This document shows positions 1 to 36,244 of a stretch of DNA of 36,244 nucleotides, one piece after another. The DNA is from Thermococcus sp. Lineage in GTDB: Archaea > Methanobacteriota_B > Thermococci > Thermococcales > Thermococcaceae. The first letter of the stretch is position 1. The number at the start of each line of letters is the position of its first letter. The DNA lies in the NCBI RefSeq assembly GCF_015521605.1, contig NZ_WANV01000021.1, positions 1 to 36,244 of the forward strand, in the 5' to 3' direction. The translations under genes and the position numbers were made by a program. Below the pieces are notes generated by a model. It was given only the letters and a program-made list of their open reading frames with translations, searched no databases and had not been told where the DNA came from.

Positions 1-2
1 GC

Positions 3-350
3 GAGGGGCAGGACTACAGCGGCGACGAGATGAACGGGGTCGTGCTCGTGGGAATACCCTACGCGAGGCCCACGCCGAGGGTTCAGGCCCAGATAAGATA
101 CTTTGAGAGGAAGTTCCCGGGGAAGGGACGATACTATGGGTACTACCTCCCCGCCCACAGGAAGCTCGTCCAGGCCGCGGGAAGGGTTCACCGCTCCGCA
201 GAGGAGAAGGGGTCCATAATAGTTCTCGACTACCGCCTCCTCTGGAGCTCGATAAAGAAGGACCTGCCGGACTGGATGCGCGAAAGCATGAGGCCCGTTG
301 ACCGGGCGAGGATGAGGCTCTACCTGAGGAGGTTCTGGGCCAGCGGGTGA
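3..350 (+). CDS. XPD/Rad3-like DNA helicase, C-terminal part (cut by window edge)
   Basis: The reading frame is open from the window edge, so only the last 115 or so residues are visible. A GVVLVGIPYARP stretch is followed by QAAGRVHRS, which matches helicase motif VI of superfamily 2 XPD/DinG/Rad3 proteins, and then an IIVLDYRL segment typical of the C-terminal end of that family. These enzymes are ATP-dependent 5'-3' DNA helicases used in repair. The iron-sulfur and Walker regions would lie upstream and cannot be checked here. Confidence in the family is good because of motif VI; the exact subfamily is not settled. Confidence 0.8.
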   Translation, partial: EGQDYSGDEMNGVVLVGIPYARPTPRVQAQIRYFERKFPGKGRYYGYYLPAHRKLVQAAGRVHRSAEEKGSIIVLDYRLLWSSIKKDLPDWMRESMRPVDRARMRLYLRRFWASG

Positions 351-427
351 TGAACGAATGTTTATTCTGGCGTCCGGAGGACGCCTTGTTGGGAGTGAAA
401 CCCCGCAGGACTGTAATTGTGGAATAA
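350..427 (+). other. 25-codon ORF / possible structured or decayed element after the helicase
   Basis: An ATG overlaps the helicase stop codon (TGATG) and opens a 25-codon frame ending at TAA 427. Inside it is an inverted repeat GGCGTC-CGGAG-GACGCC (379-395 region), followed by a GGGAGTGAAACCCC fold. The peptide matches nothing I can name. The stem-rich run of GAAACCCC-like loops resembles the 3' ends of IS200/IS605 tnpB units, so it could be a decayed remnant or a non-coding RNA, but this is a weak impression. The rest of the gap to 501 shows one TATA-like string near 466 and nothing else I can support. Confidence 0.25.
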
Positions 428-501
428 ACCCGTAGCAAAATCGCCTGTTTTAACGTGCACGAACTATAAAACCTGCCTCATAAACAGTCAGAACCTTTTG
501 A

Positions 502-526
502 TGAAACTTTGCGGCGCAAAGTTTCA
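502..526. repeat. Perfect 11-bp inverted repeat next to tRNA-Met 3' end
   Basis: TGAAACTTTGC and its exact reverse complement are separated by GGC. The palindrome starts one base beyond the CCA end of the tRNA-Met on the minus strand. It could be a processing or termination hairpin for the tRNA transcript, or a dispersed intergenic palindrome. No T-tract follows it on the minus strand, so a simple terminator is not proven. Confidence 0.6.
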
Positions 527-527
527 A

Positions 528-635
528 TGGTGCCGGGGCGGGGCTTTGAACCCCGGACCTCTCGGTTTCTCAGGCTCCCCCGAAGGGGAGCGGCCCTATG
601 AGCCGAGCGCTCTGACCAGGCTAAGCTACCCCGGC
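528..635 (-). tRNA. tRNA-Met(CAU), elongator, with 30-nt intron and encoded CCA
   Basis: On the minus strand the acceptor stem is GCCGGGG/CCCCGGC, with discriminator A and an encoded CCA at 530-528. The D stem is GCTT/GAGC, the anticodon stem CTCGG/CCGAG and the T stem CGGGG/CCCCG. The anticodon CAT lies at 600-598. A 30-nt intron (596-567) sits between A37 and A38. The exon-intron junctions fold as a canonical bulge-helix-bulge: CTCA pairs with intron TGAG, with three-base bulges TAG and AAA, and the intron has a GCTCCCC-TTCG-GGGGAGC stem-loop. It would be spliced by the archaeal tRNA endonuclease. The CAU anticodon could also belong to a tRNA-Ile2, but the intron placement fits Thermococcales elongator Met. 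See the C/D sRNA at 11984-12066, whose guide matches the precursor. Confidence 0.93.
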
Positions 636-673
636 ACTGCCCGAGCGCCCGGGTTATACCTTCAGGAGGGCAT

Positions 674-686
674 TTTTAAATCTTTC
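674..686 (-). promoter_or_regulatory. TATA box for tRNA-Met
   Basis: On the minus strand the sequence GATTTAAAAATGC lies about 40-50 bp upstream of the mature tRNA 5' end, allowing a short 5' leader. It is the only A/T-rich box in an otherwise GC-rich stretch. Confidence 0.5.
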
Positions 687-753
687 GATGGGCACGAATC
701 CGGTGCTTCTCTGTCGGGGAGTTGTTTATAAGCACCTTACCCGAGTCAGTTTC

Positions 754-1929
754 ATGATGAGAAGAGTCCCCACGGCAATTGTCATCGCGTTAATGGTCAT
801 CGTTGCCGGCTGCCTCTCGGCCACTCCAGCGACCGAAACGCCCGGAAGTACGGAGCACCCACCCACGACTTCGGGAGTTTCGGCCTCATCGACCCCAACG
901 TCGAGCACCACGCCCCCTGCGACCTGGACGAATCCCCTCGTGAAGTGGGAGAACACGACGGTATCCCTTCCGGCAAGTGACGCTGAACTGAACTGTCCGG
1001 GGATACTCTGGCGCTACATCCTCAGGGACGCCCTCCCCTGCATGCTGAGCAGAGAAGAGCTTGAGGTCATATCGCCCCTCGCGGAGGAGCTCAAGGGCGA
1101 AGACCTGACCCAGAGCGCCTGGAACGTTCTCGCCTGGGAAGGGGGGTGGCTGAGCTACGACTGGGAGAAGGCCAAGCAGCCCTTCGCCAAGGTAATAATA
1201 TACCCCGACGGGCGGCAGGAGGTCGTCGAAGGACAGAACAACACGATTCAGACCCCCTACGAGACGATAATGAAGAGAACAGGGATATGCACCGACTACA
1301 CCGTTCTCACTGATGCCCTGCTCCTGGCCATGAACTACTCGCCGGTCTACGCGATGGCCATAAACCTAACCGACCTGGGGCACGCGACGGCCTTAGTAAA
1401 GATAAACGGCTGGTACTTCGCCCTCGACCAGCACCTTCCGCCCATGGACCTGGGCGCCTACTACCGCTACTGGGAGCGGCAGGGGAGCGGGATAATCAAC
1501 GCCACGCTCTACGAGATAACACCGGGGGAGGAGAGGGCCAACGTGAAGGTTCTCGGCGTCGTCACCGGGAAGGAGTTCCTGAACCAGGACTACACCATGG
1601 GCGAGGGGGACGCGAGGAACCTCGCGGTCTCGATGATGAACCTGCTCTACGAGGGGTTTGGCCTGAAGGCCGACGAATCCCTGGCCAGTCTCTCCGACGG
1701 GAAGCTCCCAAGGGGGTACAGAGCCGGCTGGACGTGGGGGGTGACCTACTACAACCTGGCCGACTACTACCATCCCTTCTTCCACGAACAGTACGCCGAG
1801 TGGCTGTTATCCCAGATGCTCTCGGACGGGGAATTCGCGGGCTACGTCCAGAAGAGCGACGCGGTCTGGATAAAGGTTAGGATAGAGGGCGAGGATCTCG
1901 TCCTCACCATCTACCTCGGGAGTTCTTAG
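754..1929 (+). CDS. Transglutaminase-like domain lipoprotein
   Basis: The 391-residue product begins MMRRVP, then has a hydrophobic stretch ending in VAGC, a lipobox, so it is predicted to be exported and lipid-anchored at Cys22. A Ser/Thr/Pro-rich linker follows to about residue 70. The globular part carries a transglutaminase-like triad: Cys179 in GICTDYT, His210 in GHATALV and Asp225 in ALDQH. Such domains act as cysteine proteases or amidases on extracellular protein; the substrate is unknown. I chose the ATG at 754 because it immediately precedes the signal peptide and lies 25 bp from a TTTATAAG box at 725-732, which suggests a leaderless mRNA. A longer frame opens at 688 but would put 22 residues ahead of the signal. 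The 3' end overlaps the convergent helicase gene by 26 bp. Confidence 0.85.
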   Translation: MMRRVPTAIVIALMVIVAGCLSATPATETPGSTEHPPTTSGVSASSTPTSSTTPPATWTNPLVKWENTTVSLPASDAELNCPGILWRYILRDALPCMLSREELEVISPLAEELKGEDLTQSAWNVLAWEGGWLSYDWEKAKQPFAKVIIYPDGRQEVVEGQNNTIQTPYETIMKRTGICTDYTVLTDALLLAMNYSPVYAMAINLTDLGHATALVKINGWYFALDQHLPPMDLGAYYRYWERQGSGIINATLYEITPGEERANVKVLGVVTGKEFLNQDYTMGEGDARNLAVSMMNLLYEGFGLKADESLASLSDGKLPRGYRAGWTWGVTYYNLADYYHPFFHEQYAEWLLSQMLSDGEFAGYVQKSDAVWIKVRIEGEDLVLTIYLGSS

Positions 1930-3118
1930 AATAGCGGGAGTTCCTTCTCCCGTTTCTCCTGTAAGCGTTCGGGCGGCCGTGCTCGTACCTCTCGCGGTAC
2001 TCCCTCGGAATCTCCTCGCTGAGCTCGGACTTCCGTATCTCGACGCCCGCCTGCTGGGCGATGTAGCGCAGCCTCCTGAACTCGCCGGGCATTATGAAGG
2101 TTATCGCCTTGCCCCTCTTGCCCATCCTGCCGGTTCTGCCTATCCTGTGGACGTAGTCTTCAGCTGTCATGGGAATGGAGTAGTTTACGATGTGGCTTAT
2201 GTCCCGGACGTCCAAGCCGCGCGCGGCGACATCGGTTGCCACGAGAATCCGCGTTCGCTTTGTTTTGAAGCGCCGGAAGGTTCTCTCGCGAGCGGCCTGA
2301 CTCATGTCGCCGTTGAGTGGCTCAGCGCTGTAGCCAGCCCTCCTGAGCTTCTCGCTCAGCTCCCGGGTTTCCCTCTTTGTGGCACAGAAGACTATGCCGT
2401 AGAAGTCGTCGCTGAGGATCTTCTTCAGGACCGTGAACTTCCTCGCGGGGACGACCTCTATGTACTCCTGATCCACCATCTCGGGCACGAGCTCATCGCT
2501 GCTGACGCTTATCACCTCATAGTCTCCCATGTAACGCCTCGCGAGCTTTCTAATCTCCGGGGGCATCGTCGCCGAGAACATCAGCACCCTCTTTCTCCTC
2601 GGCGTCTCCCTGAAAATCGCCTCTATGTCGTCTATGAAGCCCATGTCGAGCATCCTGTCTGCCTCATCGAGGATGAAGAACTTAACGCCGCTTAAATCAA
2701 GAGTGCCCCGCCTTATGTGGTCGAGAACCCTGCCGGGGGTTCCAACGACAACATGGATGCCCCGCTCAAGCGCCCTTATCTGCGGCCCTATCGGCTGGCC
2801 GCCGTAGACCGCGTAGACATAAACCCTCTTTCTCCCGCGGAGGCTCTTGATCTCGTCCGCCACCTGGAGTGCCAATTCCCTTGTCGGGGTGAGGATTATC
2901 GCCTGAACGGTCTTTATCTTCGGGTCAATGGCCTCGATTATGGGGAGTGCAAATGCCGCTGTTTTTCCCGTCCCCGTCTGGGACTGGCCGATTATATCCA
3001 CATCGCCCGATAGAAGACGCGGAATGACCTCCCTCTGGATGTCCGTTGGGGTCTCAAAACCCTTCTGCCTGACTGCCACTAACGTGGCCTCGGATAAGCC
3101 TAAGCTTTCAAAACTCAT
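1904..3118 (-). CDS. DEAD-box ATP-dependent RNA helicase
   Basis: 404 residues with all the family motifs: a Q motif near residues 22-28 (TPTDIQ), Walker A QTGTGKT around 47-53, DEAD at 151-154, SAT at 182-184, and motif VI HRIGRTGRMG in the second RecA domain. The tail after about residue 375 is Arg/Asn/Tyr-rich and basic, probably an RNA-binding extension. It unwinds structured RNA; a homologous helicase of T. kodakarensis is cold-inducible, but orthology to that one is not shown here. The ATG at 3118 follows an AGGAG site. The gene lies 70 bp downstream of tRNA-Lys on the same strand, and I see no well-placed TATA box between them, so co-transcription is possible. Its stop lies inside the convergent lipoprotein gene. 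Confidence 0.95.
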   Translation of the reverse strand: MSFESLGLSEATLVAVRQKGFETPTDIQREVIPRLLSGDVDIIGQSQTGTGKTAAFALPIIEAIDPKIKTVQAIILTPTRELALQVADEIKSLRGRKRVYVYAVYGGQPIGPQIRALERGIHVVVGTPGRVLDHIRRGTLDLSGVKFFILDEADRMLDMGFIDDIEAIFRETPRRKRVLMFSATMPPEIRKLARRYMGDYEVISVSSDELVPEMVDQEYIEVVPARKFTVLKKILSDDFYGIVFCATKRETRELSEKLRRAGYSAEPLNGDMSQAARERTFRRFKTKRTRILVATDVAARGLDVRDISHIVNYSIPMTAEDYVHRIGRTGRMGKRGKAITFIMPGEFRRLRYIAQQAGVEIRKSELSEEIPREYRERYEHGRPNAYRRNGRRNSRYSKNSRGRW

Positions 3119-3188
3119 TTTCCTAACTCCTATACGTTACTCAAACGCATCCCTTCTCAAACGGAACGCGTCGAGAAGAAACGCGGTC

Positions 3189-3266
3189 TGGCGGGCCGGG
3201 GGGGATTCGAACCCCCGACCACGGGATTAAGAGTCCCGCGCTCTAACCATGCTGAGCTACCGGCCC
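3189..3266 (-). tRNA. tRNA-Lys(CUU) with encoded CCA
   Basis: Minus-strand cloverleaf: acceptor GGGCCGG/CCGGCCC, D arm GCTC/GAGC, anticodon stem CGGGA/TCCCG with loop CTCTTAA (anticodon CTT at 3231-3229), T arm CGGGGG...TTCGAAT, discriminator G and an encoded CCA at 3191-3189. No intron. Confidence 0.96.
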
Positions 3267-3295
3267 TCAACCCGAACTCATAGACGGGAGGTTGC

Positions 3296-3304
3296 TTTAT
3301 AAAT
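3296..3304 (-). promoter_or_regulatory. TATA box for tRNA-Lys
   Basis: ATTTATAAA on the minus strand, 30-38 bp upstream of the tRNA-Lys 5' end, in an A/T-rich pocket. The spacing fits an archaeal promoter with a short leader. Confidence 0.65.
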
Positions 3305-3340
3305 TTTTTGGTCAGAGGCCGGAAAGGGGGCAGGGAAAAC

Positions 3341-3348
3341 TTTATAAA
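3341..3348 (+). promoter_or_regulatory. TATA box for tRNA-Leu
   Basis: TTTATAAA preceded by a purine-rich AAAAC (BRE-like), 29-36 bp upstream of the mature tRNA-Leu start. It faces away from the tRNA-Lys promoter about 40 bp to its left. Confidence 0.7.
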
Positions 3349-3376
3349 GCCTCTCCGAGCGTTATACTTTGGCAAC

Positions 3377-3464
3377 GCGGGGGTTGCCGAGCCTGGTCAA
3401 AGGCGCGGGATTGAGGGTCCCGTCCCGTAGGGGTTCCGGGGTTCAAATCCCCGCCCCCGCACCA
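3377..3464 (+). tRNA. tRNA-Leu(GAG), class II, with encoded CCA
   Basis: Acceptor GCGGGGG/CCCCCGC, anticodon stem CGGGA/TCCCG with loop TTGAGGG (anticodon GAG), a long variable arm containing TCCCGTAGGGGT, T stem CGGGG/CCCCG, discriminator A and an encoded CCA. The long variable arm and the GAG anticodon identify a leucine acceptor. AACTTTTCTT just downstream is a plausible termination signal. Confidence 0.95.
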
Positions 3465-3570
3465 GAAAACTTTTCTTGCCCCGGATCATCACAGGAACCT
3501 CAAAATTTCACGGCACCGCTTTTGGCGCATGACGATGAAAATATTAAAAACGACCTGCTCAGGGGAGGAG

Positions 3571-4185
3571 CTACCATTCGTAGCCGTACATCCTCGCCAT
3601 CAGGTGCCTCTTGATCCTCCGGCCGTAGTAGTAGCCTATGGCCATTCCAACGAGCAGTCCGCCCAGGTGGGCGTAGACGTTGACGCTCGGCAACAGGCTG
3701 TTTATCAGGAAGAGCACGAAGGCGTTTATCAGCGCGGCCTGCATGTTCCCTCCGACGACGCCGGTTATGAGTATCAGCGCCCCAACTATGCCGAAGAGCG
3801 AGCCGCTCGCGCCGGCGCTGACCGAGTTGGCAGGCAGCAGGAAGAGCGTCAGCAGGTTTCCTGCCAAACCCGAGACGAGATAGACCATGACGAGCCGCTT
3901 CGGCCCGAGGATTCCCTCAAGCTGCCTGCCCATCATCAGGAGAAAGTACATGTTGAAGCCTATGTGGAGTATGCCCACGTGCACGAACATCGCGCTGATC
4001 AGCTGCCACCACCAGCCGTAGTTGAGGACGGCGTAGTTCCACTGACCGAGCCTTGCCAGGACTTCGATACTTATGCTGAACGGGTTTCCGCTGAGTATTG
4101 ACTCCAAGGCGTAGACCGAGACGTTTATCAGAAAGAGGGTAAAGGTCGCCTTTCCGTAGCGGTGGAAGTAACCCTCAAGGCTCAT
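3571..4185 (-). CDS. Rhomboid-family intramembrane serine protease
   Basis: 204 residues with six hydrophobic segments. The catalytic dyad is visible: Ser127 in GASGSLFG and His173 in YAHLGGL. His74 and Asn78 in HIGFNM match the residues of transmembrane segment 2 that stabilise the reaction intermediate. It cleaves transmembrane segments of other membrane proteins; the substrate is unknown. The length is that of a minimal six-helix rhomboid without extra domains. The start overlaps the end of the upstream phosphatase gene by 11 bp, so the two are probably translated from one mRNA. Confidence 0.92.
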   Translation of the reverse strand: MSLEGYFHRYGKATFTLFLINVSVYALESILSGNPFSISIEVLARLGQWNYAVLNYGWWWQLISAMFVHVGILHIGFNMYFLLMMGRQLEGILGPKRLVMVYLVSGLAGNLLTLFLLPANSVSAGASGSLFGIVGALILITGVVGGNMQAALINAFVLFLINSLLPSVNVYAHLGGLLVGMAIGYYYGRRIKRHLMARMYGYEW

Positions 4186-4945
4186 TTTCCAGCTCCTCCA
4201 GAATCATGTCGAGCAGGTAGCGGTCGTTGACGGCTATGACGTTCGTCTTGGTGGTCGCATCGAGCCTCAGCTCCAGCTCCCTTCCGCCTTCGTCGGTGAC
4301 TATCGCCCCGGCTTCCCTGGCTATGAGCACCCCGGCAGCTATGTCAGTCGTCCTCACGTAGTTCCTTATGTCCAAGACGCCGTCGAGGGCCCCCTTGGCG
4401 AGGTACGTCAGCTCGACCGCTATGGCCCCGAGAACCCGGACCCGCTTGACCCTCTCTATTAGGCCCAGACACCTGCCGCGCGTGTAGAAGCTCAGAGCTT
4501 CCTTCCCACGTTCGGGTTTTCTGACCCTTATGGGCCTTCCGTCCATGTAGGCACCTTCCTCCGGAAGGGCCTCGTAAAACGTCCTTCTGACGAACTCGTA
4601 TATCGCACCGTAGACGGGTTTGTTCCTCCTGAAGACCGCAAAGCTGAAGGCAAATATCGGTATCCCCGCGGCGAAGTTGTAGGAGCCGTCTATCGGGTCA
4701 ACGACGACCGTGTAGTCGCTCCCGTTGTCTATGAAGCCTATTTCCTCGCTGACGACGTTAACGCCCAATGGCTGAAGCCTGCTCAGAACAACGTCCTCAG
4801 CCACCTTGTCAACGTACTTGGTAACGTCCCCGCTGACGTTCTCTCCTATCGCCTCCCCGGCCTTTGCAGTGCCGAAGAGGGGCATTACTTCCTTCTCAAC
4901 CTCCCTCGCCATTTCGAGGGCAACCTCGTTCCATGGAATCTCCAT
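4175..4945 (-). CDS. Inositol monophosphatase / fructose-1,6-bisphosphatase (IMPase superfamily, class IV)
   Basis: 256 residues. The metal-binding motifs of the IMPase superfamily are present: Glu67-Glu68 in SEEIG, DPIDGS at 83-88 and Asp201 in TTDIAAG. In hyperthermophilic archaea this family dephosphorylates both inositol-1-phosphate and fructose-1,6-bisphosphate, serving compatible-solute or lipid head-group synthesis and gluconeogenesis. I start it at the ATG (4945), which sits behind GGTGG and one base after the upstream stop; an in-frame GTG at 4954 has no ribosome site. It lies in a minus-strand operon between the DUF63 gene and the rhomboid gene. Confidence 0.9.
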   Translation of the reverse strand: MEIPWNEVALEMAREVEKEVMPLFGTAKAGEAIGENVSGDVTKYVDKVAEDVVLSRLQPLGVNVVSEEIGFIDNGSDYTVVVDPIDGSYNFAAGIPIFAFSFAVFRRNKPVYGAIYEFVRRTFYEALPEEGAYMDGRPIRVRKPERGKEALSFYTRGRCLGLIERVKRVRVLGAIAVELTYLAKGALDGVLDIRNYVRTTDIAAGVLIAREAGAIVTDEGGRELELRLDATTKTNVIAVNDRYLLDMILEELENEP

Positions 4946-4946
4946 A

Positions 4947-5756
4947 TCAACCACCCATAAGCATTATCAGCAGATTTCTCGTTCCCGGCCCAAAGCCGAG
5001 AATGAACATCGTAAGCTTCACGAAGTTTATCAAATCCGGATCCTCGTCCTCCATGACATTATCCAGTATCCACACGATAGGCAGCAGTATCAGAAACTTC
5101 TCGGCGTATATAACCATCGGCGTCCCGAATGTGTCCATCAGCCACCTCGCGAGGACGTGCTGCTCCCAGAAGCCGAGGAACTGGATTCCAACGAACGTCG
5201 TTGTAGCGTCGTAGAAGTGGGTGTAGAAGAGGAGCGAGTTGTCCTTAACGAGGGCGAGCTTCTTCGAGACGAGCCATATGAAAGCCTCGGCTATTATCAG
5301 AGCCGGAATGAAGTACTTGAAGACCTCTGGGTTGAAGTCAACCTTTCCTAAGTTTATGACCAGGACAAAGACGAGCCCGCCTAGCAGAACCCACCCGAAG
5401 TCCCGGTAGAGGGGGTAGAGCGTCTCGCCCTGGCAGTGCCTCCAGACAACGTAGAGGGAGGCTATTGCAAAGGTAGCTATGACAAAGTAGCCGCCGGGGC
5501 TGACAGTCAGGTATGTTCGGGGCAGAATCCCGACGTCCGTCATGCTCCTCATCAGCGGGCCAAGGATTATGTACGGAATGAGCGCCTTGAAGAAGCGGTC
5601 GTCGACCTTTATCCCCATCCGCTTGAGCATCTTGTAGAGGAGTATCACGGCTATACCCAGGATTACAGCGTAAACAACCGTGTTCACCGGGTTGTAACCC
5701 TGGTTCTCCTGTATCGGCCTGATGAAGTACTCGTAAAAGAACTCGTAGAGCCCCAT
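4947..5756 (-). CDS. DUF63-family multi-spanning membrane protein
   Basis: 269 residues, mostly hydrophobic, with about seven or eight predicted membrane spans. The N-terminal FFYEYFIRPI and the PYIILGPLMRSMTDVG segment resemble the DUF63 family, which is archaeal and of unknown function. I chose the ATG at 5756 because GGTGG sits at the right distance; a frame opening at 5807 would read through the promoter region. It heads an operon with the IMPase-family phosphatase and the rhomboid. It is divergent from egsA, with 73 bp between start codons and a CTTAAAG box in the middle that could serve either side. Confidence 0.75.
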   Translation of the reverse strand: MGLYEFFYEYFIRPIQENQGYNPVNTVVYAVILGIAVILLYKMLKRMGIKVDDRFFKALIPYIILGPLMRSMTDVGILPRTYLTVSPGGYFVIATFAIASLYVVWRHCQGETLYPLYRDFGWVLLGGLVFVLVINLGKVDFNPEVFKYFIPALIIAEAFIWLVSKKLALVKDNSLLFYTHFYDATTTFVGIQFLGFWEQHVLARWLMDTFGTPMVIYAEKFLILLPIVWILDNVMEDEDPDLINFVKLTMFILGFGPGTRNLLIMLMGG

Positions 5757-5829
5757 TCTACCACCATAGACCGTTGTTCCGATAGCCTTAAAGCTTTTCC
5801 CACCCATAGTTATTAGGACGGTGGTTGAG

Positions 5830-6870
5830 ATGCATCTGATGCAGCTGCCCAGAGAGGTGCTGTTGGGCGAAAATCTGAGGGGAGAGGCCGTTAATGTCGC
5901 GAAGAGGCTCGGTCTGGGCGAGAGGGCCCTAGTTCTCTATGGGCCGAAGACTAAAGAGATAGCCGGAAAGGATATTGAGAAGAGCCTCCGGGAGTCGTTC
6001 GATGTGAGCGCGCTGGTGATCAGGGAGGCCAGCATGGAAGAGGTTGAGCGAACCCTCGCTAAAATTAGGGATGGTAACGCTGACTGGCTCATAGCAGTTG
6101 GCGGGGGGAGCATCATAGACGTCGCCAAGCTCGCCTCGTTTAAAGCCGGGGTTCCCTTCATAAGCTTCCCGACAACGGCCTCACACGACGGAATAGCGAG
6201 CGCAAATGCATCCATCAGAGACCTCGGAACCAAGACGTCCGTCAAGGCCGTGCCGCCCGTGGCGGTGATAGCCGACGTCAGGGTCATCAAGACCGCCCCC
6301 TACCGCTACTTGGCCGCCGGAGTGGGGGACATGATAAGCAACCTGACGGCGGTGAAGGACTGGCAGCTGGCCCACAGGATAAAGGGCGAGTACTACAGCG
6401 AGTACGCGGCCTCGCTGAGCCTGATGAGCGCCAAGATGGTGATAAAGAACGCAGACATAATACGCCTCGGCAACGAGGAGAGCGTGAGAAAGGTGGTGAA
6501 GGGCCTCATCTCGTGCGGCGTGGCCATGAGTATAGCGGGCTCTTCGAGGCCTGCAAGCGGTGCAGAGCATCTTTTCAGCCACGCGCTCGATGCCATAGCG
6601 CCGAAACCGGCCCTGCACGGCGAGCAAGTCGGCGTTGGGACGATAATAATGGCCTACCTCCACGGCCTCAGGTGGGAAAAAATTAGGGAAACCTTAAAGA
6701 AGGTCGGAGCGCCAACTAACGCATACGAGCTTGGGATCGACCCGGAGTATATAATCGAGGCGTTGACGATCGCCCATACGATACGGCCCGAGAGGTACAC
6801 GATCCTAGGGAAGGACGGCCTCACACGAGAAGCCGCCGAAAAGGCCGCTAAAATCACCGGAGTCATCTGA
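5830..6870 (+). CDS. egsA: sn-glycerol-1-phosphate dehydrogenase
   Basis: 346 residues of the iron/zinc-dependent alcohol dehydrogenase-like fold. The dinucleotide site GGGSIIDVAK (91-100) and the PTTASHDG segment (114-121) are diagnostic. Asp120, His247 (GAEHLFSH) and His263 (ALHGE) match the zinc ligands. The enzyme reduces dihydroxyacetone phosphate to sn-glycerol-1-phosphate, fixing the stereochemistry of archaeal lipids; the next step, GGGP synthase, is at 21341. The ATG at 5830 is preceded by GGTGG; a GTG at 5821 overlaps that site and is less likely. Cytosolic. UPF0179 follows at a 30-bp distance. Confidence 0.95.
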   Translation: MHLMQLPREVLLGENLRGEAVNVAKRLGLGERALVLYGPKTKEIAGKDIEKSLRESFDVSALVIREASMEEVERTLAKIRDGNADWLIAVGGGSIIDVAKLASFKAGVPFISFPTTASHDGIASANASIRDLGTKTSVKAVPPVAVIADVRVIKTAPYRYLAAGVGDMISNLTAVKDWQLAHRIKGEYYSEYAASLSLMSAKMVIKNADIIRLGNEESVRKVVKGLISCGVAMSIAGSSRPASGAEHLFSHALDAIAPKPALHGEQVGVGTIIMAYLHGLRWEKIRETLKKVGAPTNAYELGIDPEYIIEALTIAHTIRPERYTILGKDGLTREAAEKAAKITGVI

Positions 6871-6900
6871 GGATCATCACTCACTACGGAGGTGTTTGGA

Positions 6901-7335
6901 ATGGCAATAATCACGTTAGTTGGGGAAAAGCTGGCAAGACCTGGAGTCGAATTCATATATTACGGCCCGGCAGAGCCGTGCAAGACGTGCAAGCTCGCAG
7001 GAGTTTGCGTCGGAAACCTCGAACCCGGCAGGAGGTATAAAATCCTCCGGGTAAGGAGCATGCCCTCCCACTCCTGTCCGCTTCACGAGGGCAAGGTTCG
7101 CGTCGTCGAGGTGGTCGAGCCGAGCGTTGAAGTTGCCATAGAGCCAAGGCTGGCCATAGCGGGCTCGGTGATTAAGCTCCACTTCGCGGAGTGTAGCGAC
7201 AAGGAAAAGGCCGACCTGTTCCGGCAGGAGGGGCTCTTTGACGGCGACAGCGTAAAAATAATAGAAGTCCTCGGCGACGTTGAGTGCGACGGCAAGACCT
7301 ACAAGGTCGTTAAGGTCATGCGCAGGAAGGACTAA
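6901..7335 (+). CDS. UPF0179 family protein
   Basis: 144 residues. The N-terminal part has a cysteine cluster, [10 protein letters not shown] near residues 28-37, with additional Cys in HSCPLH and AECSD, which suggests a metal or iron-sulfur site. This matches the archaeal UPF0179 family; its function is unknown. The ATG at 6901 is preceded by GGAGGTG, and the upstream GTG at 6892 is part of that site. It follows egsA on the same strand and may be co-transcribed. It ends 4 bp inside the convergent pxpC. Confidence 0.82.
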
Positions 7336-8336
7336 CCCTCTCTTTCCACTTTTGTGAATGCAACCAGCTCTTCTCCCCCCGTTCTCATCCTGTACGCGCG
7401 CATCTTCCCGTCAAGGAAGTCCCTGATTGCCATAAGGGTTCTCTCGCGCCTAATCAGAAGCTCCCGGGCTTCATCTACGCTCACTGCCTCGAACCTCAGC
7501 CTCTCGCCCGGCCGGCTCTGTGCGACGATGGGGAGATCCACCGTCGAAACGACGGCTATCTTCGCGTAACCGCCGGTCGTCTGGGCATCGCGGAGCATCA
7601 CTATTGGCTTTCCGCTGGCGGGAACCTGAACCGCACCGGTCGGTATGGCGTCGGTCACTATCCCAGCCCCCTTCTCCGAGTGCTCGATGGCTCTCCCATC
7701 GAGTCGGTAGCCCATCCTGTCGGACTCGGGAGTCACGGTATAGGACTCGCTCAGGAAGGTCTCAATCCCACCCCCGGTGAAGTGGTCGAGATTCGGCCCG
7801 AGAACGACGCGAACGGTCTTTTCGCTGGAGGAATAGTCGGGACGCAGGGGCTCGGGCAGGGATCTGCCCTCCTTCCCAGTCAGTACTGCGTATCCCACAG
7901 CCAGTCTGTCGCCGGCCCTCAGCGGCCTTCCGAGGTTCGCCTTCGGATAGGTCGAGCAGCTCCCGAGGAGCGGCTTGCACTTAATGCCACCGGCGAAGGC
8001 TATGTAGCCGTAGAGCCCTCCCTTCAAAGTACCGACCTCAAGGACATCCCCCCTCTTCGCCCAGTGGCTCGTCCAGGATTCTACGGGCACACCGTTGAGC
8101 CTCACCTCAGCGTCTCCGGCAACGGCAAAGACGCAGGAAGCGTTGAACCTTACCGTCGGCCCGGCGAGGAGGAACTCAAGAACCGGCGCGTCCGCGGGAT
8201 TGCCAACGAGATAATTTGCCAGCCTTGCACTCATGTCATCCATCGCTCCGGCGACGGGGATTCCCAGCTTTCTGTAGCCGAAGCGGCCGGAATCCTGAAC
8301 GGTGAGCAGTGATGGCACTTTGAGGAGCTCAATCAC
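7332..8336 (-). CDS. pxpC: 5-oxoprolinase subunit PxpC (biotin-dependent carboxyltransferase-like)
   Basis: 334 residues. The N-terminus [12 protein letters not shown] is the hallmark of the KipA/PxpC/urea amidolyase family. With PxpA and PxpB it forms the prokaryotic ATP-dependent 5-oxoprolinase that converts pyroglutamate to glutamate. I start it at GTG 8336, which overlaps the pxpB stop (GTGATTGA); a longer frame to 8387 would add 17 residues with no family similarity. The order pxpA-pxpB-pxpC with overlapping ends indicates one transcript and coupled translation. Confidence 0.9.
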
Positions 8337-9024
8337 TCCCTTCCCCCCATTCGGTTCTATAGATTTCCACGAATTCTTCCCCGTCAATCGGGACGAACTT
8401 GACCCTGTCCCCAGGCTGGAGCAACGTTGGTTGCTCTTTTAATGGATTGAACAGCCTCAGAGGAGTCCTGCCGATGAGCCTCCAGCCGCCTGGGCTTTCA
8501 AGGGGGTATATACCCGTCTGTTTTCCCGCTATCCCCACAGAGCCGGCGGGAACCTTCAGGCGGGGCTTTTCGAGTCTCGGTACGGCAATCCTCTCATCCA
8601 TGCCGCCGAGGTAGGCGAAGCCAGGGAGAAACCCCAAGAAGTAGACGAGGTAGGTCGGTCTGGAATGTATCTCGATGACGTCGTCGACGCTCAGGCCGCT
8701 GTGTTCTGCCACGAAGTCTATATCCGGGCCGTACTGACCGCCGTAAACGACGGGAACTTTGACGAGCCTGCCATCAAAGGTCCCCGTCTCCACGTTCAGT
8801 AGCGGCTTTATCGAGGCTTCGACCGCAGTATATGAGGCCTTTAGCGGGTCATAGATCACCAGGAGGGACGAATAGGCCGGAACAGCCTCAACCAGCCACT
8901 CGAAGCCGACCTTCTCTATTTCTCTTGCTATGGAATGAATCCTGCCGTTTATTTTCTCGTCTATGACCTCACCGAAGGAGACGAGAAGGGCAGAGTCGCC
9001 GGCGGGTTTTATCGTCGGCCGCAT
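8329..9024 (-). CDS. pxpB: 5-oxoprolinase subunit PxpB (KipI-like)
   Basis: 231 residues. The N-terminal GDSALLVSFG and the central FLPGFAYLGG motif are typical of the KipI/PxpB family, with the C-terminal cyclophilin-like half containing GSVGIAGKQTGIYP. It partners with PxpC in pyroglutamate cleavage. The ATG at 9024 lies 4 bp after the pxpA stop, so translation is probably coupled. Confidence 0.92.
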   Translation of the reverse strand: MRPTIKPAGDSALLVSFGEVIDEKINGRIHSIAREIEKVGFEWLVEAVPAYSSLLVIYDPLKASYTAVEASIKPLLNVETGTFDGRLVKVPVVYGGQYGPDIDFVAEHSGLSVDDVIEIHSRPTYLVYFLGFLPGFAYLGGMDERIAVPRLEKPRLKVPAGSVGIAGKQTGIYPLESPGGWRLIGRTPLRLFNPLKEQPTLLQPGDRVKFVPIDGEEFVEIYRTEWGEGSD

Positions 9025-9028
9025 GTTC

Positions 9029-9796
9029 TCACCGCACCACCACCTTCATCGGGGCAACCTTCACTCCCGCTTCCTCAAGGACTTTCCTTATGCGGGCCGC
9101 GATTTGAACCGCCCTCGGGTTGTCGCCGTGGACGCAGATGGTGTCAGCTCTCAGCTCGACCCACTCCCCGTTTATCGCCCTAACACCACCGTCCTTGACC
9201 ATGGAGACCACTCGCTCGGCTATCGCCCCTTCCTCGTGGATTACAGCTCCCGGCTTCGAGCGCGGGACGAGCGTTCCGTCAGGGTTGTATGCCCTGTCCG
9301 CGAAAACCTCGTGGGCGACCTTAACCCCCATCTCTTCGGCTATTTCTGCCGGCCTTGAGCCGGAGAGTGCCACGAATATCAGGTTCCTATCGAAGTCCGC
9401 TATCCCCTCGATGACGGCCCTCGCGAGCTCTTCTTCCTTTACAAGCGCGTTGTAGAGCGCGCCGTGGGGCTTGACGTGCTGGAGTTCGAGGCCTTCCACC
9501 CTGGCGAAGGCGTACAGGGCTCCAATCTGGTAGAGTATGTAGTTCCTCGCCTCTTCAGGGGTGAGCCTCATGTAGCGTCTTCCAAAGCCGAGAAGGTCGG
9601 GGTAACCTGGATGCGCCCCGACGGCAACTCCCTTCTCCTTCGCGAGCCTCACAGTCCCTCTCATTACGAGCGGGTCGCCGGCGTGCCAGCCGGTCGCGAC
9701 GTTGGCACTCGTGATGTGGTTCATGACCTCCTCGTCGAGGCCCAGCTTGTACCTCCCGAAGCTCTCGCCCAGATCGGAGTTGAGGTCAACCTTCAT
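9029..9796 (-). CDS. pxpA: 5-oxoprolinase subunit PxpA (LamB/YcsF family)
   Basis: 255 residues. The [11 protein letters not shown] start, [20 protein letters not shown] and [10 protein letters not shown] motifs are the conserved signature of LamB/YcsF proteins, which carry the metal-site residues of the oxoprolinase. I start at ATG 9796, preceded by GGTGGTG; an in-frame start at 9814 would add six residues and overlap that site. It is the first gene of the pxpABC operon and is divergent from nob1 with 59 bp between them. Recycling pyroglutamate, which forms spontaneously from glutamine at high temperature, is a sensible role in a hyperthermophile. Confidence 0.93.
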
Positions 9797-9855
9797 CCGC
9801 ACCACCGGCTTCATTTCGACGGAAATCTAAAAAAGGGTTTCTCCGAGTTTAGGCC

Positions 9856-10350
9856 ATGAAGGTCCAGGTTATCGATGCGGCCGTCTTTATTCAGGGGTTC
9901 GATGTCGAGGGCGTTACGACGCCGAAGGTCGTTGATGAGGTGAAAGACCCTGAGTCGAGGCTTTTTCTGGAGGGATTGATAAGCGCAGGAAAGGTGAGGG
10001 TTCTGTCCCCATCCCTGGAGAGCATTGAAGCCGTGATGAAAGCGGCTAGGAAGACCGGTGAGTTAAGCGAACTCAGCGAGGCAGACGTTGAGATTCTTGC
10101 CTTAGCGTACGAGCTCAGGGGAGTCCTCTTCACCGACGACTACAATCTCCAGAACATAGCGAAGATCCTTGGAATAGAGTTCAGAACCCTCAAGAAGGGA
10201 ATTAAGCGGGTAATACGCTGGAACTACGTCTGCATCGGCTGCGGGAAGCGTTTCTCAGAGATGCCGCCGGAGGGAACCTGCCCGGACTGCGGCAGTCCTG
10301 TGAGGCTGATTCCAAAGAGAAGACGAAAAAGGAGAACAAGAAAAAGTTAG
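9856..10350 (+). CDS. nob1: rRNA maturation endonuclease Nob1
   Basis: 164 residues: an N-terminal PIN domain with acidic residues Asp7, Asp77 and Asp94/95 (FTDDYNLQN), then a zinc ribbon with Cys126-x2-Cys129 and Cys142-x2-Cys145, and a very basic tail (RRRKRRTRK). Nob1 cleaves pre-16S rRNA at its 3' end during small-subunit maturation. Full length for the archaeal family. Its stop overlaps the end of the convergent secreted-protein gene by 4 bp. Confidence 0.95.
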
Positions 10351-11885
10351 CTTTCTGGAGTTTCCCTATCGTTGGGACAAATTCCAGTACGCGGATTGCA
10401 TCCGGGGTTCGATAACGGGAGCACCGTAACGTCCGCATACATCGAGCTGAGCCAGTACTCGTTTCCGCTGTACTCAAAGCGAACCGGGCTCTTGTAAAAG
10501 GTACCAGAAACTTCTCTGTATCTGTGTTTGAGTCCCACTGTAATCCCCACCAAGGCATACTCCGAGCGGTATTTGGTCACCCCAACACCAGCGGAAAGCA
10601 GTATTGGATAGACATCGGTTCCCAGAGGACCGTTGAGCCTTGGAAGCACCGGCGCGGCGACGCTGAAGAGCGGTAGCGTAGAGACGCTCTGTGAAACTTC
10701 GAGGTTATTGACCTCAATGAAGTCTTTTGACTTAACGGCAAAACCCGGCTTCCAGTAGCGCTCTATGTAGTACATGGCTCTTCTGAACATCCCACCGTAC
10801 CTAGATGGTGCCCCCTCTTCCTTACCCCATACCGGAATCAGCTTCCCATTCCTGATTTCGGGCTGGGCCATCACAACGTACATAGTGGTTTTGAGAGGGA
10901 TCTTTCCACGGTAGAGCCTGTACTTAGCTAGGGCAATGTCACCCTTTATTCCGATTCCGACCACGGTAGGCCTCCTTATGTCCTCTCCCCTAATTCTCAC
11001 CACTTTATTAAGCCACAGGCGTGTTCCTTTGAGAGTGTACACCATTCCGGCTATCTGGGCCTCGTAGTTTGCCCCTGTACCGCTCCGGTCAACCGCCGCA
11101 ACTGCCGAGAAACCTATCTCCACGCCTAAAACCCTGGACGACTGGAACTGCTCCCTTAGATATACATCATCAATCTCGCCCACGTCGCCGTTTAAGAAGG
11201 CAGCGGCGAGGGGTATTACCGTGTTGTCCTCCGTGTCGTAAACCTCCTCAAGCACCCAGTCAAAGCACACCGAAGTCCCGTAGGGGCCGGGATAGCACTC
11301 CTCCGGGAAAGAACCCGGTGGGAAAGACTTGGCTCCAGTGGTCTTTCCAGTGGTTGCACTAGCTTCAAGAGGTTTTAGCTGCTTATGCTCTTTGGAGGAG
11401 AACAGGGGGCGGAAGTCATTGGCAATCGAAACCCTGAAGCTTCTCCGCTTTAGAACTTCTTCAAGATTTAGAGGTACACCTTTTACAAAATATCCAAGCT
11501 TACTCTTCCCATGGCTCGTGCCGAGGAGAACCACTCCAGGATTCACAAGGGACGGGTCTGTTCCGGTTTTTTTGAGGTGTTCCTCCCAGGTTTGAAGGTA
11601 TCTCTCAATCCGCTTGTAGTCCAGCATAATCGAACCCCTGCCTGCGTAGGTGCCGAGGTCAACCGGCGTGCCGTTTGGGAGCATACCAAGGACGGTAACC
11701 GTGTTCACGCCTTTGCTCGAAATGAGGACCTTAGCTTCCGGCTTTTTGAACGGCAGGGTTCGGTAGTATGCAACCTTGACCTCCTCATAGTCGCTCGCCT
11801 CAACCGGCGTGCTGAAAATTGCCCAAAAGACCGGCAATATTACCAGCAAACTGAGACCCAATACAACAATTTTCTTACGTCTCAC
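10347..11885 (-). CDS. Large secreted protein of unknown function
   Basis: 512 residues. MRRKK is followed by a hydrophobic segment to about residue 23 and a VEAS site, so it is probably exported by Sec. The rest is soluble-looking, rich in beta-prone segments, with paired cysteines ([11 protein letters not shown] and GCNPRTGIC) that could form disulfides outside the cell. I recognise no catalytic motif. A GTG start at 11885 follows GGTGGTG, and TTTTTTTATACT lies about 35-45 bp upstream. The gene stands alone between nob1 and the guide RNA pair. Codon use looks a little more A/T-rich than its neighbours by eye. Confidence 0.75.
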
Positions 11886-11961
11886 TTACACCACCAACAT
11901 AAGTAAACAACTTGCAGTATAAAAAAACTTTCGGTTGGTTAACTGTAGGGATGGAAGCTAC

Positions 11962-11966
11962 AAAAA
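11962..11966 (-). terminator. T-tract after the C/D sRNA pair
   Basis: Minus-strand GCATTTTTG lies about 18 nt downstream of the terminal stem of the second sRNA. Short T-tracts end transcription in Thermococcales. Confidence 0.45.
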
Positions 11967-11983
11967 TGCCCGAGTATTCACGC

Positions 11984-12066
11984 CCCGGACGGGCTCGGCG
12001 CTCATAGGGTACGTCACAACCGCAGAGCGGTTCAGCCCGTCTTGGAATCGTCACTGCCCGTCCGGG
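11984..12066 (-). ncRNA. Box C/D guide sRNA with predicted target C34 of elongator tRNA-Met
   Basis: On the minus strand the order is: stem CCCGGACGGGC (12066-12056), box C GTGACGA (12054-12048), 12-nt guide TTCCAAGACGGG, box D' CTGA (12035-12032), a small hairpin spacer (ACCGC...GCGGT), box C' GTGACGT (12017-12011), 12-nt guide ACCCTATGAGCG, box D CCGA (11998-11995), and the stem partner GCCCGTCCGGG (11994-11984). The 11-bp terminal stem is perfect. The D guide pairs over 10 nt (guide positions 2-11 counted from box D) with the tRNA-Met precursor at 528-635, including three intron bases, and places C34 opposite the fifth position, the rule for 2'-O-methylation. Pyrococcus has an sRNA with this target (sR49, from memory). 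Boxes C and D deviate from consensus together (see findings). Confidence 0.8.
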
Positions 12067-12072
12067 ACGGCG

Positions 12073-12123
12073 TCAGGGCCAGTCCTCGTCATCACGGCGC
12101 TCGGTGCAATTCGCTGTCATCAT
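12073..12123 (-). ncRNA. Box C/D guide sRNA, target not identified
   Basis: Minus-strand order: box C ATGATGA (12123-12117), 12-nt guide CAGCGAATTGCA, box D' CCGA (12104-12101), 5-nt spacer, box C' GTGATGA (12095-12089), 12-nt guide CGAGGACTGGCC and box D CTGA (12076-12073). Both guides have the standard 12-nt length for archaeal dual guides. By the box D plus five rule the predicted methylated bases are the A in GGCCAGTCC and the second A in TGCAATTCG. I could not place either target from memory. It lies 8 nt after the stop of the gene at 12131 and 6 nt ahead of the second sRNA, so both probably come from one precursor. Confidence 0.78.
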
Positions 12124-12130
12124 CCGCGGT

Positions 12131-12529
12131 TCAACCTTGGAGGTAGTAGGATATAAGCTTTCTCAGTTCGGGGTTGCGCTCCGGCTTAAGACCCAAGAAG
12201 CGCTTGAGCTGGCTGTTCTCAGCCACTAAGCCGGAGAGCTCGATGGCGAGTATCTTGTTGTCCTCGCTCAGGCCGTAGGCCTTGAAACGGAGCGGAGCGT
12301 ACTCCCTCTCCAGCTCCCATGTCTTTTCCTCAAGCTCTTTTGCTTTCCTCTCAAGCTCCTCAAGGTTTCCCCTCGGCTCACGGAACTCGCCGGTCAGGGC
12401 TATCTCGATTATCCTCTCAACGGGGACTCCGTATCTCTCGCTGAGGCTTTTGAGTTCTCCCCATAGTCCCTCGCTTAGCTCAACTTCAATCTTTCCGAAG
12501 CCCTTTTCGGGCTTAATGATGAGTTTCAT
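12131..12529 (-). CDS. Coiled-coil protein, third gene of the MNT/HEPN operon
   Basis: 132 residues, function unknown. The first 45 residues (EVELSEGLWGELKSLSERYG) look like a small ribbon-helix-helix-like or antitoxin-type segment: a beta strand and then two helices. Residues 52-110 are highly charged with heptad-like Leu/Glu spacing and should form a coiled coil. The ATG overlaps the HEPN stop by 4 bp (ATGA), so translation is coupled. A DNA-binding or complex-bridging role in the operon would be an inference only. Its 3' end appears to carry the promoter for the sRNAs that follow. Confidence 0.7.
   Translation of the reverse strand: MKLIIKPEKGFGKIEVELSEGLWGELKSLSERYGVPVERIIEIALTGEFREPRGNLEELERKAKELEEKTWELEREYAPLRFKAYGLSEDNKILAIELSGLVAENSQLKRFLGLKPERNPELRKLISYYLQG
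12149..12161 (-). promoter_or_regulatory. Possible promoter of the C/D sRNA pair inside a CDS
   Basis: AAGCTTATATCC on the minus strand lies in the last codons of the 12131-12529 gene. Its TATAT core is 25-30 bp upstream of the first sRNA's box C, the right distance for transcription to begin at the sRNA 5' end. Read-through from the MNT/HEPN operon is the alternative. Confidence 0.4.
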
Positions 12530-12963
12530 GCCTCTTCCTCCAAGAGTTTTTTCATGAGCGACAGAAAGTCTTTCGCGATGTTGATTGCCTCTTCAACCTC
12601 TTCTGCATCAGGCTCATAGACTATGTCATACTGGTCCTCGTGTCTCAACTCTCTCATCCTGTCCAAGAGTTCAACCCAACGTTCTTCCAGCTTTCCGCTT
12701 TTAACGTAGAATTCCTCTAAGTAACGGGCTATGCAGTAGTGGCTCTTCTCACGCCAGCCGTCGCGAAAGAGAATCGCCCTGGCGGCGTGGAACATGGCCA
12801 TGTATGACGCCATAAGGGACGTCCGGTATGAACCATAGGCGAGGTTCCTCCTCGCCTCTTCAAGCCACTCTTCAGCGCGTTTAATGCTCAGCCATCCTTT
12901 CTCCTCGGATGGGGGAACCCTTCTTAGCAGGTTTCGGTCGATACATCCCTCGAATCCGTTCAA
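12526..12963 (-). CDS. HEPN-domain protein (putative toxin RNase of a MNT/HEPN pair)
   Basis: 145 residues, almost all helical. Features of HEPN proteins are visible: the early helix AEEWLEEARRNLAYG, the MASYMAMFHAARAIL helix, and R102-x5-H108 (RMRELRH), which fits the R-x4-6-H motif of HEPN ribonucleases, followed by QYDIVY with tyrosines that could be modification sites. In the known HepT/MntA systems the partner nucleotidyltransferase inactivates the HEPN RNase by attaching AMP to a tyrosine. The frame opens at a TTG (12963) behind GGAGG and overlaps the MNT gene by 83 bp. I see no ATG or GTG further down that would preserve the fold, so the exact start is uncertain. Confidence 0.85.
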   Translation of the reverse strand: MNGFEGCIDRNLLRRVPPSEEKGWLSIKRAEEWLEEARRNLAYGSYRTSLMASYMAMFHAARAILFRDGWREKSHYCIARYLEEFYVKSGKLEERWVELLDRMRELRHEDQYDIVYEPDAEEVEEAINIAKDFLSLMKKLLEEEA

Positions 12964-13489
12964 GTTCCTCCCCCCATATCACCATCGAGCCGTATGCGAG
13001 CGAGTAATAGAAGACCGGATCGCTGGCTCTAAGTTTTTTGACTCTCTCCGGTGTGAGGACAAGGAGGTTGACCTCCCTGCCGGTTGCTTTTTCTATCTCC
13101 CTCTTTAGGGAAGCCGATCTGGCTATGCTCGGCCTTTCAACGAAGACCCAAACATCAAGGTCACTTTCGGGAGTGTTTTCTCCGGTCGCAAAGCTCCCAT
13201 ATATCCCAAGGGCCATAACCCACCCATCTTTCAGGGGTTCCAGCTTTTTGGATAGGGTTATGAAGTTGATGAACCTTTTAAGCTCGCGGGTCTTGGGAAC
13301 GTTTAGTATCCTGAAACCTCTGCCGGACTTCTCGGCTATGCCGTAATTCACAAGAAGGTGGAGAGTTTTGGAAACGAGTCCTTTGCTCAGATCCGTTGCC
13401 CTAGCGGTTTCTTCAACACCTACCCTATGGCGCTCAAGTGCGTACCTGAGAATCCTGATTCTCTCGGGAGTTGATATCAGCTCATGCAT
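12881..13489 (-). CDS. HTH-fused MNT nucleotidyltransferase (putative antitoxin and autoregulator)
   Basis: 202 residues in two parts. Residues 1-65 look like a winged helix (ERIRILRYALERH, then TARATDLSKGLVSKTLHLL). Residues 90-180 form a minimal nucleotidyltransferase: Gly98-Ser99-x10-Asp110-x-Asp112 (GSFATGENTPESDLD), the MNT catalytic motif. The fusion suggests the antitoxin both modifies the HEPN toxin and represses its own promoter. Its upstream region has three palindromes spaced 22 bp apart, one over the TATA box. The ATG at 13489 lies about 20 bp from that TATA box, so the mRNA would have almost no leader. It is the first gene of the operon with HEPN and the coiled-coil protein. Confidence 0.88.
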   Translation of the reverse strand: MHELISTPERIRILRYALERHRVGVEETARATDLSKGLVSKTLHLLVNYGIAEKSGRGFRILNVPKTRELKRFINFITLSKKLEPLKDGWVMALGIYGSFATGENTPESDLDVWVFVERPSIARSASLKREIEKATGREVNLLVLTPERVKKLRASDPVFYYSLAYGSMVIWGEELERIRGMYRPKPAKKGSPIRGERMAEH

Positions 13490-13502
13490 GTTACCAGCTC
13501 TC

Positions 13503-13563
13503 GTTCATGATTTATGAACTTTTCGTTCACACTCCATGAAAGATTTGTTCACGATCCGTGAAC
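13503..13563. promoter_or_regulatory. Three 17-bp palindromic operators, 22-bp period, upstream of MNT gene
   Basis: The sites are 13503-13519 (GTTCATGATTTATGAAC), 13525-13541 (GTTCACACTCCATGAAA) and 13547-13563 (GTTCACGATCCGTGAAC). All fit GTTCA-N7-TGAAC, the middle one with a single end mismatch. Centres are exactly 22 bp apart, about two helical turns, so bound proteins would lie on one face of the DNA. The first site contains the CATAAAT box that would serve the MNT gene at 13489, so occupancy should block TBP. The third overlaps the stop codon of the upstream gene. The likely ligand is the winged helix of the MNT protein itself. Confidence 0.8.
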
Positions 13564-13881
13564 TTTCTCAAGCTCTCTCCTTTTCTCCTCGACCTTCGCC
13601 CTCAGGGCGGTGTTTTCCTTTCTGAGCCTCCCCCTTTCCGCCATCATGAACTCCTTGTCCCTCAGGGCTTTCTCGTAGAACTCCCTGAGCTCCTCTATCT
13701 CCCCCTCCATCTCCATGAGCTTCTCCTCAAGCTTGGCTGTCCTCTCCAGCAGAACCTCCTCGCGCTCGGCCTTCAGGGTATCCTCTACCCTTGGAAGGCT
13801 CTCGTGGAGGAGGGAGGCAATATCCTTACCCCGAAGGGCTTTGAACTTTTCCCTGGGCAGGACAATCCTGATTTTGTTCAT
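13549..13881 (-). CDS. Small coiled-coil protein downstream of the AlkA-like glycosylase
   Basis: 110 residues. After a short strand-like start (MNKIRIVLPREKF), residues 35-105 are a long charged coiled coil (EEVLLERTAKLEEKLMEMEG and similar). No family recognised. The ATG at 13881 overlaps the glycosylase stop (ATGA) and follows GGAGG; a frame opening at 13950 lies entirely inside the glycosylase gene and is not needed. The stop codon lies within the third operator of the next operon. Confidence 0.7.
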   Translation of the reverse strand: MNKIRIVLPREKFKALRGKDIASLLHESLPRVEDTLKAEREEVLLERTAKLEEKLMEMEGEIEELREFYEKALRDKEFMMAERGRLRKENTALRAKVEEKRRELEKVHGS

Positions 13882-14708
13882 CTCTTCCTCCTCTCCATCT
13901 CGGTCTTTCTGTCGTAGCAGAGGATGTAAAAGGCCAGAAGCCCCTTCCACTCCCCGTAGGGTTCAATGACCTCGCGGACGTCCTTCTCCCTGACTTCCTT
14001 CACCCGCTTTCCAAAAATCTTCGCTATCCCCCTCCTGAGCCCGAGGTCTCCGGCCGGATAGACGTTCTTTCTGAGCCCATAGGCCAGAAAGAGCTCGGCA
14101 CTCCACTTTCCTATTCCCCGAAACCTCGTGAGGTATTTGATGGAGTCCTCGACCTCCCTGTCCCAGAGTTCGAGGTCGAGGTTTTTGGCAAGGTACAGCT
14201 CCGTCAGGGACTTTATGTAGCCCGCCCTATAACCGAGCTTGGTACTTTTTAGCTCCTCTTCACTCAAAGACGCTATCTTCTCAGGGGTGGGGAACGCGTG
14301 TAAATCCTCAACCTGCCTGCCCGCGAGCCTCACAAGGTTCGCTATCGTCCTCTGGGCAAATTCAAAGTTCACCTGCTGCTGGGCTATTACCTCCACCAGC
14401 GCTTGGTAGGGATTCGGGGCGGCGGGTATGGTCAGGCCCCTGAACTCCTCGGCGAGGAATGCGAAGGGGGAATCACTTATCTCGGCGTAAAAGGGATCCA
14501 GATCCGTATCGAGGCCGAGGACAAAGGACAGCTTTTCCTTCGCGAACTTCCGTTCTCCCCTGCCCCATGAGTCCGGAAAGATGAAGTCCTCCCCATCGTA
14601 GCCGGCGATACCGCTCTCAAAAGCCTGGTAGAAAACCCCGCCTTCGAACTTCCACGTTCCGTTGCGTATCATCTCGTGCACGGTCTTACTCAGGTCAATC
14701 TCAGCCAT
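13878..14708 (-). CDS. AlkA-like DNA glycosylase (HhH-GPD superfamily)
   Basis: 276 residues. The helix-hairpin-helix is LTRFRGIGKWSAELFL (193-208), and the catalytic aspartate is Asp221 in YPAGDLGLRRG. The N-terminal 90 residues match the beta-sheet domain of AlkA/OGG-type enzymes. Such proteins remove alkylated or deaminated bases in base excision repair. No Cys-rich iron-sulfur loop is seen, which separates it from endonuclease III. It overlaps the upstream small gene by 19 bp and the downstream coiled-coil gene by 4 bp, so it is the middle of a three-gene operon. Confidence 0.87.
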   Translation of the reverse strand: MAEIDLSKTVHEMIRNGTWKFEGGVFYQAFESGIAGYDGEDFIFPDSWGRGERKFAKEKLSFVLGLDTDLDPFYAEISDSPFAFLAEEFRGLTIPAAPNPYQALVEVIAQQQVNFEFAQRTIANLVRLAGRQVEDLHAFPTPEKIASLSEEELKSTKLGYRAGYIKSLTELYLAKNLDLELWDREVEDSIKYLTRFRGIGKWSAELFLAYGLRKNVYPAGDLGLRRGIAKIFGKRVKEVREKDVREVIEPYGEWKGLLAFYILCYDRKTEMERRKR

Positions 14709-14989
14709 CGGTCGAGCTTAACGGGGTTCTCCCTTATATCCTTTAGGGTCGAGACGTAGAGCCTCTTCCCATCAATGGAGCGTTTGATCTGGAGTTCTCC
14801 CTTTTCTTCGAGGAAGCGGAGGGCGTCCTTTACATCCTCCGCGCGGACATCAAAGTTCTTTTTGAGGAACTCCCAGTACGGCTCGTGGCTGGAATATCTG
14901 GCGGCCTCCCTCACGAGCTTCCATGCCCGCCCAACCTTTTCACCGCCCCTGGCAACCCGGTAGAGCTTGGCGAGGGTCTTCAAACTCAT
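14690..14989 (-). CDS. Small winged-helix-like protein upstream of the glycosylase
   Basis: 99 residues, basic. The C-terminal half (AEDVKDALRFLEEKGELQIK, then a strand-turn-strand ending in RLYVSTL) resembles a winged helix. The first part (LAKLYRVARGGEKVGRAWKL) is helical. No named family. It overlaps the glycosylase start by 19 bp, which suggests a functional or at least transcriptional link to the repair gene. It is divergent from the NfeD gene. Confidence 0.65.
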   Translation of the reverse strand: MSLKTLAKLYRVARGGEKVGRAWKLVREAARYSSHEPYWEFLKKNFDVRAEDVKDALRFLEEKGELQIKRSIDGKRLYVSTLKDIRENPVKLDRWLRLT

Positions 14990-15080
14990 ATTAAGAGATT
15001 GATGCCCAAGATATAAATCACTTTTGGAGAACAGGCAAAAGATTTAAACCATTCAGTAGTATTATTATCAGGCGGTAGTG

Positions 15081-16421
15081 ATGAGACTGAAGATTGCCCT
15101 GGTTGCCCTGCTGATGCTTGCCCTGCTCCTTCCGAGCGTCCATGCCCAGAACAACGTGGTCTATGTGGCCAAGGTTGACGGCATGATTACCGGCTACACC
15201 GTTGACCAGTTCGACAGGTACATCAGCGAAGCGGAGAAGAACAACGCAGAGGCAATAATAATTGAGCTCAACACCCCCGGTGGCCGCGCCGATGCGATGC
15301 AGGCCATCGTCACGAGAATCCAGAACGCCAAGGTCCCGGTTATAATCTACGTCTACCCATCTGGCGGAATGGCCGCCTCGGCCGGGACGTACATAGCCCT
15401 CAGCTCGCACCTGATAGCGATGAGCCCCGGCACGGTGATAGGGGCATGCAGACCGATACTCGGCTACGGCCAGAACGGGAGCATAGTGGAGGCACCGCCA
15501 AAGATAACGAACTTCTACATAGCTTACCTCCGAGAGCTTGCGAAAATGAGCGGCAGGAACGAAACCCTGGCAGAGGAGTTCATAACACAGGACAGAAGCG
15601 TGACCCCAGAGGAGGCCCTGAAATACGGCGTTATCGAGGTCATCGCGACGAACGTTGACGAGCTCCTCCAGAAGGCCGACGGAATGGAGACCAAAATTCC
15701 CGTGGCGGGGAAGGGGAGAGTAACCCTGCACCTAAAGGATGCGGAGGTCGTGTACATCGAGCCTTCCTTCAGGGACACCGTCGTTAAGTACATAACCGAC
15801 CCAACGATAGCGTACATCCTCCTCAACATCGGCTTTATCGGGCTCATATTCGGCTTTCTCACGCCCGGCTGGCACGTCCCTGAGACAATAGGAGCCATAA
15901 TGCTAGTTCTCGGCCTAATAGGCCTCGGATACTTTGGATACAGCAGCGCGGCATTAATACTCATCGTCCTGGCCATGATATTCTTCATCGCCGAGGCGCT
16001 GACGCCGACATTTGGTCTGTTCACCGTGGCGGGCGTCATAACGTTCATACTGGGTGGAATCATGCTCTTCAGCGGAAACGGGGGTGAATACCTGGTGACC
16101 GGCGAAACGTACTCGATACTCAGAATAGCCATCATCGTCACCGCGGTACTCCTTGGACTGTTCTTCCTCTTCGGCGCGGCGACCGTGGTCAAGGCACACA
16201 GGAAGAAACCTGAAGCGGGCAGGGAAGAGCTTGTGGGTCAGGTCGGCAAGGTCGTTGAGGAGCTTGATCCCGAGGGGGTCGTCAAGCTCCACGGAGAGCT
16301 GTGGAAAGCGGAAAGCAGAGATGGTAGCAGAATCCCGGTCGGGGATAGGATCAGGGTTGTTGAAGTCAGAGGGCTCACCCTTATAGTTGAAAGAGTTGAA
16401 GAAAGGAAGGAGGGAGTGTGA
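15081..16421 (+). CDS. NfeD-family membrane-bound serine protease (ClpP-like plus NfeD domains)
   Basis: 446 residues. A signal peptide (to about residue 22) precedes a ClpP-like domain with Ser100 (MAASAGTY) and Lys141 (APPKITNF), which align with the Ser/Lys dyad of the Pyrococcus horikoshii protein PH1510 (Ser97, Lys138). Four to five membrane segments follow at about 235-365, then a C-terminal OB-fold NfeD domain (ELVGQVGKVVEEL). The P. horikoshii protease cleaves the C-terminal hydrophobic region of stomatin, and a stomatin gene follows here immediately. The ATG at 15081 is preceded by GGCGGT; a GTG at 15078 is closer to the site. A TTTAAA box near 15043 is well placed as promoter. Confidence 0.93.
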   Translation: MRLKIALVALLMLALLLPSVHAQNNVVYVAKVDGMITGYTVDQFDRYISEAEKNNAEAIIIELNTPGGRADAMQAIVTRIQNAKVPVIIYVYPSGGMAASAGTYIALSSHLIAMSPGTVIGACRPILGYGQNGSIVEAPPKITNFYIAYLRELAKMSGRNETLAEEFITQDRSVTPEEALKYGVIEVIATNVDELLQKADGMETKIPVAGKGRVTLHLKDAEVVYIEPSFRDTVVKYITDPTIAYILLNIGFIGLIFGFLTPGWHVPETIGAIMLVLGLIGLGYFGYSSAALILIVLAMIFFIAEALTPTFGLFTVAGVITFILGGIMLFSGNGGEYLVTGETYSILRIAIIVTAVLLGLFFLFGAATVVKAHRKKPEAGREELVGQVGKVVEELDPEGVVKLHGELWKAESRDGSRIPVGDRIRVVEVRGLTLIVERVEERKEGV

Positions 16422-17267
16422 ATGGCCATAGCGGCTAGCACCATAGTACTGGCCATTGTTTTGTTGTTTGTGTTGATTATACTGGCAAGCGCCATAAAGA
16501 TAGTCAAGGAATACGAGAGGGCAGTGATATTCCGCCTTGGAAGGATAGTCGGGGCCAGGGGACCAGGACTGTTCTTCATAATCCCGATATTCGAAAAGGC
16601 AGTGATAGTTGACCTGCGTACAAGGGTTCTCGACGTTCCGGTTCAGGAGACCATAACCAAGGACAACGTTCCCGTCAGGGTAAATGCGGTCGTCTACTTC
16701 CGCGTCATAGACCCGGTCAAGGCCGTCACACAGGTCAGCAACTACATAATGGCGACAAGCCAGATAGCCCAGACGACGCTGAGGAGCGTTATCGGTCAGG
16801 CGCACCTCGACGAACTGCTGAGCGAGAGGGAGAAGCTCAACCTCCAGCTCCAGAAGATAATCGACGAGGCCACAGATCCGTGGGGAATAAAAGTCACCAC
16901 CGTCGAGATAAAGGACGTTGAGCTTCCGAGCGGAATGCAGAGGGCGATGGCAAGGCAGGCAGAGGCAGAGCGTGAGAGGCGTGCAAGGATACTCCTGGCA
17001 GAGGCCGAGCGCCAGGCCGCCGAGAAGCTCCGCGACGCGGCAGAGATAGTGTCCCAGCATCCAATGGCACTCCAGCTCAGGACGCTCCAGACCATAAGCG
17101 ACGTCGCCAGCGACAAGAGCAACGTCATCGTCCTCACGCTGCCAATGGAGATGCTGAAGCTTTTCAGGAGTCTTGCCGACACCGCGGAGGTCGCCAGAGT
17201 AAAACTTGAGAAAGAAATCCAGGATGAAGCCGAAAGGGAAGCCAAGGATGAAGCCAAGCAAGAGTAA
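16422..17267 (+). CDS. Stomatin/prohibitin (SPFH) family protein, partner of the NfeD protease
   Basis: 281 residues. One N-terminal membrane segment (residues 5-25), the SPFH domain with [11 protein letters not shown] and GPGLFFIIP near the start, a long Ala/Glu/Arg-rich coiled coil (about 180-215), and a C-terminal hydrophobic stretch [13 protein letters not shown]. The equivalent stretch of P. horikoshii stomatin is the known substrate of PH1510, so the cleavage site is conserved in this pair. The ATG begins the base after the protease stop codon, so the two are translated together. A T-rich tract after the gene probably ends the transcript. Confidence 0.94.
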
Positions 17268-17287
17268 AGCGTGAATGGCGTTTCTTC

Positions 17288-17306
17288 CATTTTTTCTTTT
17301 CTCTCT
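17288..17306 (+). terminator. T-rich terminator of the NfeD-stomatin operon
   Basis: CATTTTTTCTTTTCTCTCTC lies 21 bp after the stomatin stop codon. Pyrimidine-rich tracts like this are the usual termination signal in Thermococcales. Confidence 0.6.
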
Positions 17307-17433
17307 CTGGATGAACCGCAAAAAATAAAAGCATTGCCTGCATACTTCATACACACAAAAGCAGTACTCCGGATAAAATTAAAAAAGTTCAGAAACGCTT
17401 TATAGGAAAGGGCGGTCACCGCTCATACCGGGG

Positions 17434-18222
17434 GTGTTAACTTTGGAAGGTCGCTCAATTGTTTTTGCATCGGGAAAAGGTGGAACGGGTAAAACAACGA
17501 CTGTTGCCAATCTGGGTGTTGCCCTGGCCCAGTTTGGAAAGGAGGTCATCCTGCTGGATGCCGATATAACCATGGCAAATCTCAGCCTTGTTCTCGGTAT
17601 GGAGGATATACCAATAACGCTCCACGATGTTCTGGCAGGGGAGGCCGATCTCAAGGATGCAATCTACGAGGGTCCCGCCGGGGTCAAGGTAATTCCCGGT
17701 GGATTGAGCCTTGAGAAGATCAAAAAGGCCAAGCCAGAGAGACTCAGGCAGTTGATCAGGGAAATCGGACAGATGGCTGACTTTGTTCTCATCGATGCCC
17801 CGGCCGGCCTTGAGATGACATCAGTTACGGCGCTCCTCATTGGCAAGGAGCTGATAATCGTCACCAACCCGGAGATCTCGGCCATTACGGACTCTCTCAA
17901 GACCAAGCTCATAGCGGAAAAGCTCGGAACCCTCCCGCTTGGAGCCATACTCAACAGGGTCACAAATGAGAAGACCGAGCTGACCCAGGAGGAGATAGAG
18001 GCCATCCTGGAAGTGCCGGTTCTCGCCATGATACCCGAAGACCCGGAGGTCAAGCGCGCCTCCGCCTATGGTGTGCCGCTCGTCATCAAGAACCCGACCA
18101 GCCCGGCGGCCATAGCGATCAAGCAGCTCGCAGCCAAGCTCGCAGGAATTAGGTGGCAGGCACCCGAGCCAGAGAGCCCGATAAAGAGGGTGTTCAAAGC
18201 GCTGTTTGGAGGGAAGAGGTAA
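17434..18222 (+). CDS. MinD/ParA-like ATPase
   Basis: 262 residues. The deviant Walker A motif GKGGTGKTT near residues 14-22, the switch I region ITMANLSLVLG and Walker B FVLIDAPAG are MinD hallmarks. The C-terminal tail after residue 245 (ESPIKRVFKALFGGKR) can form an amphipathic helix like the membrane-targeting sequence of MinD. Thermococcales have several MinD paralogues, mostly without MinE, and the role of each is unclear. Start uncertain: GTG 17434 is used here, but a TTG at 17443 is better spaced from GGGGGTG. TATA CTTTATAGG lies at 17398-17406. The next gene starts in the stop codon (TAATG). Confidence 0.88.
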   Translation: MLTLEGRSIVFASGKGGTGKTTTVANLGVALAQFGKEVILLDADITMANLSLVLGMEDIPITLHDVLAGEADLKDAIYEGPAGVKVIPGGLSLEKIKKAKPERLRQLIREIGQMADFVLIDAPAGLEMTSVTALLIGKELIIVTNPEISAITDSLKTKLIAEKLGTLPLGAILNRVTNEKTELTQEEIEAILEVPVLAMIPEDPEVKRASAYGVPLVIKNPTSPAAIAIKQLAAKLAGIRWQAPEPESPIKRVFKALFGGKR

Positions 18223-18470
18223 TGGCCGAGGCACTGCTCTACGGGATAGTGGTCATCCTCATCGTGCTCAACATCGTCCTCCTCATGCTCTACTACTCGG
18301 CCAAGAGCAACCCGTACTACGTTGTTTACGACGAAGAAACCAAGAGCGCCCTCAAGAGGCGTGTCACCAGCCTCAAGGAGGACCTTGAGAGCGAGCTCGT
18401 TGACTTCGACGTAGAAGAGTGGGAGAAAACCCTTGAGGAGTCCATAGACGAGGAAGTCAGGAACCTCTGA
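18222..18470 (+). CDS. Small single-span membrane protein coupled to the MinD-like gene
   Basis: 82 residues. One membrane segment at about 5-27 (YGIVVILIVLNIVLLML) is followed by a charged cytosolic tail (VTSLKEDLESELVDFDVEEW) likely to be helical. No family recognised. Its ATG uses the last base of the minD stop codon, so the two are translated in tandem and probably in similar amounts. A membrane anchor or partner for the ATPase is a reasonable inference. A longer frame from 18153 lies within the MinD gene and was not used. Confidence 0.75.
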   Translation: MAEALLYGIVVILIVLNIVLLMLYYSAKSNPYYVVYDEETKSALKRRVTSLKEDLESELVDFDVEEWEKTLEESIDEEVRNL

Positions 18471-18560
18471 GCTTTTCTAATCCTTTTGTTATTAAACATT
18501 TCTGTAGCGTTAAACTTTAAAAGGCCTTCTACATTAACCCTAATCTGGAGGTGGGGCGCT

Positions 18561-18809
18561 ATGAAGGTTAGGCTCGGCTATCCGGACAGGATAGTCGAGG
18601 TGGATAACAAGGTTGTTCGGGTTTTTAAAGGGAGACTCGTAAGCGCCCCCCTCAGTGAGGTTATCAGGTACTACATCAGAGGAGAGGGACTACTCCCCCC
18701 GGCTGTGAGGGAGGTGGTGCCAGACATCGTGAGGGCTCTTCTGAGCACCGGCGAACTCCATGCAGACGTGCTGACCGTTGCTGAGTATGGACACGGCATC
18801 AGCAGCTGA
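18561..18809 (+). CDS. Small hypothetical protein
   Basis: 82 residues, no family recognised. It begins MKVRLGYPDRIVEVDNKVVRV, an apparent beta-rich start, followed by helices (PPAVREVVPDIVRALLS). GGAGGTG precedes the ATG, and ACTTTAAAAGG at 18513-18523 is a good TATA box, so it has its own promoter. No membrane segment or metal motif. Likely a genuine gene because start, ribosome site and promoter agree. Confidence 0.65.
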   Translation: MKVRLGYPDRIVEVDNKVVRVFKGRLVSAPLSEVIRYYIRGEGLLPPAVREVVPDIVRALLSTGELHADVLTVAEYGHGISS

Positions 18810-18935
18810 TTCTTTTTACATTTCTCTGCCAAGCTCTATGGACAGTTTCGCTCACTTTAACAGCCAACCAGTCGAAAACATTTAAGTACTCTTCTGTTCA
18901 ATAGTGTGAACTCGTGTGTAAAAGGAGGGATAGAA

Positions 18936-20447
18936 ATGAAGGCCAAGGTTAGGATACTCGACATGTACAGCGGGAGGTATTCTGTCTTCATAAATGAGAA
19001 GGAAGCCAAAAAGGCCAAGCTGCATCCGGACGACCTAGTGAAGATCGAGGCAGGCAAAAAGACGGTCTATGGCAGTGTTGTTGTGAGCAACCTCGTAAAG
19101 GAGGGCGAGATAGGTATAAGCAAGGACATACTCGGGCTCCACAGCTTCTCGGAGGGGGAGGTCGTCACTGTAATACCCAGCGGCACTCCGGAGAGCGTCC
19201 GCTACATCAAAAAGAAGATGCGCGGAGAAAAGCTCAGGAAGGTTGAGATAGAGGCAATAATAAAGGACATCGTGGACAGGAAGCTCCGCGACATCGAGAT
19301 AAGCTCCTTCGTCACCTCGCTTGAGATAAACGGCCTTGACATGGACGAGATAGCGGCGCTGACGATAGCGATGGCCGAGACCGGCGACATGCTCGACATC
19401 GACAGGAAGCCCATAATGGACGTCCACAGCATCGGCGGCGTTCCCGGAAACAAGACCAACATACTCGTCGTGCCCATCGTTGCCGCCGCCGGATTGACGA
19501 TACCGAAGACCAGCTCAAGGGCTATAACCAGCGCCGCCGGAACGGCGGACGTCGTCGAGGTTTTCGCGGATGTTAGCTTCTCCCTCGACGAGATAAAGCG
19601 TATAGTGGAGAAGATAGGCGCCTGTATGGTCTGGGGCGGCGCCCTGAACCTCGCTCCGGCGGACGACATAACAATCAAGGCCGAGCGCGCACTGAGTATC
19701 GACCCAACCGGTCTGATGCTGGCCAGTATAATGTCCAAGAAATACGCCATGGGGAGCCAGTACGTGCTCATCGATATCCCGACCGGCAAGGGAGTCAAGG
19801 TCGAGACCGTCGACCAGGCAAGGGCACTCTCCAGGGACTTCATAGAGCTCGGCAGAAGGCTCGGCCAGTACGTGGAGGTGGCCATAACCTACGGCGGCCA
19901 GCCGATAGGCCACACCGTGGGACCGGCACTGGAGGCGAGGGAAGCCCTCTCAGCTCTCATGACCGGCAAAGGGCCCGGAAGCCTGATAGAGAAGGCCACG
20001 GGGCTTGCCGGCATCCTCCTTGAGATGGGCGGAGTTGCACCGACCGGAATGGGCAAGAAGATGGCCAGGGAGATTCTCGAAAGCGGCAAGGCCTACCAGA
20101 AGATGAGGGAGATTATAGAGGAGCAGGGCGGGAACCCGGACATCAAGCCCGAGGAGATACCCGTCGGGGACAAGACATACACCTTCACCGCACCAACCAG
20201 CGGCTACATAACCGGAATAGACAACAGGGCCATCACGGGAATAGCAAGGGCCGCAGGTGCTCCCGAGGACAAGGGAGCCGGAATAGAACTCTACGTCAAG
20301 GTTGGAGAGAAGGTCAAGGAGGGCGACCCGTTGTTCACCATACACGCCGAGAGCGAGGCGAGGCTCGATCAGGCGATAGTCCTCGCTAGGAGAACGGAGC
20401 CGATACGGATAGAGGGGATGGTCCTTCAAAGGATAGGAAACATCTGA
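18936..20447 (+). CDS. deoA: AMP phosphorylase
   Basis: 503 residues. The N-terminal domain (about 1-85) is the extra archaeal domain absent from bacterial thymidine phosphorylase. The core has the phosphate and nucleoside site [19 protein letters not shown] and the [13 protein letters not shown] motif. The enzyme converts AMP and phosphate to adenine and ribose-1,5-bisphosphate, feeding the isomerase and type III RubisCO route of nucleotide degradation in Thermococcus. I start at ATG 18936, preceded by GGAGGGAT; a frame from 18906 would read through that site. A CATTTAAGT box lies near 18890. Convergent with the DUF2095 gene, one base apart. Confidence 0.95.
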
Positions 20448-20448
20448 A

Positions 20449-20841
20449 TCATTCCCTTTTTCTGTGCCTCTCGTACCATCCCCACTCCTTTTTGGAACCA
20501 AAAGCCCTCACACCCTTCTGGACGAGGGTTATACGGAGCTCCTTGGCCATCTCGTGGGTTATCTCACCGCGCTCCTCCATCCAGTTGATTATCTCAAGTG
20601 CCTCGTCGTCCGTTTCGCATCTCCTGAGGAAGTCTATGATCGTTGGGTTGTAGCCAGAGAAGTCCCGCATCTCATCCTCCTCTGCAATCGCCTTTTTCTC
20701 GCTCGTCCTGTACGCGTCTATCGGGACGCCCTCTTCCTCAAGCTCCTTTGCCAGAGCCGGAAAGCGCTCCTCGAACTCGTCCCTGTCGTACTCCTGCCAG
20801 GCAAACTCGTCAATGGGGCGCTTCTTTTTCTTTTCGTCCAT
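20449..20841 (-). CDS. DUF2095-like protein
   Basis: 130 residues, acidic in the first half and basic at both ends. The segment FSGYNPTIIDFLRRCETDDE followed by helices resembles an archaeal family I associate with DUF2095; function unknown. No metal or nucleotide motif. It stands alone on the minus strand and shares a 60-bp divergent region with the GIY-YIG gene. Confidence 0.65.
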   Translation of the reverse strand: MDEKKKKRPIDEFAWQEYDRDEFEERFPALAKELEEEGVPIDAYRTSEKKAIAEEDEMRDFSGYNPTIIDFLRRCETDDEALEIINWMEERGEITHEMAKELRITLVQKGVRAFGSKKEWGWYERHRKRE

Positions 20842-20872
20842 ACGTCACACCGGTAAAGAGTTAGGTCATGAG

Positions 20873-20880
20873 TTTATAAA
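20873..20880 (+). promoter_or_regulatory. TATA box placing transcription start at the GIY-YIG start codon
   Basis: TTTATAAA centred 25 bp before the ATG at 20902. No ribosome site lies between, so the mRNA is probably leaderless. The box is palindromic and could also serve the DUF2095 gene at 20841. Confidence 0.6.
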
Positions 20881-20901
20881 CCCTGAGTGAGAGTCATTCC
20901 C

Positions 20902-21351
20902 ATGAAGGGTGCGTACTTCCTCGTTATCCATCTTCCTGATGAGATGGAGATAGCCACAAAGGGCAGGAGGTTCGTTTTAAGGAGGGGCTACTACGTCTAC
21001 GTCGGCTCCGCCATGAACTCCCTTGAGAAACGGGTTGCCAGGCACTTCAAAAAAGACAAAAAGCTCCACTGGCACATAGACTTCCTCCTTAGGGATGCAG
21101 AACTCCTGAGGGCTTACATGATTCCCAGCGGAGAGAGGCTTGAGGAGAAGCTCTCCGTCGAGGTCTCTAGGCACGGAGAGGCCGTGGAAGGTTTCGGTGC
21201 CAGTGACGTTAAGGTGGAGACGAACCTCTACAGATTCGAGGAAGAACCGGACGCGATCCTAGTCGGAATACTCGAAAATCTCCGCCTGAAATGGAAAAGG
21301 GTTAAAAGCGGGAAGGAAGCTATAGAATTCGGTGGGAAAAATGAAGCTTGA
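20902..21351 (+). CDS. GIY-YIG-related (DUF123) protein
   Basis: 149 residues. The GYYVYVGSAMNSLEKRVARH segment (about 29-48) is the GIY-YIG core in the DUF123 form, and HWHIDFLL (about 58-65) is a second typical motif. This family is a shortened GIY-YIG nuclease relative; the reaction is unproven. I start at ATG 20902, 25 bp from a TATA box. Its end overlaps the GGGP synthase start by 11 bp. Confidence 0.85.
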   Translation: MKGAYFLVIHLPDEMEIATKGRRFVLRRGYYVYVGSAMNSLEKRVARHFKKDKKLHWHIDFLLRDAELLRAYMIPSGERLEEKLSVEVSRHGEAVEGFGASDVKVETNLYRFEEEPDAILVGILENLRLKWKRVKSGKEAIEFGGKNEA

Positions 21352-22102
21352 ACTGGGAAGGGTCGAGTCGTACATCCATGAAAAGCTCAGAAGGGAAAAA
21401 CTCCACTTTGTTCTCATTGACCCAGACGACGTTACCCCCGACGTTGCCGGAGAGATAGCCAGGATGAGTGAGGAAGCCGGCGCGGATGCGATAATGATAG
21501 GCGGCTCGACGGGGGCTGAGGGAGACGTTCTGGACGGTGTTGTGAAAGCCATAAAAGAGAGCTCAGGCCTTCCCACAATACTCTTTCCCGGCTCCCACGG
21601 GGGAATAAGCAGGCACGCGGATGCCATATTCTTCATGAGCCTGCTCAATTCAACCAACCCGTTCTTCATAACCGGTTCCCAGGCACTGGGGGCGTTCACA
21701 GTTAAGCGCTACGGCATAGAGCCCATACCTATGGCGTATCTGATTGTCGAACCGGGAGAAACGGTGGGGTGGGTAGGTGACGCCAAGCCAATCCCAAGAC
21801 ACAAGCCGAAGATTGCAGCGGCCTACGCCCTGGCCGGCCAGTACCTCGGGATGCGTCTCGTCTACCTGGAGGCGGGAAGCGGGGCGAGGGAGCCCGTTCC
21901 GCCCGAGATGATTTCCCTCGTCAGGAAGGTTATAGACGTTCCCCTCATAGTCGGGGGCGGCATAAGAACCGGGGAGCAGGCGAGAAAAGCGATCGAGGCC
22001 GGGGCGGATATAATAGTCACCGGGACGGCTATTGAGAAGGCGGGTTCGCTTGAGAAGGCCAGAGAAAAGCTGGAAGAGCTCAATAAGGGGATAAAGGGTT
22101 AG
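21341..22102 (+). CDS. Geranylgeranylglyceryl phosphate synthase
   Basis: 253 residues, a TIM barrel. HFVLIDPDD, IMIGGSTG, FPGSHGGIS, YLEAGSGA and IVGGGIRTGEQA are the conserved phosphate- and Mg-binding loops of the GGGP synthase family. The enzyme joins sn-glycerol-1-phosphate (made by EgsA, at 5830) to geranylgeranyl diphosphate, the first ether bond of archaeal lipids. The ATG follows GGTGGG. It overlaps the preceding GIY-YIG gene by 11 bp and the convergent small gene by 4 bp. Confidence 0.96.
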   Translation: MKLELGRVESYIHEKLRREKLHFVLIDPDDVTPDVAGEIARMSEEAGADAIMIGGSTGAEGDVLDGVVKAIKESSGLPTILFPGSHGGISRHADAIFFMSLLNSTNPFFITGSQALGAFTVKRYGIEPIPMAYLIVEPGETVGWVGDAKPIPRHKPKIAAAYALAGQYLGMRLVYLEAGSGAREPVPPEMISLVRKVIDVPLIVGGGIRTGEQARKAIEAGADIIVTGTAIEKAGSLEKAREKLEELNKGIKG

Positions 22103-22338
22103 GCCTCGGAGAGGACTTTGAAGGTTATCTTTCCGTCCTTGATTATCTTCCTGAGCTCCGAGAGGAGCCTGGGGGCATCGTCCTCCACTATCTCCATCCT
22201 GATTTCACTGATGCCCTTTGCATCGGGCGGGAAGAAGTGTATGTCCCGAATCTTACCCCTAACCTTTTCATAAAGACGGCCCAGAATCTTTCCCCTTCCG
22301 TCGTAGGGCAATTTAATGTCTAGTTCAACAATTTGCAT
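22099..22338 (-). CDS. Small conserved-looking protein of unknown function
   Basis: 79 residues with an alternating strand-helix pattern (QIVELDIKLP, GRLYEKVRGKIRDIHFF, ISEIRMEIVE, RLLSELRKII, ITFKVLSEA) that suggests a small ferredoxin-like fold. No named family. I start at ATG 22338 behind GGTGA. A TTATATAGG box at 22367-22376 lies about 30-35 bp upstream. It is divergent from the M55 peptidase gene. Confidence 0.65.
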   Translation of the reverse strand: MQIVELDIKLPYDGRGKILGRLYEKVRGKIRDIHFFPPDAKGISEIRMEIVEDDAPRLLSELRKIIKDGKITFKVLSEA

Positions 22339-22489
22339 ACCCATCACCACTCTATTTTATGAAAAAAGGCCTATATAACCCTTTTCATGAGCGGGAATTA
22401 TCGAATTTCGTTCCTTATATTCCCGTCGGTTATATCGCTCACCACAAGACTTATCTTTTATCGCTTCGATTTTTATCGTGGTGATGTCG

Positions 22490-23332
22490 ATGCGTGCGTT
22501 CATATCCCTCGACCTTGAGGGCCTGCCGTACATAGTCAGCCGGCAGCACCTGTTCGTCAAGGGCGCCCTGTACCCGGAGGCAAGGAAGATAGCGACGGAG
22601 ATAGTGAAGGTCACGGCCGAGGCGCTGCACGAAAACGGTTTTGACGAGATCATCGTAGCCGACAGCCACGGGCCGATGGTCAACATCCTTCCGGAGGAGA
22701 TGCCCGAGTACGTCGAGCTGGTCAGGGGCTTTCCGAGACCGCTCAGCATGGTGGCCTTTGCAAAGGGGAGCGACGCAGCGCTCTTCCTCGGATACCACGC
22801 CAAGGCAGGAACGGACAGAGCGACCTTCGACCACACGTACAGCGGGGCGAGCGTGGACAGGCTTGAAATCAACGGCGTCGAGGTGAGCGAGTTTCTGCTC
22901 AACGCCTACCTCCTGGGGAGCTGGGGAATTCCCGCGATTCTTGTCGGTGGCGATAAGAGATTGATAGAAACGGACGTCAAAGCCTTCACCCCCTGGGTCG
23001 TCGGCGTCCCCTTCAAAGAGTCCCCCTCGCGCTACGCCGCCAAGAGCCCAGGGATGGGCAGGATAAAAACGATGCTGAGGGACGGCGTTGCCGAGGCCGT
23101 CGAAAGGCTGAGGAGGGGAGAGGCAAAGCCGCTCGTGACGAGGAAACACGTTCACGTTAAGGTCCGCTTCCTCAGAAGCGACATGGCGGACACGGCTGAA
23201 CTGCTGCCTTTCGTGAGGCGCGTGGATGGAAAAACCGTAGAGTTCGAGGCCAGAAACCTTGAGGAAGCCTACAAGGTTTTCGAGCTGCTCACCTTAGCTG
23301 CAGCGGGAGTGAACGCCATAGTCACAAGGTAA
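22490..23332 (+). CDS. M55-family metallopeptidase (D-aminopeptidase DppA-like)
   Basis: 280 residues. The Asp-Leu-Glu-Gly motif at residues 8-11, ADSHGPM, LGYHAKAG and FDHTYSG match the metal-site regions of M55 peptidases such as Bacillus DppA. Such enzymes are zinc-dependent aminopeptidases that can act on D-amino-acid peptides; the substrate here is unknown. The ATG at 22490 follows GGTGATG; in-frame GTG and ATG codons up to nine bases upstream overlap the site. A candidate H/ACA RNA lies just after the stop on the other strand. Confidence 0.87.
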   Translation: MRAFISLDLEGLPYIVSRQHLFVKGALYPEARKIATEIVKVTAEALHENGFDEIIVADSHGPMVNILPEEMPEYVELVRGFPRPLSMVAFAKGSDAALFLGYHAKAGTDRATFDHTYSGASVDRLEINGVEVSEFLLNAYLLGSWGIPAILVGGDKRLIETDVKAFTPWVVGVPFKESPSRYAAKSPGMGRIKTMLRDGVAEAVERLRRGEAKPLVTRKHVHVKVRFLRSDMADTAELLPFVRRVDGKTVEFEARNLEEAYKVFELLTLAAAGVNAIVTR

Positions 23333-23339
23333 CAGGAAG

Positions 23340-23410
23340 TGTGCCCCCGGGGAGCGAAGGGGAATCACGGCTCGCCGAGGCGCTCATCCCCCGCGGTTTC
23401 CCGGGGGCAC
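23340..23410 (-). ncRNA. Candidate H/ACA guide sRNA between convergent genes
   Basis: On the minus strand the lower stem is GCCCCCGGG/CCCGGGGGC, 9 perfect pairs, followed directly by ACA (23342-23340). Above it is an internal loop (AAACCGCG on the 5' side and TTCGCTC on the 3' side), then an upper stem GGGGA/TCCCC. Next comes a kink-turn-like element in which UGA (23386-23384) faces GAU (23366-23364), giving a U-U pair and two sheared G-A pairs, and an apical hairpin. The distance from the upper stem base to ACA is 16 nt, within the 14-16 nt rule for pseudouridine guides. The outer stem could also act as a terminator for the convergent genes. CTTAAG near 23433 is a possible promoter. The predicted target would read GAGCGAA-UN-CGCGGUUU; I cannot place it. 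Confidence 0.62.
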
Positions 23411-23433
23411 TTTAATTTCCACAGAACCCGGCC

Positions 23434-25809
23434 TTAAGCTTTGTCCTCGTCCTCAACGTAGGGTGCCGTTATCACCTTTCTTATCTCCCTCGCCTTCTTT
23501 TTGCCTATCCCCTCAACTTCCTGGAGCTCCTCCTCCGTGGCGGTGAAAACGCGCTCAACGTTTCCGAAGTGCCGGAGGAGCCTCTTCGCGAGTGTGGACG
23601 AGACGTAGGGGAGGCCCTCAACGATGAGCCTCTGTCTCTCGGCGAGGGTCAAAGCCTTCTTCTCGCTCCTGAGGCGAACTTCCTTCTTCCTCTCCTCCTG
23701 CTCGCGCTTCGCCAAGAGGTAAATGAACTGGGCGGTCTCTTCCGTTCCAGACGAGAACAGTATCGGTACGCTCCAGTCGATGGTCACCGCCGCTATTGCT
23801 CCCCTGATAGCGTTTGGGTGAACGTTCCTTATGCCGTAAAGCTCGCCCTCTATGATTATCACCGACTTTTCGTAGGCTTTCCTTAATCGCTCCACCTGGT
23901 CGAAGAGCCTGCCGTCGATGATGGACTGTATGAAGTCGTTGGCGCTCTTCCTCTCTATCCCGACCTCCTCGCTCACAACGTAGTCGGCAACATCGAGGGT
24001 TCTGACCTCGATCTCCGCCCCCAGCTCCTTCAGGTGCTTTGGAACGCCGCTCCTGAGCTCGCGACTGTCGACGTAAACGACTATACCCTTGGGCTTCCTC
24101 ACGAAGACCGGCTTTATCGGGAGCTTTTCGTAGACCCCCTCTCCGGGAGGCGCGGGCTTTTCGGTCTTTTCCACCTTCTTCTCAACCTTCCCGGGCTTTT
24201 CCTTCGGTTTCAGGAACTCATCGAGGGACGTTACCCTTCCCTTTGAGGGCATCTCAACACGCTCCGCTGTCCTTTCTCTTATTTTACCCCTCCCCGGATG
24301 AGCCTTCTCAAGCTCCCGGGCGAGCTTTCTTATGGCATCAAACATCCCCTTCTCCTTACGCTTTGAGCTCCAGTAGTAGGCCTCATCGCGGGTTCCTTTG
24401 GCCATCAGGATGACGACCCTTCCCGGCCTGTGCCTCCCGGTTCGTCCGCGCCTCTGGATGCTCCTTATTGCGGAGGGCACCGGCTCGTAAAATACGACGA
24501 GGTCGACCTCGGGCACGTCGAGACCTTCCTCACCCACGCTCGTCGCGACCAAAACGTTGAACTCGCCGCGCGAGAACCTCTCAAGGGCTTCCTTCTGCTC
24601 CCTCTGGCTCATGCCCCTGTCGTTGCTCCTGCTCGCCTGACCGATGAAGCGCTCGGCCGTTATTCCCTCCCCTCGGAGAACCTCAACGATTTTCCTCCCG
24701 GTGTCCCGGTAGTTCGTGAAGACTATAATTTTTGAGTTCGGCTTTTTCTTCAGCTGTCCCTTAACCAGCTTTAGCATGCTCTCCATCTTCGGGTGGTCGA
24801 GGCCAAGCTCCTTCGCCTGGACGAGGAGGTATATAACCTTCCTCATGCGGGGGTCTTCCATTAGCTGCCTGCTCGACTTCGTCCTCTTGTCCTCGCGGAG
24901 CTTCTTGAGGTAGGCCCTCAGCGCGGTTAGCCCCTGGGTTTCGAGCAGCTCTATCGCGTGCTGGAGCTTCACGGCCTTCGCCTGGTACATCCTGAGCCGG
25001 CCGAGCTCGTAGTTGCCCCTCGCGACCTCCTGGTTTATCTTTGAACCGGCCTGGAGAACCTCCCTCTTCGATATATCCGGCGAGTAAGTGGAGACAAGCT
25101 TGAACTGAGCGAGGGGTTTGAGGCTCTCCTTGAGCATCTCCCTCAAAAGTTTCCGCACCTCCTTGTAGATGCCGGGGAGTTCGACCTTCACCCACTCAAA
25201 GCTCATTCTCTGCACGTATGGCCTGACGTCGGGAGAGCTCTCGGTCCTTATCTCGATGTGCTCTATCCCGAGGTTCCTGATTATCTCCCGTATCCTCTCC
25301 TCGTCGCTTCCCGGGGATGCAGTGAGGCCGAGGACGAGCGGGTGCCTGGCAGTTCTTAGGTACTCCCTGGCGATGAATACGTAGGAGTAGTTGCCAACCG
25401 CCCTATGGGCCTCGTCAAAAACGAGAAGGACAACGTCCTCCAGGGAGATTTTCCCCGTAAGGATGTCGTTTTCAACGGTTTGGGGCGTGGCGGTTACTAT
25501 CGTGCTTCTTTCCCACAGCTCGGCCCTTTGTTTGGGTGAGAGCTCGCCCGTGAGGACGTTGATTCTCTCCGGGGGAAGGTCGAAGAGCCGCCTAAAGCTC
25601 TCGGCGTGCTGGAGCGCAAGGGGCTTCGTAGGGGCAAGCATGAGAACCCTGCCGCCGTACTTTGAGAGCCTGTAATCGGCTATAAGCATGGCTATAAGCG
25701 TCTTTCCAAGGCCCGTTGGCAGGACGACGAGGCAGTTGGTGTCCTTACAGCGGGCGTAGATTACCTCCTGATAAACGCGGGGCTCGATTAGATCGCGGCG
25801 AAGGTACAT
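23434..25809 (-). CDS. hef: Hef: archaeal XPF/FANCM-type helicase-nuclease
   Basis: 791 residues in three parts. The SF2 helicase half has LPTGLGKT (31-38), DEAH, LTASPG and motif VI RRGRTGRHRPG. A Lys/Pro-rich linker at about 525-570 follows. The XPF nuclease domain contains Asp581 in YVDSRE and GIERKSANDF (ERK starting at 619), then a tandem helix-hairpin-helix region near 730-785. Hef unwinds and cuts stalled replication forks and works with PCNA and other repair proteins. All catalytic motifs are intact. It shares a palindromic TATA box with the divergent gene at 25859, and the start would lie at the transcription start. Confidence 0.96.
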   Translation of the reverse strand: MYLRRDLIEPRVYQEVIYARCKDTNCLVVLPTGLGKTLIAMLIADYRLSKYGGRVLMLAPTKPLALQHAESFRRLFDLPPERINVLTGELSPKQRAELWERSTIVTATPQTVENDILTGKISLEDVVLLVFDEAHRAVGNYSYVFIAREYLRTARHPLVLGLTASPGSDEERIREIIRNLGIEHIEIRTESSPDVRPYVQRMSFEWVKVELPGIYKEVRKLLREMLKESLKPLAQFKLVSTYSPDISKREVLQAGSKINQEVARGNYELGRLRMYQAKAVKLQHAIELLETQGLTALRAYLKKLREDKRTKSSRQLMEDPRMRKVIYLLVQAKELGLDHPKMESMLKLVKGQLKKKPNSKIIVFTNYRDTGRKIVEVLRGEGITAERFIGQASRSNDRGMSQREQKEALERFSRGEFNVLVATSVGEEGLDVPEVDLVVFYEPVPSAIRSIQRRGRTGRHRPGRVVILMAKGTRDEAYYWSSKRKEKGMFDAIRKLARELEKAHPGRGKIRERTAERVEMPSKGRVTSLDEFLKPKEKPGKVEKKVEKTEKPAPPGEGVYEKLPIKPVFVRKPKGIVVYVDSRELRSGVPKHLKELGAEIEVRTLDVADYVVSEEVGIERKSANDFIQSIIDGRLFDQVERLRKAYEKSVIIIEGELYGIRNVHPNAIRGAIAAVTIDWSVPILFSSGTEETAQFIYLLAKREQEERKKEVRLRSEKKALTLAERQRLIVEGLPYVSSTLAKRLLRHFGNVERVFTATEEELQEVEGIGKKKAREIRKVITAPYVEDEDKA

Positions 25810-25830
25810 GTGCCTATATCCTCGGCGAAG

Positions 25831-25838
25831 TTTATAAA
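25831..25838. promoter_or_regulatory. Single palindromic TATA box centred between two divergent start codons
   Basis: TTTATAAA is its own reverse complement. Its centre is about 25 bp from the ATG of hef (25809) and about 25 bp from the ATG at 25859. No ribosome-binding site precedes either ATG, so both mRNAs should be leaderless. BRE-like purines flank it on both sides (GCGAAG and, on the other strand, GAGAA). Confidence 0.7.
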
Positions 25839-25858
25839 TTCTCGGACGAAGTTAGGGC

Positions 25859-26329
25859 ATGCTCCTCACGAGGCACGCCAGGGAAAGGCTCGTCAAAAGG
25901 CTGGCGAAGAGGCGGAGGCTCGAACGCATATACGCCGAGCTGTGGGACTTCCTCGACCGCTCGCGGAGGATAGAGGTGAACGAGAAGGTAGTAATCCTCA
26001 CAGACGGGAGAAAGAGTCTGGTCTGTGCCAGGCTCGAATGCGAGATGCTATCCCTGGAGGAAATCAGGGAGAGGGTCTCCGGGATTTCCGAGGCCTACGA
26101 CTGCGTCTTCTTCGATGGGAGAACGGCAAGGCACACAATCCCACGGAAATTCGTTGAAGGCCTTCCTGACGGGAGGTACTGTTTCTACATGAACCGGGAA
26201 AAGAAGAGCCTCTATATCGGGCGGGAGGAACCCCTGCTGGTCATAACAATAAGGCCGGCAAAGAGGGAGGAAAGGGATCAGGCCTCCTCCACGGGTACAA
26301 CGAATATCTCCCCAAAGGGCTCCTCCTGA
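25859..26329 (+). CDS. Hypothetical protein divergent from hef
   Basis: 156 residues, not recognised. The first 50 residues are very basic ([20 protein letters not shown]). Then comes a beta-rich middle ([20 protein letters not shown]), a [18 protein letters not shown] segment and [20 protein letters not shown]. The last 17 residues overlap the end of scpA on the other strand by 52 bp. A shared TATA box 25 bp upstream of the ATG supports it as a real leaderless gene. The basic start would suit nucleic acid binding, but that is inference. Confidence 0.65.
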
Positions 26330-26937
26330 ATGAGGTCAACCTTGCCCATGTTGGAGAGGAACAGGAGGTAGAGGAAGGTTCTGGCGACTATCTTCGGCGT
26401 TGGGTCGAAGACCAAGTCCCAGAAGTTTATGGGCTCCCTCGTTTCCCTGTACATGTTAACGACTATCTCGTGGAGCCTGTACACGTGCTTCTCGATGTCA
26501 ACGCGGAAGTCGTCGACGACGAATACCTCCTCCTCTATCTCGACCTTCTTTCTCCTCCGCGGCTTCCTCTTCTCGGCCTCCTCAAGGGCATCCATGAGTG
26601 CATCCAGGAGGTCGTCGAAGGTGTAGTAGCGCTCGACCCTCCTGAGCGGAGGGGCTAAAGGCTCAACATCCACCCTTATGCGCTCCTCGTGGTGTTCCTC
26701 CTCTTCCTCCTCGTCGGCGTGGAGCAAAGCTTCGCTCTTCATCCTGACAAGTATTGATGCCGCCAGGATGGCTCTCGCTGAGACGCGGAGGTCCAGCTCC
26801 TTCATCTCCCTCAGCCGTTCTATGTACTTCTCGGTCAGGTCAACGATGTCTATGTTCCAGGGGTCAACCTTGCCCATGGTGACGAGCTGGAGGAGAATGT
26901 CAACGGGAGTTATCTCCTCCTCACGGCGCGATTCCAT
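26278..26937 (-). CDS. scpA: Segregation and condensation protein A (kleisin)
   Basis: 219 residues. The N-terminal [20 protein letters not shown] is the SMC-neck-binding segment of ScpA, and the middle is acidic ([10 protein letters not shown]). The C-terminal winged helix (about 165-219: [19 protein letters not shown]) binds the SMC head. It closes the SMC dimer for chromosome folding and segregation. It is the last gene of a run smc, HEPN, MNT, scpA, separated from MNT by 6 bp. Confidence 0.93.
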
Positions 26938-26943
26938 AGGTTT

Positions 26944-27363
26944 TCACCTCTCAATCCTAATCCAGCCCCTCTCAAAACGGCGGAATTTTTTCTTGGCCAT
27001 CTTGAACATCGCCATAAGCTTTCTGAGATAATCTTCATCGGCGTAGAGAACCTCCCCATCTTCCAGAGCGTCCATTATTAGGGGATGTCCCTTGAGAAGC
27101 ATCCTCTTAACTTCCTCCGGAGTGTATGCTTTGGCATCGATTGGAGCATGGGTTCTATCGAGGTCGTAGAGAAGCTTTAAGCGTTCGTTTGGGTTTTTGG
27201 GGAGGTTTTCGGCTATCACGAGGATATCAACGTCACTCCCCAGCCCGAAGGTTCCCCTTGCCAGTGAACCGTACAGCAATATTAATTTTGGCCGAAGTGA
27301 TGCTTTGATGGCTTCCACGTACTTCTGGATGTCTCCCCAGTACGGCAGTTCACTTGGCCTCAT
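26944..27363 (-). CDS. MNT-type nucleotidyltransferase in the smc-scpA operon
   Basis: 139 residues. Ser33-x10-Asp44-x-Asp46 (GSLARGTFGLGSDVD) is the minimal nucleotidyltransferase motif. No HTH domain, unlike the one at 12881. The C-terminus is basic (KKKFRRFERGWIRI). It overlaps the preceding HEPN gene by 14 bp, which is typical of MNT/HEPN toxin-antitoxin pairs in which the MNT enzyme modifies and silences the HEPN RNase. Here the pair sits between smc and scpA. Confidence 0.88.
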   Translation of the reverse strand: MRPSELPYWGDIQKYVEAIKASLRPKLILLYGSLARGTFGLGSDVDILVIAENLPKNPNERLKLLYDLDRTHAPIDAKAYTPEEVKRMLLKGHPLIMDALEDGEVLYADEDYLRKLMAMFKMAKKKFRRFERGWIRIER

Positions 27364-27754
27364 CCGCCATCCTCCTCACAAAAGCGATGACCTCGCGTGC
27401 AGAGGTGAGGGCCTCAAGGGCATCCTTCTCCCCGTAGTACTCGTAGGGAGCACCTTCTATGTATGCGTCAGGGTATCGTGGGGGGATATAATGCCTGTCC
27501 AGCATCCTGGCATTGTCAAAAAGCTCCTCTGGAACCTCGATCTCTTTGGATAGTATGTCGAGCAGTTTCTTTATTGAATGGCCGTAAGCCATGACCCCCA
27601 TCCCAAAGAGCAAAGCCTTGACGGCGTACTCTGCCGCCTGCTGGGCCTTAAAGCAGGCCCATGAATAAAATTTGGAATTCAAGTCATTCTCGGCACTTCT
27701 GAGGGTATATTCAGCCTGAGACAGCCACCGCTCGAACTCTTCTCTGTCAAACAT
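27350..27754 (-). CDS. HEPN-domain protein in the smc-scpA operon
   Basis: 134 residues, helical. The early helix FERWLSQAEYTLRSAENDL and FKAQQAAEYAVKALL are classic HEPN elements. Arg83-x4-His88 (RMLDRH) fits the R-x4-6-H RNase motif and is followed by Tyr89 and a RYPDAY segment, the form common in MNT-paired HEPN proteins. I start at ATG 27754, spaced well from GGTGA; a GTG at 27763 overlaps the smc stop. Translation is likely coupled to smc. Confidence 0.88.
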   Translation of the reverse strand: MFDREEFERWLSQAEYTLRSAENDLNSKFYSWACFKAQQAAEYAVKALLFGMGVMAYGHSIKKLLDILSKEIEVPEELFDNARMLDRHYIPPRYPDAYIEGAPYEYYGEKDALEALTSAREVIAFVRRMADEAK

Positions 27755-27759
27755 TGAGT

Positions 27760-30700
27760 TCACCCGCTCAGGTGACCGAACATCTCTTTATGCTCCGCCT
27801 CGCTCCTCTTCCTGGCCTCTTCGAGGATCTTCATAGCCTTCTCAAGGCTGAGCGCTACCACCCTGGACACACCGTTCCTCATGCTGACGCCGATGATCTT
27901 GTCCGCGTTGGCCATCATGACGTCCCTCAGGGTTATCACGATGAACTGGCTGTTCTGGGAGGCCTCCTTGATGAGGTCAGCGACGCGCTTGACGTTGGCG
28001 TCGTCGAGGTGTGCATCGATCTCGTCGAAGAGGTAGAACGGCGCGGGCTTGTAGCGCTGTATCGCGAAGACGAAGGCGAGGGCAGTTAAGGCCTTCTCAC
28101 CGCCGCTCATTGCCTCTATCCTCTTGACGTCCTTTCCTGCGGGCTTCGCCTCTATCTCAAGGCCGCCCGCGAACGGATCCTCAGGGTTCTCAAGGATGAG
28201 CCTGGCGCTTCCTCCCGGAGAGAGCTTGGCGAAGAGCTCCGAGAAGTTCTTGGCTATCTCGCTGAGGGTCTGCATAAAGACGTTCCTCTTCTGTCCCTCT
28301 ATCTCCTCGATGAACTCCTCGATGCTCTCCTTCTCAGCAACCACCTGCTCGCGCTTGCTCTTCAGCTCAAGGTAACGTCTCTCGACCACCTCGAAGTCCT
28401 CGATGGCCTTCATGTTGACGGGCTCAAGGGAGCGTATCTCCTCCTCCATCTTTTCTATCTGCTCCCTCAGGGCCTCAAGCTCCAGCGGGACTTCCTTTAT
28501 TGACCTGATGAGCCTGGCATCGTGGTGCTTGAGCTCGTCCTGCTTCTCCTTCAGCGTCGCCTCGTACTGGGCGAGCTTTATCTTGAGGGTGTTGGCCTCT
28601 ATGCGAAGCTCCTGGAGCTTGGAGTTGAGTTCGTCCTTCTCCGAGCGGAGGTCGATTATTTCGTTCTTGACCCTCTCACGCCTCTCGCGGAGCTCTTTGA
28701 GCTCGTCCTTAACGCTCTCCTCGGCCTTTCTAAGCTCCTCAAGTTCCTTCTCGAACTCCTTAATGGCCTTCTCGTTCTCGGTGATGTTGGCCTTGAGTGC
28801 GTTTATCCTGTTCACGAGTCCCTCTATCTCCTCCTCAAGGTCGGCCTTCCTCGGAAGGAGCTCCTCGTTTATCCTTATCTCAAGGTTTTCAAGCTTGCTC
28901 TCGACCTTGCCCAGCTCCTCCCTGAGCTTGCTTATCTCGTGCTCAACTTCCCTTATGCGCTGGTTCAGCTCCCTCGCCTCCGGGTTCTCCAGGGCCTTCT
29001 TAAGCCGCTCCTTCTTCTTCTCAAGCCGCTCTATCCTTCCCCTGAGCTTCGCCATGTCCCCCTTTGTCCCGTGAATCCTCTTCTCAAGCACCTCAATGAG
29101 CTTCTCACTCTCCTCAATGGACTCCTTGAGGGCTCTGTCCTCAGAGAGGAGACGCTCCATCTCCCTCTGAACGACCTGCAGGTCCTTGCTCAGGTCGCTC
29201 TTCTTCATGCGAAGCTCGAAGAGCTCGTTCTGAAGGCCCTTAACCTCGATCCTGAGCGCGTTGACTGAAGACTCCAGAGCCTCTTTCTCGCGTTCGAGCT
29301 TCTCGACCCTCTTCCTTATCTCATCGACGTTTACCCCGAGCTTGCCCCTTGGCCTGTAGTGGCCGCCGGTTATCGCTCCGCTCCTCTCAAGGAGCTCACC
29401 GCCGAGGGTCACCATGCGAACCTTCCCGATTCCAACGGTCCTTGCCTCGTCCATATCGTTCACGATGAGCGTATCCCCGAGGGCGTAGGCGACGGCGTTC
29501 TTAAAGCGCGGGTCGTACTGGACGACGTCCATCGCAGGGATTCCAAGGGAGGGCTTCTCGCGCATCGAACGGGGCTTTATCTTGTTGAGCGGGAGGAATG
29601 TGAGCCTTCCGAGCTTTCTCTCCTTGAGGAGCCTGATGGCCTTTTCGGCGACCCGGTCGTCCTCCACCACGACGTTGTCGTAGTTCCCGCCGAGGGCGAC
29701 CTCCACCGCCAAAGCGTAGTCCTTGTCCGCGACGGTTATCAGCTCCCCGAGGGGCCCGTAGAGGCCCGGGATGTTCTGGTTCTTGAGGAACTCGACCGCA
29801 CGATTTCCGCGGACCTCTCTCTGAGCCTCGGCCTTGATGAGCTCCTCCCTGGCCTTGGAGAGCTCTCCCTCGACCCTTCTGAGGGCTTTGGTCTTCTCCT
29901 CAAGCTCCTTCTCGGCTTTTCTAAGCCTGGCCTCGCCCTTGGACATCTTCCCCTCTATCTCTCCGAGCTCGGAGCGCTTGGCCTCAAGGGACTTTTTGGC
30001 CTCACTGATTTTGGACTTGAGCGCCGTTCTCCTGGCGCTATCCTGAGCGATCTTGGCCTTAAGGCGCTCTATCTCTTCCTCGAACTTCCTGATATCGCTC
30101 TCCTTCATGTAGAGCTCCTTCTTGGCCTCTTCAAGCTCATCGACGACCTTGTCGAAGTCCTGCTTGGCTATCGCAAAGTCCCTGTCTATCTCCCCGAGCT
30201 TGATGACCAGCTCGTTCTTAACAACCTCCTTCTCCTTGATCTCTGCCTTGAGCCTCTCGCGCCTCTTTGTCCAGCGCTGGATGGCGTTTTTGCTCTTTTC
30301 TATCTCCTCCGAGACCTTCTTCAGCTCCTCCTTGGTCTTGGCGAGCCTGTGCTGGCTGTCCTCTATCTCCTTCTTAGCCAGCTCGATGTTCTTCCTTGCC
30401 ATCTCGATCTTCGACTGAACCTCGCTGATCTTCCGGGTAACCTCAAGGATGCCGTCATCGCTCTTCTCCTCAAGCTCCTTCTCGATGGCGTTGAGTTCCT
30501 TCTCCTTGGCGACTATCTCCTTGGCTATGTCCTTGAGGCGTTCCTCTATGGCCGCTATCTCCGCCTCTATCTCCTTGTCGCGGAGGGTGTTCTCCTCGAT
30601 CAGGGACTTCAGCTTCCTTATCTCGGCCAGGAGAAGCGTTACTTTGGCCTTTTCAACACGCTCCTTAAGGTCGAGGTACCTCAAAGCGTCGTTGCGCTCC

Positions 30701-31326
30701 TTTTCGAGCTTGTCGAGCTGGGACTTAACTTCCCTGATGAGCAGATCAACACGCGCGAGGTTTTCCTCCGCCTGCTTGAGCTCCTTTAAAGCTTTCTCCT
30801 TCTTCGCGTCGTACTCCGCTATTCCAGAGATTTCGTCTATGAGCATCCTCCTCTCGGTGGGGCTCATCTTGATGAACTTGGTGATGTCGCCCTGGAGAAC
30901 GAGGTTGTAGCCCTCGGGCGAAATCATGGCCGCGCTGAGGACATCGAGGATGTCGCTCCTGCTGGTTCTCTTGCCGTTGAGCCAGTACGTGCTCCTCCCG
31001 TCGGGATAAACGCGGCGCTTTATCACGACCTCGTCTTCATCGACGGGAAAGCCCCTGTCCTCATTGTTGAAGTACATCGCAACCTCAGCGTACTTTGCCG
31101 GTGCCTCCGTTTTTGTGCCCGCGAAGATCAAATCGCTTATCCTGGTGGCACGCATGGCTTTGGCAGACAGTCCACCGAGAACGAAGAGAACGGCGTCACC
31201 AATGTTGCTCTTTCCAGAACCGTTGGCACCAACGATCGCTGTAAACCCCTTAGAAAGCGGGACAACTACCTTTCGGTTACCGTAGGATTTGAAACCTTTC
31301 ATTTCAATCTTCTCGATGTACGGCAT
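27760..31326 (-). CDS. smc: Chromosome segregation protein SMC
   Basis: 1188 residues, full length for an archaeal SMC. The Walker A motif GANGSGKS (33-40) is N-terminal, long coiled coils (about 170-500 and 680-1020) flank a hinge domain in the middle (PGLYGPLGELITVADKDYAL), and the C-terminal ABC signature MSGGEKALTALAF with Walker B FYLFDEIDAHLD completes the ATPase head. It forms a dimer that, with ScpA, extrudes and organises chromosomal DNA. It is the first gene of a four-gene run (smc, HEPN, MNT, scpA). The long open frames on its other strand are shadows of the repetitive coiled-coil codons. Confidence 0.97.
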   Translation of the reverse strand: MPYIEKIEMKGFKSYGNRKVVVPLSKGFTAIVGANGSGKSNIGDAVLFVLGGLSAKAMRATRISDLIFAGTKTEAPAKYAEVAMYFNNEDRGFPVDEDEVVIKRRVYPDGRSTYWLNGKRTSRSDILDVLSAAMISPEGYNLVLQGDITKFIKMSPTERRMLIDEISGIAEYDAKKEKALKELKQAEENLARVDLLIREVKSQLDKLEKERNDALRYLDLKERVEKAKVTLLLAEIRKLKSLIEENTLRDKEIEAEIAAIEERLKDIAKEIVAKEKELNAIEKELEEKSDDGILEVTRKISEVQSKIEMARKNIELAKKEIEDSQHRLAKTKEELKKVSEEIEKSKNAIQRWTKRRERLKAEIKEKEVVKNELVIKLGEIDRDFAIAKQDFDKVVDELEEAKKELYMKESDIRKFEEEIERLKAKIAQDSARRTALKSKISEAKKSLEAKRSELGEIEGKMSKGEARLRKAEKELEEKTKALRRVEGELSKAREELIKAEAQREVRGNRAVEFLKNQNIPGLYGPLGELITVADKDYALAVEVALGGNYDNVVVEDDRVAEKAIRLLKERKLGRLTFLPLNKIKPRSMREKPSLGIPAMDVVQYDPRFKNAVAYALGDTLIVNDMDEARTVGIGKVRMVTLGGELLERSGAITGGHYRPRGKLGVNVDEIRKRVEKLEREKEALESSVNALRIEVKGLQNELFELRMKKSDLSKDLQVVQREMERLLSEDRALKESIEESEKLIEVLEKRIHGTKGDMAKLRGRIERLEKKKERLKKALENPEARELNQRIREVEHEISKLREELGKVESKLENLEIRINEELLPRKADLEEEIEGLVNRINALKANITENEKAIKEFEKELEELRKAEESVKDELKELRERRERVKNEIIDLRSEKDELNSKLQELRIEANTLKIKLAQYEATLKEKQDELKHHDARLIRSIKEVPLELEALREQIEKMEEEIRSLEPVNMKAIEDFEVVERRYLELKSKREQVVAEKESIEEFIEEIEGQKRNVFMQTLSEIAKNFSELFAKLSPGGSARLILENPEDPFAGGLEIEAKPAGKDVKRIEAMSGGEKALTALAFVFAIQRYKPAPFYLFDEIDAHLDDANVKRVADLIKEASQNSQFIVITLRDVMMANADKIIGVSMRNGVSRVVALSLEKAMKILEEARKRSEAEHKEMFGHLSG

Positions 31327-31384
31327 GCCCTACACCTAAATTGGAGAATGACGGGATAGGTTATATAACTTTACCTGCGGCGGC

Positions 31385-31810
31385 TCACTCGACTATTCTG
31401 CGCAGGACGTTGAGCACCTTGCTGTCTATGCCGTCGCTAACCGTAACGTAAAAGTCCGAGTTCCGCATGATGGCCATGTCCCGTATCTTACTCACAAACC
31501 GGAGCGTGGGTTCGACACCGTTCTCTATCATCAGGTACTCAACAGCATCCAAAACGACGTCGGATTTGTTGTTCTCCAGGCGGTCCCACACAATCTGCTC
31601 GATGACGTGGAGTCGGGAGGGGGGAACTGCCGCCGGATGGGAAACTTTGGTAACCCACACATGGTGGACATTGGGGGCTTTGACCTCAAAGGGAGGTCTC
31701 CTGGTTATCAGTATTTTCCCCCTGTGAGGATTTCTGGCGAGGACATCGTTGAGACGGCGGTAATCAATAACCCGTGACCCCCTCCTTCGGGGCCGCCCCC
31801 TAAACATCAT
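31385..31810 (-). CDS. DUF835-like protein
   Basis: 141 residues. KILITRRPPFEV and SDVVLDAVEYLMIENG followed by a Rec-like alpha/beta alternation resemble DUF835, a Thermococcales-enriched family of unknown function, sometimes linked to two-component or regulatory proteins. The N-terminal 15 residues are Arg-rich. It has its own upstream region with a TTTATAAG box near 31884-31892. Function not established. Confidence 0.7.
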   Translation of the reverse strand: MMFRGRPRRRGSRVIDYRRLNDVLARNPHRGKILITRRPPFEVKAPNVHHVWVTKVSHPAAVPPSRLHVIEQIVWDRLENNKSDVVLDAVEYLMIENGVEPTLRFVSKIRDMAIMRNSDFYVTVSDGIDSKVLNVLRRIVE

Positions 31811-31982
31811 AAGCCATCACTTCGCACATTACTTGACTCACAAGATCATGACATTACAGCCGCAGTAAGTTTGTTAATGTTCTTATAAATATTACTGTGT
31901 GTGACTAAATACACAGATGCTCAGACCATCGAGTTAAAGAGAAAAAACGGGACTATACATCCAAAATGGGCATCTCTGGACA

Positions 31983-32384
31983 TCACTTTTCCCTTTCACA
32001 GAGTTCGAGAAGCACACCCGTTACCGCCTTTGGGTGAACGAACGCTATCTTCGCACCACCGGCACCGATGCGGGGCTTCTCATCAATGAGCCTGTATCCC
32101 TCAGCCTTGAGCTTCTCAAGGTGCTCCTCGATGTTATCAACGCCGAGGGCTATGTGGTGTATGCCCTCACCGCGCTTGGCGATGAACTTGGCTATCGGCG
32201 AGTCCTCGGAGGTTCCTTCGAGGAGCTCTATCCTGCTTTCGCCGACGTGGATTATCGCGGTCCTTACCTTCTGGTCGGGCACCTCTTCAATCTCCTCAAC
32301 CTTGAGGCCGAGGCCTTCCCAGACCTTGATGGCCTCGTCGAGGTTCTTAACGGCTATACCAACGTGGTCTATCTTCTTTATCAT
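31983..32384 (-). CDS. mce: Methylmalonyl-CoA epimerase
   Basis: 133 residues, two VOC-superfamily modules. The metal-ligand motifs are [12 protein letters not shown] at the start, HHIALGVDN in the middle and LLELCE at the end. It interconverts the R and S forms of methylmalonyl-CoA. The ATG overlaps the meaB stop by 4 bp. It is the last gene of the run with meaB and the mutase small subunit. Confidence 0.94.
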
Positions 32385-33340
32385 ACCTTCACCCCCAGGG
32401 CTTTTTCAAGTACAAGATCCGCGGCAGAGTAAGGGTCCATCTCCCTCCTTACAATCTTCTCTATCAGGGCCGCCACCTCCTCCTCATCGAGCCTCTCGCT
32501 TATCGCCCTGGCTATCCTGCCGGAGACTATCGTCTTGACCTCCTCCTCGGCCCGGAACTTTCTCTTCCGCTCTATCTCACCGCTACGCTCAAGAAACTCG
32601 TGGTGCTCCTTTACGGCCGCCCAGAGCTCTCTGATTCCTCTCATGGTGGTTGCCACGGTCTCAACTATCGGCGGCCTCCAGCCGCGCTTCTCCCAGCGCT
32701 CCTTCTCAAGGTCGAGCATGAGGTTGAGCTCGAAGTAGGTCGCATCTGCTCCTTCCTTGTCGGCCTTGTTGATGACAAACACGTCCGCTATCTCCATAAG
32801 GCCGGCCTTTATCGCCTGCACATCATCTCCCAAACCGGGCACGGTTACGAGAACCACGGTATCGGCCGTCTTGACGATGTCAATCTCGATCTGACCGACG
32901 CCGACGGTCTCAACGAAGATGACGTCACAGCCGTAGGCATCGAGAACCTTTATGGCATCGTTCGTGGCCTTGGCCAGTCCGCCGAGAGAACCCCTGGTCG
33001 CCATGCTCCTGATGAAAACACCGGGGTCGGTTGAATGTCTCTGCATCCTTATCCTGTCGCCGAGCAACGCTCCGCCCGTAAACGGCGAGGTGGGGTCTAT
33101 GGCTATCACGCCGACGACCTTCCCCTCCTCCCTTGCAACTCTGATGAGCTTGTCGAGAAGGGTTGATTTTCCAGCCCCCGGCGGCCCGGTTATGCCTACG
33201 ATGTAGGCGTTTCCCGTGTGGGGATAGATTCTGCGTATTATTTCCCTTGCCTTCTTCTCATCGTTCTCGACGAGGGTTATGAGCCTAGCCGTGGCGCGCC
33301 TGTCTCCCTGGAGCATGCGTTCTATAAGGTCGTCTATCAT
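32381..33340 (-). CDS. meaB: MeaB-type GTPase (methylmalonyl-CoA mutase chaperone)
   Basis: 319 residues. Walker A GPPGAGKS (52-59), the switch region [25 protein letters not shown] and the base motif NKAD are the signature of the MeaB/ArgK family. MeaB protects and reloads the B12 cofactor of methylmalonyl-CoA mutase. I start at ATG 33340, spaced 3 bp from GGTGA; two in-frame GTG codons just upstream overlap the site. It lies between the mutase subunit and mce. Confidence 0.95.
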
Positions 33341-33387
33341 CGTCACCACTCGGACAAATTATCCAGGAAGAAATTATAAAGGTTGGG

Positions 33388-33819
33388 TTATGCCGACCTG
33401 AACTTCCTGAGCTTCGGAACGTTCTCATCTATGAAGCTTATTATGTCGCTGATCGGGCTTCCCGGGCCAAAGACCTTGGCAACGCCGGTCCTCTCAAGCT
33501 GCTCCGCGTCGTCGGGCGGGATTATTCCGCCAGCTATAACGAGAACGTCCTCGTTGGGCTTTATACCGCGCTCCTCAAGGAGCCTCAGGATCTTGGGGAT
33601 CAGAACCATGTGCGCACCTGAGAGGATGCTTATTCCAAGGACGTCAACGTCCTCCTGGATGACGCTCTCCACAATCTGCTCCGGAGTCTGCCTTATGCCG
33701 GTGTATATGACCTCAAAACCGGCGTCACGCAAGGCTCTCGCAACGACCTTGGCTCCCCTGTCGTGACCGTCAAGTCCCGGCTTTGCAACGAGAACCCTAA
33801 CCTTGGAGCGCTCGACCAT
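33388..33819 (-). CDS. Methylmalonyl-CoA mutase, B12-binding small subunit
   Basis: 143 residues forming the cobalamin-binding domain. Asp17-x-His19-x-x-Gly22 (DGHDRG) is the base-off B12 motif, followed by GISILSGAH and [10 protein letters not shown] loops that line the cofactor site. In archaea this domain is a separate subunit from the catalytic TIM barrel, which is not in this window. I start at ATG 33819, preceded by GGTGGTG. A CTTTAAATA box near 33852-33860 is a likely promoter for this subunit, meaB and mce. Confidence 0.93.
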
Positions 33820-33939
33820 TTTCACCACCGGGTGGGTTTTGTTTTAGCGACTATTTAAAGGTTGTCAAAACTCAAGGTTGGGCTTTACTTTGGATATTTT
33901 GTCCAGAAGGCTTTTTAATCTCCCCGAGAAGTCCCTAAC

Positions 33940-34596
33940 ATGCCCGGGTTTCCCCACGACGTTCACACCCACACCGCCTACTCGGACGGCACCGGGAGTG
34001 TGGGCGACAACGTTGCTGCCGCTGAGGAGAAGGGGCTGAAGCTCCTCGGGATAACAGACCACAGCCACTACCTCACCGGAAAGGCCTTCAACCGCTACGT
34101 GAGAGACATAGAGAGGTGGAAAAACGAGGCCGATGTTGTATTGCTGGCAGGGATTGAGGCCAACGTAACCCACAGCGGCGTCGATGTCGCCGGAGGCATG
34201 AGGAAAAGGCTGGACTACGTGATAGCCAGCGTCCACCTCTGGCTCGATGACCCCGAGGAGTACGTCGAGCTGGTTAAACTCGCCCTCCTGGACGAGAACG
34301 TGGATATAATCGGCCACTTCGGGGCCAGCTTCAGATACATTGGGTATCCAAGCGAGGAGAACCTCGGAGAAGTCCTTGAGCTGGCCGAGGAGAGGGGGAA
34401 GGCCTTTGAGATAAGCTCCCGCTATAGGGTTCCGGAGATGGACTTTGTGAGGGAGTGCATAAAAAGGGGCATAAAGCTCGTCTTTTCAAGCGACGCCCAC
34501 TGGCCGAGAGGAATAGGTAACGTTGGATGGAGCGAGAGGGTCTTCAAAAAGGCCGGCGGAAGAAAGGAAGACCTTCTGTTCGCGGAGTTTCTGTGA
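33940..34596 (+). CDS. PHP-domain phosphoesterase
   Basis: 218 residues. HTHTAYSDG (near residue 9) and GITDHSHY (near 38), a central GIEANVT, ASVHLWLDD, IIGHFG and the late FSSDAHWP give the metal ligands of a complete PHP domain. Such proteins hydrolyse phosphate esters or act as polymerase-associated exonucleases; the substrate is not evident. CTTTTTAA at 33911-33918 is centred 25 bp before the ATG and no ribosome site is seen, so the mRNA is probably leaderless. The degenerate CRISPR repeat begins one base after its stop codon. Confidence 0.87.
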   Translation: MPGFPHDVHTHTAYSDGTGSVGDNVAAAEEKGLKLLGITDHSHYLTGKAFNRYVRDIERWKNEADVVLLAGIEANVTHSGVDVAGGMRKRLDYVIASVHLWLDDPEEYVELVKLALLDENVDIIGHFGASFRYIGYPSEENLGEVLELAEERGKAFEISSRYRVPEMDFVRECIKRGIKLVFSSDAHWPRGIGNVGWSERVFKKAGGRKEDLLFAEFL

Positions 34597-34597
34597 G

Positions 34598-34627
34598 CTT
34601 TTCGATAGTCGGGAGTCTTATTGCAAC
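34598..34627 (-). repeat. Degenerate terminal CRISPR repeat (leader-distal end)
   Basis: Its right half GAGTCTTATTGCAAC is identical to the array repeat, while the left half differs at many positions (TTCGATAGTCG versus the consensus TCAATTCTCCT). A decayed last repeat marks the trailer end, so the leader must lie to the right, beyond the window. Confidence 0.85.
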
Positions 34628-36106
34628 GACAACGCAACCATCGAGCACGAGGTCTGGATCGCCGGCTTTCAATTCTCCTAGAGTCTTATTGCAACCCAGC
34701 ATACGCCCGTCATCAGTCTTAACTTTAAGACTTTCAATTCTCCTAGAGTCTTATTGCAACCGCCACAGTCACACTCGAAATCGAATTAGAACAATCCTTT
34801 CAATTCTCCTAGAGTCTTATTGCAACAACAAGCCGAATTGGAAACTCCAGATAAAGAATGCTAACTTTCAATTCTCCTAGAGTCTTATTGCAACGTTCCT
34901 CAAGCTACAATCAAGCTGACGGACATCAACGTCTTTCAATTCTCCTAGAGTCTTATTGCAACGTACGGGAGGCCGCTATAGAGGCTGCCAGGTTTCTGCT
35001 TTCAATTCTCCTAGAGTCTTATTGCAACCCGCTGGTTCATGAGGTATAAAACCGCCGTTTACCGGCTTTCAATTCTCCTAGAGTCTTATTGCAACTACCG
35101 TCGCCACAGCCGCTACTCGGCAGTGACAGAGCTTTCAATTCTCCTAGAGTCTTATTGCAACCTCATAGTGCCGGAGAGCCATGTCGAGGTACTTTGTCTC
35201 TTTCAATTCTCCTAGAGTCTTATTGCAACGAGGCTGGGGTAGGGTTTGGCTGGAGCGGTCGCGGTCCTTTCAATTCTCCTAGAGTCTTATTGCAACAGCT
35301 GAGGGCCCCGGCAAGAGTCAGGCACCAAGCCCTCTTTCAATTCTCCTAGAGTCTTATTGCAACCACGGCGAATATGTTGATGATGAAGAGGAAGATTGCA
35401 CTTTCAATTCTCCTAGAGTCTTATTGCAACGCCCGAGGAGCTTGAGGACATCGAGGCTTATGAGAAGCTTTCAATTCTCCTAGAGTCTTATTGCAACCTA
35501 CCTTATCGTTGATGATGTAGAGCTTTGTGTAATCATCTTTCAATTCTCCTAGAGTCTTATTGCAACGCGGCCTCGCAGACATAACAATACCTGCAAACTA
35601 TCTTTCAATTCTCCTAGAGTCTTATTGCAACAACCTTGTCCGGAGGCGGTTGCTATGAAGCTTGACATCTTTCAATTCTCCTAGAGTCTTATTGCAACTC
35701 AGGAACCAGCACCCGTTCACCGCTCCCGTGAGGGGTGGGGCTTTCAATTCTCCTAGAGTCTTATTGCAACCCGGCTAAGGATTTGAAGCCCGGCCACCCG
35801 TATGAATCTTTCAATTCTCCTAGAGTCTTATTGCAACGGTGGTGGTGAGATACTTCTACTCAACGCCGTTTCAAATCTTTCAATTCTCCTAGAGTCTTAT
35901 TGCAACCGCCCACCCTCCAGGACGGAAGGGTAACCTTAAACGGCTTTCAATTCTCCTAGAGTCTTATTGCAACTACGCCTGGGAAGACTCCTACCGACGA
36001 TGAGTTGAACTTTCAATTCTCCTAGAGTCTTATTGCAACCGGGAGCTCCGGAAGTTGGGTAGGTTCGAGGCTTATACTTTCAATTCTCCTAGAGTCTTAT
36101 TGCAAC

Positions 36107-36214
36107 TTGACTTCTTCTACATTGTGAACCTCGGTAGGGAGTTCTCTTTCAATTCTCCTAGAGTCTTATTGCAACTTGACTTCTTCTACATTGTGAACCT
36201 CGGTAGGGAGTTCT
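36107..36214. repeat. Duplicated spacer at the leader side
   Basis: The 39-nt spacers at 36107-36145 and 36176-36214 are identical. Both begin TTGACTTCTTCTACATTG and are separated by a normal repeat. Confidence 0.95.
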
Positions 36215-36244
36215 CTTTCAATTCTCCTAGAGTCTTATTGCAAC

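Follow-up and report, generated by a model that had tools for sequence, protein, structure and literature searches.

A box C/D guide RNA of Thermococcus predicted to direct 2′-O-methylation of C34 in the unspliced elongator tRNA-Met precursor

In archaea, box C/D small RNAs (sRNAs) assemble with L7Ae, Nop5 and fibrillarin into a ribonucleoprotein (RNP) in which the nucleotide to be methylated lies opposite the fifth guide base upstream of box D (the N+5 rule), and the link between a guide RNA and its target is usually drawn from one-sided complementarity. The closest described system is sR-tMet, which guides the 2′-O-methylation of C34 (Cm34) of tRNA-Met in haloarchaea and was demonstrated in Haloferax (Joardar et al. 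2011, as cited in PMC4033218 and PMC6601510); in H. volcanii, a guide for Cm34 on the elongator pre-tRNA-Met had been predicted earlier (PMC2584109). A C/D guide to position 34 of tRNA-Met was also predicted for three Pyrococcus species (PMC7994747). The preliminary description of the present locus had named Pyrococcus as its precedent, which holds as far as the prediction goes, while the direct demonstration belongs to Haloferax. The published circular sRNAs of T. kodakarensis include sR42, with a length of 70 nt. Here, a candidate guide of this kind is described from a stretch of 36,244 nucleotides of a Thermococcus contig, called the window.

The guide RNA and its tRNA-Met target

Read 5′ to 3′ on the minus strand (12066-11984), the sRNA has the order CCCGGACGGGC-A-GUGACGA-UUCCAAGACGGG-CUGA-ACCGCUCUGCGGUU-GUGACG-U-ACCCUAUGAGCG-CCGA-GCCCGUCCGGG, i.e., the archaeal box C/D layout of C, D′, C′ and D in succession, two guides of about 10–12 nt and a terminal stem, with a small inner hairpin between D′ and C′ (Table 1). 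The minus-strand C/D sRNA of the preliminary description, with its boxes and stem, was therefore found again in the sequence, the stem being 11 bp long; its boxes are present in order, but C and D are the variants GUGACGA and CCGA rather than RUGAUGA and CUGA. These variants are common to most orthologues. Among the orthologues, base 4 of the box C core UGAUGA and base 2 of box D depart from U/U jointly: C is mostly combined with C, G or A also occurs with C, and U with U is seen on a scaffold resembling sR41. This joint variation amounts to a variant kink-turn and resembles the haloarchaeal sR-tMet consensus.

Table 1. Positions of the guide RNA, its target and other RNA features of the window
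Feature	Position	Strand	Basis
Box C/D sRNA, Thermococcales sR-tMet-like, entire element with 11-bp terminal stem	11984..12066	-	sequence, Rfam RF02163, orthologues
Terminal stem, 5′ arm, CCCGGACGGGC	12056..12066	-	compensatory changes in orthologues (C-G to G-C, stem pairs 1, 2 and 4)
Terminal stem, 3′ arm, GCCCGUCCGGG	11984..11994	-	orthologue comparison, stem pairing
Box C, GUGACGA (RUGAUGA variant)	12048..12054	-	sequence; variants in orthologues
D′ guide, UUCCAAGACGGG	12036..12047	-	match to 23S rRNA UCCGUCUUGGA; predicted Um at U649
Box D′, CUGA	12032..12035	-	sequence
Box C′, GUGACG	12012..12017	-	sequence
D guide, ACCCUAUGAGCG	11999..12010	-	10 contiguous pairs to pre-tRNA-Met; G12003 opposite C34
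Box D, CCGA (CUGA variant)	11995..11998	-	sequence; orthologues
Second box C/D sRNA, a few nt upstream of the first sRNA's stem	12128-12071	-	Rfam sR17 26.3 bits, sR2 25.3 bits, both below cut-off
Elongator tRNA-Met(CAU) gene (target), CCA encoded, C34 at 600	528..635	-	sequence; orthologues
tRNA-Met intron, 30 nt, between positions 37/38; starts GGG, pairs with guide	567..596	-	sequence; orthologues
Paired segment GCUCAUAGGG (exon 603-597, intron 596-594)	594..603	-	duplex and energy computation
H/ACA guide RNA Pab160	23408-23340	-	92.7 bits
CRISPR array, running to the window end	34666-36244		24 or more copies of the Rfam CRISPR-DR6 repeat

Neither ARAGORN nor the Rfam tRNA model reported the tRNA-Met at 635-528, a kind of miss that may occur for tRNAs that bear introns. 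Its cloverleaf and intron are nevertheless plain from the sequence, the precursor is compatible with a bulge-helix-bulge splice site, and the segment that spans the anticodon and the intron start is kept in 54 genomes of the same genus. The duplex GCUCAUAGGG/CCCUAUGAGC comprises 10 bp with the precursor and 7 bp with the mature tRNA-Met, and its computed energy is -19.7 kcal/mol with the former versus -10.4 kcal/mol with the latter. C34 faces G12003, as the N+5 rule has it. The contiguous match of 10 bases, the register and the share of three intron bases in the duplex (7 bp once these are removed) had all been proposed in the preliminary description, and each was recovered here.

These features are most readily explained by an sRNA that very probably guides Cm34 on the unspliced precursor of elongator tRNA-Met. 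Once transcribed, it would assemble with L7Ae, Nop5 and fibrillarin into an RNP, the D guide would pair with the unspliced tRNA over its anticodon loop and intron bases 1–3, and fibrillarin would then methylate C34 on its ribose. With the intron bases included, the duplex would grow from 7 to 10–11 bp and so favour the precursor as the substrate; the longer duplex would separate the elongator pre-tRNA-Met from spliced tRNA-Met and from other tRNAs with a CAU anticodon. Since the 5′ splice site would also lie within the paired region, methylation is expected to take place ahead of splicing.

Guide–intron pairing and the choice of substrate

The 54 introns retrieved from the window's genus all begin GGGC, even the one in G053, which is shortened to 16 nt, and the genus alone can therefore not separate targeting of the precursor from targeting of the mature tRNA; within it, the duplex of guide and precursor is 10–11 bp. 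Four further families of the same class (f2, f3, f4 and f5) were compared. The intron begins AGU in both f2 and f4, where the guide is ACUUAUGAG, AGC in f3, with the guide GCUUAUGAG, and AGCUC in f5, with GAGCUUAUGAG. Over the five families, both parts were in hand for 60 genomes, and intron bases 1–3 form Watson-Crick pairs with the guide in every one of them (60/60), the intron/guide triplets being GGG/CCC, AGU/ACU and AGC/GCU. The pairing run in these genomes is 9–11 bp with the precursor versus 7–9 bp with the mature tRNA. Permutation of the guides among the five families gave full pairing in 4/120 cases, which is the smallest possible value because two of the triplets are each common to two families. 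Intron bases 1–3 also serve the splice-site helix, so that the guide cannot be the sole reason why they are conserved; the guide is the partner that adapts.

This compensatory change in guide and intron argues for the unspliced precursor as the probable substrate: pairing of the triplet in all 60 genomes fits such targeting, and targeting of the mature tRNA does not predict it. The role given to the RNA in the preliminary description, i.e., a Cm34 guide on the unspliced elongator tRNA-Met, is thus supported as the best reading by this pairing and by the match to sR-tMet (see below).

It is improbable, by comparison, that the guide uses the 7-bp exon duplex to act mainly on spliced tRNA-Met, and perhaps also on the initiator tRNA, with the intron match being incidental. 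The seven exon bases do pair in either form, and a survey of P. furiosus reported Cm34 in the initiator tRNA-Met, the text consulted not stating Cm34 for the elongator (PMC7668247). Such a guide would not be expected, however, to follow intron nucleotides 1–3 through all 60 genomes; to pair with the mature tRNA beyond A37, where it usually reads ACC, the guide would have to carry GGU, a triplet found in 0/60, and the duplex with the precursor is the stronger one by about 9 kcal/mol.

Second guide, scaffolds and conservation

The D′ guide matches UCCGUCUUGGA at nt 645-655 of 23S rRNA through 10 Watson-Crick pairs plus a single G-U pair, and it is predicted to direct methylation of a uridine there (Um649). 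The 23S rRNA is that of the complete relative G001, as a search of the assembly of the window's own genome gave no match for this rRNA. The sRNA therefore looks like a joint guide for rRNA and tRNA. A D′ target was also sought inside the Thermococcus tRNA-Met intron, where the longest match was 3 nt. Unlike the dual role predicted here, the tRNA guides of Pyrobaculum are described with a second guide that lacks a target (PMC7994747). The preliminary description had overlooked the match of the D′ guide to 23S rRNA as well as the tandem sRNA directly upstream (12128-12071). The D′ guide of this upstream sRNA matches 23S nt 867-877 over 11 bp and its D guide a region of 16S over 10 bp (both in G001). 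Many relatives have retained the tandem, and the upstream partner differs in others.

The guide RNA was followed by a pattern search that covered 91 genomes, 55 of them from the window's genus. The pattern of box C′, guide and box D had matches in 38 of these 55, and a looser pattern, applied to the remaining 17 with inspection of the sequences, located the guide RNA in 14 more. After removal of chance matches it was present in 52/55, including every genome that is at least 90% complete, and in 3 of the 52 it sits on another scaffold. The two pattern searches did not find it in G006 (53% complete), G026 (75%) and G042 (86%); the pattern matches in G006 and G042 lack the boxes and were set aside as chance, as were the short matches L101, L110, L111, L115-L117, L121-L124, L127 and L154, which are without box C/D context or register. 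On the window's scaffold, UCCAAGACGGG within the D′ guide and CCCUAUGAGC within the D guide are invariant in the 46 sequences inspected, whereas the terminal stem varies with compensation (e.g., GGGC/GCCC to GGCG/CGCC, and CGGGC/GCCCG to CCGGC/GCCGG).

The D guide to tRNA-Met is carried by at least four scaffolds, namely the window type, an sR41-like type, the type of f2, f4 and f5, and that of f3. The sR41-like RNA is present instead of the window type in G031 (L013), G044 (L016) and G016 (L021), all from the window's genus; the D′ guide AUGAAUCCAAU of the f2/f4/f5 scaffold fits 16S rRNA, and that of the f3 type matches the G001 rRNA operon nowhere over 9 or more. This diversity may reflect an exchange or replacement of guides.

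The same observations bear on the view that the main task of the RNA is the one of its D′ guide on 23S rRNA, with the pairing of the D guide to tRNA-Met having a lesser role, or acting as a chaperone to hold up splicing instead of guiding methylation. Its appeal lies in the invariance of the D′ guide in the 46 sequences with the same scaffold, in the good 23S site, and in the 5′ splice site that pairing of the D guide would cover. It is nonetheless a little less probable still than action on spliced tRNA, as the D guide is just as strongly conserved, keeps the correct N+5 register, and occurs on at least four scaffolds with differing D′ guides, which argues that the guide to the anticodon and intron is the selected function. 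As for a random intergenic stretch that resembles tRNA-Met by chance, matches to the 10-mer with one mismatch allowed do occur in the window near the chance rate (four sites vs 2.4 expected), and the window match is weak evidence by itself, but the boxes and stem kept within the genus, together with compensatory changes of guide and intron in three forms across 60 genomes and five families, effectively exclude this reading.

In two sister families, f2 (four genomes from three genera) and f5 (with two genomes), the otherwise divergent tRNA-Met introns (L134-L138, L164) have kept a motif, UUGGAUUCA, which is complementary to the D′ guide of their sRNA over 9–11 bases, the f2 guide being taken from G067 and G077 since the sRNA was not retrieved for G061, G069 and G071. 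Shuffled sequences matched as well in 0–14 of 20,000 trials per intron. The motif is identical to a site in 16S rRNA that this D′ guide also fits, and the two fits are about equal (-13.5 kcal/mol for the intron vs -13.1 for the 16S of G001). In f4, the D′ guide is kept and the intron carries no motif of this type, so that 16S may be the older target. Tentatively, the f2/f5 sRNA could recognise pre-tRNA-Met at two points, with the D guide at the junction of anticodon and intron and the D′ guide at the intron motif; such an rRNA-like anchor might recruit the methylation RNP, delay splicing, or do both.

Relation to known guides

A covariance search, proposed as a check in the preliminary description, picked out exactly this RNA with the sR-tMet model (RF02163, 11991-12059; 32.7 bits, E 2e-4, genome-wide E 2.9e-4), although at a score below the gathering threshold of 50 bits, which the best relative (41.2 bits) does not reach either. 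As in sR-tMet, the D guide spans the anticodon and the intron start of the elongator pre-tRNA-Met, with C34 at N+5. The window RNA thus appears to work like sR-tMet and stays outside RF02163 by score. The sR41 model (RF01126), which is characterised by AUGAUGA/CUGA boxes and a short scaffold, had its only match within the stretch searched at 12071-12127, in the neighbouring sRNA. A Methanopyrus-type origin with C-to-U editing, which UGACGA and CCGA might suggest, was rejected, the relatives being Thermococcus and tRNA position 8 being U.

An archaeal C/D guide for C34 of tRNA-Met was already known, and the window RNA is a further member. No earlier description of the guide–intron covariation or of the intron motif was found in the literature covered, which includes the key Haloferax and Pyrococcus papers only in part. 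The joint change of guide and intron in five archaeal families adds evolutionary evidence for the unspliced precursor as the substrate, and suggests that being read by an RNA modification machine may be what preserves an intron. A single D guide on several scaffolds with differing D′ guides shows how guides may be swapped, and with the f2/f5 motif it becomes possible to test if modification RNPs dock at sites within tRNA introns.

The haloarchaeal sR-tMet, including that of Haloferax, shares with the window RNA a D guide (CCCUAUGAG) aimed at C34 of the elongator pre-tRNA-Met, the target named in the title of Joardar et al. 2011, as well as boxes that vary in a similar way (the Rfam consensus has UGACGA and CCGA). 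It belongs to another archaeal class, and the window RNA scores below the gathering cut-off of this family; UUCCAAGACGGG, the D′ guide to 23S in the window RNA, is unlike the haloarchaeal D′ region, and the terminal stem of the window RNA is longer. The consensus of the Pyrococcus sR41 likewise has a D guide, GAGCCCUAUGAGCG, beside box D, whereas the window RNA differs in its variant boxes, its long GC stem and its D′ guide. The guide encoded in the tRNA-Trp intron of Haloferax and Pyrococcus also directs Cm34 on an intron-containing precursor (PMC7994747), but in that case the guiding RNA is the intron, while at the present locus the guide has a separate gene and the intron supplies target bases only. 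Finally, Cm34 of elongator tRNA-Met is also guided by box C/D RNAs in humans, SNORD97 and SCARNA97 (PMC6601510); they are eukaryotic, and pair with the anticodon loop region without the help of an intron.

Follow-up and report, generated by a model that had tools for sequence, protein, structure and literature searches.

The minus strand of positions 23340 to 23408 of the window (the whole 36,244-nucleotide stretch of Thermococcus DNA that was analyzed) almost certainly encodes the orthologue of the archaeal box H/ACA sRNA Pab160, which guides the pseudouridylation of a single U in 16S rRNA (Escherichia coli position 950). The element is an already known RNA with the standard mechanism of guided pseudouridylation. 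An Rfam search at the gathering threshold assigned the segment to RF02796 (Pab160) with 92.7 bits, nearly twice the gathering score of 47.4. The match spans the entire model (1 to 68 of 68), and its covariance-model E value is 1.3e-15 with the whole window searched. The original prediction, made from the letters of the DNA, was that an H/ACA guide RNA is encoded on the minus strand, and it proposed a covariance-model search as a check; that search bears out both the class of RNA and the strand, since the plus strand of the locus reaches merely 26.5 bits, below the RF02796 gathering score. RF02796 is matched once in the 2.03-Mb assembly, and no second copy was found there.

Pa160/Pab160 and its Pyrococcus furiosus homologue, Pf9, are treated as established H/ACA guides in two papers (PMC4652768; PMC3726423). 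Seven H/ACA RNAs have been verified in Thermococcus kodakarensis (PMC4247193), and seven transcribed regions of Pyrococcus abyssi are its H/ACA genes (PMC3124441); the excerpts of both reports leave this RNA unnamed, and that of PMC6138745 contains nothing on it. Compared with P. abyssi Pab160 (RF02796) and with Pf9, the RNA in the window is alike in model length, stems, pocket letters, kink-turn, and ACA, and it differs from the Pab160 model only by substitutions in stems and loop and by one additional base in the apical loop. Elsewhere in the window, the minus strand carries a tRNA gene (3192 to 3266; Rfam search) and a CRISPR array (34666 to 36244) with 24 matches to Rfam CRISPR-DR6, which reaches the contig end.

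Architecture of the hairpin

Read 5' to 3' on the minus strand, the RNA has the order GCCCCCGGG-AAACCG-CGGGGGAUGA-(apical)-UGAUUCCCCUU-CGCUC-CCCGGGGGC-ACA and folds into one hairpin that terminates in ACA on the 3' side. Its minimum free energy is -46.9 kcal/mol (z = -3.67), and none of 200 shuffled sequences folds as low. The 5' arm of the lower stem (GCCCCCGGG, 23400 to 23408) pairs with the 3' arm (CCCGGGGGC, 23343 to 23351, placed by the aligned relatives and covariation), giving the nine base pairs directly followed by the ACA box (23340 to 23342) that had been read from the sequence originally. Inside the lower stem lie the 5' guide, AAACCG (23394 to 23399), which pairs with CGGUUU of 16S rRNA, and the 3' guide, CGCUC (23352 to 23356), which pairs with GAGCG.

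By our own count on the alignment, the upper (GA) stem has ten layers (C·U, G·U, four G-C, A-U, U·U, G·A, and A·G). Its 5' strand (23384 to 23393) consists of C, GGGGG, A, U, and the kink-turn G and A, and its 3' strand (23357 to 23366) consists of the kink-turn GA of an invariant UGA followed by UU, CCCC, and UU. The apical stem and loop (23367 to 23383) include the U of the UGA motif. The kink-turn claimed at the outset, UGA with an opposite GA, is present and is conserved in these 59 distinct sequences.

In archaeal box H/ACA RNAs, 14 to 16 nt separate the pocket edge of the upper stem from the ACA. The 16 nt that had been given for this distance is correct if the stem ends at GGGG/CCCC; if the G·U and C·U layers are added to the stem, the distance is 14 nt. 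A ten-layer upper stem has the length described for productive guides, and the RNA shares with the "10/5/9" archaeal H/ACA fold (PMC4652768) the ten upper layers, the five 3' guide bases, and the nine lower pairs. The 5' guide has six bases, as in Pf9 (subfamily 65), whereas that of Pa160 has five (PMC4652768). An RNAalifold structure that closes the pocket by two G-C pairs between CG and CG was rejected because pairing with the target requires the four letters concerned, which are invariant.

Target in 16S rRNA

A two-sided guide pocket had been predicted, and the pocket is present, but both of its sides had been extended inward by two nucleotides too many, and for that reason its target was missed. 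Once the C·U, G·U, and U·U layers and the two kink-turn G·A layers are counted as part of the upper stem, the guides become AAACCG and CGCUC, and the predicted target is GAGCG-U-G-CGGUUU in 16S rRNA. Of the target first proposed, GAGCGAA-UN-CGCGGUUU, the outer GAGCG and CGGUUU were exact, and only the AA before and the CG after UN were superfluous.

Because the assembly to which the window belongs covers its 16S rRNA gene only as far as about model position 705 (positions 4 to 496 and 517 to 705 of 1478), the target site was read instead in eight relatives with complete operons, with oriented 16S and 23S rRNAs and fixed guides. No 23S rRNA match was obtained in the window's own genome, and two of the ten relatives queried gave neither a 16S nor a 23S match. 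The GAGCG-U-G-CGGUUU site (with CGGUUC in one genome, G030) ranks first in each of the nine 16S copies of the eight genomes. The guide of the window forms 11 of 11 Watson-Crick pairs with it in eight copies and 10 of 11 in one, and the best 23S site in these relatives offers 7 to 8 of 11 pairs. Among 3,000 permutations of the eleven guide letters, the best result was 10 pairs (23 times), and none reached 11. When each genome's own guide was used, all eleven pairs formed in five copies and ten in four, the outermost pair always being the miss. In E. coli K-12 rrsH, the target U has the number 950; this supersedes a numbering based on an isolate 16S rRNA annotated with 1554 bases, which gave 959 when counted from the 5' end and 947 when counted from the 3' end. 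The target of Pf9 is presumably 16S U910.

Conservation, covariation, and other explanations

After exclusion of one of the 86 RF02796 matches (in G070), which is cut by a contig end, 85 full-length matches were counted; they comprise 59 distinct sequences, which were aligned. Free variation of the ACA, the pocket, or the kink-turn among relatives would have spoken against a guide RNA, and the comparison found all three to be conserved. Both ACA and CGCUC are present in 85 of 85 full-length matches, the distance from the first base of CGCUC to ACA being 14 nt in 83 and 15 nt in 2. The 5' guide reads AAACCG in 72 matches, CAACCG in 12, and UGACCG in 1. In the kink-turn, all 59 distinct sequences agree at U, G, and A on the 3' strand and at A on the 5' strand; the G of the 5' strand is conserved in at least 90%.

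The 18 named pairs are paired in 91.3% of alignment cells (84.7% in shuffles), show changes on both sides at 9 of the 18 (4.9 in shuffles), and have a covariation score of 0.205 (0.087 in shuffles). None of 500 shuffles reaches the alignment in any of five measures, and all six slid controls are lower. In the lower stem, where 93.4% of cells are paired, 5 of 9 pairs have changed on both sides in relatives, and the same holds for 4 of the 7 pairs counted in the upper stem; in the apical stem, only the outer G-C and C-G were counted, and these do not vary in the 59 sequences, while the length of the loop does. The lower stem shows gaps or misfits at several pairs of the alignment, which we read as alignment shifts because in some genera its arms are displaced by a single base. 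Column pair 16/59, the innermost upper-stem layer, forms a standard pair in 2 of the 59 sequences and is unpaired in 57. By eye, most sequences have C·U there, seven rows from other genera have U·C, and A-U and G·U occur once each, so that both sides change together.

The hairpin lies in a convergent gap, as had been stated: a dppA-type gene for an M55 peptidase ends at 23332 on the plus strand, and a gene for a Hef-type helicase/nuclease (hef) ends at 23434 on the minus strand. A strong, nearly symmetrical hairpin in such a gap, 8 bases from one gene end and 26 from the other, could suggest that the element does no more than terminate transcription of the two genes or stabilize the 3' ends of their mRNAs. 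However, a terminator requires neither invariant pocket letters nor an ACA or a kink-turn, all of which are conserved here; the pocket matches 16S rRNA at 11 of 11 positions; and the hairpin is also retained where it is placed or oriented differently with respect to dppA and hef. As the whole story, this reading is refuted, its probability being very small, although the element may have a second role as an mRNA 3' end. It is just as improbable that the locus is a degenerate or orphan H/ACA copy or that it acts mainly on a tRNA, an mRNA, or 23S rRNA: other targets have been predicted for Pa160, namely, 23S L1318 (reported to be unmodified) and leuS mRNA (PMC4652768), but the score and the guides are those of intact members, and the scan of 16S and 23S rRNAs placed the 16S site above all 23S sites in each of the eight genomes.

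Promoter-like sequences and orientation of the gene

Upstream of the Pab160 gene, a BRE/TATA-like sequence, AAAGCTTAAG (23433 to 23442, minus strand), overlaps the hef stop codon (23434 to 23436) and may serve as the promoter of the guide gene. Across the 86 Pab160 loci, an A-run at -34 to -31, T/A at -28 to -26, and an A at -10 stand out, and a TTTAA/CTTAA-like word starts between -32 and -25 in 79 of them. To judge from the letters, these conserved words look like an archaeal BRE/TATA and start region; gene ends may be the source of part of their conservation.

The guide gene and the promoter-like box, which in the window fall within 23332 to 23460, occur in either orientation between convergent dppA and hef. 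Of the 86 loci, 42 have dppA upstream of the guide on its own strand and 18 have hef there; in 7 loci only a convergent hef is close, and 19 were left unassigned. At loci with dppA and hef both nearby, the two genes point toward the gap in each arrangement, which means that it is the guide that is inverted relative to its neighbors. A tree built from 41 DppA proteins requires four changes in the orientation of the guide, three of which are forced by well-supported branches (the mean for shuffled orientations is 11.3); the tree of 39 Hef ends has poor resolution. It is a minor surprise that the guide gene has been turned round several times relative to the convergent dppA and hef. We tentatively suggest, as a reading with somewhat less than even chances, that the guide and the promoter-like box form a cassette of about 100 bases that was flipped repeatedly at its site between dppA and hef; the long inverted repeat within the cassette may have favored this, and function would have been kept because the cassette brings its own promoter. 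Excision of the guide followed by reinsertion is kept as an alternative to inversion because the lengths of the gap differ between the two orientations of the guide.

Distribution among genomes

Pab160 is present in 85 of the 115 genomes of the class (86 matches) and in 72 of the 84 genomes of good quality, and every positive genome belongs to the window's own family. One genome, G088, has two matches on different contigs (L029 and L103); with a listed contamination of 6%, it may be a mixture. In a DNA pattern scan of named genomes, which may omit records of the window's own genome, 14 stretches were found, all titled Thermococcus, Thermococcaceae, or Thermococcales. Among 14 control genomes, Methanocaldococcus jannaschii was the only positive.

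The remaining 30 genomes of the class gave no Pab160 match, and a second search of 15 of them with looser filters and E values up to 1 recovered none (0 of 15). Two genomes of the same genus that are about 99% complete, G056 and G075, are without Pab160 in this looser search, and the RNA is therefore not indispensable. G056 has no dppA match either. In G075, where no Pab160 was found anywhere in the genome, dppA is broken (L170, G075:C35), and no relic was seen downstream of it with short motifs and by eye.

Protein machinery and proposed mechanism

The assembly of the window encodes Nop10, Gar1, the DKCLD domain of Cbf5, and two L7Ae-family proteins, so that genes for all four kinds of protein are present. 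In the mechanism that we infer for this organism, from transcription through assembly with the proteins to the modification itself, the minus-strand transcript would fold into one hairpin, Cbf5 with Nop10 and Gar1 would grip the lower stem and the ACA box, and L7Ae would bind the kink-turn. The open pocket would then pair through CGCUC and AAACCG with GAGCG-U-G-CGGUUU of 16S rRNA and present the U between the two guides to Cbf5 for conversion to pseudouridine.

The candidate is thereby removed from the list of unknowns, and the target that the original prediction left unplaced now has a name, a single U of 16S rRNA. A pocket drawn two bases too deep was enough to hide a perfect target; in archaeal upper stems, C·U, G·U, and G·A layers need to be counted.
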